Below, in pieces: positions 1-64,000 of a stretch of DNA of 64,000 nucleotides. The stretch is from Deltaproteobacteria bacterium (GTDB lineage Bacteria > Myxococcota_A > UBA9160 > UBA4427), in contig JAJDAO010000075.1 in the NCBI GenBank assembly GCA_029261835.1, positions 124,001 through 188,000 on the forward strand, read 5' to 3'. Numbering within the stretch: position 1 is the stretch's first letter; each line of letters opens with the position of its first letter. Position numbers and translations under genes: made by a program. The notes below the pieces were generated by a model that saw nothing but the letters and a program-made list of their open reading frames with translations, was not told the origin of the DNA and did not search any database.

Positions 1-1
1 A

Positions 2-1351
2 GCGCGACACCAGGCGGATCTGATCACGCTGCTGCCCGAGCAGATCGCGCGGGTGGACTGGAGCGTCGAGCAGCTGCGGGCAGAGCGAGAGCGCGGCCTG
101 CGCGAGCTCTTGAGGGCTGCCAAGGTCGGTTCGCCGTGGCATCGAGAGCGGTTGGCGCATGTCGATCCGGACGCCTTCACGGAGGAACAGCTCGGCGAGC
201 TGCCCGCCATGACCAAGGACGACCTCATGGCTCACTGGGACGATGTCGTCACGGACAGACGTCTCAGCCTGGTGTCGGTCGAGAACTTCATGGAGTCGCT
301 CACGAGTGACGCATATCTGCACGATGTCTACCACGTTGTCGCTTCCGGGGGGTCCAGCGGTCGGCGGGGTGTGTTCGCGTACGGCTGGGAGGCCTGGGCG
401 CAGTGCTGTGTGGGTCTCGCTCGGCTGGCGTTGCGCGACCTGAGCAAAGACTCCGAGACCGTGACGGCCCCCATCGTGACGGCTGTGGTGGGAGCCGACA
501 AGCCGACGCACATGACGAGCGCGCTGGCCAAGACCTTCTCCACTCCGACCATCTCGACTCATCGCTTCCCCATCACGCTGCCACTGCGCGAGCTCGTGGC
601 CGGCCTGAACGCAGCGCAGCCGACGATGTTGGTGCCATACGCATCCGCGATCCCGATGCTGGCGCACGAGGCCGAGGCGGGACGCCTCACGATCTCCCCG
701 CTCCGGATCAGCTGCACCTCCGAGCCGCTCCTGCCCGAGATTCGGCAGCTCGCCGAGCGGACCTGGGGCGCGCCCGTGGGCAATATGTGGGGTACGACGG
801 AGGGCGGCCCGACGGGCGTGTCGTGTGCGCTGGGTACGGGCATGCACCTGAGCGACGACCTGCTGATCATCGAGCCCGTGGACGAGGTCGGTCGCCCGGT
901 GTTGCCCGGCCAGCGCTCGGCCAAGCTCTACCTCACCAACCTCTACAACCCCACCACTCCGCTGATTCGCTACGAGGTGACGGACGAGGTGACGGTGCTC
1001 GACGAGCCGTGTCCCTGCGGCTCGCTCCATACGCGCGTCGCGGACATCCAGGGACGGCAGGACGATTGCTTCGCCTACGCGGATGTCATCGTGCACCCGA
1101 TTGTCTTTCGCTCGCCCCTGAGCCGCCAGCGCGGGGTCGCGGAGTATCAGGTGCGACAGACCGCGCGCGGCGCAGACATCGCCGTTCGCACCGTCGGCGA
1201 GATAGACGTTCCGGTGTTGCGGCGGGAGGTGGCGGACGGGCTGGCCGAGCTGGGACTGGCGGACGCGGAGATCTCCATCCTGCCGGTGGATGGCTTTGAA
1301 CGACAGGGAGTGGGCAAGCTCAAGCGGTTTTTGCCACTGTCGTCCGCGTAG
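2..1351 (+). CDS. PaaK-like phenylacetate-CoA ligase family protein, 5' end missing
   Basis: Adenylate-forming enzyme of the phenylacetate-CoA ligase type, which activates a carboxylic acid with ATP and loads it on CoA. The frame is open to the left edge, so the gene starts outside the window; a GTG at 53 is internal by family comparison, because the W-S-x-E-x-L segment normally lies some tens of residues in. Visible motifs are the phosphate loop SGGSSGRRG, the adenine motif MWGTTEGG, the cysteine pair PCPCGS and the terminal catalytic lysine region GVGKLKRF. The acid substrate cannot be read from the sequence. It is convergent with the next gene. Confidence 0.8.
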   Translation, partial: ARHQADLITLLPEQIARVDWSVEQLRAERERGLRELLRAAKVGSPWHRERLAHVDPDAFTEEQLGELPAMTKDDLMAHWDDVVTDRRLSLVSVENFMESLTSDAYLHDVYHVVASGGSSGRRGVFAYGWEAWAQCCVGLARLALRDLSKDSETVTAPIVTAVVGADKPTHMTSALAKTFSTPTISTHRFPITLPLRELVAGLNAAQPTMLVPYASAIPMLAHEAEAGRLTISPLRISCTSEPLLPEIRQLAERTWGAPVGNMWGTTEGGPTGVSCALGTGMHLSDDLLIIEPVDEVGRPVLPGQRSAKLYLTNLYNPTTPLIRYEVTDEVTVLDEPCPCGSLHTRVADIQGRQDDCFAYADVIVHPIVFRSPLSRQRGVAEYQVRQTARGADIAVRTVGEIDVPVLRREVADGLAELGLADAEISILPVDGFERQGVGKLKRFLPLSSA

Positions 1352-1421
1352 GGGCAAGTGCGAGTGGGAACCGTGGCTCCGTGGAACACACGCCACGCAT
1401 CTCGTCACAAAGAGCTGGCTG

Positions 1422-2171
1422 CTACGCAGAGTCTCGAGCTCTACCGCTCGCCGGGACGCCCTGCTCGGGCGCTGGAATCAGGTCGGCGAACACGAAGCCC
1501 TCTCGCTCCACGACCGCTCCCGCGCTCACGGCGATTGGCGCGCCGAACATCGGTCCGTCGTACGCGAAGGTGTGGAACTCACCGTTCTCGCCGCAGGGGT
1601 CGACGTCCCCGGCGAGTTCCCCCAAGAGCGAGTCGTCGAATTCGCGCCCGACGAGCTCGCGCGAGCAGAGCCGTGGATCCACGCATGTCAATCGGGCGCG
1701 AAGCCCCGCGCCGATCATCTCGTGGGCGAGTGACGCCGTGTCGCATCCCCACAGAGGGAAGACGCTTGCCAGCCCGGCGGCTCCGACGAGGCGTTCTCGG
1801 TACTCACGGACGTCGGGCAGGTAGAGGTCGCCGAAGGCGACGGCGACGACGTCCCCGGATGCCGCTTCGCGCAGGGCGTGTGCGAAGGCCGACTCGTAGG
1901 CCGCGTTCGTGCAAGGGTGCGGGATCGACACGATGTGGAGTGGCAGACCGACGGCGCTTGCCTGGGCCTGAAGTAGCCGTATGCGTGTCGCGTGCATGGC
2001 CACGCGGCGATGTGTCACGTTTACCGTCGTGACGAGACCACACACTTGGTAGCGCGGATCTCGCCGCAGGACGTGCAGCGCCCAGGCGCTGTCCTTGCCC
2101 GTGCTCCACGACAAGAGGAGCTTATGTCGCCCGTGCATCGCCACCCGCTCACCGGCAGCATCGGCGGTCAC
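1422..2171 (-). CDS. PP-loop ATP pyrophosphatase, diphthine-ammonia ligase (DUF71/Dph6) family
   Basis: The N-terminus carries the PP-loop LSWSTGKDSAWAL that binds ATP and adenylates a substrate; the rest fits the DUF71/Dph6 fold, with motifs such as AFGDLYLPDVREYRE and GENGEFHTF. Bacteria lack diphthamide, so the amidated substrate is unknown. I chose GTG 2171 because GGAGG lies 8 nt upstream (2180-2184); ATG 2138 is the alternative and has no good ribosome site. It lies 109 nt downstream of the radical SAM gene on the same strand and may be co-transcribed. The length, 249 aa, is normal for the family. Confidence 0.8.
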   Translation of the reverse strand: MTADAAGERVAMHGRHKLLLSWSTGKDSAWALHVLRRDPRYQVCGLVTTVNVTHRRVAMHATRIRLLQAQASAVGLPLHIVSIPHPCTNAAYESAFAHALREAASGDVVAVAFGDLYLPDVREYRERLVGAAGLASVFPLWGCDTASLAHEMIGAGLRARLTCVDPRLCSRELVGREFDDSLLGELAGDVDPCGENGEFHTFAYDGPMFGAPIAVSAGAVVEREGFVFADLIPAPEQGVPASGRARDSA

Positions 2172-2280
2172 GAGCCATGCCTCCGGGCGTAGCCGAAGCT
2201 GCGCAGCCGCTCGATACGCTGCGAGCGATGCCCGGCATCGGGATCGCTGGCTGGGGCGCGGAAACTCCGTGCCCGGCGGC

Positions 2281-3843
2281 TCATTCCGACCAGGCGAAGC
2301 GCGCGCCCTCGGGCGCATCGCGCCGCACCAGGGCTCCCAGCGCGAGCACGCGATCCAGCTCGGTGTCGGCGAAATCGGCCGCCGCTCCCGTGGCCTGGAC
2401 GACGGCTGACTTCAGCTCGGCGAGGGGATCGACCCGGAAGGCAGGCAGTGCCTCGATCACGTCGCCATGCAGGAGCTTCCAGAGCAGCGACTGCCGCCGC
2501 CGCCGCTCGTAGCGCTCCTTCTCATAGCCCTCGAGCCGGTCGTTGGCCCACAGCCAATCCTGGTATTCGAGGTAGCGCTGCAGCTTCTGCTCCTGGGCAT
2601 CGGCAACCTCCTGGATCACGCCCGGCGCGGCCCGCTCGGTGCGCGTGACGACGTGGTTTGCGTCGTATCGGGTCCAGTCGTTCGAGAGGATCTCGATGCC
2701 GTAGTCCGCCGCACGCTCGCGCACCTCGGTCCCGGGGAAGGGCGCCAGGATGTGAAACCCAATCAGCGAACCGAACTCTTCGTGCAGCTCGTTGGCGAAG
2801 TCGAGCGTCTGCTGCAGCGTCTCCGCGCTCTCACCCGGTAGCCCGATGATGAAGGAAGCCAGCGCGCTGATACCCGCGGACTGGGTCATGCGCATGGCCT
2901 CCCTCACGTTCTGCAGGTCCGACTTCTTGTTCACCAGATCGAGAATCTCCTGGTTGCCGCTCTCCACGCCGAAGCAGACCCCCTGGCAGCCGGCGCGCGC
3001 CATCGTCTCGACGATCTCGGGGGTGATGGTGTCCACCCGCGAGAAGGCGTTCCAGCGCACGCCCGTCTGGCGGCGGATCAGCTCCCCGCAGACCGCCAGG
3101 AAGTGTTTTCGGTTGAGCGTGAACAGCTCGTCCTCGATGGCGATCTCGTTGAAGCCCAGGCTCGCCAGCTGCTCGATCTCGTCGACACAGCGGTTGGGTG
3201 TGCGGTAGCGCACTCGCCGGCCGGTCCAAGCCGACGCGGAGCAGAAGATGCACGAGTAGGGACAGCCGCGACTGGTCAGAACGCTGGCGTGCGCGTCGAA
3301 GGCGAGGTAGCGCGCGAGCGGAAGCAGGTCGCGCGCCGGCGTTGCCAGGCGGTCGAGTTCGGGCTCTGCCGGTCGCGGCAGCGTGCAGACCACGCTCTCA
3401 CCGTCTCGCAGGGCGAGACCGCGAACGTCGCGCAGGTCCATCCTGCCCTCGAGCGCCCACGCGAGCTCCACCATCGTGCGCTCACCCTCGCCAATTCCGA
3501 TGAAGTCGAGGGCGGGCAGGTCCCGAAAGGACCCCTCGATCTCGAATGAGACGTGCGGGCCGCCCATCGCGATCGGCACCCGCTCGTCGCACGCCCGTAC
3601 CTGCCGGGCGATCGATGAGGCGTTGTGGTGATTGAGCGTGATCGAGGTGATCCCCACCAGCTGGGGCCGGAAGCGCTGCATGCGCCGCTCGATCTTCTCG
3701 GGCGTCGTGTGTGCCAGGAGCAGGTCCAGCACCTCGACCTCGTGACCCGCCGCGCGCAGCGCGGCTGCCAGGGAGGGAATGGTCACGAGCAGGCGCGGAA
3801 CTTCTTCAAAAGGGTACGAGGGATTCACGAGCAGAACGCGCAT
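2281..3843 (-). CDS. B12-binding domain radical SAM protein
   Basis: 520 aa. Residues 1-130 form a cobalamin-binding Rossmann domain (MRVLLVNPSYPF start, MGGPHVSFEIEG), followed by the radical SAM core with the 4Fe-4S cysteines C194, C198 and C201 in CPYSCIFC. The layout is that of the BchE/P-methylase-like class that uses methylcobalamin and SAM for methylation or ring chemistry. The ATG at 3843 follows GGGAGG by 4 nt; an in-frame GTG at 3864 is less likely. No pathway partner nearby fixes the substrate; the PP-loop ATPase downstream is the only same-strand neighbour. Confidence 0.88.
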   Translation of the reverse strand: MRVLLVNPSYPFEEVPRLLVTIPSLAAALRAAGHEVEVLDLLLAHTTPEKIERRMQRFRPQLVGITSITLNHHNASSIARQVRACDERVPIAMGGPHVSFEIEGSFRDLPALDFIGIGEGERTMVELAWALEGRMDLRDVRGLALRDGESVVCTLPRPAEPELDRLATPARDLLPLARYLAFDAHASVLTSRGCPYSCIFCSASAWTGRRVRYRTPNRCVDEIEQLASLGFNEIAIEDELFTLNRKHFLAVCGELIRRQTGVRWNAFSRVDTITPEIVETMARAGCQGVCFGVESGNQEILDLVNKKSDLQNVREAMRMTQSAGISALASFIIGLPGESAETLQQTLDFANELHEEFGSLIGFHILAPFPGTEVRERAADYGIEILSNDWTRYDANHVVTRTERAAPGVIQEVADAQEQKLQRYLEYQDWLWANDRLEGYEKERYERRRRQSLLWKLLHGDVIEALPAFRVDPLAELKSAVVQATGAAADFADTELDRVLALGALVRRDAPEGARFAWSE

Positions 3844-3998
3844 GCAGCCTCCCGCCGGAGACACGCGATTGCCTCTGCCCGGCGCCGCATTCTATCTGTG
3901 TCCGGCAGCGGAAGCCACCGGTCGCAGGGCGACGCAGCGCGAGCGCTGCGGGAGGCGGCGGTTCATCGGCTCTGACCGAGTGAATCGGGCTCCGCGGA

Positions 3999-4436
3999 TC
4001 AGGCCTCTTCCTCGGGAAGGTATTCGTTGAACATCCTGCCGAGCTCGTCGTCGGTGCGGGCCGGAACGTTGTAGTAGGTGCGGATCAGCACCGAACCGTC
4101 GGACTCGAAGCGATAGGTTTCGATGCTCAGCCCGACGGTTGTCTCGCCGTCGGTCGTGATATGGTTTTCCAGCAGCCAGGCGACCTCGTTTCCGTTGAAG
4201 AAGAGGGCGCCATCCTGGACCTTGAAGCGCACGGCCTTGTTGAACAGATCCCACGAGTCGGACCAGCACTGCTCGCCGCCCTTCTTCTCGGGAGTGCCCA
4301 CCGGGTCGAGCATGCGAACGTCTCCCGGCGCCACCTTGCGCCAGTTTTCGAGCCAGGCCTCCTTGTCGCCAGCGTTCCACAGGGCGATGTAGTTCTCGGC
4401 CCAGTTCTGGAGTTCCTTCCTGCTCGGCGTTCCCAC
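3999..4436 (-). CDS. NTF2-like / SnoaL-like small protein
   Basis: 145 aa with the pattern of the nuclear transport factor 2 superfamily: an N-terminal helix (ELQNWAENYIALWNAGDKEAWLENW), then alternating strands and a tryptophan- and tyrosine-rich cone. Members are ligand-binding folds or small isomerases and hydrolases; nothing here fixes the activity. GTG 4436 is chosen because AAGGAGG (4445-4451) lies 8 nt upstream. An open frame reaching 4970 overlaps the divergent gene's control region and is not credible. It lies 155 nt upstream of the radical SAM gene. Confidence 0.72.
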   Translation of the reverse strand: MGTPSRKELQNWAENYIALWNAGDKEAWLENWRKVAPGDVRMLDPVGTPEKKGGEQCWSDSWDLFNKAVRFKVQDGALFFNGNEVAWLLENHITTDGETTVGLSIETYRFESDGSVLIRTYYNVPARTDDELGRMFNEYLPEEEA

Positions 4437-4676
4437 CGGGTCATCCTCCTTAGGGTCCTGCTGATGCCAGCCTGCCCGACAGGCGACTCGTGGAGATCTC
4501 GCTATGGACTGTAGGTCATCGAAGCATCTCGGACAGACGATGGTCTTCGCCGAGAGACGAGGGCTGGAGCTTGACCACGTTCTTCTACCGAGCGCCCACC
4601 GCCCCCCCATCCCATCATGATGCTTGCCCATCGGGGGTGTTCGCGGCTGTGGGGTGCTGTGTATCCTGTAATCGTG

Positions 4677-5717
4677 ATGTGTCCCGTCGTAGTGGACCCC
4701 CTCGGAGTGACGATTCGCGAGCTCGAGCCCGGTGACGTGCCGAGCCTCGTGCGCTGTGTCGTCCGCTGCTACGGCGAAAGTTACCCGTACCGCGCATTCT
4801 ACGACGCCGACGAGATCCGCCTGCTGCTGAGCCGCGAACTGCTCCATTCGGCCGTTGCCGTGGACCGGCAGGGCGAGGTCATCGCACACCTCGGCACTGT
4901 GCTCGAGCGTCGTGGGAGTCGAACTGGAGACATGGTGCTGGGAATCGTGGATTCTCGCTTTCGAGGCCACGCCCTGTCCGTCCGTGTGGGAGTCGTGCTG
5001 GCCCAGGAGTTCCAGCGCCTGGCTCTGATCGGCCTATATCTGTACGCCACCACCGCGCACGCCATCAGTCAGAAGCTGACCCTCGCGACCGGCAGCATCG
5101 AGACGGGGGTGCTGCTGGGCTACCTGCCCGAGGCGACGTCATCCATGCAGCAACCGACCCATTCGCTGGGTTGGAGGATCCCCTCGATCATGCTCTACCT
5201 GCCGCTCGCAGAGGCACCGGCCCGCACGGTCTACGTCCCCAAGCGCTATCGGGATCTCACCAGCGAGATCTATGCGCGCGCCGGGCTCGAACGGCAGCCC
5301 ATCGAGGTGGGCTCGGGTCTCTCGTGTGCGCCGACTCGCCTTCGGTCGCTCCTGGACACGTCGCGCAGTCTGGCTCGGGTCGTCGTAGAACGGGCGGGAA
5401 GGGATCTCGTCTCTGCTGTGAGGCAGGGGCTTCGGGACGTCGGATCGAACACCGCAGACATCGCCCACGTCGACCTTCAGCTCTCCGATCCAGCGACGCC
5501 GGAGAGTGTGGAGATGCTCCGTGAGCTGGGCTTCTTCTTCGGAGGCGTCCTGCCCGAGCTTCGCGACGGCGACGTAATCCGACTTCAATCCGCGAGGGAG
5601 GGGCTGCTCGATCGCAGTGCCATCGCGGTGGTTTCGGAGGTGAGCGAGCGTCTCCTCGACTTTGTGCTCGCCGATCGGGAAGCGGCTCTCACGACGTTGA
5701 GTCGAACATCGAGATAG
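4677..5717 (+). CDS. GNAT-superfamily acetyltransferase-like protein with two lobes
   Basis: About 346 aa. The N-terminal half reads as a GNAT fold (VTIRELEPGDVPSLVRCVVRCYGESYP, then an acetyl-CoA-binding-like segment near GIVDSRFRGHALSVRVG). The C-terminal half has a second GNAT-like closing motif, LRELGFFFGGVLPELRDGD. Such two-lobed proteins occur beside anti-sigma and serine-kinase regulators, but no partner is visible here. The start is uncertain: ATG 4677 has no clear ribosome site, and GTG 4692 or 4707 are possible. A TATCCT box just upstream would allow a leaderless mRNA. Acceptor substrate unknown. Confidence 0.6.
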   Translation: MCPVVVDPLGVTIRELEPGDVPSLVRCVVRCYGESYPYRAFYDADEIRLLLSRELLHSAVAVDRQGEVIAHLGTVLERRGSRTGDMVLGIVDSRFRGHALSVRVGVVLAQEFQRLALIGLYLYATTAHAISQKLTLATGSIETGVLLGYLPEATSSMQQPTHSLGWRIPSIMLYLPLAEAPARTVYVPKRYRDLTSEIYARAGLERQPIEVGSGLSCAPTRLRSLLDTSRSLARVVVERAGRDLVSAVRQGLRDVGSNTADIAHVDLQLSDPATPESVEMLRELGFFFGGVLPELRDGDVIRLQSAREGLLDRSAIAVVSEVSERLLDFVLADREAALTTLSRTSR

Positions 5718-5826
5718 TTGGCGAACTCCTGGGATAGGACACTAGCTGCCCGATGTTCTTGTAGACTGGTACTCGCGACGGACGATTGGAGAGTGAGCAC
5801 GGCATAGAGACCGGGGAGAAGCGCGC

Positions 5827-6309
5827 ATGGACCAGATACCCGCCATTCACATGGTGTCGACAATGCACCTCTGTCTGGTGGCAGCCTTCCTGGGGGTGTA
5901 CGCGTGTGAGACCATCGTCGAGGGATCTCACGCCAGAGACGAGTTGCATCCAACGGCGATTCGCATGCACTTCTTGATCGACATCTTCCTGGAGATCCCC
6001 CTCATGATCGGCATCTTCGCAACGGGGGTCATCCTGTCCTTCCAGGTGGAAGACGTCACGACTCCCCACGCCTGGCTGATCGGCTGCGGCACGATCGTGG
6101 TCTTCTCGTGCATCTTCTGCTTCTTCCGGTTTGTGCGCACGCGAAGGCGCCTCTTGGACGGTGAGACCATCGATCACGCGCGGCTCGCTGCGATCCGAAG
6201 TCAGTTTGGCGTTGTCACCCTCGGCATCCTCACGCCTGCACTGGTTGTCGCCCTGGGCATCGGATTCTGGCTCGCACATCAAAGGGCGGTTGAAGCCTTC
6301 TGCCTTTGA
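5827..6309 (+). CDS. Four-helix membrane protein of unknown function
   Basis: 160 aa with four predicted membrane segments (roughly residues 9-30, 46-70, 82-102 and 126-148). Histidines sit at or near helix ends (H8, H14, H41, H48, H81), a layout seen in small membrane haem or metal proteins, though that is only suggestive. A GGAG 8 nt before the ATG supports the start. It is 109 nt downstream of the GNAT-like gene on the same strand. I do not recognise the family. Confidence 0.6.
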   Translation: MDQIPAIHMVSTMHLCLVAAFLGVYACETIVEGSHARDELHPTAIRMHFLIDIFLEIPLMIGIFATGVILSFQVEDVTTPHAWLIGCGTIVVFSCIFCFFRFVRTRRRLLDGETIDHARLAAIRSQFGVVTLGILTPALVVALGIGFWLAHQRAVEAFCL

Positions 6310-6428
6310 TCGCGTGCCGGTGGGGAAGCCGCGGAGTGGGCGCCGGAAGCCAACGGCAAATCGAGGCCAGAGGCCCGCCTCTCAGATGCGCTTGGCGTCG
6401 TGCCGCTCCTCGCGATCGCTGACGCCAG

Positions 6429-6467
6429 GCTGCCCGGCTCCCCCCAAGCTCTCGGGGGTCGGGCAGC
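6429..6467 (-). terminator. Strong hairpin downstream of the dehydrogenase remnant
   Basis: Arms GCTGCCCG (6429-6436) and CGGGCAGC (6460-6467) enclose a second pairing of C5 with G5. It lies 24 nt past the stop of the decayed minus-strand frame, where an intrinsic terminator would be expected. There is no long U tract on either side, so termination is inferred from position and stem strength. Confidence 0.4.
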
Positions 6468-6490
6468 TCTCTATGTGCACGTGTTGAAAG

Positions 6491-6620
6491 TCAGGTGGAT
6501 AGGTCGAGAAGGACCTTTCCGCGCTTGCCATGCTCTTCCAGTCGTTCGAGAGCAACAGCAACCTCAGCAAGTGTGTCGGTGCGCAGCGCTTCCTGCGCAC
6601 TGTTGGGTTGGCTCAGCCGC
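6491..6620 (-). pseudogene. C-terminal remnant of a medium-chain alcohol dehydrogenase/quinone reductase
   Basis: The minus-strand frame ends with LAEVAVALERLEEHGKRGKV followed by LLDLST, the usual closing helix and strand of MDR-family reductases (pattern A-x-x-x-L-E-x-G-x-x-x-G-K-V-V-L). Nothing upstream in any frame gives the rest of the enzyme: no GxGxxG cofactor fold and no zinc ligands are visible toward tkt. I read it as the last 30-40 codons of a gene whose body was lost, perhaps when tkt or its upstream region was joined here. Confidence 0.4.
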
Positions 6621-6935
6621 GGCTCCGGTGTGCCGGCGCTCTCCACCAGCGGACGGCCCAACGATGAGTTCGGCGGTTGTGATGCCCTCATATGTCCATT
6701 CCAGAGCCCCGGGGCGGGGCTGCCGGCGGTTCCGGGGATGGCCGCCCGCGCGGTCTGTCGTAAGGGCCGCGGGCTCACACGCTCGACTTCCCCGCGCGGA
6801 GATCGGGCGTCCCGATCGGGCCGTGCACGCGCCGCCTGTTCCCGTCTTCGGACATCGGTTGTAAGGTCTGCGGTGCCCGACCGCTGCCGGCCGATCTGGC
6901 CCTCGGTGAGGTCGACAGATGGACGGAGAATTGTG

Positions 6936-8981
6936 ATGCCCAGCGACTGCACCCCCCAGCTGCGTGAGCGTGTCGAGAACACGCTGCGCTTTCTCGCCGT
7001 CGACGCGGTCCAAAAGGCCAATAGCGGGCATCCCGGTGCGCCGATGGGACTGGCGGCTCCGGCTTTCGAACTCTTTGATCAGCACCTGCGCTTCGATCCG
7101 ACGAGTCCCGACTGGCCGCTGCGCGACCGCTTCGTGCTATCGGGCGGACACGCTTCGACGCTGCTCTACGGGTTGCTGCACCTCTTCGGCTACGACCTGC
7201 CGATGGAGCAGATCGAGCGTTTCCGTCAGCTCGGGTCGAAGACGCCCGGACATCCCGAGTACGGCCTGACGCCAGGTGTGGAGCTGACGACGGGGCCTCT
7301 CGGCCAGGGCTTTGCCCACGGCGTCGGGATGGCGCTGGCCGCGCGTATGACCCGCTCTCGCTTCGGGACTGGTGCCGACGGCCACCAGGGGGCGCCCGGG
7401 CAGCACTTCGTCTATGGCATCGCGGGCGACGGCGACATGATGGAGGGGCTCACGGCCGAGGCGGCGTCCCTGGCGGGGCACCTTGGCCTGGGGAATCTCA
7501 TCTATCTCTACGATGACAACCGCATCACGATCGACGGTGCGACCGGCATCAGCTTCAGCGAGGACGTGCAGCGGCGCTTCGAGGCCCAGGGCTGGCACGT
7601 GCAGGGGCCCATCGACGGACAGCAGGTGCTCGAGCTGCGCGCGGCCCTGGAGGCAGCCCGCGAGCAGGTCGACCGGCCGAGCCTGATCATTACGCGGACG
7701 GTGATCGGCCGCGGCAGCCCGGCGGTTGCGGGCAAGAACAAGGCGCATGGTGCGCCGCTTGGCGCCGAGGAGGTGAAGCGCGCCAAGCAGGCGGCGGGCT
7801 GGCCGCTCGCCCCGGAGTTCGTCGTGCCCGATGACGTGCGGGCCTACTGTGCGGCACGCATCGAGGCCAAGCGCGAGCAGCGCCGCGAGATCGATACGCG
7901 CCACCAGGCGTGGCGCGAGGCCAATCCGGAATGCGCCGAGGCCTGGGATGCGGCGCGAGATCGCAAGCTACCGGGAGACCTCGCTGAGCGGCTGGTCGAG
8001 GGCCTCGAAGACGTGGCCGATGCCACGCGAAACCACTCGGGTGCCGTGCTGCAAAAACTCTCTCAGCTCGTGCCGCATGTGGTGGGCGGCTCGGCGGACC
8101 TGGCCGGCTCTGCCGCGCCGCCGCTGCTCGCCGATGCCGGCGTGGTGGGACCGGCGGCCGGGGAGGGCGTCGACCCCTTCGCCGGGCGCAACATCCACTT
8201 CGGTGTGCGCGAGCACGCCATGGCGGCCATTACGAACGGCATCGCGCTCGACGGAACCTTCATCGCGTACTCGGGGACCTTCCTGATCTTCAGCGACTAC
8301 ATGCGTCCCGCGCTGCGCCTGGCGGCGTTGATGCGCGTGCGCTCGCTCTTCGTCTTCACGCACGATTCCTTCTTCGTCGGAGAAGACGGGCCGACGCATC
8401 AGCCGGTCGAGCAGCTCGACAGTCTGCGTCTCATCCCCGATCTGACCCTCTTTCGCCCGGCAGACGGCGTTGAGACCGCCATGGCGTATGCCTGGATCGT
8501 GCAAAGGGCCGAGGGGCCGGCTCTCCTCTCACTGAGTCGGCAGAAGCTCGCTGCGCTGGAGCGACCGGCGGGCTTCGAGCTGGAAGACATCTGGAAGGGG
8601 GCCTATCCGGTGCAGCCGGGCGAGGGCGAGCCGGACGTGGTGCTGATGGCCAGCGGCTCGGAAGTGGCGCTGGCGTGCCAGGCGGCAGCCCGGCTGGCAG
8701 CGTCAGGGGTGGTCGCCCGCGTGATCTCCGCGCCCTGTCTCGAGCTGTTCGCCGCGCAGCCCGAGAGCTACCAGCTCGCACTGGTGCCGAATGATGGCAC
8801 GCCCGTGGTCGCTATCGAGGCCGGGCGGGGCGAGAGCTTCCGGCGCTACGTCGGACGCGACGGCCTGATCCTCGGTGTTCAGGGCTTCGGGGCATCGGCC
8901 CCCGCCGCGGATCTGGCAGAAGAATTCGGCTTCACGCCGGAGCAGGTCGCCGAGCGCGTTCTCGCCAAGCTGCGCCTCTAG
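6936..8981 (+). CDS. tkt: Transketolase
   Basis: 681 aa, full family length. Thiamine-diphosphate enzyme of the non-oxidative pentose phosphate pathway that moves two-carbon ketol units between sugar phosphates. Visible: SGHPGAPMGLA near the N-terminus, the ThDP/metal motif GDGDMMEGLTAEAASLAGHL followed by YDDNRITIDG, the pyrimidine-domain segment THDSFFVGEDGPTHQPVEQL with the conserved donor histidines, and the C-terminal domain. ATG 6936 has GGAG 7 nt upstream; an in-frame GTG at 6495 would add 147 low-quality residues overlapping the remnant. The stop codon lies inside the palindrome shared with dnaE2. Confidence 0.96.
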   Translation: MPSDCTPQLRERVENTLRFLAVDAVQKANSGHPGAPMGLAAPAFELFDQHLRFDPTSPDWPLRDRFVLSGGHASTLLYGLLHLFGYDLPMEQIERFRQLGSKTPGHPEYGLTPGVELTTGPLGQGFAHGVGMALAARMTRSRFGTGADGHQGAPGQHFVYGIAGDGDMMEGLTAEAASLAGHLGLGNLIYLYDDNRITIDGATGISFSEDVQRRFEAQGWHVQGPIDGQQVLELRAALEAAREQVDRPSLIITRTVIGRGSPAVAGKNKAHGAPLGAEEVKRAKQAAGWPLAPEFVVPDDVRAYCAARIEAKREQRREIDTRHQAWREANPECAEAWDAARDRKLPGDLAERLVEGLEDVADATRNHSGAVLQKLSQLVPHVVGGSADLAGSAAPPLLADAGVVGPAAGEGVDPFAGRNIHFGVREHAMAAITNGIALDGTFIAYSGTFLIFSDYMRPALRLAALMRVRSLFVFTHDSFFVGEDGPTHQPVEQLDSLRLIPDLTLFRPADGVETAMAYAWIVQRAEGPALLSLSRQKLAALERPAGFELEDIWKGAYPVQPGEGEPDVVLMASGSEVALACQAAARLAASGVVARVISAPCLELFAAQPESYQLALVPNDGTPVVAIEAGRGESFRRYVGRDGLILGVQGFGASAPAADLAEEFGFTPEQVAERVLAKLRL

Positions 8982-9046
8982 CCCGGATTATTCATGAAGC
9001 TCCTACTGCGGCCTCGCTACGAACCTTCATGAATAATCCGGGCTAG
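8978..9046. terminator. 22-bp perfect inverted repeat containing the stop codons of tkt and dnaE2
   Basis: Arms 8978-8999 and 9025-9046 are perfect reverse complements (CTAGCCCGGATTATTC... against ...GAATAATCCGGGCTAG) around a 25-nt loop. Each arm carries the TAG of one convergent gene. Placement and symmetry suit a bidirectional terminator, but there is no classical U tract. The AT-rich core and exact symmetry also resemble the ends of a small palindromic repeat element. Confidence 0.6.
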
Positions 9047-12000
9047 CGGTAGCTCCGTGAAGGCGGCAGTGCGCCGCCCGTGTCGAGTCGCGTCAGATCG
9101 TTCAGGCGGATGTGCACAACGCCGTCGAGGCTCTGGAGTGGCCCGGCGAGTTCGACCAGCTTGGCGTCGTGCATGGTCGCGCGGAAACGCGCGACCATGT
9201 TTGGTGTCATGATGACATTGGCCAGACCGGTTTCGTCCTCCAGGGTGAGGAAGAGGAAGCCTTTGGCCGAGCCCGGGCGTTGGCGAACGATTACATGGCC
9301 CGCAGTGCGCACGAAGTGGCCGTCGGGTAGATGCTGCAGCTCACCGGCAGTGAGAATGCCGCGCCGGTGCAACGTGGGGCGCAGGTGGGCCATGACCTGG
9401 GGGCCGGTGGTGAGGCCGGCCAGGCGGTAATCGGCCAGGGTTGTTTCGAGCGGAGACATCTCTTCGAGCACCGCGCTCGCCGCCTCTTCTGCTCCTTCAG
9501 GCGTGTGATCCGCCAATGGCTCGTGATCTGCTGACGACACATGGCCCGCAAAGAGCGAGTTCGGGTCACGCTCGGCCGCAGCCACCTGCCAGAGGGCTGC
9601 TCGGCGTCCGCGCGGTGTGCCCTCGAGCTCGCCCAGAGCACCCAGCTCGGCGAGCGAGTCGAGTTCGTCCGCTCGCAAGAAGACGCGCCCGAGCATGTCA
9701 CCCAGGCTCTCGAAGGGCTTCTGCTCACGCGCTGTCTCCAAGCGGCGGGCCGTCTCGCGGCGCAAGCCGGAGGCGTATGCCAGCCCGATGCGTACTGTGG
9801 GCCCAGCACCCTCGCCCTCTTCGAGCGCGCAACGCCAGTGCGAGCGGGTTACATCGATGGGGCGCACCACCACGCCGTGGCGCTGCGCGTCCTTCACCAG
9901 TGTCGCCGGGTTGTAGAAGCCCATGGGGTAAGCGTTCAGCAGGCCCACCAGAAAGGCCGCCGGGTGGTGGCACTTGAGATAGGCCGACGCGTAGGCGATC
10001 AGTGCGAAGGAGGCGGAGTGGGATTCCGGGAAGCCGTAGAGCGCGAACGATGTGATATGGCGAACGATCTCCTCCTGGGCGTTGTCGGGGATTCCCCGCT
10101 CTTGCATGCCCCGCCGCAGGCTGGCCTCGATCTTCTCCATCCTTTCGAGGGAGCGCTTGAACCCCATGGCCCGGCGCAGCTCTTCGGCCTCACCGCCGCT
10201 GAAGCCCGCTACCGTCATTGCGACTCGCAGTAGCTGTTCCTGGAAGATCGGGACACCGAGGGTTCGCTTCAGTATTGGCTCGAGAGAGGGATGGGGATAG
10301 CTCACCGGCTCCCGCCCGGCCCGGCGGTTCAGGTAGGGATGCACCATCTGCCCGACAATGGGCCCGGGACGAATGATGGCGATCTCGACGACTAAATCGT
10401 AGAAGTGCCGTGGCTTCATGCGCGGCAGCGTCGCCATCTGGGCTCGACTCTCGATCTGAAAGACGCCGACGGTGTCGGCCTGTCTCATCATTGCGTAGGT
10501 ATCGGGATCGTCCTGGGGCAGGTGCGCCAGGTCGATCTCTACTTTCTCGTGGCTGCGAATGAGCGGAATGGTCTCCTCCAGCGCTGCCAGCATGCCGAGT
10601 CCCAGCAGGTCTATCTTGATGATGCCGAGGTCCGCGCAGTCATCCTTGTCCCATTGCACCACCCTGCGCCCCGCCATGCTGGCGGGCTCGATGGGGACCA
10701 CCTCGTCGAGCCGGTTGGCGGCGATCACGACTCCGCCGCTGTGCTGTCCCAGGTGTCGCGGCAAGCCCTGCACGGCGGACACGAGCTGTAAGAGCCGCTC
10801 GATGCGTGGGGCAGCAGCGTCGATGCCGATCTCGCGCAAAGGCTCGGAGAGGGTGGTCGGGTCGCGGCTGCCATCCAGCCGCCCAAGCTGTTTGGCCAAT
10901 CGATCGACGGTATCGGGGGCCAGGCCGATGACCTTGCCCATCTCACGCACCGCCAGCTTGCTGCGGTAGCTGATGACATTGGCCGTCATGGCGGCACCCT
11001 GTTCGCCATACTTTTCGAAGACGTACTGGATGACTCGTTCGCGTTGGTCGCCGGAGGGTAGGTCGAGGTCGATGTCCGGCCACTCGCCGCGTTCTTCGGA
11101 GAGGAAACGTTCGAAGAGAAGCTCCATTCCGACCGGGTCAACCGCCGTGATGCCGAGTGCGTAACACACGGCGCTGTTGGCTGCAGAGCCTCGTCCCTGG
11201 CAGAGGATGTGTTGCTCTTGGGCGAAGCGCGCCAAGTCGTGAACGATCAGGAAGTAGCCCGCTAGCTCGAGCTTCTCGATCACCGCGAGCTCGTGCTCGA
11301 GCTGGCGACGTACGCGCTTGGAGAGAGGTTGGCCGTAGCGTTCGTGTGCGCCGAGAATGCTGAGTTCGCGCAGGCGGCTGGTCTGGGTTTCGCCCGGGTG
11401 CAGTGGGTACTCGGGGAAGCGGTAGCCGAGTCTCTCGAACGTGAAGCTACAGCGTTCTGCGATGCTGCGGGTGGCGCGCACCCAGTCGGGTCGGTCGCTG
11501 AAGCGCGCTGCCATCGTCTGGCGGCTCTGGAGATAGCGCTCGCCATTGGGCAGCAGACGCCGGCCCGCCGCATCGAGGGTGGTCTTCCAACGCAGGCAGG
11601 TCAGTGCGTCGAGCAGCGCACGACCCTGCGGTGTGGCACAGCGCACATCACCGCTCGCGACTACCGGTACGCCCGCCGTTTCCGCGATGGCTGCCGCCCG
11701 CCGGCACATTGGCTCGGTTCGGCGCTCCATGTGGCGAGAGACGTCCACCCAGAGTCGCCCGGGATCATTGCCGAAAGCGGCTCGGGCGCGGTCGAGCAGG
11801 GCGGGCGAGAGTCGCTCGTCACCGCGGATCAGAACGGTGAGATCGCGCGCGTACTCCTCGATCTGTGTCCAAGCGACACGGCATTCGCCCTTGGCCCGCC
11901 CATGATGACCCAGTGTGAGAAGCCGGCAGAGGCGCCGCCACCCTCTGGGCGATTCCACCAGCAGCAACAGTGAATCGGCCGCATCACTTGTCGCCTCCCT

Positions 12001-12216
12001 CTGCACCTCGAGCTCGGCGCCCAGGATCGCTCGTATGCCGGCTTGGCGGGCTGCGCGGTGGAAGCGGGGTGCACCGTAGACCCCGCCTCGATCGGCCAGG
12101 GCCAGAGAGGGGTAGTCGAGTGTGGCTGCCCGCTCGACCAGCTCCTCGGGATTGGACGCGCCCTCGAGAAACGAAAAGGCGCTGCGTGCCCGCAGCTCGA
12201 CGTAGTCATCACTCAT
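9043..12216 (-). CDS. dnaE2: Error-prone DNA polymerase III alpha subunit DnaE2
   Basis: 1057 aa. C-family polymerase that copies past lesions together with ImuA and ImuB. The N-terminal PHP domain starts VELRARSAFSFLEGAS and lacks the usual H-x-H pair. The palm has the catalytic acidic cluster PDIDLDLPSGDQRE, then thumb, finger and HhH segments (LGIIKIDLLGLG, GVPIFQEQLLRVA), and a C-terminal OB fold (VRTAGHVIVRQRPGSAKGFLFLTLEDE). I start at ATG 12216; a longer frame to 12528 runs into the divergent gene. The promoter just upstream carries a direct-repeat operator shared with imuA, so DNA-damage induction is likely. Confidence 0.94.
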   Translation of the reverse strand: MSDDYVELRARSAFSFLEGASNPEELVERAATLDYPSLALADRGGVYGAPRFHRAARQAGIRAILGAELEVQREATSDAADSLLLLVESPRGWRRLCRLLTLGHHGRAKGECRVAWTQIEEYARDLTVLIRGDERLSPALLDRARAAFGNDPGRLWVDVSRHMERRTEPMCRRAAAIAETAGVPVVASGDVRCATPQGRALLDALTCLRWKTTLDAAGRRLLPNGERYLQSRQTMAARFSDRPDWVRATRSIAERCSFTFERLGYRFPEYPLHPGETQTSRLRELSILGAHERYGQPLSKRVRRQLEHELAVIEKLELAGYFLIVHDLARFAQEQHILCQGRGSAANSAVCYALGITAVDPVGMELLFERFLSEERGEWPDIDLDLPSGDQRERVIQYVFEKYGEQGAAMTANVISYRSKLAVREMGKVIGLAPDTVDRLAKQLGRLDGSRDPTTLSEPLREIGIDAAAPRIERLLQLVSAVQGLPRHLGQHSGGVVIAANRLDEVVPIEPASMAGRRVVQWDKDDCADLGIIKIDLLGLGMLAALEETIPLIRSHEKVEIDLAHLPQDDPDTYAMMRQADTVGVFQIESRAQMATLPRMKPRHFYDLVVEIAIIRPGPIVGQMVHPYLNRRAGREPVSYPHPSLEPILKRTLGVPIFQEQLLRVAMTVAGFSGGEAEELRRAMGFKRSLERMEKIEASLRRGMQERGIPDNAQEEIVRHITSFALYGFPESHSASFALIAYASAYLKCHHPAAFLVGLLNAYPMGFYNPATLVKDAQRHGVVVRPIDVTRSHWRCALEEGEGAGPTVRIGLAYASGLRRETARRLETAREQKPFESLGDMLGRVFLRADELDSLAELGALGELEGTPRGRRAALWQVAAAERDPNSLFAGHVSSADHEPLADHTPEGAEEAASAVLEEMSPLETTLADYRLAGLTTGPQVMAHLRPTLHRRGILTAGELQHLPDGHFVRTAGHVIVRQRPGSAKGFLFLTLEDETGLANVIMTPNMVARFRATMHDAKLVELAGPLQSLDGVVHIRLNDLTRLDTGGALPPSRSYR

Positions 12217-12225
12217 CCGGTTCGC

Positions 12226-12254
12226 TATTTTCGCCTTGTTTTCGCCCTGGTCAA
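12226..12254 (-). promoter_or_regulatory. dnaE2 promoter with TTTTCG-N5-TTTTCG direct-repeat operator (putative SOS box)
   Basis: On the minus strand, -35 TTGACC (12254-12249), a 17-nt spacer and -10 AAAATA (12231-12226) precede ATG 12216 by 9 nt. On the plus strand two TTTTCG copies (12228-12233, 12239-12244) repeat with an 11-base period across the spacer and -10. The 21-base block matches that of imuA at 18 positions. A repressor bound here would block the promoter. The identity of the repressor, presumably LexA, is inference. Confidence 0.65.
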
Positions 12255-12355
12255 GAGGATCTTCCATGTCGAGTCGCCGCATTCCGGTCGTGTTGTGGAG
12301 CGGCTTCAGGGGCCCGACAGCGCGACGGGGAACGCCCTTGTATTCTCTGGCTCCA

Positions 12356-12736
12356 ATGACGAGCACCGTGCTGATCGCCGACGACGAGCCGCAGCTCTTG
12401 CGGCTACTCGTTCGTATCTTCGAACGGGGGGGGTTTCGCGCTCTGGCGGCTAAGGACGGCGACGCCGCCATCGAGATGTTCGAGCAGCATGTCGACGAGA
12501 TCGACGTATTGGTGCTCGACGTGATCATTCCGCCCAGGGGGGTGGCCGAAGTACTCGAAGCGGTGTCGGGACGGAAGCCGAGCCTCGGCCTGGTGCTGAC
12601 GAGTGGCGATCAGCTATCGCCTGGTTTGCAGGAGCTGCTTCACAAGCAGGGTGGTGTCTTTCTCCGCAAGCCCTTCCTCCCGAAGCTACTGCTTCGCACC
12701 GTGCAGGAGCTGGGCTCGGCCGCAGAAGCGGAGTGA
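12356..12736 (+). CDS. Single-domain response regulator (receiver only)
   Basis: 126 aa, only a CheY-like receiver domain: acidic pocket in IADDEPQ (D9, D10), phospho-acceptor D55 in VLVLDVIIP, T82 and K105 in LRKPF. There is no output domain. ATG 12356 has no ribosome site but a TATTCT box 9 nt upstream, so the mRNA may be leaderless. Its stop overlaps the dinB start (GTGA at 12733-12736), implying translational coupling with the polymerase. It is divergent from dnaE2. The cognate kinase is not adjacent. Confidence 0.85.
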   Translation: MTSTVLIADDEPQLLRLLVRIFERGGFRALAAKDGDAAIEMFEQHVDEIDVLVLDVIIPPRGVAEVLEAVSGRKPSLGLVLTSGDQLSPGLQELLHKQGGVFLRKPFLPKLLLRTVQELGSAAEAE

Positions 12737-14004
12737 GCCGCGTCGTGGTCCGCCCGGCGGCTCGCCCGCGATGCATCCTGCATGCTGACATGGACGCCTT
12801 CTACGCCTCGGTCGAGCAGCGAGACCGGCCCGAGCTGCGTGGTCGGCCGGTGGCCGTCGGTGGGGAGAGCCGCCGCGGTGTGGTGTCGGCGGCGAGCTAC
12901 GAGGCGCGGCGTTACGGCATCCATTCCGCCATGCCGAGCTTCGAGGCCAAGCGGCTCTGCCCCGACCTGGTCTTTCTGCGCGGAGACATGGTCCGCTACA
13001 GCCGGGAGTCGCGTCGTATCTTCGAGATCTTTCGCGAATTCTCCCCGGTGGTGGAAGGACTCTCGCTCGACGAGGCATTCCTGGATCTCTCGGGCTGCGA
13101 GCGCCTGCTCGGGCGCCCGGCGGCCGTCGGTGAGCGTCTGCGAGCGCGCGTGCGTCAGGAGACCGGGCTAGCGGTCTCCGTGGGGATCGCGCCGGTGAAG
13201 CTGGTGGCCAAGATCGCCAGCGCTGCAGCCAAGCCGGACGGATTGCTCGAAGTGCCGCCGCAGCGGGTACGTGAGTTTCTGGATCCGCTGCCGGTACGCT
13301 GCATCTGGGGCATTGGTTCGGTTGCCGAGCGACGGCTGGCTGACGCCGGCTTCCTCAGCGCGGGTGACCTCGCCCGCGCTGAGGACTCGCTGCTCGAGAA
13401 GCTTTTCGGTGAGCGCGGAATCAAGCTTGCGCGGCTGGCTCGCGGCGAGGATCTGCGCGAGATCGAGGCGCATCGGGAGGCGGTCTCCTATAGCGAGGAG
13501 AACACCTTCGACGAGGACATCTCGGACCGCGGCCTGCTCGAGGCCACGATTCTCACGCATGCCGAGTCTGTGGCGCGCCGGCTGCGGCGCGACGGGCTGC
13601 GCGGGCGGACGCTGGTGTTGAAGTGGCGCGAAGCGAGGCGCCGGAGCCAGGGGCCGCGAGGCTACCCGCTCCACACCCGCCAGACCACGTTGTTCGAGGC
13701 GACCAACGATGGCGGGGAGATCGCCCGGGAGGTTCGCCGTCTGCTCGTGCAGGCGCATCTGTCTGCAGCCGTGCGATTGATCGGCGTGGGCGTCACGGGC
13801 CTCGAGGATGCCGATGCCGGGCAGCTCCCGCTCTTCGGCCGCGCGGAGGGCAGCGAACGGCGCGACCGGCTCAACAGCGCGCTCGATGAGATTGCCGCTC
13901 GCTTCGGTTCTGGCGCTGTCGCGCGCGCCAGCCAGGGTAGCGCCGAGCGCGCCGGACTATCGCTTCAGATCAAGCGGGGAGAGCCTCCGCACTCGAATGG
14001 CTGA
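12733..14004 (+). CDS. dinB: DNA polymerase IV (Y family)
   Basis: 423 aa. Translesion polymerase with the intact active site: HADMDAFYASVEQ near residue 17 and SLDEAFLDLSG near 115, then the helix-hairpin-helix (GIGSVAERRLADAGF) and the little-finger domain. A QLPLF motif near residue 360 fits the sliding-clamp binding pentapeptide. The GTG start overlaps the receiver gene's TGA by 4 nt. The last 35 nt overlap the convergent methyltransferase gene. Likely expressed with the receiver gene from the divergent dnaE2 control region. Confidence 0.94.
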   Translation: MSRVVVRPAARPRCILHADMDAFYASVEQRDRPELRGRPVAVGGESRRGVVSAASYEARRYGIHSAMPSFEAKRLCPDLVFLRGDMVRYSRESRRIFEIFREFSPVVEGLSLDEAFLDLSGCERLLGRPAAVGERLRARVRQETGLAVSVGIAPVKLVAKIASAAAKPDGLLEVPPQRVREFLDPLPVRCIWGIGSVAERRLADAGFLSAGDLARAEDSLLEKLFGERGIKLARLARGEDLREIEAHREAVSYSEENTFDEDISDRGLLEATILTHAESVARRLRRDGLRGRTLVLKWREARRRSQGPRGYPLHTRQTTLFEATNDGGEIAREVRRLLVQAHLSAAVRLIGVGVTGLEDADAGQLPLFGRAEGSERRDRLNSALDEIAARFGSGAVARASQGSAERAGLSLQIKRGEPPHSNG

Positions 14005-14584
14005 GGTCCCAGCGATAGACCCGCATGGGAGGCACATTCAAGAGCTCGGTCTGGATCGAGGCGTTGCCGAAGACATTGACGCCCAGCGTGTGAACGCGGT
14101 CGCGAAACTGGTAGGCGACGAAGCGGCCGCCCGGGGCAAGGCTGTCGCGCACCGAGCGCAGAATGTCGGTGCCGAGTGAGGGATTCATGGTGGAGAACGG
14201 AATGCCGGACAGGATGACGTCCGGCTGATCCAGAGCGTGGTGCGCCAGGATCGACGGGATCTGTGTGGCGCTTCCCTGATGGACGATGAGTCGCGGGTCT
14301 TTGATGTGCGAGCGGAGAAGGCCGACGAAGTGGGGGTTGATCTCGATGACGAGCAGCTGCGCGCCGGGTGCCAGGTTGCGCAGCAGGGCTCGCGTGGTCC
14401 CGCCGGTTCCCGGGCCGAGCTCAACCGCGAGTCGAGCCGATGCGAGGTCGGCGGTCTTGACGATGCGGCGCTCCATGAATCGCGAGCTGGGAATGACCGA
14501 TCCCACCTCTTTCGGGCGTGTGAGAAATCCGCGCAGGAATGCGAGGCGGTGGTCTTTTCGCGACAGGGCGTTCGGTGCCTTCAT
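13970..14584 (-). CDS. SAM-dependent methyltransferase, phospholipid N-methyltransferase (PmtA)-like
   Basis: 204 aa, class I methyltransferase fold. The N-terminal segment FLRGFLTRPKEVGSVIPSSRFMERRIV and the SAM loop VELGPGTGGTTRALL match PmtA-type enzymes that methylate phosphatidylethanolamine toward phosphatidylcholine, a group related to the KsgA/Erm rRNA dimethylases. A later motif is LSGIPFSTM. No signal or membrane helix is visible. It sits between dinB and imuB without obvious functional link and overlaps the dinB 3' end on the opposite strand. Confidence 0.75.
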   Translation of the reverse strand: MKAPNALSRKDHRLAFLRGFLTRPKEVGSVIPSSRFMERRIVKTADLASARLAVELGPGTGGTTRALLRNLAPGAQLLVIEINPHFVGLLRSHIKDPRLIVHQGSATQIPSILAHHALDQPDVILSGIPFSTMNPSLGTDILRSVRDSLAPGGRFVAYQFRDRVHTLGVNVFGNASIQTELLNVPPMRVYRWDLSHSSAEALPA

Positions 14585-14711
14585 GTCAGCTGGCTTCCTT
14601 TTCGATCTTCGGCTGCGAGGAGTTCAGCTTACTTGAGCCGGCGCGGGGAATGGAGATGTGCTTGGTCGGCTTCTTGGGCACGGCCCGCGGGTTGTGTTCG
14701 CGGCTGCGAGT

Positions 14712-16262
14712 TTAGTCGTAGATCCCATCGATTTGCCAGACCTGCTGCAACCAATCGAAGCACAGGCGAACCACTGCTCCGTCACTCATTTGGACATCGA
14801 AGTGATCGACGGCGAAACGGTCTTCTTTCGACCACCAATGACCGGTGGTACGCCATGGGCCGGCAATCATGACCACGTGGCCGTTGCTGATTGCACTGCG
14901 AATGAAAGACGGTTGTCCATGGTCGATCCGCACTGCTGCCGGCACAGGCGGCCGTAGGGCTCGGACGGCGGGTTGGGTGGGTGGGGGGCAGGCGTCGGAA
15001 GCAGTGTGATCTCGCTGGGTTCGGCCGGGTCCAGAGCGGTCGGAGGGGGGCTGGAAGGGCTTCAGTCCGAAGGCGCTGGGATGGTGGGTGTCGGCGACCT
15101 CGGGCGTGCCGACACATCCCTCACCGCAGAGAGATTCGAGCTTGCTCAGGGTGCGGTCGAGGGCCGCGGGGTTTGGACCCCGAGGCCGGAAGAGATCGAG
15201 CTGGTCGCTGCGTGCGGGCACGCCTCGAGTGCCGACGGAGAGGCCCTCGATTGCGGCGCCTGGGGGTTGATCGGCCAGAGCCAGCATGCTGAGCCGCAAT
15301 AGCACCCGCACGTCGAGAGTGGGGGTCGTTGCACTCACTCGCCGGGCATCGCGCCCGCCACCCTCGACGACGAACTCCAGGTCCAGCGATCGGCAGGCTA
15401 GAGAGCGCAGTGAGAGTCGCTCGGTCAGACGGGAGAGCAGCCCGCGCAGGACGAAGGAGAGAGGCTCGAGACTGGCGATGGGGGTCTCGAGGTCGATGGC
15501 CTCCTCCAGGCGTGTATCCGGGGGCTCGGGCAGCGGGGCCTCCACCTCCTCGCCTCGGGCGCGGGTGATCAAGTCGAGTATCTCCGGGCCCAGGCGTTGG
15601 CTCAGGGCACGTCGAGGCAGCCGCAGCAGGTCCCGCACCGTTCGTACACCGAAACGGGTGAGGGTCTGGGCCAACCGGTCGTCGGGGTCGAGCAGATCCA
15701 GGGAGAGGGGGGCGAGAAAATCGCTCTCATGGCGTGGGGGCAGAACTTGGATGCTGCCCGGCTCATGCGAGATGCAGCGTGCCACCAGCAGAGCCACTGC
15801 CTTCGAAGAGGCCAGTGAGACCACGCCTGGCAGCCCCTGCTTCACGCTCCGGGCCAGTAAGGCCGAGGCGAAGCCCTTCTCCGAGTGGAAGAGCGCGTCC
15901 GTTCCGGAGGCGTCGAGGAAGACGCCGCCCTCGGAAGCAAAGGGCCCCGTGGCTTGAGGCGCCAGGGCGGCACGGGGTGAGAGGGAGAGTGCGATGTCGA
16001 GCAGCGCATCCCGGGCCGTACGCTCGAGAGCGGGTGAAGCCACCTGCACCCTGAGTTTCGGGCAAGCGCTTCGGGCCTGGGCGACGGAGTTCCAACTGCG
16101 TACGCCGAAGGCGCGGGCGGTGGGGGAGATGACGATGATGTCGGCTTGGGCAGCTGGGCCCGAGGCCACCACCAAGGGGAGTTCGCTCAGCTCGGGGTGA
16201 GCCCGCAGCGCGGCCCGCAGCGGAAGATCGCGGACGAGCAGGCAGGCGATCCGAGTGCCCAT
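14712..16262 (-). CDS. imuB: ImuB-like Y-family polymerase homologue (inactive)
   Basis: 516 aa. Y-family fold whose first catalytic block reads CLLVRDLPLRA instead of D-x-D, and the S-x-D-E block reads FLDASGTDALF, so polymerase activity is not expected; known ImuB proteins bridge DnaE2 and the clamp. A QLDLF clamp-binding motif is present in the C-terminal third, and the tail (WWSKEDRFAVDHFDVQ... VWQIDGIYD) is the ImuB C-terminal domain. ATG 16262 lies 1 nt after the imuA stop, so the pair is one operon. A proline-rich linker precedes the tail. Confidence 0.88.
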   Translation of the reverse strand: MGTRIACLLVRDLPLRAALRAHPELSELPLVVASGPAAQADIIVISPTARAFGVRSWNSVAQARSACPKLRVQVASPALERTARDALLDIALSLSPRAALAPQATGPFASEGGVFLDASGTDALFHSEKGFASALLARSVKQGLPGVVSLASSKAVALLVARCISHEPGSIQVLPPRHESDFLAPLSLDLLDPDDRLAQTLTRFGVRTVRDLLRLPRRALSQRLGPEILDLITRARGEEVEAPLPEPPDTRLEEAIDLETPIASLEPLSFVLRGLLSRLTERLSLRSLACRSLDLEFVVEGGGRDARRVSATTPTLDVRVLLRLSMLALADQPPGAAIEGLSVGTRGVPARSDQLDLFRPRGPNPAALDRTLSKLESLCGEGCVGTPEVADTHHPSAFGLKPFQPPSDRSGPGRTQRDHTASDACPPPTQPAVRALRPPVPAAVRIDHGQPSFIRSAISNGHVVMIAGPWRTTGHWWSKEDRFAVDHFDVQMSDGAVVRLCFDWLQQVWQIDGIYD

Positions 16263-16263
16263 C

Positions 16264-17043
16264 TCACGAGGAGGCGCGGCGTGGCGTGGTTGCACTCAGG
16301 CGGACCACCACTTCGCGATCGCCTGGTATCGCCCGGTGACGCACCAGCACGGCCCGGGTCTCGAGCTCCTCGAGCAGGGAGGGTACACCGCTGTAAAGGG
16401 GCCGAGTCGGTCGCATCTCCAGGACGATCTCGGCCTGGGGACCGCTGAGACGCTGATCGGCGAGCGTCACCAGTGCTGTATTCGTGCCCGCCGCCAGCCG
16501 GGCGAGCCGGGTCCAGGCGGTATGGGGGATGGGGGAAGAGGGCTCAAGGGTGCAGGTGCGGTGAGATGCGCAAGCCAGGTCCAGCACGACGAGAGGAATG
16601 CCCTCGGTTTCGAGCAGGCGTTCGGTACAGCGCAGAGCACTGCGCCATTCGCCGGGTGCACGAGCCCAGAGCACCCGCTCCAGGTCCACGCCAGCTGCCT
16701 CGGCGGAGGGGGGGGTGAAGGCATCGGCTCGATCGACCACGGCGACGAACTCCCCACCTGCCCCGGTGGTTCTGGCCAGCAGAGCCAAGGCCAGAGAGGT
16801 GCGCCCCGACGAGAGCGGGCCGACGATTTCGCTCAGGCGGCCACGGGGAAAGCCGCCTCCCAGCAGGGCATCGATGGCAGCCAGGCCACTGGGATACCGG
16901 AGCAGGGGCTCCCGAGGCTCACCACCTCGTCGTAGCTGCTGGGGCCCGAGATCGGCGAGCAGGGCTTCGAGTCGCTCTGGAGACCGGATCGGCCCGGGCC
17001 TTGATCCAACAGGGGGGTGGGGACGCGCGAGGCCAGAAGGCAT
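16264..17043 (-). CDS. imuA: ImuA, RecA/SulA-like mutasome protein
   Basis: 259 aa. RecA-fold ATPase-like accessory protein: YPSGLAAIDALLGGGFPRGRLSEIVGP leads to a relaxed Walker A region (GPLSSGRTSLAL), then FVAVVDRADAFTPPSA and VVLDLACASH. With ImuB and DnaE2 it forms the mutasome for damage-induced mutagenesis. The first gene of the imuAB operon; its promoter carries the operator shared with dnaE2. AAGGAG directly abuts the ATG, which is too close to act as a ribosome site, and the predicted transcription start falls near the ATG. Confidence 0.85.
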   Translation of the reverse strand: MPSGLARPHPPVGSRPGPIRSPERLEALLADLGPQQLRRGGEPREPLLRYPSGLAAIDALLGGGFPRGRLSEIVGPLSSGRTSLALALLARTTGAGGEFVAVVDRADAFTPPSAEAAGVDLERVLWARAPGEWRSALRCTERLLETEGIPLVVLDLACASHRTCTLEPSSPIPHTAWTRLARLAAGTNTALVTLADQRLSGPQAEIVLEMRPTRPLYSGVPSLLEELETRAVLVRHRAIPGDREVVVRLSATTPRRASS

Positions 17044-17048
17044 CTCCT

Positions 17049-17078
17049 TATTTTCGTCTTACTTTCGCCTCCAGTCAA
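17049..17078 (-). promoter_or_regulatory. imuA promoter with direct-repeat operator (putative SOS box)
   Basis: Minus strand: -35 TTGACT (17078-17073), spacer 18 nt, -10 AAAATA (17054-17049), ATG at 17043. Plus strand: TTTTCG (17051-17056) and CTTTCG (17062-17067) repeat with an 11-base period, matching the dnaE2 block at 18 of 21 positions. No third copy with this spacing was found in the window. Confidence 0.65.
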
Positions 17079-17137
17079 GTTCGGCCGGGCAAGAGAAGCC
17101 CTGTGCGGCGTCGAGTAGAGCCGCCCCGTGGTCCTGC

Positions 17138-17782
17138 TCAGCCCGGCAAAGACGACCTTCGAATGCGGGCGTGGTTGCCGTCAATTTCGATTCTGCCCTC
17201 GGCGAAGAGCCGGATGGCTTCCGGAACCAGACGGCGCTCGACGGCGGTGACCCGGCTCGCCAATGTCTCGTGTGTGTCGTCCTCGAGCACCGGGACCGCC
17301 TCTTGGAGAATGATCGGGCCGTGGTCGTACTCGTCGTCGGTGAAGTGCACCGTGGCGCCCGTCAGCTTGACTCCCATCGCCAGCACCGCGTCGTAGACCT
17401 TCTTGCCGTAGAAGCCCTGGCCCGAAAAGGCGGGAATCAGCGCCGGGTGGACATTGATCGTGCGGCCCTCGTACTTGCCCCGCAACTGAAAGAGCGAGAG
17501 GAACCCCAGCAGTGCAATGAGCTGCACATCGTACTCGGCGAGTTCGGCGTGCAGTGCGTCGTTGAAGGCCGTGACATCGGAGTGGCTCTTGCGCGGTACG
17601 GCGACGGCGGGCACCCCGCGACGCCGTGCTCGCTCCAGCCCGAAGGCGTCCGGCTTCGAAGAGATGACGACCACCACCTCAGCCGGCACGTGACCCGCAT
17701 CGATGTGCTCGAAGAGGTTCTCCAGGCTTGTGCCGTTGCCGGAGAGGAGAACTGCGATCCGCAGGGGGTCGTTGCCGCTCAT
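17138..17782 (-). CDS. purN: Phosphoribosylglycinamide formyltransferase (PurN)
   Basis: 214 aa. Transfers formyl from 10-formyl-tetrahydrofolate to GAR in purine synthesis. Substrate loop LLSGNGTSLENL at the N-terminus; catalytic N and H in INVHPALIPAFSGQGFYG; catalytic D in VHFTDDEYDHGPII. It lies 19 nt downstream of metF on the same strand, so the two folate-dependent genes are probably co-transcribed. Confidence 0.93.
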   Translation of the reverse strand: MSGNDPLRIAVLLSGNGTSLENLFEHIDAGHVPAEVVVVISSKPDAFGLERARRRGVPAVAVPRKSHSDVTAFNDALHAELAEYDVQLIALLGFLSLFQLRGKYEGRTINVHPALIPAFSGQGFYGKKVYDAVLAMGVKLTGATVHFTDDEYDHGPIILQEAVPVLEDDTHETLASRVTAVERRLVPEAIRLFAEGRIEIDGNHARIRRSSLPG

Positions 17783-17801
17783 GGTTTCGTACCAAAGCTC
17801 G

Positions 17802-18662
17802 TCAGAACAGCGCCCGGTAGATCTGGCGCGTGGCCGGTGAGCGGTTCAGAGTGAAGAAGTGGATTCCTGGAACGCCGGCTTCGAGCAGCTCGCGGCACTG
17901 CTCGGTCGCCCAACGGACACCGAGTTCCTGGGTCGCCGCGTCGTTGTCCGCCACGCGCGCGAGCTCTGTCTCGAGATCCGCTGGAATGGAGCCGCCACCC
18001 AGGGCTGTCATTCGGCGGACACCTGCCACGCTCGTGATCGGCATGATGCCGGGCACGATGGGAACCTCGATCCCCGCTTCCCGCGCCCGCTGGACGAAAT
18101 CGAAATACTTCTGGTTGTCGAAGAAGAGCTGGCTGACGAGGAAGCTGGCGCCGGCCCGCACCTTGCGCGCCAAGTTCTCCAGGTCGACCTCGCCGCTGGC
18201 AGCCTCCGGGTGTACCTCCGGGTAGCAGGCTCCGCCGATGCAGAAGCCGCCGCGTCGCTCGATGAAGGCGGTGAGCTCGTCCGCATAGGTGAAGCCGTCC
18301 TCGGGTGGCCGGAAGTCCTCGCTGTCTCGGGGCGCATCGCCGCGCAGCGCCAGCACGTTCGTGACATCGCCCTGTGCGAGGGCGTCGAGAATCTCCGCGA
18401 TTTCGCTCTTCTCAAGGGCGACGCAGGGAAGGTGCGCCATGCTGGTCAGCCCGATCTCTCTTCGGATTCGGATCACCAGATCCACGGTCTTGGCCCGCGT
18501 GGATCCGCCGGCTCCCATGGTGACCGAGACGAAGCCCGGCGCGAGTTCCTTCAGCTCTTCGATGGTTCTGAACAGGCTCCGAAAGCCGACATCGGTTTTC
18601 GGTGGAAAGAACTCGAAGGAAATCACCGGCTCGCCGCCGCTGTAGAGCTCGACGATACTCAT
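17802..18662 (-). CDS. metF: Methylenetetrahydrofolate reductase
   Basis: 286 aa. FAD-dependent reduction of 5,10-methylene-THF to 5-methyl-THF for methionine synthesis. The start ISFEFFPPKTD carries the catalytic glutamate; FVSVTMGAGGSTR, LALRGDAP and SQLFFDNQKYFDFV are family landmarks. ATG 18662 (MSIVELYSGGEP) fits homologues; ATG 18671 is also possible. Heads the metF-purN pair and is divergent from the kinase gene, with 133 nt between starts. Confidence 0.94.
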   Translation of the reverse strand: MSIVELYSGGEPVISFEFFPPKTDVGFRSLFRTIEELKELAPGFVSVTMGAGGSTRAKTVDLVIRIRREIGLTSMAHLPCVALEKSEIAEILDALAQGDVTNVLALRGDAPRDSEDFRPPEDGFTYADELTAFIERRGGFCIGGACYPEVHPEAASGEVDLENLARKVRAGASFLVSQLFFDNQKYFDFVQRAREAGIEVPIVPGIMPITSVAGVRRMTALGGGSIPADLETELARVADNDAATQELGVRWATEQCRELLEAGVPGIHFFTLNRSPATRQIYRALF

Positions 18663-18795
18663 CGGCCCCATTCTACCCATCCGCCCCCGTTGACGCTCGA
18701 ACGCGGGCCCGCGAGACTGCGCGAGCTGCCCGGGGCGGCTGGAACGAGATGTCACTGCGCGGCTCAGCTGCCGACGACGGAGTAAGGGGAGAGCG

Positions 18796-19758
18796 ATGTC
18801 GATTCTGGTTACGGGCTCTATCGCGGTCGATCACATCATGGTCTTCGAGGATCGTTTCAAGAATCACATTCTTCCCGACAAGGTCCACATGCTGAACGTC
18901 GCCTTCTTCGTTCCCAGCATGGAGAAGCGCTGGGGCGGCACGGGGGCCAACATCGCCTACAACCTGAGAGTGCTGGGTGAGAGCCCCGTTCTGCTGGCTA
19001 CAGTCGGGAGCGACCTCGGGCCCTATGCGGCCTGGCTGGATCAGCACGGCGTCCGGCGCGATTGGATCCTCACGCTCGAGGACGCCTTCACCGCCCAGTG
19101 CTTCATCACCACCGATCTCGATAATAACCAGATCACCTCGTTTCACCCCGGCGCCATGGCGCGGGCCCACGAGGCGAAGCTCGCCGACCTTCCCGACGAC
19201 ATCGCGGTGGGGATCGTCGCCCCCAACGGCAAACAGGCCATGCTCGACTACGCGCGTGGTCTCAAGGAGAGAGGCGTTCCCTGCGTACTCGATCCCGGTC
19301 AGGGCCTACCGATGTTCGATCGCGACGAGCTGCTGAGCATGATTGATGGCGCGGCGGTCTTCGTCGTCAATGACTACGAGTGGTCACTGACCCAGCAGAA
19401 GACCGGCCTGGCTGAGGACGAGCTGGTTGAGTACGTGGGTGCGCTGGTGGTGACTCGGGGCGGGGAGGGCTCGATCGTGCGGCGCGGCGCGCGCGAGCTC
19501 GGCATTCGAATGGAAGCGGATCGCAGCGAGATTCCGGTGGTCGAAGCCGAGCGGGTGGTGGATCCGACCGGCTGTGGTGACGCCTACCGATCAGGCATTC
19601 TCTACGCGATCTTCCAAGGGCTGTCGCTGGAGACGGGCGCTCGTATGGGAAGCCTGATGGGTTCACTCAAAGTCGCGCAAGCCGGCCCCCAGAGCATCGA
19701 GATTGGCCTGGACGAATTCCGCGCGCGCTACGAGCGCCAGTTCGGCTCCGGGTTCTGA
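18796..19758 (+). CDS. PfkB-family carbohydrate/nucleoside kinase (adenosine-kinase-like)
   Basis: 320 aa ribokinase fold. WGGTGANIAYNLRVLG is the N-terminal substrate motif and VVDPTGCGDAYRSG the C-terminal anion hole with the catalytic aspartate. The opening (TGSIAVDHIMVFEDRF...) resembles prokaryotic adenosine kinases rather than ribokinase, but the substrate is not proven. GGGGAG 6 nt before the ATG supports the start. First gene of a three-gene plus-strand operon; its TGA overlaps the next ATG by one base. Confidence 0.85.
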   Translation: MSILVTGSIAVDHIMVFEDRFKNHILPDKVHMLNVAFFVPSMEKRWGGTGANIAYNLRVLGESPVLLATVGSDLGPYAAWLDQHGVRRDWILTLEDAFTAQCFITTDLDNNQITSFHPGAMARAHEAKLADLPDDIAVGIVAPNGKQAMLDYARGLKERGVPCVLDPGQGLPMFDRDELLSMIDGAAVFVVNDYEWSLTQQKTGLAEDELVEYVGALVVTRGGEGSIVRRGARELGIRMEADRSEIPVVEAERVVDPTGCGDAYRSGILYAIFQGLSLETGARMGSLMGSLKVAQAGPQSIEIGLDEFRARYERQFGSGF

Positions 19759-21017
19759 TGCTGAACGGTGGTGGTCGACCGGTACGCACCCGGGCGCTGC
19801 TGTGGTTCGCTTTTGGCATCGCCCTGCCGGTTCCCTGGGTGGTGGCAGAGGCCCTGGGCGGTCTGGGAATCCCAGGCGAGTTCGTGATCTTGCTCGCGGG
19901 CTGCGCCATCCTCGGGTCCGCCTTCATGCTGTCATGGTCGTGCGAGCTCGCCGAGCGGGACATTCCGCAAGCGCTCGCGCTCCTGGTGCTTGCGCTGGTG
20001 GGTGTGCTTCCCGAATACGCCATCGACCTGCACTTCGCTTGGACGGCGGGCAAGGATCCCAGCTACGCCGCCTACGCGGTGGCGAACATGACGGGCGCCA
20101 ATCGTCTGCTGATCGGCTTCGGTTGGGCCGCCGTGGCGCTCGTAGCCTGCGTTCGAAGGCGCGAGCGCGGCATGATGATCGCCGGCCACCAGCGCCTCGA
20201 GCTGCGCTTTCTGATCTGGGCCACGCTCTACTCCTTCGTCATTCCGCTGACAGGCACAATCAACCTCTTCGATGCAGCGGTGCTCCTCGCCCTCTTCGTC
20301 GCCTACGTGAGGTCGGCCATCGCGAGCGAGGCCTGTGAAGTCGAGCTGGTGGGGCCGGCGGCTCTGATCGATGTGGAGTTTGGCCAGCAGGGCCGGCGGC
20401 TCTGGGCAGCGCTGCTCTTCGTCTTCGCCGGCTTCGCGATCTTCGTTTCGGCGGAGCCCTTTGCCGAAAGCCTGGTGGCGGTCGGGCGCAGTCGCGAGAT
20501 CGACGAGTTTCTCCTCGTGCAGTGGCTTGCGCCCGTCGCCTCGGAGTCGCCCGAATTCGTGGTGGCGATTCTATTCGCCTGGAAGCTGCGAGGCTCACTC
20601 GGGATGGGTGCGATGATTTCCTCCAAGGTCAATCAGTGGACTTTGCTGGTCGGGGCGATTCCGATTGCCTACGCACTCTCTCTGGGCGGCTTTCAGGGGC
20701 TGCCGCTGGACGCGCGTCAGACAGAGGAAATGCTGCTGACTTCCTCGCAGTCGCTGCTGGCTGCAATCCTGATTGCCGACCTCAAGTTCAGCCGAGTCGA
20801 GGCCCTCTGCCTGGCCGGCCTGTTCGCTGCACAGCTCTTCTTTCCGAGCACCTTGATTCGCTGGTGGTTCATCGCTCTGTACCTGGCGATTGCCGCGGGT
20901 CTGTTGCTGCTCGGCCCCAGCAGCCAGCGAAGTGCGTTCTTCGGCCTCGTCTTCTCGCTCCCGCGCTCCGACTCTGCTTCTGACTGTGAGCCGCAGGCGC
21001 CTGCGGGCGAGGTCTGA
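19758..21017 (+). CDS. Sodium/calcium exchanger-family membrane transporter (CaCA)
   Basis: 419 aa with about ten membrane segments. The two alpha repeats are visible: VGVLPEYAIDLHFAW... ANMTGANRLLIG and SESPEFVVAILFAWKLRGS... ISSKVNQWTLLVG. The acidic residues inside them (E in LPEY and SPEF) coordinate Ca2+ and Na+ in this family. Probable export of Ca2+ or a related cation against Na+ or H+. Overlaps the kinase stop by one base and precedes the oxidoreductase by 5 nt. Confidence 0.88.
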   Translation: MLNGGGRPVRTRALLWFAFGIALPVPWVVAEALGGLGIPGEFVILLAGCAILGSAFMLSWSCELAERDIPQALALLVLALVGVLPEYAIDLHFAWTAGKDPSYAAYAVANMTGANRLLIGFGWAAVALVACVRRRERGMMIAGHQRLELRFLIWATLYSFVIPLTGTINLFDAAVLLALFVAYVRSAIASEACEVELVGPAALIDVEFGQQGRRLWAALLFVFAGFAIFVSAEPFAESLVAVGRSREIDEFLLVQWLAPVASESPEFVVAILFAWKLRGSLGMGAMISSKVNQWTLLVGAIPIAYALSLGGFQGLPLDARQTEEMLLTSSQSLLAAILIADLKFSRVEALCLAGLFAAQLFFPSTLIRWWFIALYLAIAAGLLLLGPSSQRSAFFGLVFSLPRSDSASDCEPQAPAGEV

Positions 21018-21022
21018 TCGCC

Positions 21023-22153
21023 GTGTTCGCACCCAGGCACGCGGTGGATGTGGTCGTGGTCGGCGCCGGCATCGTCGGCCTGGCGGTGGCCGCCGCGCTG
21101 GCCCGATGCGGGCGCTCGGTGCTGATCCTGGAGAGGCGCGAAGGCATCGCCCGGGAGATCACCAGCCGCAATAGCGAGGTGATTCACGCGGGCATCTACT
21201 ATCCCAGCGGTAGCCTGAAGGCGCATCTCTGCACGCGCGGCCGGGAGCTCATCTACCAGCGCTGTGCCGCCCGCGGCGTTCCGTGTCGCAAGTTGGGGAA
21301 GCTCATCGTGGCGAGCCAGGAGTCGGAAATCGGTAGCTTGGAGGAGCTGCTCGCGCGCGGCGAGGCGAACGGTGTGCCGGGTCTCGAGATGTTGACCGGC
21401 CGACAGGTGAATCGTCTGGAGCCACAACTCGCGGTGGCGGCCGGTCTGCTCTCGCCCGAGACGGGCATCCTCGACGCGCAGGCGCTGGCCCTGTCATTCT
21501 TGGCCGAGGCCGAATCGCATGATGCGATCTTGTTGTTGCACCACGAGGTGATCGCACTGGAGCGGTGCTCTACTGGCTGGCGAGTCGAGACCCGCACGGG
21601 AAGCGAGGCCTCGGCATCTCGCGAGGCGGTGTCGTGTGAGACGGTGGTGAATGCGGCTGGGCTGGCGAGCGATCGGCTAGCGGAGCTGGCGGGTCTCGAT
21701 CCGGACGCGTGTGGCTACCGACTGCATGCCTGCAAGGGAGACTACTTCGCACTGGCGGCCGGCAGCGAGATCTCGCTCGAGCGACTGGTCTATCCCGTCC
21801 CCGCCCCCGCCGGCCTGGGGATCCATGCGACACTCGACCTCGCGGGCCGAATCCGCTTTGGCCCCGACACGGAGTATCTGGCGGAGCCGAACTACCATGT
21901 GCGGCCCGAGAAAGCCGCGCACTTTGCGAAGGCCATACGGCGCTACCTGCCGTTGCTTCGAAGCGAGTGGCTCAGTCCGGACTACGCCGGTATTCGCCCC
22001 AAGCTGGCGGGGCCCGGCGACGGCTTCCGGGATTTCGTCGTCAGCGAGGAATCGGGTATTGGGCTGCCCGGGCTGGTCGACTGCATCGGGATCGAGTCGC
22101 CGGGGCTCACCGCCGCCCCGGCCATCGCGGAATACGTCGCCGAGCTTCTGTAG
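21023..22153 (+). CDS. FAD-dependent oxidoreductase, L-2-hydroxyglutarate oxidase (LhgO)-like
   Basis: 376 aa of the DAO/glycine-oxidase superfamily. FAD Rossmann motif VVVVGAGIVGLAVAAALA, then TSRNSEVIHAGIYYPSGSLKAHLC, the signature of L-2-hydroxyglutarate dehydrogenase/oxidase, and a C-terminal FAD contact (FVVSEESGIGLPGLVDCIGIESPGL, usual ...IGIESPGLTAA). It would oxidise L-2-hydroxyglutarate to 2-oxoglutarate. GTG 21023 is 5 nt after the exchanger. Convergent with the PP2C gene. Confidence 0.88.
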   Translation: MFAPRHAVDVVVVGAGIVGLAVAAALARCGRSVLILERREGIAREITSRNSEVIHAGIYYPSGSLKAHLCTRGRELIYQRCAARGVPCRKLGKLIVASQESEIGSLEELLARGEANGVPGLEMLTGRQVNRLEPQLAVAAGLLSPETGILDAQALALSFLAEAESHDAILLLHHEVIALERCSTGWRVETRTGSEASASREAVSCETVVNAAGLASDRLAELAGLDPDACGYRLHACKGDYFALAAGSEISLERLVYPVPAPAGLGIHATLDLAGRIRFGPDTEYLAEPNYHVRPEKAAHFAKAIRRYLPLLRSEWLSPDYAGIRPKLAGPGDGFRDFVVSEESGIGLPGLVDCIGIESPGLTAAPAIAEYVAELL

Positions 22154-22196
22154 TCCCCGCAGACGCCATGAGGTCCCGCCGGACGCCTGACGGCGC

Positions 22197-22964
22197 TCAG
22201 CCAGCTGTCAGCCAGAGCACTGCGCAGCCGATGTTGTCGCCGGCACGCTGGCGGCGTTGGGCATCGATGGCGGCCTGGTTCACTCGCTTGCAGGTGTCGA
22301 GCGCGCGCAGTTCGGGTTCGCATCGGCTCGCCTCGCGCACGGCCTCGCGCACGGCCGCCTCAGGGTCGGTCACACCGATTCCCCGCTCGGAGAGGCCGTC
22401 GGTCGCCAGCACCACCGCGCGCGTGTCCGCCAGCGGTCGACAACCCAGCACGCACTTTTCTTGCTCGCGTTCTCGCGTTTCGGCCTGGTAGCCCAAGAAG
22501 TAGGTGTCTCGCCGGCCGAGCGCCGCCCAGCCGCGCTCGACCACGAGCGTGTCGGTCGCCTGAAAGCAATGGCTGTCACCCACGCAAGCGTGCACCAGCA
22601 GGGCTTCGGCGGGGCGCACCAGTGCCAGTGCCAGCGTGGTGGGAGCGGGGGCGACCTTCAGCTCGGCGGCACGAGCCAGGACGGCGCGGTTGCAGGCCAG
22701 CAAGGCGTCGAGGGCCATTTCCTGCCAAGCCTCGTTCGACCCGACGACCGTGCCGGCGGCCGTCCACTCGGGTGCCGTGCGCTGTAGGAGATCTTCGAGA
22801 GCGGCCTCCGAGCCGCTGGCGCCGTGGTGACCGTCCGCCACGGCGATCAGCGCACCGCCATCGCCGAGCGCAAAGAGGGCCGCGTCCTCGTTGGGCTCCG
22901 TGTGGTTGTAGGTCTTGCGAGCGCCACCACGCGACAGCGCGATGGCGGCCGGGCCTTCGGCCAC
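22197..22964 (-). CDS. PP2C-family serine/threonine phosphatase
   Basis: 255 aa. Metal-dependent phosphatase fold: the opening TEPNEDAALF keeps the NED metal site, AVADGHHGASGSEAALEDLL is the DGH(G) motif, VVLATDGLSERG the third metal motif and AGDNIGCAVLW the last. Targets unknown. GTG 22964 has no clear ribosome site, and the frame stays coding-like upstream to a possible CTG near 23024, so the N-terminus may be longer. Divergent from the degenerate kinase gene. Confidence 0.82.
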   Translation of the reverse strand: MAEGPAAIALSRGGARKTYNHTEPNEDAALFALGDGGALIAVADGHHGASGSEAALEDLLQRTAPEWTAAGTVVGSNEAWQEMALDALLACNRAVLARAAELKVAPAPTTLALALVRPAEALLVHACVGDSHCFQATDTLVVERGWAALGRRDTYFLGYQAETREREQEKCVLGCRPLADTRAVVLATDGLSERGIGVTDPEAAVREAVREASRCEPELRALDTCKRVNQAAIDAQRRQRAGDNIGCAVLWLTAG

Positions 22965-23187
22965 CGCGCCGCTGACTCCGAATGTGTGGTGGTCGCGGCC
23001 GAACAGGAGTGCCGTTTTCAGAGGAGCCCCTTCGCCGGCGCTGTCAGCGCTGGCTGCATGTCACATCGGCTCGCGATCGAGGAGCGTCGTGCGTTGGTCA
23101 TGGTGAGCCCGTAGTATACCGCTGGTCGTGACGTTCGCTGTCGGGTCGGGGCACTGCAGCCAGTCGGAGCGTGACCGGAGGACCGTG

Positions 23188-23835
23188 ATGACACAACCGC
23201 AGTCAGGTGACACCAAGGACGGAACCGAGCTGGTCTTCGCCTTGTGTCACGAGCTCGGCAATCTGATCGGGGCGATCCGTCTCCACGCGCACCTGCTAGA
23301 CGAGGAGATGGGCCCGAAGGCGTTGGCCGTCACTTCGGTAGAGCTGGACGATCTTTCGGCTCGGGCCTCTGCCCTGCTGGGCCATGTTCGACCGCTGCTC
23401 TCGAGTGGGCCGCGGGACATCGACAAGGTTGCGCCGGCCGCGGTGGTCGCGAACGTTCGTCAGCTTCTCGAAGAGCACGGCGGGCGGGGTGTGGCGCTGT
23501 CGTCGGAGACGGAGCCGGATATCCCAGCGATCGAAGTCGACCAGGAGGTGCTCCACCAGCTGCTGGTGAGCCTGCTCTTTGCGGCCCTCGAAGCTGCCTC
23601 GCGCGAGGGATCGGTCTGGCTGCGCGCCGAGAGCCGGGCCGATGGTGTCGCCTTCACACTCGAAGACGACGGTGAGGTAGACGAGGACCCGGCAGGGTGG
23701 CGCGAGCAGATGATGAGGGGGCGACCGCTGCTGTGTGCCGTGGCAAGCAATATCCTCGCGAAGCGGCGAGGTCATCTCGAGGTTACGAGGCGGGACGGGC
23801 GCACGAGGGTTGCGCTCGTGTTGCCCACGGGTTGA
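23188..23835 (+). CDS. Degenerate histidine-kinase-like protein
   Basis: 215 aa. A dimerisation/phosphoacceptor-like helix pair starts with CHELGNLIGAIRLHAHLL (H21), and a HATPase-like domain follows. The N box (residues 122-137, LHQLLVSLLFAALEAA) lacks both conserved asparagines and the G1 box is weak (TLEDDGEVD), so ATP binding is doubtful. No sensor domain. ATG 23188 has GGAGG 6 nt upstream. Could act as a phosphotransfer or scaffold protein rather than a kinase. Divergent from PP2C. Confidence 0.65.
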   Translation: MTQPQSGDTKDGTELVFALCHELGNLIGAIRLHAHLLDEEMGPKALAVTSVELDDLSARASALLGHVRPLLSSGPRDIDKVAPAAVVANVRQLLEEHGGRGVALSSETEPDIPAIEVDQEVLHQLLVSLLFAALEAASREGSVWLRAESRADGVAFTLEDDGEVDEDPAGWREQMMRGRPLLCAVASNILAKRRGHLEVTRRDGRTRVALVLPTG

Positions 23836-23937
23836 GTTCGGCTGCGCAGTTGAGCGTATCCCTCGTTTAGGCGCGACGGGCCGTCGCGCTTCTGCTAGCC
23901 TGCGCGCCCCCCTTCCACAGGTCCCGGTCCAGTGCCC

Positions 23938-25740
23938 ATGCTCCGATCTCGTGAAGACCTGCGAAATCTCGCCATCATCGCCCATGTCGACCATGGCAAG
24001 ACGACTCTGGTCGACGGTTTGCTCAAGCTGTGCGGCGCCTTCCGCGAGAACCAGACGGTGGAAGACCGCGTGATGGATTCGGGCGATCTCGAACGCGAAC
24101 GCGGGATCACGATCCAGTCGAAGAGCACGGCCGTCGATTACGAGGGCGTACGCGTGCAGCTTGTCGACACGCCTGGCCATGCCGATTTCGGCGGCGAGGT
24201 GGAGCGCGTGCTCGGGATGGTCGATGCGGTTCTACTGTTGGTGGATGCGGTGGAAGGCGTGATGCCCCAGACCCGTTTCGTGCTGCGAAAGGCGCTTGAG
24301 CACGGCTTGCGACCCATCGTGATCGTGAACAAGATCGATCGCTCAGAAGAGCGCGCTCATGAGGTGACGGACGAGGTCTTCGATCTGCTGGTGGAGCTCG
24401 GTGCCAACGACGAGCAGCTCGACTTTCCGTTGGTCTACGCCTCAGCCAAGCTCGGACAGGCGACTGCGGAGTACGGTGCGCCGATGGCAGACCTGCGACC
24501 CGTGCTCGATGCCATTCTCGAGCACGCGCCCGCGCCACTTGTCGATGTCGACGGCAGTCTCCAATTTCAGGCCGTCACGCTCGGTTACGATGCCTTCGTC
24601 GGCCGCCTTGTGATCGGTCGCGTCGAACGTGGCGAGCTGGTGCGCTCCGACCAGGTGGTGCGCGTTCCCGAGCTGGGCCGGCCCGAGTCGTTTCGAGTCA
24701 CCAAGCTCTTCGGTACGAGTGGGATCGAGCGCGTGGAGATCGAGCGCGCGCGGGCCGGGGACATCGTGATACTGGCCGGAGTCGACTCGATCGAAATCGG
24801 TGACACCATCTGCAAGCCCGGCGCACCGGAGGCGTTGCCCCGCATCGCTATCGATCCGCCGACCATCAAGGTGAACTTCTCGATCAACACCTCGGCCTTT
24901 GCTGGTCGCGAGGGCAAGTTCGTCACGAGCCGCCAGCTTGCGGAGCGCCTGACGCGCGAAGCTCTGAGCAATGTTTCGATTCGCATCGAAGACACCCATA
25001 AGCAGGACACCTTCGTCGTGGCCGGGCGTGGTGAGCTTCAGATCGCAGTTCTCGTGGAGACGATGAGGCGAGAGGGGTACGAGTTCTCCGTCTCGCGACC
25101 CGAGATCATTTTGCGTGACATCGACGGCAAGGCCTGCGAGCCGGTGGAGGACGTGCTGATTGATGTGCCCGAGACGACGGCTGGCTCCGTGATGGAGAAG
25201 CTACCCGTCCGCAAGGGGCGCATGATCTCGATGCAGCAGCATGGGGATCGCATTCAGCTCCAGTTCGTCGTGCCGAGTCGTGGTCTATTCGGCTATCGAA
25301 ACGAGTTTCTCACCGATACCCGGGGTGAAGGCATCCTGTACCGCTCGGTACGCGGCTATGAGCCGCACGCCGGTGATCTCGATCGCCGCAGTGTGGGGGG
25401 CATCGTTGCGACTGAGACGGGCCAGACGACCCCGCATGCCATTTTCAAGATCCAGGAGCGTGCGACGCTCTTCGTGCCGCCCGGCATCGCCGTCTATGAG
25501 GGTCAGGTCGTGGGCGAAGCCCGCCGCCCCGGCGATCTCAACGTCAACGTCTGCCGCGCCAAGAAGCTCGACAACATGCGGGCTTCCGGCAAGGACGAGA
25601 GCCCGATCATTACGCCTCACCGCAAGCTCACCATCGAGACGGCGATGGAGTGGATCGAATCCGACGAGTTGCTCGAGGTCACGCCCCAGAACCTGCGTTT
25701 GCGCAAGCGCCTGCTTTCGGGAAGTCAGCGCAAGCGCTGA
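23938..25740 (+). CDS. typA: Ribosome-associated GTPase TypA/BipA
   Basis: 600 aa translational GTPase. G1 [12 protein letters not shown], switch region [21 protein letters not shown], followed by EF-G-like domains II, III and V and the BipA C-terminal domain (SGKDE, then the basic [12 protein letters not shown] end). Assists 50S assembly and growth under stress in the cold. ATG 23938 is preferred; GTG 23932 is in frame six bases earlier. Convergent with thrH, 7 nt apart. Confidence 0.96.
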
Positions 25741-25747
25741 GCGGTCT

Positions 25748-26362
25748 TCAGCTGACGCGGCGCGATGAAGCCCGGCTGAATTCCGCCTGCAGCTCCGCGT
25801 AGTCCGTGGCGACCGGGAATTGCGGAAACTCGTCGATCACGTTCTGCGGCGGGCAAAAGAGAATGCCGGCATCGGCTTCGGCAAGCATACTCGTATCGTT
25901 GTAGGAGTCGCCGGCCGCGATGACACGAAAGTTGAGGCCGTGCAGCGCCTTGACCGACTGTCGCTTGGGGTCCTTCTGGCGGATGTGATAGTCGGTGATC
26001 ATGCCCCGTTCGTCGATTTCGAGCTTGTGGCAGAGCAGCGCTGGCCAGCCGAGCTGTCGCATCAGTGGCTGAGCGAACTCGTAGAACGTGTCGGACAGGA
26101 TCACGACCTGGAAGTGCTCGCGGAGCCACCCGAGAAAGTCGCTTGCACCCTCTAGAGGTCTCATGCCACCGATCACCTGCTGGATATCGCCGACTCCCAG
26201 CTGATGCTCGTCGAGAATCCGCAGTCGTTGTTGCATCAGCTCGTCGTAGTCGGGAACGTCTCGCGTCGTGGCCCGCAGCGCTTCGATCCCAGTCCGTTCC
26301 GCCACGTTGATCCAGATTTCGGGGACCAGTACCCCCTCAAGGTCGAGACAGGCTATTTCCAA
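25748..26362 (-). CDS. thrH: Phosphoserine phosphatase / homoserine phosphotransferase ThrH
   Basis: 204 aa HAD-family enzyme. Motif I CLDLEGVLVPEIW (nucleophile D7), TTRDVPDYDELM, motif II VVILSDTFYEFAQPLMRQLG, motif III lysine and motif IV AAGDSYNDTSMLAEA match ThrH along its whole length. ThrH dephosphorylates phosphoserine and can transfer the phosphate to homoserine. Alone on its strand; 230 nt of non-coding sequence separate its start from uppP. Confidence 0.92.
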   Translation of the reverse strand: MEIACLDLEGVLVPEIWINVAERTGIEALRATTRDVPDYDELMQQRLRILDEHQLGVGDIQQVIGGMRPLEGASDFLGWLREHFQVVILSDTFYEFAQPLMRQLGWPALLCHKLEIDERGMITDYHIRQKDPKRQSVKALHGLNFRVIAAGDSYNDTSMLAEADAGILFCPPQNVIDEFPQFPVATDYAELQAEFSRASSRRVS

Positions 26363-26592
26363 CGCTGATCCCCTTCCGTGATCCTGGTGGCCTCGGTGAG
26401 TATGGGTCAGGCGGTAGGTAGCGTGTGGAGCGCGCTCCGCAAGCTACCCTCAGGCCGTCCAGCCGCGAGAAGGTCTCGAGCATTGCCGCCGGCTACGTCA
26501 TGCTGGAGCGCTCGCGGGTCTGGCTGTCGGAGCGCCTGGGGCGCGAGCAGTACACTTCGGAGGGCCCGGTACGGGCCGGGGGGGAGGGTTCA

Positions 26593-27381
26593 GTGAGTGG
26601 GCTGGAGGCGCTCTTGCTGGGGCTCGTTCAGGGATTGACCGAGTTCTTTCCAGTTTCGAGTTCAGGGCACCTGGTGATGCTTCGCAATCTGCTCGCCGTG
26701 AATACCGAGGGCGGGCTGATCTTCGAGATCTCCGTGCATGTCGCGACGCTGATCGCCATCGTGATCTTCTACCGTCGGCGCATCGGCCAACTGGTGACCG
26801 GAGTGCTGACACGCCGCCGGGATTCACTGGAGTATGGCGCCAAGCTCGCTCTCGGGACGCTGCCCGCCATCGCGCTCGTGCTGGTTGCCGAGGACTTCAT
26901 TACCGCGCAGTTCAACAATCCGGCCGTGGTTGGTGTGGACCTGCTCATCACCGGTGCGATTCTCTGGACGACTCGACGCACGGGACCCCGCGCGCATCTC
27001 CCCGAGCCCTCGTGGTCGGCGGCACTGCTGATCGGCTGTGCACAGGCGGCGGCCATCTTGCCGGGCATCTCCCGCAGTGGCAGCACCGTGGCCGCCGCTC
27101 TGGCGCTCGGAGTCGCCCCCGCAGCGGCGGCGGAGTTCTCCTTCCTGCTCGGCATCATCGCCATCTCGGGCGCCGCGATGCTGGCGATCCCGGAGCTGGT
27201 CGGGGCCTCGCCGGACCTCCTGGCCTCGTTGGCGCTCGGAGCAGGCGCCGCGCTCGTCTCGGGCATCGCGGCGATCTGGCTCTTCGTCAGGATGCTGCAG
27301 CGGCAGACGTTTCACCTGTTCGCGTACTATGCCTGGGCAGTCGGACTGTTCTTCCTGCTATGGACCTGGCGCGTCGGCTAG
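26593..27381 (+). CDS. uppP: Undecaprenyl-diphosphatase UppP (BacA)
   Basis: 262 aa membrane protein with eight or so helices. Catalytic motifs: E in QGLTEFFPVSSSGHLVML and the phosphate loop PGISRSGSTVAAALALG. Recycles undecaprenyl pyrophosphate for peptidoglycan synthesis; loss confers bacitracin sensitivity in other bacteria. GTG 26593 follows GGAG by 6 nt; longer in-frame starts add low-complexity sequence. Convergent with the sigma factor gene. Confidence 0.93.
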   Translation: MSGLEALLLGLVQGLTEFFPVSSSGHLVMLRNLLAVNTEGGLIFEISVHVATLIAIVIFYRRRIGQLVTGVLTRRRDSLEYGAKLALGTLPAIALVLVAEDFITAQFNNPAVVGVDLLITGAILWTTRRTGPRAHLPEPSWSAALLIGCAQAAAILPGISRSGSTVAAALALGVAPAAAAEFSFLLGIIAISGAAMLAIPELVGASPDLLASLALGAGAALVSGIAAIWLFVRMLQRQTFHLFAYYAWAVGLFFLLWTWRVG

Positions 27382-27412
27382 TCCCGCGCGCGAGTGTCCA
27401 TCGCCCTATCGC

Positions 27413-28801
27413 CTACGGCTCCAGGATGGGATGCAGTCGCTGTGCGGGCTGAGTCTCGCGCAGCTTCTTCAGCGCGCGGGCCTCCAGCTGACGAACGCGT
27501 TCTCGCGACAGTCCGAGCGACTGGCCGATTTGCTCGAGTGTGTGCTCCTCTTCACCCGCGAGTCCGTACCGCAGGCGAAGGATGAGCTGCTCACGCGGCG
27601 TGAGCGTGCCGATCAGCGTGCCGACACCCGAGCGCATGCGGTCATCGTCGATTCCCCCGTCGGGCTGGGTCGCGCCCTGATCCGGGACGAAATCCTCGAG
27701 CCGCTTCTCGGTGCCCGCCACGTTCGATTCCAGTGAAATCGCCTCACGCGACAGGCGGTCGAGCGCCTCGAGCGAGTCGGTATCGGTGCCGAGCGCCGGG
27801 GCCAGCTCGGCCGGCGTGGGCTCGCGGCCCAGCTTGCCGGTTAGCTCCGCCCGCACGCGCTGACTGCGCTGCAGCCGGTCGTGCACGTGGGAGGGCAGAC
27901 GAATCGTTCGCGAGTGATTCTGGATGGCGCGCACCAGCGCCTGGCGAATCCACCAAACCGCGTAGGTGGAGAACTTGAAGCCGCGACGGTGGTCGAACTT
28001 CTCGACGGCGCGGATCAGGCCGAGGTTTCCCTCCTGGATCAGGTCGGGAAACGAGAGCCCGAGGTTGCGGTAGTCCTTGGCGATCGCCACGACGAGCTTG
28101 AGGTTGTGTTCAATGAAGCGGTTCTTTACCGAAGTCATCAGCTCGTGCGCGTCTTCCACCGAGTTGATCAGCTCCAGCATGCGCTTCTTGGTGGCCCCGA
28201 CCTCTTGCTCCAGCTCCGCCAATCGTTTGGTTCGCTTGCGGGTCCGCTTCATTTCGCGGGCGTAATGGATCGCCTTCTCGCGCAACTCGACCAGGATGGC
28301 CAGGGAGAGCTGGGCATCGTGCATCTCCTTGACGATCTTGCCGTCGGTTCGCTGAAGCGCCGACGTGTATTCCTCACCGGCCTTCCCGAATTTCTTGGCG
28401 CGATCTTCGAGCTGGCTGCGCAGCTTCTTGACGCCCCTCTCGACGCGAGCAGCGATCTCACCCGTCTCCTCTTCACCGACGGATTCCGAGAGCTTGGCGC
28501 CCGTATGCGACAGGGCTCGCAGAGCGTCCCAACGCTCGACTACGTGTCGCGCCGAGCAGGGAATCGCATAGAGCGCGGCCCGCAGCTGGGAGGTTGCGGC
28601 TTCGAGATCCTTGGCGAGATAGACCTCTTCTTCTCGCTTGAGCGTTCGCGTGCCGCCGATCTCCTGGAAGTACGATTCCAGGGGACGACGCTCTCGTCCC
28701 GGATCCAGCTCGTCGGCTGCGACGACCGGCGTGGCGCCGAGCGCGGCATTGCGTGCCGTGGCTCCACCCGTTGCGACCTGTCTCTGATTCTCTACTGACA
28801 C
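27413..28801 (-). CDS. Sigma-70 family RNA polymerase sigma factor (group 2-like)
   Basis: 462 aa. Region 1.2 ([30 protein letters not shown]), a 130-residue charged non-conserved region, region 2 ([41 protein letters not shown]), region 3 and region 4.2 ([24 protein letters not shown]). Acidic region 1.1 is absent, so it is more likely an alternative group 2 factor than the primary RpoD. GTG 28801 is placed 7 nt after GAGG; TTG 28804 is too close. Regulon unknown. Confidence 0.88.
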
Positions 28802-29593
28802 CAACTTACCTCTTAGACCTCCGGTGCACTTCCAGCGCTATCGGATACCGCCCGGGGGGCTGGCCTGACCTATTCGCATGAGACACCGCCCGGATGGTGA
28901 ACGCCCAATGCCTTCGCTCGTCGGCAGTGCCTCGTTCAGCCGGCGCCTACCTGGTGAACCTTCGTACGGGGCGGGCTGCTCGTGCCCAGCAGTATCGGCC
29001 GCAGCGCGACCCCTAGCCCATGTGCCAGCTCTCATGATAAAACGGGGGGGCAATCAAGTGGCCGGAATAGTGGAGTTTTCTTCCGCTGATGACCAGCTTT
29101 TTTTTCGATTTGTTTCGGCCCCGAGCTCCAGAGCACGACATCCCGGGCGGCTCTCCGGATCTTGCGGGCTTGCACTCCCGCTTCGATCGCTCCGTCCGCC
29201 GGCGTCGCGCTGTTGACTCTGACTCCGGCCCACCCGGGTCGCGGCACGAGCACCCCGTTCTCTCTCTGCTGTTGATCCCCCCAAAATGGTTGATAGCGAT
29301 GTGTTTTCACTACGTTCGATATCGGCCTACCGTTGCCAAATCCAAAGATTTTCGTGGCCATAAAGCCATAAAACGACTTGCTCGCTGCCCGGGCCGTCAA
29401 GACGCCACTGCCTCCAGATCGCTCCTTCTTCTATGGGTGGCGGGCACGCCACGAAGGTGTCAGCAATTGCGATAGATGGAAATACGGAATACCCCAAGGG
29501 GCGCGGCTCCTGTCTCGGAATGCTCGGTGCTGAACCGCCTCCGGGTGAGAGTGCAGAGACCGGGTCGTGGTTCCACCCGCGGCGGCGATCAGA
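28802..29593. other. 790-base gap without a supported gene, AT-richer core
   Basis: No frame shows family features. The middle (about 29030-29480) is visibly richer in A and T than its surroundings, with a T8 run near 29100 preceded by a weak hairpin (GCTG-ATGAC-CAGC) and a tandem GCCATAAA near 29360. It should hold the sigma-factor promoter on its left side. A 122-codon minus-strand frame (29032-29400) has no recognisable domain. Confidence 0.4.
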
Positions 29594-31366
29594 TCAGAAT
29601 TGCCAGATCCGCGGCACCACCAGCATCGCGATGGCTCCACAAATTATGTTGAGGGGGATGCCGACCCGGATGAAGTCGCTGAAGCGATAGCCGCCGGCGC
29701 CGTAGACGATCAGGTGCGTCTGGTACGCCACTGGGGAGGCGAAGGAGCACGTCGAGCCGATTGCCACCGCCATGACGAAGGCGCGCGGCTCGGCGCCCAC
29801 CTGGTGCGCGGTCGCGACCGCGATGGGGAACATGATGGCGACCGCAGCACTGTGGTGCAGTAGTTCGGCCATCACGACGCAGAGCACATAGATCAGTAGC
29901 AGGGCTCCCCACGGCTCGAGACTCGGGATCAGCGAGACGAGGAACTGAGCGATTTCCGTCGCCGCACCGGTCTTCTGCATCGCACCCGCGATGCCGAGAC
30001 CCGCGGCGATCACGATGAGTATCGACCAGTCCACACTCTGCCGGGCTTTGCTCGGCGTGATGCAACGTGTCACGAGCAGGATCCCCACCGCAAGAAATGC
30101 AGCGTGAGAGATCGGAAGCAGCTGCGTGCTCACCGACAGCACCATCGCGGCCAACACGCCGAGGGCAACCCAGGCGCGGTCGAAGCGGGGCTTTTCGCTT
30201 CCGGGCAGCTCACTCACGAGATAGAAGTCGGAGCTATTGCGGTGAGTTCGCATGAAGTCGGGCGCGCTCTGCATGAGCAGCGTATCGCCGGGCTGCAACA
30301 CGATCTCACCGATCTTGCCCGGGACTCTCTCCGCGTTGCGGTGCACCGCGACGACGGCCGCGTCGTAAGCAGAACGGAAATTCGACTCCTTCACGCTGAA
30401 GCCGACCAGTGGGGACGACTCCGAGACGACGGCTTCCACTAGGCGGTGGCGCGCTCGCGTCGTCGAAATGTCGGAGTCACCCTCGGAGAGCGGAACCAGA
30501 CCTCGAATCCGCTGCAGGTCGACGATTGTCGAGACGACGCCGGCGAAGACCAGGTGATCTTCCGCCTGGATGGTCTGGTCGGGGCTGACCGGTGTGATGA
30601 CTCGGCCCCCGCGATCGATCTCGACCAAGAAGAGGCCGGGCAGGTGTCTCAACCCGGCTTCCTCGATTGATTGGTCGACCAGCGTGCAGTCCGCCTGCAC
30701 CACCATCGTGGCGATGTACTCACGTCGCCGCTCGCCCAGGGTTTCGGCGGGGTCGAGCCGGTCGGGGAGGTTTCTCGGCACAACGAAGATCAGGTAGGCG
30801 AGCCCCACGAGCGCGATCGGGAGTCCGGCCGGCAGCAGCTCGAAGAATCCCATCGGCGGCATGCCGGAGTCCGTAATGAGGCCGGCGACGATGAGGTTGG
30901 TGCTGGTGCCGATGATGGTGAGCGTGCTTCCCAGAATCGAGGCGTAGCTCAGCGGAATCAGGAAGCGGCTCGGCGACATCGATTGCCGTCGGGCCCAGTC
31001 GATTACGGCAGGCGTCATCATCGCGACGATCGGGGCGTTGTTGAGGAAGGCCGAAAGGAAGGCCACCGGCGCCGTGATTCGCGCGGAGCCGCTCAGCATG
31101 TCGCGAGAGCGTGCCAGGAAGCGGCCCAGCGTCATGTCGAGCGCGCCGGTCTCGCGCAGCGCCGCCGAGAGCATGAACAGCACACCCACCACCGCCACGG
31201 CAGGATTGGCAAAGCCGCTGAAGGTTTCGCGAGGCGTGAGCACTCCGCTGACACCGAGGGCAATGAGCGCCGCCATCAGCACCAGGTCGGGGCTCGCGAC
31301 CTCACGCACCATCAGGCCCAGGGCGATCAGCACCACCGCCAGCGTGAACCAGATTTGCCAGTCCAT
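29594..31366 (-). CDS. SLC13-family divalent anion permease with two TrkA-C (RCK_C) domains
   Basis: 590 aa. N-terminal membrane half (residues 1-190, with SAFLNNAPIVAMMTPAV and the second signature IIGTSTNLIVAGL), then two soluble RCK_C domains (about 205-290 and 300-385), then the second membrane half. This layout is typical of SLC13/DASS transporters for sulfate or dicarboxylates. ATG 31366 (MDWQIWFTL) is chosen; the longer frame overlaps the divergent gene. Substrate not determinable. Confidence 0.88.
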   Translation of the reverse strand: MDWQIWFTLAVVLIALGLMVREVASPDLVLMAALIALGVSGVLTPRETFSGFANPAVAVVGVLFMLSAALRETGALDMTLGRFLARSRDMLSGSARITAPVAFLSAFLNNAPIVAMMTPAVIDWARRQSMSPSRFLIPLSYASILGSTLTIIGTSTNLIVAGLITDSGMPPMGFFELLPAGLPIALVGLAYLIFVVPRNLPDRLDPAETLGERRREYIATMVVQADCTLVDQSIEEAGLRHLPGLFLVEIDRGGRVITPVSPDQTIQAEDHLVFAGVVSTIVDLQRIRGLVPLSEGDSDISTTRARHRLVEAVVSESSPLVGFSVKESNFRSAYDAAVVAVHRNAERVPGKIGEIVLQPGDTLLMQSAPDFMRTHRNSSDFYLVSELPGSEKPRFDRAWVALGVLAAMVLSVSTQLLPISHAAFLAVGILLVTRCITPSKARQSVDWSILIVIAAGLGIAGAMQKTGAATEIAQFLVSLIPSLEPWGALLLIYVLCVVMAELLHHSAAVAIMFPIAVATAHQVGAEPRAFVMAVAIGSTCSFASPVAYQTHLIVYGAGGYRFSDFIRVGIPLNIICGAIAMLVVPRIWQF

Positions 31367-31460
31367 CGGCTGCGCACGATACCCGTTCTTGCAGACGGCG
31401 GCCAAGCTTTGCGGGCGGCAGCGCGTAGCGGTGTTCAGCGAATTCGTCACACTGGGGCGC

Positions 31461-32555
31461 ATGGCGGACGCAGCCTGGACCTTCACGGAGAAGAATTTCT
31501 ACTTGGCAGAGTTTCGCGGGCGCAGCCTCGCGATCGCGTTGCCGGCGGCTGCGGCCTCATCGCTGAGATCACTGGAGCAGGTGCTCGCTGAGCTGTCGGG
31601 CAACGGAACGAGGGTCGTGCTCTTGTCGCCGCCTGGAGTGGTGGGAGGAGAACTCGCGAGATATGGGGCGCAGCGGCCGACTGGATCGGGCTGGACGGGG
31701 CCGCTCTGGCGGCAGCTGTGCCGCCATTCCGTCGCGGCGCTCGAGCTCGGGGCCGACGACTTTCCGGCCCGCTGCCGGGAGATCGTGCTGCGTCTCAGGC
31801 TGGCCAAGCTGGTCTGGATCGATCCACGAGGTGGGTTGTCTGGACCGGATGGCAGGCGCCTGTCGGTTGTAGACCTCGCCGATCTGGAGCGTCTGATCGC
31901 TCGCGACGGTCGGGAGGGCCGACCGGCAGAAGACGATCGGTCGGCTCTGCTACGCGAGATTCGAGCCATGTTGGCAGGCGGTCTGCCCGCGGTGAACGTC
32001 TGCAGCCTGGAGCGTCTGGCGGACGAGCTCTTCACCTACGCCGGCGCTGGCACCTTCTTTGCGCGCGAACGCTACGCCGAGGTGCGGCGTCTCGCTCTTG
32101 ACGAATTCGATGCCGCGGCCGATCTGATGGCGCGTGGTGTCGAAGAGGGGTACCTGGCGGCCCGAGATCAAGCGGAGGTCGACACTGTACTCGGTCACGG
32201 CTTCGGTGTGTTCATCGAAGGGCGCTACCTGGCGGGCATCGGCTCTCTGCTGCCGTACACCGAGCACCGGGCGGGCGAGATCGCATCGCTCTACACACTG
32301 ACGCGCTTTGTGGGCGAGGGTGTCGGCGCCCACTTGATCCGCTTCGCCCTCGAGTGCGCCGAACGCGAGGGCTACGGCTACGTCTTCGCCTGCACGACCT
32401 CTGAGCGCGTCGAAGGGTTCTTCGCGCGGCACGGGTTCCGCTGCGTCGTGGCCGACGAGATACCGAGCGAGAAGTGGCAGGGCTATGCCCCCGAGCGTCG
32501 CGAGGTCGTACGCTGCGTCAGGTACGCGCTGCGGGCAGACGCCTCCTTCGGCTGA
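31461..32555 (+). CDS. ArgA-like protein: degenerate amino-acid-kinase domain plus GNAT domain
   Basis: 364 aa. The N-terminal 190 residues follow an N-acetylglutamate synthase/kinase fold (LAEFRGRSLAIALPAAAASSLRSLEQVLAELSGNGTRVVLLSPP), but the glycine-rich nucleotide loops are poorly kept. The C-terminal 150 residues are a GNAT domain ending CTTSERVEGFFARHGFR. Resembles N-acetylglutamate synthases that start arginine synthesis; no arg genes lie nearby, so function is tentative. ATG 31461, divergent from the SLC13 gene by 94 nt. Confidence 0.7.
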   Translation: MADAAWTFTEKNFYLAEFRGRSLAIALPAAAASSLRSLEQVLAELSGNGTRVVLLSPPGVVGGELARYGAQRPTGSGWTGPLWRQLCRHSVAALELGADDFPARCREIVLRLRLAKLVWIDPRGGLSGPDGRRLSVVDLADLERLIARDGREGRPAEDDRSALLREIRAMLAGGLPAVNVCSLERLADELFTYAGAGTFFARERYAEVRRLALDEFDAAADLMARGVEEGYLAARDQAEVDTVLGHGFGVFIEGRYLAGIGSLLPYTEHRAGEIASLYTLTRFVGEGVGAHLIRFALECAEREGYGYVFACTTSERVEGFFARHGFRCVVADEIPSEKWQGYAPERREVVRCVRYALRADASFG

Positions 32556-32654
32556 GTCGCCGCTTGCGCGGCGCGCGCGGGCAGCCCGAAAAGGTTGGAG
32601 CGCTCCGGGCGTGGCCTGCGCTTCTTCCCAGAGCGGCGTTGGGAGCTGACTCCC

Positions 32655-33100
32655 GTCGCGTGGACTATAAGCCGGGTTCTGTTCCGATCCCGGGTTGCCC
32701 CGGAGCCGGCGAAGATCATTCATCTAGGCGACGCGTTGCCGCGTCGCTCGAGCGCTCTCACCCGGATGCTGGGAGCCGCTAGGCTCCTTTGGACGGGCCG
32801 TCCTCGACAGCATCCCTATTCGAGCTTGCTCCGGGAAGGGCTTGCCTCGCCGCCGGTCACCCGGCTGTCGCGCGTGGGCTCTTACCCCACGATTTCACCC
32901 TTACCTGTGCCGCGAGCCGGCGGGCATCCGAAGAGCCTGCCGGCCTGGCCATCGGCGGTGTGATTTCTGTTGCGCTTTCCCTCGGGTTGCCCCGGGTCGG
33001 TGTTATCGACTTCCCTGCCCTGCGGAGCCCGGACTTTCCTCCCGCGGACGGTGCTTGTCCGCCGGCGATCTTCCATCCACCTCCAACCGTCCACAGGCTA
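32655..33100 (-). ncRNA. rnpB: RNase P RNA, bacterial class A
   Basis: Read on the minus strand, the conserved P4 region GAGGAAAGTCCGGGCTCC and its partner near the 3' end ACAGAACCCGGCTTATAG are both present, as are the intervening conserved blocks. The P1 helix can be drawn between GTGGAC (near 33094) and GTCCAC (near 32660), giving about 445 nt. Ends are estimated from P1. A short GGGAG-TCAG-CTCCC hairpin at 32641-32655 follows the 3' end. Confidence 0.92.
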
Positions 33101-33255
33101 CGCGGAGGTGGGGCTCTCGGCAACGCACGGAGGAGGGCCGGGGCGCCGCCCGGTCGCCTGACTGTGTCCGGTCGAGCTGGCTGCCTGAGACGTGTCGGGG
33201 GCTGTAGAGGTTACTTGATGACTGTCGGTCACTTATCTCATTGAAATCTGCATCG

Positions 33256-33270
33256 GTATCTGATAGATAC
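33256..33270. promoter_or_regulatory. Palindrome GTATCT-GAT-AGATAC upstream of the HxlR-type regulator
   Basis: A perfect 6-bp inverted repeat with a 3-base centre ends 7 nt before the GTG of the regulator. The surrounding 60 bases are unusually AT-rich. Position fits an autoregulatory operator; it could also affect rnpB, which is transcribed away on the other strand. Confidence 0.45.
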
Positions 33271-33277
33271 TAACTTC

Positions 33278-34045
33278 GTGTCTGATCAGGAATTCATAGC
33301 GGTCACGGCCGCGGAGCGCCCCGTCAGCCGGCGGAGTGTGATCCCCAGCCCGAAGCAGATCTACGATCCTGTTGCGCGCGCGCTGGAAGCGATTGGAGAT
33401 CGCTGGACACTAGTGCTCGTGCGTCAGCTCCTTCGTACCTCGATGGGCTTTCAGGAGCTGCGAGTGCGGACCGGCATCGCACCGCGCGTGCTCTCCAGCC
33501 GGCTGCGCCAGCTCATCCAGGACGGCTTCGTGGAGAGTGTCTCCGAGGGTTCGCGCTCTCTCTACGCTGCCAGCGACAAGGGACGCTCGCTCGAGCCGAT
33601 CATCTCCGCCATCGCTCGCTGGTGGATTCACGATGGCATGGAAGCTCTTGATATCGACACGAGGAAGTTCACCACGACCTCGCCGCAGTCGATCCTCGAG
33701 TCTCTGCCGTTTCTGCTGCGCGAAGACAGCGCGCGTGAGGCAGAAGTGACGTTCGAGATTCGACTCACGGGTGAGGGCGGCGGCGTCTGGACCGTCGAGA
33801 TCCACAACGGCAGCTGTGAGGTTCGTTTGGGCTTCGCCGACCGCGCCGACGTGCGTTACACGGCGGATGCCCGTACCTGGTGCGCGGTGGCCCTCGGCGC
33901 GGCCGATGCTCGGGACGTGGTGAGGCAGGGGCTGATGACGAAGGACGGCTCCGACCAAGCCATGGACCACTACTTCCATCAAATCTCGCGCGTTCCGCGC
34001 GATGCCGCGCCCGACGATCGAGGAGAGGAAGCCAAGAAAGACTGA
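33278..34045 (+). CDS. HxlR-family transcriptional regulator with C-terminal SCP2-like domain
   Basis: 255 aa. Residues 28-125 are an HxlR winged helix (ALEAIGDRWTLVLVRQLLRTSMGFQELRVRTGIAPRVLSSRLRQL). Residues 140-235 resemble a sterol-carrier-protein-2 fold (VTFEIRLTGEGGGVWTVEIHNG... YTADARTWCAVALG). The fusion suggests a regulator sensing a lipid or acyl ligand, consistent with the acyl-CoA dehydrogenases downstream; this is inference. GTG start 33278 with weak ribosome site. 105 nt upstream of the dehydrogenase operon. Confidence 0.82.
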   Translation: MSDQEFIAVTAAERPVSRRSVIPSPKQIYDPVARALEAIGDRWTLVLVRQLLRTSMGFQELRVRTGIAPRVLSSRLRQLIQDGFVESVSEGSRSLYAASDKGRSLEPIISAIARWWIHDGMEALDIDTRKFTTTSPQSILESLPFLLREDSAREAEVTFEIRLTGEGGGVWTVEIHNGSCEVRLGFADRADVRYTADARTWCAVALGAADARDVVRQGLMTKDGSDQAMDHYFHQISRVPRDAAPDDRGEEAKKD

Positions 34046-34150
34046 ATCCCATGGTCAGACGGGCGTGCGATGGGACGTGCCATCGTGGCTTTTGCGGAGG
34101 CCATGCCAGCGGCCCGGCCGAGTTGGCCGGCCACTCAGGAGGTTGGACAG

Positions 34151-35248
34151 ATGATTTCGTTCGGAATGACAGAAGAGCAGGAGCTCGTGCGCGATGGGAT
34201 GCGCGAGTTCGCAGCGGACGCGATCCGGCCGATTGCACGCGAGTGTGACGAGAACTCGGCGATCCCGGATGAATTCCTGCAAGGCATCTGGGAGCTCGGG
34301 CTGACGAGCACGCAGATTCCGGAGCAGTACGGCGGTGGCGGCGAAGACCGCTCTCCCGTGACCAACGCCATCTTGCTCGAGGAACTCGCTCACGGTGACG
34401 CAACACTGGCCGTGGCGGCGTTGGCCCCGTCGGCCTTTGCCAACGCCGTGGTGGACCAGGGCAGCGAGGAACAGAAGCAGAAGTATCTACCGCTATTCGG
34501 TGGAGAGAAGTTTCACGTGGGCTCGCTGGCGGTGCTCGAGCCCAGACCGGTTGCCGACGCCATGCTTCCCCGGACCGTGGCCGAACCAAAAGGCGGCGAC
34601 GGTTTTGTGCTCTCCGGCGTCAAGTCCTTCGTCGCATTCGGCGACCGCGCCAGCCATTTCATCGTGGTGGCGCGCACTGGTGAGAACGTGGAGGCCTTCG
34701 TCGTCGCGCGCGATGCGTCGGGTCTGACTATTTCCGAGCCGGAGCTCAACATGGGGCTCAAGGGGCTCACGACGGTGTCGCTCGAGCTGGAGCGGGTCGA
34801 GGTGGCGGCCGCCGATCGCCTGGGTGGCGAGGCCGGGTGCGACGTGAGGCGCCTGCTCGACAGCTCCCGCGCGGCTCTTTGCGCCGTACAGGTCGGCGTG
34901 GCTCGCGCGGTGCTCGAGTACTGTGTCCCCTACGCGAAGGATCGTGTTGCCTTCGACGAGCCGATCTCCAAGAAGCAGTCGATCGCCTTTCGCCTGTCCG
35001 ATATGCACATCGAGATCGAGGCGATGCGCCTCCTCAGCTGGAAGACAGCGAGCCTGCTCGAGCAGGGGATCGACGCCACCAAGGCCGCTCAGCTTGCCCG
35101 CGGCTATGTGGCGGAAAAGGGCCTGTGGATCGCGGACAACGGCATCCAGGTCCTGGGTGGACACGGATTCATCCGCGAGCACCCGGTGGAGATGTGGTTC
35201 CGAAACGCCCGCACGCTCGGCGTGCTCGAGGGCACGATCGGGCTCTAG
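34151..35248 (+). CDS. Acyl-CoA dehydrogenase family protein
   Basis: 365 aa flavoprotein: N-terminal helical domain (MTEEQELVRDGMREFAADAIRP), FAD-binding beta domain and C-terminal helical domain (GIQVLGGHGFIREHPVEMWFRNARTLGVLEGT). The catalytic base is likely E in LEGT; the chain ends just after it (TIGL), 15-25 residues shorter than usual. AGGAGG 8 nt before ATG 34151 fixes the start. Forms an operon with the next dehydrogenase, as in two-subunit acyl-CoA dehydrogenases. Confidence 0.9.
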   Translation: MISFGMTEEQELVRDGMREFAADAIRPIARECDENSAIPDEFLQGIWELGLTSTQIPEQYGGGGEDRSPVTNAILLEELAHGDATLAVAALAPSAFANAVVDQGSEEQKQKYLPLFGGEKFHVGSLAVLEPRPVADAMLPRTVAEPKGGDGFVLSGVKSFVAFGDRASHFIVVARTGENVEAFVVARDASGLTISEPELNMGLKGLTTVSLELERVEVAAADRLGGEAGCDVRRLLDSSRAALCAVQVGVARAVLEYCVPYAKDRVAFDEPISKKQSIAFRLSDMHIEIEAMRLLSWKTASLLEQGIDATKAAQLARGYVAEKGLWIADNGIQVLGGHGFIREHPVEMWFRNARTLGVLEGTIGL

Positions 35249-35304
35249 CCCAGACTCGAACTTTCGGTGTCGTCCTGCCGGCACCGGCGACGATTGGAGA
35301 GGTG

Positions 35305-36483
35305 ATGATCGACTTTACCCTGACGGAGAACGACAAGAAGGCCCTCGCTCGCACACGTGCCGAGGCCCTCATTTGCCGCAAACACGCTCGCTACTACGAC
35401 GAGAACGAAGCAGAGCTACCGCCCGAGGTACTGCCGGAAACCGAGGAGTTCGAGAAGAACGCCGAGGACATTCCGGCTCCGCAGCCCGGGGACACGCCTG
35501 GGCCGGTGATGATGGCGCTGCACTCCATCGGCCAGACCTGGGGCGATTACTCGGTTCGTTTGCGCCGTGGCGATGGGGGGCTCGGCAACGCGGCCCTGCG
35601 TGCGGCCGGTACGCCGGAGCAGCAGGAGAAATGGGGAGGCCTCACTCTGGCGATGGCGATCACCGAGCCCGGTTGCGGTTCCGACCCTTCGATGGTCTCG
35701 ACGACTGCCGTTCTCGCCGAGGGGAGCGATGAGTGGGTAATCAACGGGGAGAAGATCTTCGTGACCACCGGGCTGCGTGCCGACGGTGCGGTGATCTGGG
35801 CGACGATCGACAAGTCCGCCGGCCGAGCCGGTATCAAGTCCTTCCTGGTCGAGAAGGGCACGCCAGGCTTCGAGGTGTCACAGAAGGAGAAGAAGCTCGG
35901 TATTCGCGCCGACGACACCACGGCCTACGTCTTCAGCGACTGTCGAATTCCGCGGGAGAATCTGCTCGGTCTCGATGAGACGATTCCGAAGAAGAGCTCG
36001 GGTGGCTTCCGCGGCGTGATGAAGACATTCAACATGACCCGACCCCTGGTGGCCGCCCTCGGCCTCGGCCTGGCAGAAGCCGCTCTCGACTTCACGCGCG
36101 AGCAGCTCGAGGACGCCGGTATCGAGATCCAGTACGGCAGCGGGCTCGGGGGTCTCACGGCCGCAGCCGAGAAGTTCGTCCGTCTCGAGGCGCTCTATGA
36201 AGCCTCTGAGTTGACCACGCTGCAATGCGTCTGGCTGGCGGGGCAAGGCAAGCCGAACAACATGGAGTCGTCCGTGTGCAAGGCGCACGCCGGCTCCGCG
36301 GTGCGGACCATCACCCAGGGTTGCATCGAGATCCTGGGCGCGCTCGGCATATCGCGTCAACACCTGCTCGAGAAGTGGGCTCGCGACTGTCGCATCACCG
36401 ACATCTATGAGGGGACGGGTGAGATTCAGCGCTTGATCATCGCCCGCGGCTTGTTCGATTACACACGCGCGGACCTCAAGTAG
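35305..36483 (+). CDS. Acyl-CoA dehydrogenase family protein
   Basis: 392 aa. Full-length family member: AITEPGCGSDPSMVSTTAV (FAD/substrate contact), VINGEKIFVTTGLRADG, and the C-terminal IYEGTGEIQRLIIARGLF with the catalytic glutamate. GGAG 5 nt before ATG 35305. 56 nt after its paralogue; the two may form a heteromer acting on a bulky acyl-CoA such as a sterol side chain, a suggestion based on pairing and the SCP2-like regulator only. Confidence 0.92.
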   Translation: MIDFTLTENDKKALARTRAEALICRKHARYYDENEAELPPEVLPETEEFEKNAEDIPAPQPGDTPGPVMMALHSIGQTWGDYSVRLRRGDGGLGNAALRAAGTPEQQEKWGGLTLAMAITEPGCGSDPSMVSTTAVLAEGSDEWVINGEKIFVTTGLRADGAVIWATIDKSAGRAGIKSFLVEKGTPGFEVSQKEKKLGIRADDTTAYVFSDCRIPRENLLGLDETIPKKSSGGFRGVMKTFNMTRPLVAALGLGLAEAALDFTREQLEDAGIEIQYGSGLGGLTAAAEKFVRLEALYEASELTTLQCVWLAGQGKPNNMESSVCKAHAGSAVRTITQGCIEILGALGISRQHLLEKWARDCRITDIYEGTGEIQRLIIARGLFDYTRADLK

Positions 36484-36515
36484 ATCGTCGATCGCGACCA
36501 TCGAATAGCGGAATC

Positions 36516-36543
36516 GGGGCCGCCTGCTGCAGCGGGCGGCCCC
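36516..36543 (+). terminator. Hairpin after the acyl-CoA dehydrogenase pair
   Basis: A perfect 9-bp stem GGGGCCGCC / GGCGGCCCC with a 10-nt loop lies 33 nt past the stop and 20 nt before the next gene. No U tract follows. Confidence 0.5.
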
Positions 36544-36563
36544 AATGCGTTAGCTTCTGCGCC

Positions 36564-37544
36564 ATGAGAGCGATTGTAATAGACGAGCCCGGCGACGAAT
36601 CCGTGATGCGAGTAGCGGAGGCTGACGCGCCCGAGCTAACGCCCGGATCGCTGCGTATTCGCGTGGCCGCCGCCGGCGTGAACCGTGCAGATCTGTTGCA
36701 GCGGCAGGGCCACTATCCACCGCCGCCCGGTGCTTCATCGATTCTCGGGCTGGAGTGCTCCGGTGAGGTCGTTGAGGTGGGGCGGGGCGTCAAGGGCTGG
36801 CAGCCGGGCGAGCGCGTGATGGCGCTTCTGGCCGGCGGCGGATACGCCGAGGAGGTGGTGGTGTCCGCGGGCAGTGCGATGCGGGTGCCCGAGTGCGTGG
36901 ATCTGGTCGAGGCAGCGGCGTTGCCAGAGGTTTTTCTCACCGTCTTCTTGAACGTCTTTGAGCTGGGCGCGCTCGCTGCCGCGGGCAGTCTGCTCGTCCA
37001 TGGAGGGGGGAGCGGCATCGGGACGGCTGCCATCCAGCTCGCGAAGCTCAACGACGCCGGCATCGTCGTGACGGCGGGCTCGGATGAGAAGTGCCAGCGC
37101 TGCCGCGAGCTGGGCGCGGACGTGGCGATCGACTACCGAAGCGGCGACTTCGTCCAAGCCGCGCGGGCGGCCACGGGCGGGCGCGGTGTCGACGTGGTGC
37201 TCGACTCGATCGGTGGTCCGTACTTGACCTCGAATCTAAAGAGCCTGTCGACCGGCGGACGGCTCGTATTGATCGGACTCATGGGTGGAGCCACGGCCGA
37301 GATCCCGCTCGGGCTGTTGCTTGCGAAGCGCCTGCAGGTGATCGGCTCCACATTGCGCGCTCGCTCGGAATTCGAGAAGGCCGAGCTCGTTCGCGGCTTC
37401 CTCGACCGCTTCGGACAATCGATCGACTCCGGCGCGATTCGGCCGATCGTCGACCGCGTGCTTCCCCTAGAGCAGGCGGGAGAGGCCCACCGGGCGATGA
37501 AGGCGAGCGAGCACTTCGGCAAGATCGTTCTCCGAATGGGCTGA
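36564..37544 (+). CDS. NAD(P)H quinone oxidoreductase, PIG3/zinc-free MDR family
   Basis: 326 aa medium-chain reductase. GroES-like start (MRAIVIDEPGDESVMRV, VAAAGVNRADLLQRQGHYPPPPGAS is the PIG3 signature), Rossmann motif VHGGGSGIGTAAIQLAK, and the closing HRAMKASEHFGKIVLRMG. No structural or catalytic zinc ligands, as expected for quinone reductases. The electron acceptor in vivo is unknown. It is separated from the dehydrogenase pair by a hairpin. Confidence 0.9.
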   Translation: MRAIVIDEPGDESVMRVAEADAPELTPGSLRIRVAAAGVNRADLLQRQGHYPPPPGASSILGLECSGEVVEVGRGVKGWQPGERVMALLAGGGYAEEVVVSAGSAMRVPECVDLVEAAALPEVFLTVFLNVFELGALAAAGSLLVHGGGSGIGTAAIQLAKLNDAGIVVTAGSDEKCQRCRELGADVAIDYRSGDFVQAARAATGGRGVDVVLDSIGGPYLTSNLKSLSTGGRLVLIGLMGGATAEIPLGLLLAKRLQVIGSTLRARSEFEKAELVRGFLDRFGQSIDSGAIRPIVDRVLPLEQAGEAHRAMKASEHFGKIVLRMG

Positions 37545-37647
37545 AGTGCCAGCCGTTGCTTCTCCCCATCCGCGTTCCTGGTAACAGCCGATCGCGAGTG
37601 CTGGTTTTTACTCGTGTGAGCGCGTGCGGCGGCCGATATCAGGCTGC

Positions 37648-38184
37648 ATGAGAGTCGCATCGGATAGCTCTTCCGGGGAAGAATCCCCTGCCGACGTCCA
37701 GCGCCTGCTTGCCGAGTTTGCCGAGTTGAACCGCCGACGCCTGTTCGGCAGTCCCGCGTTGGCGGTCGAGGAGGTTGGGGCGTGGACGGCCCTGCGGGCT
37801 CGACTCGAGCGCCACTTCGAGGCCCAGGGGAGCTGTCCCTGGAAGGGAATCGAGCGGCGCCAGTTTCTCCGCCTTCCGACCCACATCCAGATCCAGGTTG
37901 GCACTGCGGGCGCACTCCAGACCGCCGCTGTGCGCAACGTGTCGGAGGGAGGGCTCTTCCTCGCCACGGACACGCCGCTGGAAAGGGGTGCGTGCGTGCT
38001 GCTCGTGCTGGATGAGAGCCTCGACGGTGGGCCTCCGGTCGAGATCAGGGGGCGCGTGTCCTGGGTCTGCAGCGAGCAGAGGGGTGACGAGCCACCCGGC
38101 ATGGGGATCGCGTTCGAGAAGCTGAAGCCCGAGCAGCGCGAGGTGGTCGATCGGCTGGTCGACCGAGCTCTGAATCGGCCCTGA
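37648..38184 (+). CDS. PilZ domain protein
   Basis: 178 aa. A helical N-terminal segment precedes a PilZ domain with the c-di-GMP motif RRQFLR (residues 70-75) and NVSEGG (97-102). Likely a cytoplasmic c-di-GMP effector controlling motility, secretion or matrix; its target is not nearby. ATG 37648 is preferred over GTG 37624. No clear promoter or ribosome site. Confidence 0.85.
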   Translation: MRVASDSSSGEESPADVQRLLAEFAELNRRRLFGSPALAVEEVGAWTALRARLERHFEAQGSCPWKGIERRQFLRLPTHIQIQVGTAGALQTAAVRNVSEGGLFLATDTPLERGACVLLVLDESLDGGPPVEIRGRVSWVCSEQRGDEPPGMGIAFEKLKPEQREVVDRLVDRALNRP

Positions 38185-38329
38185 AGGTCCAGCGATCCCG
38201 TTGCGATCCGCTACGTTACCGGCCCCCGAAGCCGCGTGAGAGGCGCCGGCTGCGCCCGCGCCATCGGCATTCGGTGAGGCAACAGACATACCGCAGACAG
38301 AAGTAGGCGTTTGGACAGGAGCAGTCGGC

Positions 38330-38776
38330 ATGGCGGGACCGCAGCGTACCCTCGCAATCTTGAAGCCCGATGCAGTCGCGAAGCGAGCGACGGGCCAGAT
38401 CCTGGCGTGTATCGAGGCCGCTGGCCTCGAGATCATCGCCATGAAGCGGCTGTGGCTCGACCAGCAAAGGGCGGAGGGCTTCTATGCGGTCCACAAGGAG
38501 AGGCCCTTCTTCTCCGATCTGGTGAAGTTCATGACGTCGGGGCCGGTGGTGGTCTGTGTGCTGGAGGCTGAGGGGGCGATTGCCCGCTGGCGCGAGCTGA
38601 TGGGGCCGACCAACTCGAACGAGGCGCCGACGGGGACGATTCGCGGCGACTTCGGTAGCGACATCGAGCGCAACGCCGTTCACGGCTCCGATGCGCCCGA
38701 GACGGCGCGCCTGGAGATCGCCTACTTCTTCAATGCGAGTGAGATTCAGGCGCTGGTCGAGGCCCTGCCGGGCTAG
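38330..38776 (+). CDS. ndk: Nucleoside diphosphate kinase
   Basis: 148 aa. Transfers the gamma phosphate from ATP to other NDPs through a phosphohistidine; the active-site histidine is in [23 protein letters not shown] at the start and [17 protein letters not shown] are family-defining. AGGAG 8 nt before the ATG. Its stop overlaps a possible tiny gene on the other strand. Confidence 0.97.
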
Positions 38777-38859
38777 GCGTACGCGCGGGCCATCAATGCC
38801 AGCAGGCCCATGTAGGTGACGACGAGCCAGAGGTTGTTACTGCGAAGCGCGCGGCTCAA
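38773..38859 (-). CDS. Possible 28-aa membrane peptide
   Basis: A TTG-initiated frame preceded by AGAGGGGG (7 nt) encodes [20 protein letters not shown] followed by LALMARAYA: a basic, polar start and one hydrophobic helix, the layout of small single-pass proteins. The stop overlaps the ndk stop. No family recognised; chance occurrence is possible. Confidence 0.25.
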
Positions 38860-39157
38860 GGAATTTCCCCCTCTTCGGTTCTGCGTTCTTTCTGCGACCA
38901 GGTCCGGTGCGCGCGGAATCGGCTGCCGAAATCGCCGGCCTGGCTCCTAGAGGCTTCTTCGAAAGAAAACCCCGGCACTTTAGGCTGCGAGCGACCGTGG
39001 GTTCATTTTTGCTCCTCTCAACCTCGCCGCCCCAATGCGCCCTCGCCCAATCTCGTCGGCTCGACCCACCCTCATTGATGTGCGGAGTGTCACAAAGGGG
39101 GCTGCTGCGCCTCACGAACCACGCTCTTCCCGCTGCGGAGCGACGACGCTGCGCCGG
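38777..39157. other. 380-base gap between ndk and enoyl-CoA hydratase
   Basis: Apart from the two tiny minus-strand frames noted separately, nothing gene-like is seen. It would be the downstream region of both ndk (+) and the enoyl-CoA hydratase gene (-). No strong hairpin with U tract was found. Confidence 0.4.
38980..39006 (-). CDS. Possible 8-aa leader peptide
   Basis: GAGAGGAG lies 5 nt before an ATG that encodes MNPRSLAA and then stops with TAA. The ribosome site is among the best in the window. It precedes the possible 28-aa membrane peptide on the same strand. Could be a leader or a by-chance site. Confidence 0.15.
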   Translation of the reverse strand: MNPRSLAA

Positions 39158-39982
39158 TCAGCGACCGCGAAACGCTGGTTCGCGCCGCGCCTGGGCAGCA
39201 GCCAGTCCCTCGAGCACGTCCTCGCTCTCGAAAGAGGCCGCCTGCTCGGCGGCTTCGAAGCTCAGCTGGTCTTCCAGCGAGGCGTTGGCACTGCGCGCCA
39301 GGGCGCGCTTGACGCCACGTATGGCGAGAGGGCCGCAGGTGGCGACCTCGGCGGCCACGGCGCGGGTGGCGGAGAGCACCTGATCGGCGGGGAGCGCCCG
39401 ATTGGCCAGGCCTATCGCGGCCGCCTGCTCGCCGCTCAGCAGGCGGCTCGTGAAGAGAAGCTCCGAGGCCAGCGCGGGGCCGACCAGACGGGGCAGAGTC
39501 CAGGTCGCCCCCATTCCCGGGTGGAGCCCGAGCTTCGTGAAGTTGAGCCCCAGCTTGGCCTCTCGCGCCACGAAGCGCATGTCACAGGCCAACGCGACGC
39601 ACAGCCCGGCGCCGATTGCGTGGCCGTTGATCGCCGCGAGGCTGGGGCAGGGCAGGGCCCGAATCGAGAGGAACAGCTGATAGAACGACCGCATGTTGTC
39701 GCGGATGGCACTCCGCCCAACGACCGGTCGAGCCTGGGCCTCGGCCACGCGCTCGCTGATCATGCCGAGGTCGCCACCGGCCGAGAAGGCGCTGCCCCGG
39801 CCGGTGAGAACGACGGCCCGGATGCTCGCATCGGCGGCGAGCTGCGCGACGTGCTCGCAGAAGACTCGCCCCATGGCGGCCGTCATGGCGTTTCGCCGCT
39901 CGGGGTCATTGAAGTGGAGCGTGACGATGTCGTCGTTCCGCTCCTGCTGGATCAGCGCTCGCTCGGAATGGCTGCTCGGCAT
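39158..39982 (-). CDS. Enoyl-CoA hydratase/isomerase family protein
   Basis: 274 aa crotonase fold. Oxyanion-hole segments FSAGGDLGMI and INGHAIGAGLCVALACDMRF, then LGLHPGMGATWTLPRLVG, where one of the usual catalytic glutamates is not obvious. May be a hydratase or isomerase in fatty-acid breakdown. ATG 39982; a longer frame runs through the ftsZ terminator and is rejected. Lies downstream of ftsZ but separated by a strong hairpin. Confidence 0.87.
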   Translation of the reverse strand: MPSSHSERALIQQERNDDIVTLHFNDPERRNAMTAAMGRVFCEHVAQLAADASIRAVVLTGRGSAFSAGGDLGMISERVAEAQARPVVGRSAIRDNMRSFYQLFLSIRALPCPSLAAINGHAIGAGLCVALACDMRFVAREAKLGLNFTKLGLHPGMGATWTLPRLVGPALASELLFTSRLLSGEQAAAIGLANRALPADQVLSATRAVAAEVATCGPLAIRGVKRALARSANASLEDQLSFEAAEQAASFESEDVLEGLAAAQARREPAFRGR

Positions 39983-40032
39983 GGCCGCGTAGACTCCCCG
40001 AGTTCGCGGCGCTGTCAAGTGGCCAAGAGAGA

Positions 40033-40064
40033 GCCCCACTCGGTTCGTGGCGACCGAGTGGGGC
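40033..40064 (-). terminator. Hairpin closing the dcw cluster
   Basis: Perfect 11-bp stem GCCCCACTCGG (40033-40043) / CCGAGTGGGGC (40054-40064) with a 10-nt loop, 33 nt past the ftsZ stop. No U tract, but it is the strongest stem in this gap and marks the end of the minus-strand cluster. Confidence 0.6.
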
Positions 40065-40097
40065 CTCGTTGTCTCGCAGTGTTGCGTCTCGGCCGAT

Positions 40098-41570
<1,473 letters not shown>

Positions 41571-41697
41571 CCTCTCACCCCCCAAGGCGCGACTTGTCAT
41601 CAAGCGCGCCGAATGTAACACGAAGCGGTCCTTTTTGTACTATTCAACTCCGCATTCGAGTTCAAGAACTTCGCTTTTCCGCCTGCTTGGCCCGGCC

Positions 41698-42936
41698 TCA
41701 GTCGAACTCGGCGTAGAACCAGTCTCGCATGCGCTGCTTGACCCGGCCGAAGATCGATTCGTCCCGAATTCGGAAACGGCTGGTGCGCTGGGCTCGCTGC
41801 CGCGAACTCCCGAACAGCACGAGCCCGACGCCTGTCGAGTACATCGGGCTGCGCACCACGTCCTGCAGGCCACCGACGTGGGCGGGCAGGCCCAGGCGCA
41901 CGGGGGATTCGAAGATCTCCTCGGCCAGCTCGGACAGGCCCGCCAACGCCGACGCGCCGCCGGTCAGAACCACGCCGGAGGGCATGCGTTCGCTCAGACC
42001 AGCGCGAAGGATTTCCTGCCGCGCCAGCGAGAGAATCTCTTCGACCCGCGGCTCGATGATCTCGCAGAGGATCTTGCGCGAGACCTGGCGCGGCCGCCGA
42101 CCGCCCACACTCGGCACCGTGATGGCGTCGTCGCCGGGCAGGTAACGAGCAGAGGCGACGCCGAACTTCTTCTTGATGCGCTCCGCCTCGTCGAAGGGTG
42201 TGCGCAGCCCGACTGCGATGTCGTTGGACAGGTGGTAGCCGCCGAGACCCAGCACGGCGGTCTCCTTGATCGAACCGTCGCCGAAGACCGCGATGTCGGT
42301 CGTACCGCCGCCGATGTCGATCATGCACACGCCGAGTTCACGCTCGTCGTCTGCGAGTACAGCCTGCGCCGAGGCCAGCGGCTCGAGCACAATGTCGATG
42401 ACGTTGAGGCCCGCCTTGTTGCAGCATTTGACGATGTTCTGCGCACTCGTGACCGCGGCCGTGACGATGTGGATCTTCGCCTCGAGTCGCACGCCGCTCA
42501 TGCCCAGCGGCTCGTGGATCCCATCCTGGTCATCGATGATGAATTCTTGCGGGATCACGTGGATCACCTCTCGATCCATCGGGATCGCCACCGCCTTGGC
42601 GGCATCGATTACGCGCTTGACGTCTCCCTCCCGCACCTCGCGGTCCTTGACTGCCACGACGCCGTGTGAGTTGAAGGCGCGAATGTGACCGCCCGCGATT
42701 CCGGCGTAGACCGAAGTGATCTCGCAGTCCGCCATCAGCTCGGCCTCCTCCACCGCGTGCTTGATGGAGGTGACGGTGGCGTCGATGTCGACCACCACCC
42801 CCTTGCGCAGACCGCGCGATGGATGGGTGCCGATGCCGACGACATCGATGCCGTTCTCATTGCGTTCCCCGACTACGGTACAGATCTTCGTCGTGCCGAT
42901 GTCGAGGCCCACGATCAGCTCGTCCTTGCGTGCCAT
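41698..42936 (-). CDS. ftsA: Cell division protein FtsA
   Basis: 412 aa actin-like ATPase that tethers FtsZ to the membrane. Phosphate 1 loop VGLDIGTTKICTVVG, 1C domain (SVYAGIAGGHIRAFNSHGVV), phosphate 2 CMIDIGGGTTDIAVF, adenosine motif GVVLTGGASALAGL, and a C-terminal amphipathic tail (VKQRMRDWFYAEFD) for membrane binding. ATG 42936 has a G-rich ribosome site. 96 nt downstream of ftsQ. Confidence 0.96.
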   Translation of the reverse strand: MARKDELIVGLDIGTTKICTVVGERNENGIDVVGIGTHPSRGLRKGVVVDIDATVTSIKHAVEEAELMADCEITSVYAGIAGGHIRAFNSHGVVAVKDREVREGDVKRVIDAAKAVAIPMDREVIHVIPQEFIIDDQDGIHEPLGMSGVRLEAKIHIVTAAVTSAQNIVKCCNKAGLNVIDIVLEPLASAQAVLADDERELGVCMIDIGGGTTDIAVFGDGSIKETAVLGLGGYHLSNDIAVGLRTPFDEAERIKKKFGVASARYLPGDDAITVPSVGGRRPRQVSRKILCEIIEPRVEEILSLARQEILRAGLSERMPSGVVLTGGASALAGLSELAEEIFESPVRLGLPAHVGGLQDVVRSPMYSTGVGLVLFGSSRQRAQRTSRFRIRDESIFGRVKQRMRDWFYAEFD

Positions 42937-43032
42937 TGATTTCACCCCCCGATGAATTGAGCCGCCGATTCCTCGGCCAGCCCGGCTCGGACGGCGACAC
43001 GAGTCCACGTGTTGCCGCCGCTTTTTTCCGCC

Positions 43033-43992
43033 TCAGCCCGAGGCGGACACCCTCCGCAGCACGGCTTGGTCCGCGAAGCGAAGATCGATACGCACGGCCT
43101 CTCGCGTCTCGGAGAGCCGTGCGGCAAGAATCTGTTCGAGCCGGTCGAGCCGGTCGAAGAGCTGAACTCGGCCGAGCAACACCTCGACCGATCGCTCGCG
43201 TGAGCGCAGCACCCAGCCCTCGGGCGAGCCGACTTGCGGCAGGTGCAGCTCCATCGCGTCGGCCAGACCGGGTGGTCCCGACTGCACGGCGGACCTCAGC
43301 CGGCTGCTCAGCTCGAGGGCGGTGACGAGGGAGACGTGGGACTCGTCGCTCTTCAGTCCGTCATCGCCGAGCAGGTGCGGTAGGGCGGCGATGTCCGCTT
43401 CCTCGGCTCGAGCGAAGGGCGTGCCGGTGGCGTCGACGAGGCGCCAGCTCTGCGGCTCGCCGCCATCGCTTGCCCGATCGGCGAGCACCGCCTCGGCGTG
43501 CCGTTCCTCGACGCGAACGAGCAGTCTGCCCGGCGGCAGGCGCAGCACTCGCGCATCGCGGATCCAGGGCTGCGAGCGCAGACGGCGCTCGACGTCGTGC
43601 GTCTCGACCGCGGCCAGCCGGCTGCCGGGCTCCGCCCCCGTCGCTCTCGCGATCTCCTCGGCGGAGAGGTGCCGGTTGCCCTGGACCGCGATGGATTCGA
43701 GCTGCCCCAGCTCGCCGCTTGCCCATTGGCCCAGCCGCTCTTGCAGCGGCGTCGCGAGCAGCAGGCCCGCGGCTAGAGACACGGCGAAGAGGCTCGCGAA
43801 CCGTGTGCGCGCGAGCAGCCGCGACTTGGGGGTGCCGCGACGCGCGCGCGTGCGTGCCAGCGCCTGTGTCTGCAGCCGCTGTCGTTCGCGTTCGCGCATG
43901 CGCCGAAGGTGATCACGCGCCCGCTCGCCACGGCGTCGATTGCGCGTCTGGTGTCGTCTCTCTCCTCGCCTGCGCCCGCCGCTTCCCGTCAC
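43033..43992 (-). CDS. ftsQ: Cell division protein FtsQ
   Basis: 319 aa. A 60-residue cytoplasmic segment very rich in arginine, one membrane helix (FASLFAVSLAAGLLLATP), then a POTRA domain (LESIAVQGNRHLSAEEIARATG) and the beta domain. Links FtsB/FtsL to the divisome. GTG start overlaps the murB stop by 4 nt (GTGA). Confidence 0.88.
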   Translation of the reverse strand: MTGSGGRRRGERRHQTRNRRRGERARDHLRRMRERERQRLQTQALARTRARRGTPKSRLLARTRFASLFAVSLAAGLLLATPLQERLGQWASGELGQLESIAVQGNRHLSAEEIARATGAEPGSRLAAVETHDVERRLRSQPWIRDARVLRLPPGRLLVRVEERHAEAVLADRASDGGEPQSWRLVDATGTPFARAEEADIAALPHLLGDDGLKSDESHVSLVTALELSSRLRSAVQSGPPGLADAMELHLPQVGSPEGWVLRSRERSVEVLLGRVQLFDRLDRLEQILAARLSETREAVRIDLRFADQAVLRRVSASG

Positions 43993-44906
43993 GTTGTTCT
44001 CCCCACGATCACGACCTCGGTCTCCAGCTCGATACCGCTGGATTCGCGCACGCCCTGGCGCGCCTGTTCGACGAGCGCCAGCACGTCCGACGCAGTGGCC
44101 CCGCCCGTATTCGTGATGAAGTTCGCGTGGAGCGGTGAGATCTGAGCCCCACCCACGCGCTCACCCTTGAGACCTGCCCGCTCGATCAGCCGGCCGGCAA
44201 ACTCACCCGTCGGATTGCGGAAGACCGATCCGCAGGAGGGCGTGTCGAGGGGCTGGCTCTCGGCGCGGCGGGTCATCAGCCGATCGACCTCGGCGCGCAC
44301 CGCTGCCGGCGGTGCGGCGCGAACGGCCAATGATGCCGAGACCACGACCGACCCAGCCGGCAGCCCATGCAGGCCGCGATAGCGAAAGTCGAGTTCGTCT
44401 CGTCCCCAGCACCTCTCGCTCTCACCGTCGCGTGAGATGACCGCGATGTCGCGCACGACATCGCTGAGCTCACGGCAGCCGATTCCGGCGTTCATCGCCA
44501 CCCAGCCGCCGACCGTTCCGGGAATCCCCGCCGCGAATTCCAGTCCGGCCAAGCCCTGCTCGACGCAGAAGCGCGTGATGCTCGTGTGGCTGACGCCTGC
44601 CTCGGCGAAGACCACCGGGCCGGGGCGCAGCTCGATTCGTCTGAGCTTTCGCAGCAGCACGACCACTCCGTCGATTCCGCCGTCGCGCACCAATACGTTG
44701 AATCCCGCGCCGAAGACGGAGTGCGGCAGCTCGTGGTGGGCACACAGCCGCAGCAGCAGCGCGAGCTGTTCGCAATCCTTCGGTGTTGCCACTGCGTCTG
44801 CAGGGCCGCCGACTCGCAGCGCGGTGTGGCGCGACATCGGGACATCGAAGCGGATGGCGCCGCCAAGTCCCTGCTCCAGCGCGCTGCGGGCTCGCACGTC
44901 GATCAT
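43989..44906 (-). CDS. murB: UDP-N-acetylenolpyruvoylglucosamine reductase
   Basis: 305 aa FAD enzyme making UDP-MurNAc. N-terminal RHTALRVGGPADAV; FAD loop reads GAGFN instead of the usual G-x-G-S-N (F69 in place of S); GIPGTVGGWVAMNAG; proton-donor serine in SCGSVFRNP; final glutamate region. Short, Bacillus-like type. ATGA overlap with murC and GTGA overlap with ftsQ. Confidence 0.94.
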   Translation of the reverse strand: MIDVRARSALEQGLGGAIRFDVPMSRHTALRVGGPADAVATPKDCEQLALLLRLCAHHELPHSVFGAGFNVLVRDGGIDGVVVLLRKLRRIELRPGPVVFAEAGVSHTSITRFCVEQGLAGLEFAAGIPGTVGGWVAMNAGIGCRELSDVVRDIAVISRDGESERCWGRDELDFRYRGLHGLPAGSVVVSASLAVRAAPPAAVRAEVDRLMTRRAESQPLDTPSCGSVFRNPTGEFAGRLIERAGLKGERVGGAQISPLHANFITNTGGATASDVLALVEQARQGVRESSGIELETEVVIVGRTT

Positions 44907-46294
44907 CGCCCGTCCTCTCCCGGCAGACCGGCGAGCAGGGCGGGCCCGAGCTCGACGATGTCGCCTGCGCCCAGCGTGAGGACGAGATCTCCAGCGCAGA
45001 GTTCCTTCGGCAGTGTCTTCGCGATTTCATCCAGCTCCGCGACGAAGCGCACGTCGCGGTGACCGCTGCTGCGGATTGCTTCGGCCAGCCCACGACCGTC
45101 TATGCCGGGGATAGGATCGTCACCGGCGCCGTAGATCTCGCTGACGATCAGTAGGTCGCTGTCTTCGAACGCGTGGGCGAAATCATCGAAGCAGTCGCGC
45201 GTGCGGCTGTAGCGGTGGGGCTGGAAGATGGCCACGATGCGACCGTCGTGCAGACCGCGGGCAGCGCCGAGCGTGGCGCGCAGCTCGGCCGGATGGTGGG
45301 CGTAGTCGTCGATCACCGAGACGCCACCCGCGCTGCCCTTGCGTTCGAAGCGCCGCTGAACCCCGCCGAAGCTGGCAAGCGCTCGAGCCGCTTGCCCGAA
45401 CGGCACCTCGAGCTCCAGCGCGACCGCCAGAGCGGCCAGGGCATTGGCGACGTTGTGCCGCCCCGGCAGCGACAGGCGGATCGAGCCCAGCTCCTCTCCG
45501 CCCCGAACGACGCGGAATCGCGCGCCGGATCGTTCGACTTCGATGTCCAGCGCGACCAGGTCCGCCTCGCACGAGACGCCGTAGCTGACAGAGCTCCGGC
45601 TGACGCGGGGCAGGATGGCCTGGACACCCGGGTCGTCGGCGCACAGCACGCAGAGCCCCCAGAAGGGGATGCGATTGGTGAACTCGACGAAGGCCTCCTG
45701 TACTGCCTCGAAGCAGCCGTAGTGGTCCAGGTGCTCGGCGTCGATGTTGGTGACGACCGCGATCACCGGTGCAAGTCTGAGGAAGGAGCCGTCGCTCTCA
45801 TCCGCCTCCGCCACCATGAGATCGCCACGGCCGAACCGGGCACCGCTGGGATCCCCACGGCCACCCAGCACCCGCCCGCCGATCACGGCCGTCGGATCCA
45901 GACCGGCGGCTTCAAGTATGTGGGTGATGAGCGAGCTGGTCGTCGTCTTGCCATGGCTGCCCGCGACCGCGATGCCATGCCGGCCCCGCATGATCTCCGC
46001 CAGCATCTCGCCGCGCTCGACCACTGGGATTCCTCGTGCCCGAGCCTGCTGAATCTCCGGGTTGTCGCTGCGGATCGCCGACGAGTAGACCACGACCTGA
46101 CTGTCGCTTACGTTCGACTGATCGTGGCCGACGGAAACCTCGACTCCCAACTCGCGCAGGCGAGTCACGCCGGTGCCCGCACGCAGATCTGATCCGCTCA
46201 CTCGATAGCCCAGCGCGTGTAGCAGCTCGGCGATGCCGCACATGCCGATGCCGCCGATACCCACGAAGTGGATGCGCTGGATCTTGCGCTTCAC
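44903..46294 (-). CDS. murC: UDP-N-acetylmuramate-L-alanine ligase
   Basis: 463 aa Mur ligase adding L-Ala. N-terminal FVGIGGIGMCGIAELLH, ATP loop AGSHGKTTTSSLI, EADESDGSFL, C-terminal DDYAHHPAEL and QPHRYSRT. GTG 46294 gives the GTGA overlap with murG and has GGGAG 8 nt upstream; ATG 46324 would overlap murG by 34 nt. Confidence 0.95.
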   Translation of the reverse strand: MKRKIQRIHFVGIGGIGMCGIAELLHALGYRVSGSDLRAGTGVTRLRELGVEVSVGHDQSNVSDSQVVVYSSAIRSDNPEIQQARARGIPVVERGEMLAEIMRGRHGIAVAGSHGKTTTSSLITHILEAAGLDPTAVIGGRVLGGRGDPSGARFGRGDLMVAEADESDGSFLRLAPVIAVVTNIDAEHLDHYGCFEAVQEAFVEFTNRIPFWGLCVLCADDPGVQAILPRVSRSSVSYGVSCEADLVALDIEVERSGARFRVVRGGEELGSIRLSLPGRHNVANALAALAVALELEVPFGQAARALASFGGVQRRFERKGSAGGVSVIDDYAHHPAELRATLGAARGLHDGRIVAIFQPHRYSRTRDCFDDFAHAFEDSDLLIVSEIYGAGDDPIPGIDGRGLAEAIRSSGHRDVRFVAELDEIAKTLPKELCAGDLVLTLGAGDIVELGPALLAGLPGEDGR

Positions 46295-47388
46295 GTTCTC
46301 GTCTCCCCGATCAGCTCGAGGCACGCCTCGATCACCTGCTGAGCAGCCTGCGGCCGGGCGATCGAGCTGGTGGCGGCGCTCATCTCAGAGAGCTTGTCCG
46401 GCCGTGCCAGCAGAGCAGCGATCTCCTCTTCGAGCTGACTCGCGTCGAGTGGCCGCGAGTCGAGGCAGCGGGCGGCCCCGGCCGCGGCGAGGTCCTGCGC
46501 GTTGGCGGTCTGATGGTCGTCGGCGGCGAACGGATAGGGGATGAGCAGCGCCGGTAGGCCTGCCAGCGCGAGCTCCGCCACTGTCAGCGCTCCGGCTCGG
46601 CAAATGGCGAGGTCGGCCCAGAGATAGCGCGCGGGCATGTCGGGCTCGAAGGCAACCACCTCGGCCGATAGGCCGGCGTCACGGTAGGCGTCGGCGACAC
46701 GCCGGCGATCGGCCTCGCCCGCTTGATGAAAGATCTCCAGCGGTCGACCGGCCAGCCCACCCGCGATCTCCATCATGGCTTCGTTGATCTGACGGGCACC
46801 CTGACTGCCACCGAAGATCAGCAGGTGAAGCGGCATCTTCGGGGGCTCGCGTGCGGGCGCCTCCTCGAAGGCCGCGAGCAGTGCACGGCGCAGCGGGATG
46901 CCGACCTTTCGAATTCGATCGCGGTCCCCGCCGAGTCGTGCGACCGCGCGATCGAAGCCGACGAAGACGCGGCGAGCGAAGCGGGCCGTCAGGCGGTTCA
47001 CGCGACCCGGGATGGCGTTTGGCTCGATGAGCACCAGCGGTCTGCGAGTCAGCAGAGCAGCGAGGGCGGCGGGCATTGCGGCGTAGCCGCCGACCGAGAT
47101 CACCAGATCGGCCTGACAGCGGGTGAGCGCCGCACGGGCGCGACCGAGCTGAGCGAGAATGCCGGCGATGCCTCGCAGCTTGCCCAGAACGCCACGTCCC
47201 ATTACCTGCTGGCTGGGGAGCGCCAGTAGCTCGAAGCCCAGGGCGGGGACCAGCTCGACCTCGAGCCCGCGCTGCGATCCGATGAAGAGCAATCGATCGC
47301 CACGCTGTGCGATCGCTTCGGCGAGCGCCAACGCTGGCGTCACATGGCCGCCCGTCCCGCCCCCCGCGATCACCCAACTCAGCGCCAT
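46291..47388 (-). CDS. murG: Undecaprenyldiphospho-muramoylpentapeptide GlcNAc transferase
   Basis: 365 aa GT-B glycosyltransferase making lipid II at the inner face of the membrane. G loops IAGGGTGGHVTPALALAE and FGGSQGARQIN, then RAGALTVAELALAGLPALLIPYPFAADDHQTANA for UDP-GlcNAc binding. ATG 47388 gives a 10-nt overlap with ftsW. Confidence 0.95.
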   Translation of the reverse strand: MALSWVIAGGGTGGHVTPALALAEAIAQRGDRLLFIGSQRGLEVELVPALGFELLALPSQQVMGRGVLGKLRGIAGILAQLGRARAALTRCQADLVISVGGYAAMPAALAALLTRRPLVLIEPNAIPGRVNRLTARFARRVFVGFDRAVARLGGDRDRIRKVGIPLRRALLAAFEEAPAREPPKMPLHLLIFGGSQGARQINEAMMEIAGGLAGRPLEIFHQAGEADRRRVADAYRDAGLSAEVVAFEPDMPARYLWADLAICRAGALTVAELALAGLPALLIPYPFAADDHQTANAQDLAAAGAARCLDSRPLDASQLEEEIAALLARPDKLSEMSAATSSIARPQAAQQVIEACLELIGETRT

Positions 47389-48557
47389 GCGCGTCTTCCT
47401 CCGTCCGGTGCGGCCGCGTGTGCGCCTCGGGCCACGCCGAGCAGGAGTCCCAGAGCCGCGCAGCAAACCACCAGCGAGGTTCTGCCGTAGGAGAGGAAGG
47501 GCAGCGTGAGCCCTTTCGTCGGCAGCAGGCCCATCACCACCGAGGCGTTCACCAATGCCGGCACGGTCAGGAGAGCCGTCATGCCAAAGGCCACCAGAAG
47601 CGCAAAGCGATCCCGCGCTTGAGTGGCGATCCGGGTGCCCGCGAACAGCAGGGCCGCGAATGCCCCGAGGACGACGAGCACGCCAATCAGCCCGAGCTCC
47701 TCCGCCACCAGCGACAAGACGAAGTCGGTGTGGGCCTCGGGCAGGTAGGCGAGCTTCTGCTGGCCGTTTCCCAGCCCGACACCGAAGAGCCCGCCCCGGC
47801 CGAAGGCGACGAAGGACTGCACGAGCTGGAAGCCGTCACCGAGCGGTTGCTTCCACGGGTTCAGGAAGCCCGTGACTCGGCGCAGCGCGTAGTCATTGGC
47901 GGCGATGAAGAGCGCAAGGACCAGGAGTGACAGAGCACCCGGGACGATCAGTCGCGCCAGCTTGGTGCCGCCCGCCACGAGCATCAGGGCCACCAGACTC
48001 GCGAGCAGCACGGCATTGCCGAGGTCCGGTTGCAGCAAGAGGAGGCCGACGGGCGGTATCGCGAGCGCACCGGCCCACAGTGTGCGCCGTGCGCCGAGCT
48101 CGCTATGACCTTCCCGCTTGGCGATGACCGCCGCCACGCCCAGCACCGTGGCGCACTTGGCCAGCTCGACCGGCTGGAAGCGGAAGCCGAGGCCCGGCAG
48201 AGCGAGCCAGCGCTGTGCTCCATTGACTTCGACTCCCAAGATCGCAGTCAGCGCAAGCAGCAGCAGGCTGAAGGCCCACAGTGGCAGGGCCAACCGGCGC
48301 CAGACCCGGATGGGTACGAGCAGCGTCGTGCACGCAACGCAGAGGCCGAATAGCAGAGCGCTCACGTGCTGCGCGAAGAGCGGCGGGATGTTCTGCTCGA
48401 GCGCCAGGGCGGCGGTGGTGCTGTAGCTCATCACCACGCCCACGGAGATCAGCACCAGGGCTGCCGTGGCCACGCCACCGTCCAGCGAGCCGAGGAGTCG
48501 ATCTCGGGCCGGGCTTTCGTTGGGCCGACGGCTGCTCTTCGCGCTCGCGTGCCTCAC
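47379..48557 (-). CDS. ftsW: Peptidoglycan glycosyltransferase FtsW
   Basis: 392 aa SEDS protein with ten predicted helices. Family motifs: NGAQRWLALPGLGFRFQPVE, FLNPWKQPLGDGFQLVQS, LPEAHTDFVLSLVAEELG with the catalytic-type aspartate, and LPFLSYGRTSLVV near the end. Partner of FtsI in septal glycan synthesis. GTG overlaps the murD stop (GTGA). Confidence 0.95.
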   Translation of the reverse strand: MRHASAKSSRRPNESPARDRLLGSLDGGVATAALVLISVGVVMSYSTTAALALEQNIPPLFAQHVSALLFGLCVACTTLLVPIRVWRRLALPLWAFSLLLLALTAILGVEVNGAQRWLALPGLGFRFQPVELAKCATVLGVAAVIAKREGHSELGARRTLWAGALAIPPVGLLLLQPDLGNAVLLASLVALMLVAGGTKLARLIVPGALSLLVLALFIAANDYALRRVTGFLNPWKQPLGDGFQLVQSFVAFGRGGLFGVGLGNGQQKLAYLPEAHTDFVLSLVAEELGLIGVLVVLGAFAALLFAGTRIATQARDRFALLVAFGMTALLTVPALVNASVVMGLLPTKGLTLPFLSYGRTSLVVCCAALGLLLGVARGAHAAAPDGGRRAWR

Positions 48558-49900
48558 GGGTTCTCTTCCGCGGCGAGGCGTTCGACCGCGCTCCGGAAGC
48601 GCTCGCCGCGCTCCTCGAAGCTCGCGAATTGGTCGAAGCTTGCGCAGGCCGGCGCGAGCAGCACGACGTTGCCCGACTCCGCGTATTCCGCTGCCCGCCG
48701 TACGGCCTGCTCCAGATCTGCCATGCGCTCACTCGGCACGCGTTTCGCCAGAGCGCGTTCGAGCACCGCAGTCGCCTCTCCGATCAGCAGGGCCACGCGC
48801 ACGCGGTCCGCGGCAGCGCTGGCCAGAGCATCGAAGTCCAGGCCTTTGTCACGCCCTCCAGCGATCCAGACCAGAGGCTGCGCGAAGCTCTCGAGCGAAC
48901 GCAGTGCCGCACCCGGGTTGGTGGCCTTGGAGTCGTTTACCCAGCGCACTCCGTTGATTACCCCCAGGAGCTCGCACCGATGAGGCAGGCCGCGAAAGTC
49001 GGCCAGTGCCGTCAGAGCGAGGGCGGGATCCGCGCCCAGCGCCCAGACCGCTGTCAGCGCGGCGAGTGCGTTCTCCAGGTTGTGTCGCCCCTCGACTGGA
49101 AACGAGTCGAGTGACAGACGGTGCAGCTCGCGCGGGCCCCGCAGCACCACGGCTCCGGTATCGATCCAGGCGGCTCGCTCGGACGGGGAATCGATCAGCG
49201 GCTTGCGCAGGCTGATGGGGATCACCTGGCCTCGGGTGGCGTCGGCGAACTCGCGTACGAGCGGATCGTCGAAGTTGAGCACCGCCACGTCCTCTGCGCG
49301 CTGATTCGCCAGTATGCGGCGCTTGGCCGCTACGTAGCTCTCGAAGTCGCCGTGTCGGTCGAGGTGATCGGGTGAGAGATTGAGTACCACGGCAACCTCG
49401 GGGCGAAACGCCTCCGTACTCTCGAGCTGGAAGGAGGAGACCTCGAGCACGGCGAAATCCAGCGCCTGCCCGGGCAGTGACAGGGCGGCTGTCCCGACAT
49501 TGCCCGCTGCCCGGGCCCGGTAGCGCGCCGCCCGCAACATTGCCTCGATCAGCAACACGGTGGTCGATTTGCCGTTGGTTCCGGTCACGGCGACGATCGG
49601 GATTTCGAGCGCCCGATAAGCGAGCTCGATGTCGCCCCACACGCTGCGCGCCGCCGGCCGGTAGCGCTGCGTCGAGACCCCGGGGCTCGGCACGGTCACG
49701 TCGAAGTCGGCGGCGTCGGGAAAAGGCTGGCCCGTGCGCAGCTCGACCGCCGGATCGAGCTCGCCCAGGCTCGCCAGCTCGGTGTCGCGGCGCTCGTCTG
49801 CCGCCACCACGCGCGCACCCCGCTGCGCGCAGAAGTTGGCTGCGCTGCGTCCCGAAACCCCGAGACCGAGCACGAGCACACTCTTGTCGGCGAGCTCCAT
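48554..49900 (-). CDS. murD: UDP-N-acetylmuramoyl-L-alanine-D-glutamate ligase
   Basis: 448 aa. Adds D-Glu to UDP-MurNAc-L-Ala. ATP loop VTGTNGKSTTVLLIEA, LNLSPDHLDRHGDFE, VNDSKATNPGAALRSLESF and IAGGRDKGLDFDAL are present. ATG 49900 with GGAG 6 nt upstream. 19 nt downstream of mraY. Confidence 0.95.
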   Translation of the reverse strand: MELADKSVLVLGLGVSGRSAANFCAQRGARVVAADERRDTELASLGELDPAVELRTGQPFPDAADFDVTVPSPGVSTQRYRPAARSVWGDIELAYRALEIPIVAVTGTNGKSTTVLLIEAMLRAARYRARAAGNVGTAALSLPGQALDFAVLEVSSFQLESTEAFRPEVAVVLNLSPDHLDRHGDFESYVAAKRRILANQRAEDVAVLNFDDPLVREFADATRGQVIPISLRKPLIDSPSERAAWIDTGAVVLRGPRELHRLSLDSFPVEGRHNLENALAALTAVWALGADPALALTALADFRGLPHRCELLGVINGVRWVNDSKATNPGAALRSLESFAQPLVWIAGGRDKGLDFDALASAAADRVRVALLIGEATAVLERALAKRVPSERMADLEQAVRRAAEYAESGNVVLLAPACASFDQFASFEERGERFRSAVERLAAEENP

Positions 49901-49919
49901 GTTTCTCTCCGCCCCCGAC

Positions 49920-50993
49920 TCAGCGCAGCTTCAGTGACGAGAGTGCCACTAGACCGAGGATGATGGAGACGATCCAGAAGCGGACCACGATCTTCTGTTC
50001 TGCCCACCCGAGCTTCTCATAGTGGTGGTGGATCGGCGCCATCAGAAACACACGTCTGCCGGTCAGCTTGAAGAACGCCACCTGAATGATCACCGAGAGC
50101 GCCTCCGCCACGAACACGCCCCCGACGACGGCGAGCAGGATCTCCTGGCGGATCAGCACCGCGATCGTTCCGAGCGCGCCGCCCAGCGCCAGGGCGCCGA
50201 CATCACCCATGAAGAGGTCCGCTGGAGAGGCGTTGAACCAGAGAAAGCCGAGGCCACCGCCAACAAGTGCCCCACAGAAGATCGCGAGCTGGCCTGCCCC
50301 CGGTACGTTCTTGATGGCGAGGTACTCCGCGATGTTCACATGCCCCGCGGCATAGGCCAGGAAGAGGAAGGTACCCGCCGAGATCATTACCGGACCGATC
50401 GCCAGACCGTCGAGCCCGTCGGTAAGGTTCACGCCATTGCTGGCTGCCACGATGATGAACGTGGCCAGCGGTATGTAGAGCCAGCCGATGTTGGGCGTGA
50501 AGTTCTTGAAGAACGGGACTGCGAGCTCATGGTCGAAGGCTGGGCTGGTGTAGATCGCGATCGCCACGCAAAGCGCCAGTAGAACCTGCCAGAAGAGCTT
50601 GGCCCGCACGGAGATGCCGGCGCTGTGCTGCTGCGTCACTTTGCGATAGTCATCGACGAAGCCGAGCACGCCGTAGCCCGTCGTCAGTCCCAGCACGATC
50701 CAGACGAACCGGTTGGTCAGGTCGGCCCAAAGAAGCACCGAAACGGCCAACGAAAGCAGGATCAGCAAGCCGCCCATCGTCGGGGTGCCCGCCTTGTCCT
50801 GGTGATCTGGGCCGATCTCCCGGATCGGCTGACCCATGCGCAGAGCTGCGAGCTTGCGGATCAGCCAGGGGCCGACCATGAACGAGATGAAGAGGGCGGT
50901 CAGCGTCGCCGCGGCGGTGCGGAACGTGATGTAGCGAACCACGTTGAAGCCGCCGAATTGGTCCGCCATCGGATAGAGTAGGTGGTAGAGCAT
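49920..50993 (-). CDS. mraY: Phospho-N-acetylmuramoyl-pentapeptide transferase
   Basis: 357 aa, ten-helix membrane enzyme making lipid I. Catalytic motifs FVDDYRKVT (D-D pair), NLTDGLDGLA and the HHH motif MAPIHHHYEKLGW. Its ATG follows the murF stop directly. Confidence 0.96.
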   Translation of the reverse strand: MLYHLLYPMADQFGGFNVVRYITFRTAAATLTALFISFMVGPWLIRKLAALRMGQPIREIGPDHQDKAGTPTMGGLLILLSLAVSVLLWADLTNRFVWIVLGLTTGYGVLGFVDDYRKVTQQHSAGISVRAKLFWQVLLALCVAIAIYTSPAFDHELAVPFFKNFTPNIGWLYIPLATFIIVAASNGVNLTDGLDGLAIGPVMISAGTFLFLAYAAGHVNIAEYLAIKNVPGAGQLAIFCGALVGGGLGFLWFNASPADLFMGDVGALALGGALGTIAVLIRQEILLAVVGGVFVAEALSVIIQVAFFKLTGRRVFLMAPIHHHYEKLGWAEQKIVVRFWIVSIILGLVALSSLKLR

Positions 50994-52397
50994 CTAGCGG
51001 TTCTCCTCGCTGACCAGCGTCGCCACCACGCGCTCCATCTGCATCGCGCGCGATCCCTTGACCAGAATCCAGTCTTCGGGCGCGATCTGCCGCCCAATGT
51101 CGTGGCCCAACTCTTCGTGTTCGGCTGCGACGTGGATACGCGCCGGATCCATCCCCGCTTCAAGTGCCCCGGCCGCCACGCTGTCGGCGCGCTCGCCCAG
51201 GAGGAAGAGGAAGTCGATTCCCAGCCGCGCCGCCAGACGCCCGGCGTCGCTGTGCGCGCCACTCGCCGCTTCGCCCAGCTCGCCCATGTCTCCCAGCACC
51301 GCGAAACCTCGGCCCGCGCCCTTGAGCTTTGCCAGGCTCTCGAGTGCGCTGCACATGGATTGCGGATTTGCGTTGTAGCTGTCGTCGATCACCCACGTAC
51401 CATTGAAACCTCTGCGGCAGGCCATGCGGCCGGGCACGTGCTGGTGCCGCTCGAGCCCCGTTGCCACATCGGCCAGCTCACCGCCCGCCGCCAGCGCTGC
51501 CGCCGCTGCCGCCAGGGCGTTGATCACTGTGGTCTCGGCCAGGCCCCGCACGCGGATGGCGAGCCTGCCGGAGGCGGTCACGAGTTCGAAGCCGAACTCG
51601 CCGCCGTCGAGAAAACGCACATGCTCTGCGGTGACGTCCGCACCGGGTTGGCGACCGAAGCTCACCACACGTCCGGGTGCCCGCTGCGCCTGCCGCGCCA
51701 CGCGCTCATCGTCACGGTTGATCACCGCGACACCTGCTGGCTGCAGCGCTGCGATCAGGTCGCCCTTCTCCTGCGCGATCTCCTGCTGGCTGCCGAGGTG
51801 CTCGATGTGCGCGGTTCCCACGTTGGTGACGACGGCGACATTCGGTCCGGCTATGCCGGCCAGCCGGGCGATCTCGCCGCGGTGATTCATCCCCAGTTCG
51901 ACGACGGCGCAGCGCTGGTCAGGTTGTCGTGAGAGCAGTGTGAGAGGGAGGCCGAACTCGTTGTTGAGGTTGCCCTCGTTCTTGAGGCACGGGGCCGCCA
52001 CCGACAGGATCGCATGACACATTTCTTTGGTCGTTGTCTTGCCATTGCTGCCCGTGATGGCCACCAGAGGTCCGCCAAAGCCGGCGCGATGCCCTGCCGC
52101 CAACGCGCCGAGCGCCGCGGTCGTGTCATCCACGCCGATCACGGGTACGCCGCGGGGGGGCTTGTTCTCGCGCAGCCAGCCGCGTTCGACCAGCAGTGCG
52201 GCCGCTCCCGCTTCGCCCGCCGCGGCGAGGAAGCGGTGCGCGTCGTGCCGGTCGCCGCGGATGGCCACGAAGAGCTGTCCGGGCTCGAGCGTGCGCGTGT
52301 TGATCGAGACGCCGTTGAGGACGGTCTCGCTCTCTCCTCCCGGCGAGCTGCCGTCGGTCCACTTGAGCAGGTCGCCGATCGAGAAGGGGACGCTCAC
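50994..52397 (-). CDS. murF: UDP-MurNAc-tripeptide-D-alanyl-D-alanine ligase
   Basis: 467 aa. Adds D-Ala-D-Ala. ATP loop ITGSNGKTTTKEMCHAIL, NLNNEFGLPLTLL, ELGMNHRGEIARLA, DDSYNANPQSM and LGDMGELG. Its substrate dipeptide must come from a Ddl encoded elsewhere. GTG overlaps the murE stop (GTGA). Confidence 0.95.
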   Translation of the reverse strand: MSVPFSIGDLLKWTDGSSPGGESETVLNGVSINTRTLEPGQLFVAIRGDRHDAHRFLAAAGEAGAAALLVERGWLRENKPPRGVPVIGVDDTTAALGALAAGHRAGFGGPLVAITGSNGKTTTKEMCHAILSVAAPCLKNEGNLNNEFGLPLTLLSRQPDQRCAVVELGMNHRGEIARLAGIAGPNVAVVTNVGTAHIEHLGSQQEIAQEKGDLIAALQPAGVAVINRDDERVARQAQRAPGRVVSFGRQPGADVTAEHVRFLDGGEFGFELVTASGRLAIRVRGLAETTVINALAAAAAALAAGGELADVATGLERHQHVPGRMACRRGFNGTWVIDDSYNANPQSMCSALESLAKLKGAGRGFAVLGDMGELGEAASGAHSDAGRLAARLGIDFLFLLGERADSVAAGALEAGMDPARIHVAAEHEELGHDIGRQIAPEDWILVKGSRAMQMERVVATLVSEENR

Positions 52398-53941
52398 GAA
52401 TTGCCTCCCCGGCTCAGTGCCGTGCGGGCCTCGCTGCGGTCGTCGAACGGAAGCTTCTCGCGACCGATGATCTGGTAATCCTCATGGCCTTTGCCCGCCA
52501 GCACGACCGTGTCCTCCGGTCGAGCGAGCGCGATGGCCCGGGCGATCGCCTCGCGGCGGTCGGGAATCACCGCGTAGCCGCTCTCCCGGGCCTCGAGTTC
52601 GTCCGGGTCGATGCGCTCGAGTGCCGCCAGCCCGCGCTCGACATCCTGCAGAATCCGGTCTGGATCTTCGGTACGCGGGTTGTCGTTGGTCGCAATGGCG
52701 AGATCGCTCGAGCGCGCGACGGCTTCTGCCATCAGTGGCCGCTTGGCCCGATCGCGGTCTCCCCCGCAGCCGAATACCGTGACGAGTCGACCGCGGCACA
52801 GCGGGCGCGCGGCGCCCAGGAGTTTCTCCACAGCGTCGGGTGTGTGGGCGTAATCGACGATCACGGTTGGCGAGGACTGGCCCGTGCCCTTGACGACTTC
52901 CATGCGACCGGGAACCTGGGGACAGGCGGCAACGCCGGCGGCAATGTGCCGTGGCTCGACGTCGAGAGCCTCGGCGATGCCGCAGGCCACGAGCAGGTTC
53001 TCCAGGTTGAAGTCTCCCACCAGCGGGAGCTGCAGCGCGAGTGGGCCCGAGGGCAGCACGACGCGTACGCGGCTGCCTTCCAGCCGCACGTCCGCTTCGA
53101 GCAAGCGGACCTCCGCCTCTGCTGCCTTCTCGCCCGAGCAGCGCAATACGCGGGCGCCTCCGTCGCGGGCGGCGGCGATGAAGGAATCCGCTGATGCATC
53201 GTCGATATTCACCACGGCCTGACCGCCGGGAACCATCCGCTCGCGAAAGAGCAGCGCCTTGGATGCCGCGTAGGCCTGCATGTCGCCGTGGAAGTCGAGG
53301 TGGTCCTGAGTGAGATTCGTGAAGGCAGCGACACGAAAATGGCAGCCGCTCACGCGACCGAGTTCGAGACCATGGGAGGAGACCTCCATCACAACCGCTT
53401 CGACATTCTCGGTGCACATCGAGCGCAAGGTGCGCTGTAGGTCGAGGCTCTCTGGTGTCGTGTTCACGGCCGGAATGCGCTCGCCGGCGTAGCGGATCTC
53501 CACAGTGCCGATCAGACCCGTTCTCAACCCCGCTTGGGCGAGGATCGACTCGACGAGGTATGCCGTGCTGGTCTTGCCGTTGGTTCCGGTAACACCGATG
53601 AGAGTCAGATCCTTGGCGGGTTCGCCGAAGAAGCGCACAGCGATCGGCGCCATTGCACGGCGGCTGTCGGGCACGATCGCTGCGGGGCGGTCTCCCAGAA
53701 CCGCGGCGTCGGGCGGGCGCTCGGCCAGCACCGCCGCCGCTCCCATCGTGACCGCGCGCGTGACGTAGTCATGCCCGTCGCTCACCGCCCCGGCGAGTGC
53801 GATGAACAGATCGCCGGGTGCCACACGGCGCGAGTCGTAGCTGATGCCTCGGATCAGAGGATCGGCCGCCGGATCACTCCGCACCCATGCGCGCGGGGCG
53901 AGCTTCTGCGGAAGTACCGCGAGGAGTGAGGAGAGTCGCAC
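52394..53941 (-). CDS. murE: UDP-MurNAc-tripeptide synthetase, meso-diaminopimelate-adding
   Basis: 515 aa. ATP loop GVTGTNGKTSTAYLVESI, NLTQDHLDFHG, VIVDYAHTPDAVEKLL, FGCGGDRDRAKRPLM. The amino-acid selector reads DNPR (TNDNPRTEDPDRIL), which marks meso-DAP specificity. GTG directly after the ftsI stop. Confidence 0.96.
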   Translation of the reverse strand: MRLSSLLAVLPQKLAPRAWVRSDPAADPLIRGISYDSRRVAPGDLFIALAGAVSDGHDYVTRAVTMGAAAVLAERPPDAAVLGDRPAAIVPDSRRAMAPIAVRFFGEPAKDLTLIGVTGTNGKTSTAYLVESILAQAGLRTGLIGTVEIRYAGERIPAVNTTPESLDLQRTLRSMCTENVEAVVMEVSSHGLELGRVSGCHFRVAAFTNLTQDHLDFHGDMQAYAASKALLFRERMVPGGQAVVNIDDASADSFIAAARDGGARVLRCSGEKAAEAEVRLLEADVRLEGSRVRVVLPSGPLALQLPLVGDFNLENLLVACGIAEALDVEPRHIAAGVAACPQVPGRMEVVKGTGQSSPTVIVDYAHTPDAVEKLLGAARPLCRGRLVTVFGCGGDRDRAKRPLMAEAVARSSDLAIATNDNPRTEDPDRILQDVERGLAALERIDPDELEARESGYAVIPDRREAIARAIALARPEDTVVLAGKGHEDYQIIGREKLPFDDRSEARTALSRGGNS

Positions 53942-55996
53942 CTATCCCTCCTCTCGAGCGGCGGCGAAGCTGAGCTCGACGGTACGCTCGCTTCCCGCCA
54001 GAATCGTGCCGGGCGCGGGCGATTGGTTGACCACCGAGCCGCGGTCCGAGCCCCGCACGCGCAGGTCGAGGCGATCGATGGCCGCGAGTCGTCTCGCCGC
54101 GGCCAGACTCTCGCCGTGAAAGTCCGGAACGAGAACACTGAGAAGCGAGCCCGACTCCAGAGGAGTTGGCGTCGGCTCCGGGCGAATGGTGGTGGCGGCC
54201 AGTGCGCCAGGCGGTCGCGTGTCGCCTCCGATTCCACCGCCTTGCGGTGCTTCGTCGACTGATCGCTCCACCGTCAGCGTTGGAATCGGCTCCGCGGGGA
54301 TCGGTTCGGGCCGCGTCAGAATGCCGAGTCGCGCGAGTTGGGCGGCGGCGACGCGGGCGAAGAGCGGCGCAGCCACGCTGCCACCGGTGTGGGACACACC
54401 CTTTGGCTCGTCCAGCGCAACGACGATTGCGAGTCGAGGATCGTCGGCCGGGGCGATGCCTATGAACCAGGCGGTGTAGCGATCCTGCGAGTAGCGGCCG
54501 GTTTCTCGTTCGAGCTTCTGGGCGGTGCCGGTCTTGCCCGCCACACGCACGTCGGCGAGCGCGGCGAGCCGCCCCGTGCCTGTGCCGCTAACGACCGTCT
54601 CGAGCATGCCGACCACGAGCTGTGCCGTCTCGCGGCTGATCGCCTGTCCCAGGCTTACCGGGCGAGTCTGCTGCCAGCGCCCCAGGGCGCGGCGCCGGGC
54701 CAGCACGAGGCGTGGCCGCATGCGTTCGCCACCCGCCGCCAGTGTCGCCGTCGCCATCGCGAGCTGCATCGCCGTTACGCTCACGCCCTGGCCGTAGGCC
54801 AGCGTCGCGTGGTCGACCGGCTTCCACTTGCGCCAGTCGCGCAGCAGGCCGGCCGATTCGTCGGGAAAGCCGCTGCCGGTCGTGACACCGAAGCCCAAGC
54901 GTCCGAGCGATGCAGAGTAGCGCTCGGGGCCGAGTCGCTGGGCGATCTGTACGGCGCCGACATTGCTCGAGACACGCAGCACACCGGCGATGTCCAGCAC
55001 GCCGTAGGCGCGGTGGTCCCGGATCGTCTTGCCGGGCACGCGCATCCAGCCCTCGCCGGTGTCGATCGGCTCCGCCTGCGTGATGTCCCCCGCCTCGAGG
55101 GCGGCGGCTACCAGAAACGCCTTGAAGGTGGAGCCCGGTTCGGCCACGTCGAGAAAGGCTCGGCTGCGAGTCTGTGTGTATTCGATGTGTCGAAAGCGGT
55201 TCGGATCGAAGCCCGGCGATTCCGCCAGTGAGAGCACGTCGCCGGTCTTCGGGTCGACGCTGATCACCAGACCGCCCGCCGCGCCGCTCTCCTCGACCGC
55301 CCGGGTCAGTGCGGCTTCGGCTTGGGCCTGGAGACCGGCATCAATGGTGAGGACCAGGTCTCCGCCAGCGGCGACGCGTGGGTCCAGTGGGCGGCCGCAG
55401 AGCAGTCTACCGGTGGCGTCTCGCTCGACGGCCAGTCGGCGTGGTGCGCCCTTCAACCAGTCGTCCATCATCTGCTCGACACCGCGCACGCCGCGGCCGT
55501 CGATGTCCGCAAAGCCCAGAAGGGGCGCGGCGAGGCGCCCGGCCGGGTAGACGCGGCGTGGCTCACGCTCTATACCGACGCCGGGTAGCGCGAGTTCGGA
55601 GACCCGCTTGGCCTGCGCGTCGCTCACCCAGCGGGCGATGAACGTGAACCCCTTGTGATCGGCAATGCGACGTTCGAGATGCCGGCGATCCAGCTCGAGG
55701 ATCTTCGCCAGCTTCGCGAGGCTTCGCGGGCGGTCGTTCAGGAGCTGCGGCAGGACATACACCGAGGGCGCGTCTACGCTGAGTGCCAGCTCTTTGTGAC
55801 CGCGGTCGAGAATCAGGCCGCGCGCGCCGGGCAAGCTGAGCTGAGTCTGGATCTGCCGGTTGCCCTGTAGCCGGCCCTCGGTACTGACCACCGTGAGCTG
55901 ACCGGCGCGGGCCGCCAGTACCAGGAAGAGGCCGAGCAGAAGCAGGCGCAGCGTCCCGACGCGTACAGCGGCAGAGCGCAGGGCCTGGGATCTCAT
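53942..55996 (-). CDS. ftsI: Septal transpeptidase FtsI (PBP3) with C-terminal PASTA domain
   Basis: 684 aa. N-terminal anchor helix (LRLLLLGLFLVLAARAGQLTVV), pedestal domain, and transpeptidase domain with catalytic S in EPGSTFKAF, SxN in VSSNVGAVQ and KTGTAQK. After residue 620 comes one PASTA-like repeat (VLVPDFHGESLAAARRLAA... VVNQSPAPGTILAG), rare in proteobacterial FtsI. A proline-rich linker precedes it. ATG overlaps the ftsL stop (ATGA). Confidence 0.95.
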   Translation of the reverse strand: MRSQALRSAAVRVGTLRLLLLGLFLVLAARAGQLTVVSTEGRLQGNRQIQTQLSLPGARGLILDRGHKELALSVDAPSVYVLPQLLNDRPRSLAKLAKILELDRRHLERRIADHKGFTFIARWVSDAQAKRVSELALPGVGIEREPRRVYPAGRLAAPLLGFADIDGRGVRGVEQMMDDWLKGAPRRLAVERDATGRLLCGRPLDPRVAAGGDLVLTIDAGLQAQAEAALTRAVEESGAAGGLVISVDPKTGDVLSLAESPGFDPNRFRHIEYTQTRSRAFLDVAEPGSTFKAFLVAAALEAGDITQAEPIDTGEGWMRVPGKTIRDHRAYGVLDIAGVLRVSSNVGAVQIAQRLGPERYSASLGRLGFGVTTGSGFPDESAGLLRDWRKWKPVDHATLAYGQGVSVTAMQLAMATATLAAGGERMRPRLVLARRRALGRWQQTRPVSLGQAISRETAQLVVGMLETVVSGTGTGRLAALADVRVAGKTGTAQKLERETGRYSQDRYTAWFIGIAPADDPRLAIVVALDEPKGVSHTGGSVAAPLFARVAAAQLARLGILTRPEPIPAEPIPTLTVERSVDEAPQGGGIGGDTRPPGALAATTIRPEPTPTPLESGSLLSVLVPDFHGESLAAARRLAAIDRLDLRVRGSDRGSVVNQSPAPGTILAGSERTVELSFAAAREEG

Positions 55997-56472
55997 CGCG
56001 GGTCCAGCGGGGCTGGAGCCACGACGGCTCCGGCGTCGGCGAGTGCGGTCGACGAGTCCTCACGGGTCGCCGGTAGGTCGACGAGCCGCTCCGGACGCAC
56101 GAAGCCCAGCTCGCGGGCGCGTTTGGCGAGGCGCACGGGGTCGCGAAGCTGCCGCATCCGCACGGTCAGACTTCGCTGCTCATCGATCAGCCGCTGTTCC
56201 TCCTCATTGACAGCGGGCAGGGCGTAGCGGATGCGCAGCATTTCGGTACGCAGCATCGTCACGCAGAGCGCCGCTGCCAGGACGCCCAGTGCCAGCGTCA
56301 GCACGTTGGCTGGGCGCAGTAGGGCAGGGCGGCGGTTCGGGCTCAGGACGCTGCGCGCCGACGCGCCCCCCCGCAGCCGCAGCAAGACACCTCTCACACG
56401 GCCAGCGCACCGTCTCCGGCCCGCGGGCCAGCGCTGCGACGCGGCTCTGCGCTGTCTCCTGGAGCTCGTCAT
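55993..56472 (-). CDS. ftsL: Cell division protein FtsL
   Basis: 159 aa. Arg-rich cytoplasmic start, one membrane helix (VLTLALGVLAAALCVTML), then a leucine-zipper-like coiled coil (EEEQRLIDEQRSLTVRMRQL) and RDPVRLAKRARELGFVRPER, the FtsL/FtsB hallmark. The 50-residue basic N-terminus is longer than usual. ATGA overlap with both neighbours. Confidence 0.82.
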   Translation of the reverse strand: MTSSRRQRRAASQRWPAGRRRCAGRVRGVLLRLRGGASARSVLSPNRRPALLRPANVLTLALGVLAAALCVTMLRTEMLRIRYALPAVNEEEQRLIDEQRSLTVRMRQLRDPVRLAKRARELGFVRPERLVDLPATREDSSTALADAGAVVAPAPLDPR

Positions 56473-57431
56473 GCGGCGGCCCCCAGGCGCTCCGCGCTGC
56501 GCAGTCGTGCGGAGCGTGCGCGGGGGTTGTGTGCGATCTCATCCTCGCCCGGACGGACCGGGCGCCGGGTGATGATTCGTAGGCTCGGCTGTTGATCGCA
56601 GCTGCAGACGGGCAGCTCGGGCGGGCAGACGCAGCCGCGGGCCGCATCGCGCATGCGATGCTTCACGATTCTGTCTTCGAGCGAGTGATACGCGATCACC
56701 ACCAGACGTCCGCCGGGGCGAAGCACCGCGATGGCCGCTTCGAGCCCGTCTCGCAGCGCCGACAGCTCGTCATTGACCGCGATGCGGAGCGCCTGGAAGA
56801 CCAGCGTCGCCGGATTGTGCCGGCGGCCCCGTCCGATTCCCGCCTCTCTGATTGTGCGTAGTAGATCGGCGGCGGTTCGCAGGGGCTCGGTCTCACGCCG
56901 CTCGGTGATCACTCTTGCCAGGCGCTTGGAGCCCGGCAGCTCGCCATAGCGCTGAAACCAGCTCTGCAGCTCGACGGCCGACGCTCGGCGAAGCAGCTCG
57001 GCCGCGGTCGGGTGGCCGGATCCCGGATCCATGCGCATGTCGAGCGGCGTATTCTCGCTCTGCGCATCCGCGAAGCGGAAGCCGCGCGCGGGCGTATCGA
57101 GCTGATGCGAGGAGACGCCGAGATCGAGCAGTACGGCATCCACCGTCGCCAGGCTCATGGAATCGACAACCCGGTCGATCTCGCGAAACGAGGAATGCAC
57201 GCAGCGCAGGCGGTTTCCGTAGCCCGACAGCCGTTGCTGCGCCGTCGAGAGCGCTTGCTCATCCAGATCGAGTCCGACGAGCAGGCCATCCGGCGAGATG
57301 CGTTCCAGGATGCTGCTCGCGTGTCCGGCGCCGCCCAGCGTGCCATCAATCACGACGGCGCCCGGCTGCAAGTCCAGCTGTTCGATGGTTTCCTTCAGGA
57401 GGACCGGCAGATGATGAAATTCGCTGCTCAC
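56469..57431 (-). CDS. rsmH: 16S rRNA (cytosine-1402-N4)-methyltransferase RsmH (MraW)
   Basis: 320 aa. SAM loop VIDGTLGGAGHASSIL, LLDLGVSSHQLDTPARGFRF, and IAYHSLEDRIVKHRM near the C-terminus, with the cysteine-rich CVCPPELPVCSC segment. Starts HHLPVLLKETIEQL as in homologues; start codon GTG 57431. 189 nt downstream of mraZ, across a large stem-loop. Confidence 0.95.
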   Translation of the reverse strand: MSSEFHHLPVLLKETIEQLDLQPGAVVIDGTLGGAGHASSILERISPDGLLVGLDLDEQALSTAQQRLSGYGNRLRCVHSSFREIDRVVDSMSLATVDAVLLDLGVSSHQLDTPARGFRFADAQSENTPLDMRMDPGSGHPTAAELLRRASAVELQSWFQRYGELPGSKRLARVITERRETEPLRTAADLLRTIREAGIGRGRRHNPATLVFQALRIAVNDELSALRDGLEAAIAVLRPGGRLVVIAYHSLEDRIVKHRMRDAARGCVCPPELPVCSCDQQPSLRIITRRPVRPGEDEIAHNPRARSARLRSAERLGAAA

Positions 57432-57490
57432 GAGAGTGGGGCGCCTCCCGTTTTCGCCCCCGGGTCAGGGGATCCGGGGGAGCGGGAGAC

Positions 57491-57578
57491 GTTGGGGTGC
57501 CTCAGGACACCTGGACGCCGGTGTGTACCCCCCAGTAACCACACCATTGTCGTGTCGGCGTCCCGAGGACACCCCAAC
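57491..57578 (-). promoter_or_regulatory. Long stem-loop in the mraZ-rsmH intergenic RNA
   Basis: On the minus strand GTTGGGGTG (57578-57570) pairs with CACCCCAAC (57499-57491), with flanking CCTC/GAGG pairing. Inside, GGACGCCG-like arms pair again (about 57557-57564 with 57512-57519). The result is an 88-nt hairpin of two helices 60 nt upstream of the rsmH start. It may be an attenuator or a processing site. Confidence 0.45.
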
Positions 57579-57620
57579 CTCTCTGCTGGAGGACTTCCTC
57601 CAGCTCCCCCCAATGAGTCT

Positions 57621-58073
57621 TCACGTTCCTCGGTTTCGCTGGCTCTGGTCCACGGACTGCTGGATCTCGTCCAGTCGACGCAGAGTCGTCCTCTGGTTCT
57701 CGTCGAAGCGCTCCGGGTTCCAGATCTCGATTCTGTCCAGAACTCCGGCGATGATCACCTTGCCATTGAGCCCGGCGTGCTCGCGCAGATAGGCCGGAAT
57801 GAGAATGCGTCCCTGATTGTCGATCGGGCACTCGCTCGCGCTGGACATGAGGAAGCGCTGGTAGTCTTGAACGTCCGGCTGCAAGTCGGACATCGCCAGC
57901 AACTCACTCTCCTTGGTTTCCCAGTTCTCAGCCGGGTGCAGCGCGAGGTGATCGCGGTAGTTGGTCAGAATCGGTGCCTTTTCACTACGTTCCTGAATTT
58001 CCATTCTGAACCCAGATGGGATGCTCAGGCGTCCCTTCCCGTCGATCGTGTGCTCGTGCCGGCCGCGGAACAT
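57621..58073 (-). CDS. mraZ: Transcriptional regulator MraZ
   Basis: 150 aa with two AbrB-like swapped-hairpin halves: MFRGRHEHTIDGKGRLSIPSGFR and CPIDNQGRILIPAYLREHAGL, then IIAGVLDRIEIWNPERFDE. Binds GTGGG repeats upstream of its own gene and sets expression of the dcw cluster; such repeats are present here. ATG 58073; the ribosome site is weak. Confidence 0.95.
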   Translation of the reverse strand: MFRGRHEHTIDGKGRLSIPSGFRMEIQERSEKAPILTNYRDHLALHPAENWETKESELLAMSDLQPDVQDYQRFLMSSASECPIDNQGRILIPAYLREHAGLNGKVIIAGVLDRIEIWNPERFDENQRTTLRRLDEIQQSVDQSQRNRGT

Positions 58074-58200
58074 GCTTGCGCTGCAACTCCGTTTTCGAGG
58101 TCGTGGTGGCTGGCGCGCAACCGCCGTTCAAGCATGATTGGCCCTCGACCCCTGTTCGTTTCACCCCACTTCGAGGTTGCCCAGATACGTTTCTTGGCCG

Positions 58201-58247
58201 TCCCACCTTATCCCACTCAATCCCACTTCACTAGTCTTCTCTCCCAC
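58201..58247 (-). promoter_or_regulatory. MraZ boxes: GTGGGA repeats
   Basis: On the minus strand GTGGGA occurs at 58226-58221, 58216-58211 and 58206-58201 with an exact 10-base period, plus a fourth GTGGGA at 58247-58242. This matches the GTGGG-N5 direct repeats known to bind MraZ. The boxes lie about 130 nt before the mraZ ATG. Confidence 0.8.
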
Positions 58248-58445
58248 AATCTGTCTCTTCAGTCGAGAAAAAAACGACAGTCGCCCCATTTCGCACTCTT
58301 CTTGTCGTCTTCTCGTGATGGGCGGGGCAGGCCGATGCGCGCACGAGCCGCGGATTCGGGTCGATCTCGTGCTCGGTCGTCTTCCAGCCTCAGCGGTGGC
58401 AGAGCCGGCTGCGCTGATCAGCGGCAGGGGGGCACGTCGATTCGA

Positions 58446-59504
58446 TCAGAGCGCAGCGATTCCGGGGTAGCGTCTGCCGTGGACCTCGATCACCCGGTCC
58501 AGGACGGCTCTCAACGTGCTACCCGCCGGCGCCTCGGGTCGGCTGGTGGCCTCTGCGGGCAGTGTCTCGAGCATGCCGCGTAGCAGGGCTTCGGTGCCTT
58601 CCTGCAGGCCGGACGGCGAGTAGCCCCCTTCCAGCACGAAGACCACACGGCCTTCGCAGAGTTCGTCGGCGAGCTGTCGCACCAGCCGCGTTATGGCGAG
58701 GTAGCCCGGACCGCTGAGCTGCATCGCGGACAGCGGGTCATCCCGGTGGGCGTCGAATCCGCAGGAGACAAGAATCATCTCCGGCTCGAACTGTCGGGCA
58801 ATCGGGACCAGCACGTGCGCCAGGACGCCGAGGTACTCGCCGTCGCCGCAGCCGGCAGGCAGCGCGATGTTGACCGTTGTGCCAAGACCCGCACCGCATC
58901 CCGCCTCGCCAAAATCTCCGGTGCCCGGATAGTGGGGGAACTCGTGGGCGGATACGTAGAGGATCGAGGGATCGGCCTCGAAGCTGTGCTGGGTGCCGTT
59001 GCCGTGGTGCACGTCCCAGTCGAGAATCAACAGCTTGTCGAGTCCTGCCTCGCTCTGGAGGGCGCGTGCGGCGATGGCGACGTTGTTGAACAGGCAGAAG
59101 CCCATGGCGCGATCGGCCTCGGCGTGGTGGCCGGGCGGACGGACGGCGGCCAGGCCGGCCGTCGCCTCTCCGCATGCGATCGAACGAGCCAGATCCACGC
59201 AGCTCCCGGCGGCCAGCCGCGCCACATCGAAGCTCTCACTGCTGACGTAGGTGTCCGGATCCAGATGGGCCGGCGCCTGCTGCACGGCTCGCTCGATCTC
59301 CCTGAGGTGAGCGCGATCGTGCACGCGCAGAATCTCCTCGGGTTCGGCGGCACGTGGCTCGATTCGCGAGAAGCTCCCTTCGAAGCTCTTAATCGCGTGC
59401 GCCACGGCGAGCAGCCGTTCGGGACGCTCCGGATGGCCGGCAGGGGACCGGTGACTCCGAAAGCGGATATCCTCCACGATGCGGAAGCGGCTGCGATCGG
59501 GCAT
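58446..59504 (-). CDS. Histone-deacetylase-family hydrolase (class II HDAC/acetylpolyamine amidohydrolase-like)
   Basis: 352 aa arginase-fold zinc amidohydrolase. RPPGHHAEADRAMGFCLFNN (general-base pair H126-H127), LDWDVHHGNGTQHSF (zinc ligands D164, H166), CGFDAHRDDPL (third ligand) and EGGYSPSGL (transition-state tyrosine). All catalytic residues are kept. In bacteria the substrates are acetylated lysines, polyamines or acetoin-pathway factors; unknown here. ATG 59504; divergent from the epimerase-like gene by 51 nt. Confidence 0.9.
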   Translation of the reverse strand: MPDRSRFRIVEDIRFRSHRSPAGHPERPERLLAVAHAIKSFEGSFSRIEPRAAEPEEILRVHDRAHLREIERAVQQAPAHLDPDTYVSSESFDVARLAAGSCVDLARSIACGEATAGLAAVRPPGHHAEADRAMGFCLFNNVAIAARALQSEAGLDKLLILDWDVHHGNGTQHSFEADPSILYVSAHEFPHYPGTGDFGEAGCGAGLGTTVNIALPAGCGDGEYLGVLAHVLVPIARQFEPEMILVSCGFDAHRDDPLSAMQLSGPGYLAITRLVRQLADELCEGRVVFVLEGGYSPSGLQEGTEALLRGMLETLPAEATSRPEAPAGSTLRAVLDRVIEVHGRRYPGIAAL

Positions 59505-59555
59505 CCGCGCGAAGAGTATCCGAGCGCGTGGTCGGCGGCGAGCGAAGGAGGGGAA

Positions 59556-60524
59556 GTGGGAGAACCGGCCTGCATTGCGGTGACTGGCCTGGATACCTTT
59601 CTGGGGCAGCGCCTGGTCGAGCGGCTGTTGGCGCGACCTGGGGGACCGCGTGTCCTCGGTATCGATCTTCAGCGGCCGCTGCGGTTCGCCGGCCGCATCG
59701 ACTTCCAGCGGGTCGACTTGACCAATCCCACCGCGGACGGCCAGCTCGCGCGCATCCTCCTCGACCAGGGTGTGGAGGTGTTCGTCCACCTGGCCTTTCG
59801 CCGCTCGCCAACGCCCGACCTCGAGTACGACCACGAACTCGAAACCATCGGCAGCCTGCATGTTCTCAATGCCTGCGCGGCAGCCAAGCTGCGCCGCCTC
59901 GTCGTGTCGTCGAGCACCATGCTCTACGGCGCGCGGCCGGACAACCCGAACTTTCTGTGTGAGACGCACCGGCTGGCTGGACACCCCGACGCCCACTGTG
60001 TCCAGAATCGCATCGAGGTCGAGAATCTGCTGGCGCGCTGGACTCCGCGTCACCCCGACACGGAGGTAACCGTCCTGCGCCGCTGCTGGGTCATGGGGCC
60101 AACCTACACCGATCACGTGGTGCGGTACTTCGAGCGACCTGTCGTGCCGACGATGATGGGATACGACCCGCTGCTGCAGTTCGTCCACGAGGAGGACATG
60201 CTCGATGTCTTCGAGCAGGCGGCGCGCGCCTCCCATCCCGGAGTCTTCAATGTGGTCGGCCGCGGCGTATTGCCGCTCTCCATGCTGCTCGCGCTTGCGG
60301 GCAAGCGGCGGCTCCCGCTGCCGGCGCCGCTGCTGTATCGCCTGTCCAACTACCCCTCCCAGGGACAAACGGGGGATCCGCCGGCGGGCTTCTACGACTA
60401 TCTTCGCTATCTCTGGGTGGCGGACGGGGAGCAGACCTGGGCGGAGTTCGGTGAGCCCATCTACTCCACCAAGGAGGCCTGGATCTCCCTGGTCGCAGCG
60501 AGGCGACTCGAGCGGTATCGCTGA
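59556..60524 (+). CDS. NAD-dependent epimerase/dehydratase-like SDR protein with altered active site
   Basis: 322 aa extended SDR. Rossmann motif VTGLDTFLGQRLVERLL. The usual Y-x-x-x-K is C148-x-x-x-R152 (HCVQNRIEVENLL), so normal SDR catalysis is doubtful. The C-terminal part (HEEDMLDVFEQAARASHPGVFNVVG) is typical. GTG 59556 follows AAGGAGG by 4 nt; a longer frame from 58746 is the antisense of the HDAC gene. Precedes the acyltransferase by 38 nt, probably one operon. Confidence 0.85.
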   Translation: MGEPACIAVTGLDTFLGQRLVERLLARPGGPRVLGIDLQRPLRFAGRIDFQRVDLTNPTADGQLARILLDQGVEVFVHLAFRRSPTPDLEYDHELETIGSLHVLNACAAAKLRRLVVSSSTMLYGARPDNPNFLCETHRLAGHPDAHCVQNRIEVENLLARWTPRHPDTEVTVLRRCWVMGPTYTDHVVRYFERPVVPTMMGYDPLLQFVHEEDMLDVFEQAARASHPGVFNVVGRGVLPLSMLLALAGKRRLPLPAPLLYRLSNYPSQGQTGDPPAGFYDYLRYLWVADGEQTWAEFGEPIYSTKEAWISLVAARRLERYR

Positions 60525-60562
60525 CAAGCCCTTGCGAGTGAGGGATGCAATTGGGAGCTTCA

Positions 60563-61588
60563 GTGAACGAGGCAGGTGAGCCGCGGGGCGACGAGATGGT
60601 TTCCGACACAGCGCTAGGGACCGAGTGCGACCTCGCGCACGGTGAGGACGAGAGCCTCGACGCGTTGCGACTGGCGCTCGAGGATCTGAGGAGCGAGATC
60701 CGGGCCCAGCTTCCGGAATCGCGCAGGGCTTCATCTGGAGCGAACGACGTCGACTGGCTCGGTCTCTTCGAGGAGCTGCGTCAGCGTTTGGCGACGCTGG
60801 GCATGAAGGAACGCTTTGCAGCGGTGGACGAGTTCGGGATGGACGTGCAGGCGCTCGCCCGCAGCAGGTCCATTCTCGACTTCCTGCTGGACCGCTACTG
60901 GCGGGTCGAGGTCGTCGGCGTGTCGCAGCTCCCGCGACCCGGTCCGTGTCTGATGGTCGCGAACCGCTCGGGACTGCTGCCCTACGATGGGCTGATGCTG
61001 TCGCACATCGTCGAACGCTTCGGGCCCTACGCCGAGCGACCCCGCTTCATGGTCGCGGACTGGTTCATCACGCTCCCCTTCGCACAGCCATACCTCGCGC
61101 GTTTGGGCGGAGTACGGGCTTGCCGCGAGAATGCCGACCGCCTCCTGCGTAAGGGCGTCTCGGTGGTGGCCTTTCCGGAAGGCGTAAAAGGGGCCGCGAA
61201 GACATTTCGAGAGCGCTATCAGCTGAAGCGCTTTGGTCGCGGGGGTGTGGTTCGCGCGGCCATCGAGAACGGCGTGCCGTTGGTGCCGGTCGGGATCGTC
61301 GGGGCTGAGGAGGCTCACCCGGTCCTATTCAAATCGCATTTGCCGGCACGCATGCTGGGCCTGCCCTTCATCCCCGTTACGCCGACCTTTCCCCTCCTGG
61401 GGCCGCTCGGCCTGCTTCCACTGCCGACCAAGTGGATCGTCAGCATTGGCGAGCCGATCTGCCTCGAGCCACCGGGTGATGATGCCCATGAGGAATTGCT
61501 GATCTCCCGCCTCACGGAGGATCTGCGGCTGCGTATTCAGTCGCTTGTCGACGAGGGACTCGATCGACGTCCTTCGGTCTGGAGCTGA
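60563..61588 (+). CDS. PlsC-like lysophospholipid/1-acylglycerol-3-phosphate acyltransferase family protein
   Basis: 341 aa. After a 100-residue acidic helical region comes a PlsC domain: motif I reads NRSGLLPYD (N134, R135, D142) where a histidine is expected next to N, motif III reads VAFPEGVKG, and later VPLVPVGIVGAEEAHP. The two membrane-associated segments lie in the C-terminal half. GTG 60563 has GGGAG 5 nt upstream; ATG 60545 is the alternative. Pairs with the epimerase-like gene, suggesting a shared lipid function. Confidence 0.85.
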   Translation: MNEAGEPRGDEMVSDTALGTECDLAHGEDESLDALRLALEDLRSEIRAQLPESRRASSGANDVDWLGLFEELRQRLATLGMKERFAAVDEFGMDVQALARSRSILDFLLDRYWRVEVVGVSQLPRPGPCLMVANRSGLLPYDGLMLSHIVERFGPYAERPRFMVADWFITLPFAQPYLARLGGVRACRENADRLLRKGVSVVAFPEGVKGAAKTFRERYQLKRFGRGGVVRAAIENGVPLVPVGIVGAEEAHPVLFKSHLPARMLGLPFIPVTPTFPLLGPLGLLPLPTKWIVSIGEPICLEPPGDDAHEELLISRLTEDLRLRIQSLVDEGLDRRPSVWS

Positions 61589-61649
61589 ATACGCCGGTGC
61601 ACTCTGTGTGCTGGCAGCGGGTGAAGGCGAATAGCGAGTCGGGGGCGCG

Positions 61650-62276
61650 ATGTACACGGGTATCACGCGAGGCACCTTCGAGGTCATTCGAGCAGAGCGG
61701 CGGCCAAACCTTCTCAGCTATCAGGTCGAGCTCGATGACCGGCTGGTCGCCGGGCTCGAGCCGGGAGCCAGCGTTTCGATCGACGGTGTCTGTCAAACGG
61801 TGGTCGCGGTCTCCGGGAATGCGGTCTCCTTTGATGCCATCCAGGAGACGCTGGACCTGACCACGCTCAGCTCGTTCGAGCCGGGGCGGTACGTGGCGGT
61901 CGAGCGGAGCAGCCGCGTTGGCGACGAGATCGGCGGACACGACGTTGCCGGGCATGTGATCGGCACCGGCGAGATCACAGAGGTCCGGCGACAGGGCGAT
62001 GTCTGCGATTTGCGAGTTGCTGTGCCGAAGGATTGGATGAAGTACATCTTCAAGAAGGGCTTCATCGCTGTCGACGGCTCGAGCCTCACCGTCGGTGACG
62101 TCGACGCGCGAGGCAGCTTCGAGCTGCACTTGATTCCCGAGACCCTACGTCTGACCAACCTCGGGGATCGAGTTCCCGGCGATCTCGTCAACATCGAACT
62201 CGATGCCCGCACGGTCGCCATCGTCGACACGGTCGAGCGCCTGCTCGAGCAGCGCTTCGAACGCGAGCAGGCGTAG
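61650..62276 (+). CDS. ribE: Riboflavin synthase alpha subunit
   Basis: 208 aa, two lumazine-binding barrels. First copy MYTGITRGTFEVIRAE... GASVSIDGVCQTVV... FDAIQETL; second copy EIGGHDVAGHVIGTGEI... VDGSSLTVGDV... HLIPETLRLTNLG. The end VDTVERLLEQRF fits the trimer helix. Converts two 6,7-dimethyl-8-ribityllumazines to riboflavin. No other rib genes nearby. 61 nt after the acyltransferase. Confidence 0.92.
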   Translation: MYTGITRGTFEVIRAERRPNLLSYQVELDDRLVAGLEPGASVSIDGVCQTVVAVSGNAVSFDAIQETLDLTTLSSFEPGRYVAVERSSRVGDEIGGHDVAGHVIGTGEITEVRRQGDVCDLRVAVPKDWMKYIFKKGFIAVDGSSLTVGDVDARGSFELHLIPETLRLTNLGDRVPGDLVNIELDARTVAIVDTVERLLEQRFEREQA

Positions 62277-62331
62277 GCGTTCACCGGTGTTCGTGTCGTT
62301 CGCCCGCATGGAGACATGAGAACAGCGACTC

Positions 62332-62346
62332 GCGGCTTCGCCGCGG
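62332..62346. terminator. Hairpin between convergent ribE and phaR-like genes
   Basis: CGCGGC-TTC-GCCGCG, a perfect 6-bp GC stem with a 3-nt loop, lies between the two stop codons. No U tract on either side. Confidence 0.4.
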
Positions 62347-62350
62347 ACGT

Positions 62351-63001
62351 TCACGAATCGTCCGGGTGATCGGACACCGTCTCATCTCGATCGCGATCCG
62401 ACTTGCGCCGATCAAAAGCCTTCTCGAGGGTCTCGACGGCGGAGGCTACTCGCTCCAGATTCTGATTGAGTGCCTCGATGTCAGAGCGGCGCGGGAGATC
62501 GAGCACTCTGAAGACGCGCTCTACGGAATTCTGAATCAGACGCTCCAGATCCGGGGATGCGTGATTGATCCAGTTCCCAAGGCCGCCGCGATCCTGCCGC
62601 TGCCCTCGCTTTCGCGAGCGCTCCGATGTGTCGTCCGGCCGATGCTCGGAATCGCTGTCGCCGTCCTCGCTTCCCACCATGCGGCGGACCCGCTCCTGGA
62701 TCTCGCCGATGCCGCCGGTCGCGTCGTCGACACCTCGTCGCAGGGCTCCGTATAGTGCGTCACTTCCGCGGCCCAGGATCTGAGAGAGAAGCGTTTCCGG
62801 TGGCGAAGTGTTCGAGCGCTTGCTGTCGACAAGTATCTGGGAAAGCGCCACCGACGTGATGTCTTCGCCGGTTTCGTTGTCGATGACGCGCACCTCTTCG
62901 CCGGCGTCGAGTAGCTCCGCGATCCCCTTGAGCGTGATGTACCGACTCGTGTCGGTATTGTAGAGCTTACGATTGGCGTAACGCTTGATTAGGATTGCCA
63001 T
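62351..63001 (-). CDS. phaR: Polyhydroxyalkanoate synthesis regulator, PhaR-type DNA-binding domain
   Basis: 216 aa. Residues 1-60 are the PhaR/PHB accumulation regulator N-terminal domain (ILIKRYANRKLYNTDTSRYITLKGIAELL, ETGEDITSVALSQIL). A charged middle follows (GDSDSEHRPDD...), and the C-terminus (RRSDIEALNQNLERVASAVETLEKA) is a coiled coil like phasin and PhaE tails. It represses phasin and PHA genes and binds PHA granules in known cases. ATG 63001. 82 nt downstream of the next gene. Confidence 0.88.
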   Translation of the reverse strand: MAILIKRYANRKLYNTDTSRYITLKGIAELLDAGEEVRVIDNETGEDITSVALSQILVDSKRSNTSPPETLLSQILGRGSDALYGALRRGVDDATGGIGEIQERVRRMVGSEDGDSDSEHRPDDTSERSRKRGQRQDRGGLGNWINHASPDLERLIQNSVERVFRVLDLPRRSDIEALNQNLERVASAVETLEKAFDRRKSDRDRDETVSDHPDDS

Positions 63002-63083
63002 GGGGCGACTCGGCTGACCTCACTGCGAACGACGCATTCGCTCGACCAACGCAAAACGCTAGCACAGGCGGGATATCCTCGCG

Positions 63084-63749
63084 TCAGCTCCTCACCTTCA
63101 CCCGCTGCACACGGCGCCCTCCACCGCGCTGCGACGTGCCGGTCCCCGACTGGACGACATCGTCCGGTTCGATCGGCCTGCTTGAGCGGGCGGCGCGACG
63201 GCTGCCACTGGCGCCGGGTCTTTTCTGTTCCGATTCTGTGTCGGGTCGATCTGCAGTGTGCGACTCCGGAGGTCGCACGCCGAACTCCCAGAGTATTTCA
63301 CGCAGACCCAGGAACGCCCGCAAGACCGCGCGGGCGTCGGGATCCGTCTGCGATCGCACCTCCCAGCGCTTGATCTCGCGGTCCAGGGCATCGAGAACGG
63401 CCCGGAGCACAACGTCCGGGTGGTTCTGGCTGCCGCTGCCCGCAAGTTCCACCAACTCGTCGATGCCCCGGGCGAGTGTGGCCAAGGCCAGACGGGCGTC
63501 GGAGCTACGTCCGGCCGCTTCCGGGGCAAGCGCGGCCGGCTCGCCGAAGAGCGCGATCGATGCGGCATCGAGAAAGGCGCGAGCTGCGAGAAGCGCCTCG
63601 GCCAGTGCGGCTCGGCCATGGCTGAGCGCCATACCGATCGCATCATCGACCGTCATCGGCTGCCGTCGGGCCTGGTGGGGACGCTCTTCTCTTTCAGGGT
63701 CGCCGGTGCTCGCTGTCGTCGAGCTGTCACGGCCGGCTTTCATGCTCAT
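63084..63749 (-). CDS. Alpha-helical protein of unknown function next to phaR
   Basis: 221 aa. Residues 30-160 are mostly amphipathic helices (ALAEALLAARAFLDAASIAL, LRAVLDALDREIKRWEVRSQ), and the tail is basic and disordered (SGSRRAARSSRP... RRVQRVKVRS). The make-up recalls phasin-like or granule-associated proteins, but no family is recognised. ATG 63749 with GGAG 5 nt upstream overlaps the stop of the next gene (ATGA), so they are one operon. Confidence 0.65.
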   Translation of the reverse strand: MSMKAGRDSSTTASTGDPEREERPHQARRQPMTVDDAIGMALSHGRAALAEALLAARAFLDAASIALFGEPAALAPEAAGRSSDARLALATLARGIDELVELAGSGSQNHPDVVLRAVLDALDREIKRWEVRSQTDPDARAVLRAFLGLREILWEFGVRPPESHTADRPDTESEQKRPGASGSRRAARSSRPIEPDDVVQSGTGTSQRGGGRRVQRVKVRS

Positions 63750-64000
63750 CTTCTCTCCACGTCATTGACCGTGTCGGATGTGTTGCTCTCGGGCTCATCG
63801 GCGGCAAAGAGATGGACCGCGATCTGTGACAGCCCGGCCAGATCATGAACATCGCGCGGGAACTCCGGGATACAGCGAAAGAAGAGCCCACTCCTCCGAG
63901 AGTGTTTCCGCAGCGCGGTCGTGCTCTGTCGATCGAGCCGGACCAGAGAATCGTACTCCCTCACCACCTCGATCGCCGCCCGCGCGGCAGCTTCGCCGTC
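63746..64000 (-). CDS. Unknown protein, partial (cut by right window edge)
   Basis: The frame is open to 64000, so its start lies outside the window. The visible 84 residues (ARAAIEVVREYDSLVRLDRQ..., GLFFRCIPEFPRDVHDLAGL, SQIAVHLFAADEP) show a helix, a basic patch and then an acidic tail. Its TGA overlaps the ATG of the downstream gene. No family recognised. Confidence 0.55.
   Translation of the reverse strand, partial: DGEAAARAAIEVVREYDSLVRLDRQSTTALRKHSRRSGLFFRCIPEFPRDVHDLAGLSQIAVHLFAADEPESNTSDTVNDVERR

Follow-up and report, generated by a model that had tools for sequence, protein, structure and literature searches.

LexA-family repressors cleave themselves on RecA filaments, which derepresses such promoters, and recA is a usual but not a universal member of the SOS genes. 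In Gram-positive bacteria the box of LexA (DinR) reads CGAACN4GTTCG. The family is known for changing its operator, and few of the reported motifs are direct repeats. By 2021, 17 LexA motifs had been reported (PMC8565304). In the alphaproteobacteria Caulobacter and Rhodobacter the LexA box is the direct repeat GTTC-N7-GTTC, and in Caulobacter it controls imuA-imuB-dnaE2 (PMC9578287, PMC8565304). The LexA operator of the Balneolaeota is the direct repeat TTACACATATTTTWTACATA, and the authors of that work concluded that LexA has apparently gained direct-repeat recognition several times (PMC7739468). In Myxococcus xanthus the box is an imperfect palindrome, CTRHAMRYBYGTTCAGS, and the direct LexA targets found there are lexA, recA2 and pafBC-cyaA (PMC9705874).

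Here, we describe two boxes in a 64 kb window, the whole stretch of DNA that was analysed. In this lineage the block TTTCG-N6-TTTCG very probably serves as the LexA operator, an SOS box of the direct-repeat type with LexA as its predicted ligand, and our best reading of the genes behind it is a regulon that would be centred on translesion synthesis and leave recA out. On the minus strand, dnaE2 (9043..12216) encodes an error-prone DNA polymerase (NF004225, 1245.7 bits against a cut-off of 939), and its start is most likely the ATG at 12216. The candidate operator of this gene, CGAAAACAAGGCGAAA on the gene strand, which is TTTCG-N6-TTTCG on the plus strand, lies at 12229..12244 (minus strand), with 12 bases between it and the start codon. 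Reading the sequence, we presume a -35 element TTGACC at 12249..12254 and a -10 element GAAAAT at 12227..12232, both on the minus strand, the latter within the downstream half-site. The candidate operator of imuA (16264..17043, minus strand) is CGAAAGTAAGACGAAA on the gene strand (17052..17067, minus strand) and ends 8 bases before the start codon. Its presumed -35 element TTGACT (17073..17078, minus strand) and -10 element GAAAAT (17050..17055, minus strand) were read in the same way, and the -10 again falls within the downstream half-site. The gene-strand layouts are TTGACC-N16-GAAAAT for dnaE2, in full CTTGACCAGGGCGAAAACAAGGCGAAAATAGCGAACCGGATG, and TTGACT-N17-GAAAAT for imuA, in full CTTGACTGGAGGCGAAAGTAAGACGAAAATAAGGAGATG, the two elements being 16 bp and 17 bp apart. 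The sequence-only reading had pointed to almost identical blocks at the two promoters, and this holds: on the plus strand TATTTTCGCCTTGTTTTCGCC (dnaE2) and TATTTTCGTCTTACTTTCGCC (imuA) are identical at 18 of 21 positions, the repeat has a period of 11 bases, and both sites are exact copies of TTTCG-N6-TTTCG. The imuA product is a RecA-like accessory protein (PF00154 RecA, 60.5 bits). Its match to the ImuA model NF033429 falls below the cut-off of that model, and the name rests on this weak match together with the adjacent imuB (14712..16295, minus strand; PF00817 and PF11799), which encodes a Y-family polymerase-like protein. The start of imuB overlaps the end of imuA, and the two presumably form a single operon. 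A dinB-like (Pol IV) gene at 12733-14004, without a box of its own, lies between both operators.

The genome encodes one LexA DNA-binding domain, that is, a single lexA (L008:1087-1689, minus strand). In its promoter, TTGACT-TTCGCTTTGGTTTCGCG-TAACTC, an exact copy of the box forms the spacer between -35 and -10, and TTGAC directly adjoins the first TTTCG. A second, weaker box in reverse orientation follows 33 bases further on. Most of the lexA loci (L008:1690-1800, L119 to L146) have a second, opposite box 28 to 37 bases later, which makes a convergent pair. The LexA protein is canonical (TIGR00498, 200.5 bits against a cut-off of 110.95), and alignment to solved LexA chains shows that it conserves the Ala-Gly cleavage site together with the Ser-Lys dyad. 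Among the 30 genomes of the GTDB family that made up our family set, the box stands upstream of lexA in all 28 that could be evaluated. Together with the box at the sole lexA of the genome itself, this supports the proposal, made from the letters of the window, of an unlisted direct-repeat SOS box. The comparison of dnaE2 and imuA upstream regions in relatives, suggested at the same time, gave the box at 32 of 33 dnaE2 genes (a count that adds relatives from the order to the family) and at 24 of 25 imuA genes. Within the same class, 48 of 91 genomes have the strict form of the lexA promoter, TTGACTTTCGN6TTTCG, whereas none of the 288 genomes from other parts of the phylum does. The box also led us to an SplB-like radical-SAM gene of the PA0069 family, which carries it at 16 of 16 loci with an intact upstream region; the genome of the window has no such gene. 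With lexA, dnaE2, imuA and the SplB-like radical-SAM gene, the box is common to repair and mutagenesis genes of the relatives, as had been foreseen. The dnaE1-like paralogues yielded three weak matches in 14 and no exact one, two of the three coming from genomes outside the class.

The genes named beforehand as places to look fared differently. The box is there at lexA, and in the own genome a box with one mismatch precedes a UvrD/PcrA-type helicase gene, but recA has none. Upstream of recA no box was found in the own genome, and 30 recA upstream regions gave a single weak match, which overlaps a ribosome-binding site and was taken as chance. A recA without the box leaves the case for a LexA operator standing, as recA1 of M. 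xanthus lacks one too (PMC9705874). The assembly further contains a second RecA-like gene (L010, G000:C104:17623-18261) on a contig that looks far less G+C-rich than the rest and may derive from a phage or have entered the assembly from a foreign source.

The box can also be set against the protein that is predicted to read it. In a set of 45 LexA relatives, a box lies upstream in 34 of 34 cases with the recognition helix S[VP]AT[VI]H[KE]H and in 1 of 11 with other helices, where it is weak (Fisher p = 3e-9, a value inflated by shared ancestry). The 34 proteins with this signature include records labelled Nitrospinota, Gemmatimonadota and Krumholzibacteriia. The pairing of a single helix type with a single box is expected from recognition by LexA. 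Another damage-responsive regulator, such as an XRE-type protein like DdiA or a PafBC-like activator, might instead read the box and control lexA too. LexA-independent regulators of this kind are known, as dnaE2 is activated by DdiA in M. xanthus (PMC12288472), and LexA binding here is something we infer. However, the box tracks the recognition helix of LexA itself, it sits in every evaluable lexA promoter of the family as autoregulation predicts, and its position over promoter elements is that of a repressor site, all of which makes another regulator quite improbable.

The base counts give the consensus TTTCGYYTTNTTTTCGC, a direct repeat with an 11-bp period. Both half-sites lie on the same strand at every counted site, with no inverted partner. 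The first base of the half-site is T at 28 of 28 lexA and 32 of 32 dnaE2 sites, in a scan built on TTTCG with at most one mismatch; as the sites were gathered with TTTCG-N6-TTTCG, the invariance of the ten bases is partly built in, while the preferences in spacer and flanks are not. Orientation is constant for each gene. TTTCG is on the coding strand at lexA (28/28) and at the radical-SAM gene (16/16), whereas dnaE2 (32/32) and imuA (24/24) have the opposite orientation, with CGAAA on the coding strand. At the latter two genes the downstream half-site supplies the -10 element, GAAANT, with its T in 31 of 32 dnaE2 and 24 of 24 imuA boxes. In relatives (L091 to L113, L218 to L242) the first ATG or GTG of both genes is mostly found 7 to 8 bases past the box, and the dnaE2 and imuA mRNAs are therefore probably leaderless or near-leaderless. 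The box thus overlaps promoter elements, the promoters being read from consensus and not mapped. This overlap with -35 and -10 and the near-invariant T of GAAANT would also suit a promoter element, for example for a special sigma factor, in place of an operator. We consider this very unlikely, because the repeat faces opposite ways relative to transcription at lexA and the radical-SAM gene versus dnaE2 and imuA, occurs in each genome at only a few genes, most of them of SOS type, and co-occurs with the LexA helix type.

The exact box is rare. CGAAAN6CGAAA has 7 copies in the 6.5 Mb genome, about 0.07 per 64 kb, and these include dnaE2, imuA and the promoter of the sole lexA. With just 7 in 6.5 Mb, chance is an unlikely source of two exact copies within 64 kb that both stand at promoters of mutagenesis genes. 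The exact copies on contigs C9, C16 and C26 (L001 to L004; about 240 bases seen of each, no gene assigned) were taken as chance. When one mismatch was allowed, the window gave 2 matches with 2.4 expected, no better than chance, which is why the analysis turned to exact matches and to controls across genomes. In the 30 family genomes the longer pattern GCGAAANYNARNCGAAA has 49 matches versus 2 for the reversed control pattern. Of 250 random 510-bp stretches of coding sequence, 5 match the box at up to one mismatch, none exactly. A 17-base pattern with three mismatches gave 125 matches in the own genome against 138 for its control and is informative for the first few alone. That two AT-rich spacers merely look alike by chance, as the missing excess at one mismatch might suggest, is refuted by the same genes keeping the box in the same polarity across 30 genomes; the rarity of exact copies and the reversed control also speak against it.

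Further genes may belong to the regulon. In relatives, the box precedes a UvrD-type helicase gene (L204) and an Lhr-type helicase gene (L213). In the own genome, contig C55 has a good promoter box, TTGACTTTCGCTTTTTGTTCGCCTAAT, flanked by tRNA-Lys(TTT) on one side and by a convergent Exo_endo_phos gene on the other. In five relatives (L247, L249, L252, L253, L255) the counterpart place beside the Exo_endo_phos gene codes for a conserved small protein, 102 to 136 amino acids long, whose C-terminus reads ...DAW.VPA.ANW.RTR...STDWALPF or a variant of it; one or more boxes precede the gene and tRNA-Lys(TTT) adjoins it in some genomes. The one member tested has no match in Pfam or NCBIfam, and the counterpart locus of the own genome (L217 around 2341) holds no clear homologue. 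This small protein could be a new SOS effector. In L244 and L256 to L258, apparent small open reading frames beside the box look antisense to the Exo_endo_phos gene and were not counted as homologues. One relative has a box that separates a phage integrase gene from a divergent HATPase_c_3 gene (L210:1501-1517), where a mobile element may be using the SOS box of its host.

We infer LexA binding, repression and induction from the pattern, its gene associations, polarity and conservation and the pairing with the helix, and they would combine as follows. A LexA dimer made from the single lexA would bind the two head-to-tail TTTCG half-sites and block RNA polymerase, which would be kept off since the box fills the spacer between -35 and -10 (lexA) or holds the -10 (dnaE2, imuA). 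When DNA is damaged, RecA filaments formed on single strands would bring about self-cleavage of LexA at the Ala-Gly bond. This would free lexA, as autoregulation, together with imuA-imuB and dnaE2, as well as the SplB-like radical-SAM protein in relatives that have this gene and, in some genomes, the UvrD- or Lhr-type helicases and the small conserved protein. With recA outside the box, the damage sensor would be made independently of LexA.

With such a box the DNA-damage regulon becomes readable in Myxococcota-like bacteria that have never been grown, and SOS regulons of uncultured lineages can be searched for with the repeat as a one-line pattern. New SOS gene candidates emerge as well, among them the small protein next to tRNA-Lys. 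Since the protein partner is defined, the binding of a symmetric dimer to a direct repeat becomes testable with naturally paired helices and boxes, for example on the site TTTCGYYTTNTTTTCG. A real but tentative possibility is that an old LexA operator type with one helix signature is common to the Myxococcota-like class and the lineages labelled Nitrospinota, Gemmatimonadota and Krumholzibacteriia. In the last two of these, no box stands upstream of the dnaE2-like genes, which may be internal to an operon there, so that outside the class it is only the lexA promoters that lend support. If the shared operator type is true, the fixed polarity per promoter would give DNA-bound LexA a functional direction.

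Direct-repeat LexA boxes are thus already known, and it is the version with a TTTCG half-site that is apparently unreported. In the open-licence literature we found no earlier report of a TTTCG-N6-TTTCG motif in Deltaproteobacteria or Nitrospinae, and the TTTC(G) repeat is unlike the LexA motifs described there, in line with the first impression from the window. The half-site letters are close to those of the Gram-positive DinR box (TTCG/CGAA), but the halves there are inverted and more closely spaced, and no inverted partner exists here. M. xanthus offers a myxobacterial LexA box and, in recA1, a recA that lacks it like the one here; its box is a palindrome and not a direct repeat, and both sequence and targets differ. 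The alphaproteobacterial GTTC-N7-GTTC is the same kind of direct repeat with the same 11-base period, and the half-sites TTTC and GTTC are one base apart, so that the period and the differing half-site noticed at the outset both stand. The box described here differs in its TTTCG half-site, its conserved YYTT flanks and a recA without a box, and the alphaproteobacterial LexA recognition helix is probably different from the signature found here. The Balneolaeota operator differs in sequence and its regulon includes recA, yet it too is a direct repeat outside the alphaproteobacteria, and like the regulon proposed here its own has translesion polymerases together with a helicase and a radical-SAM protein.
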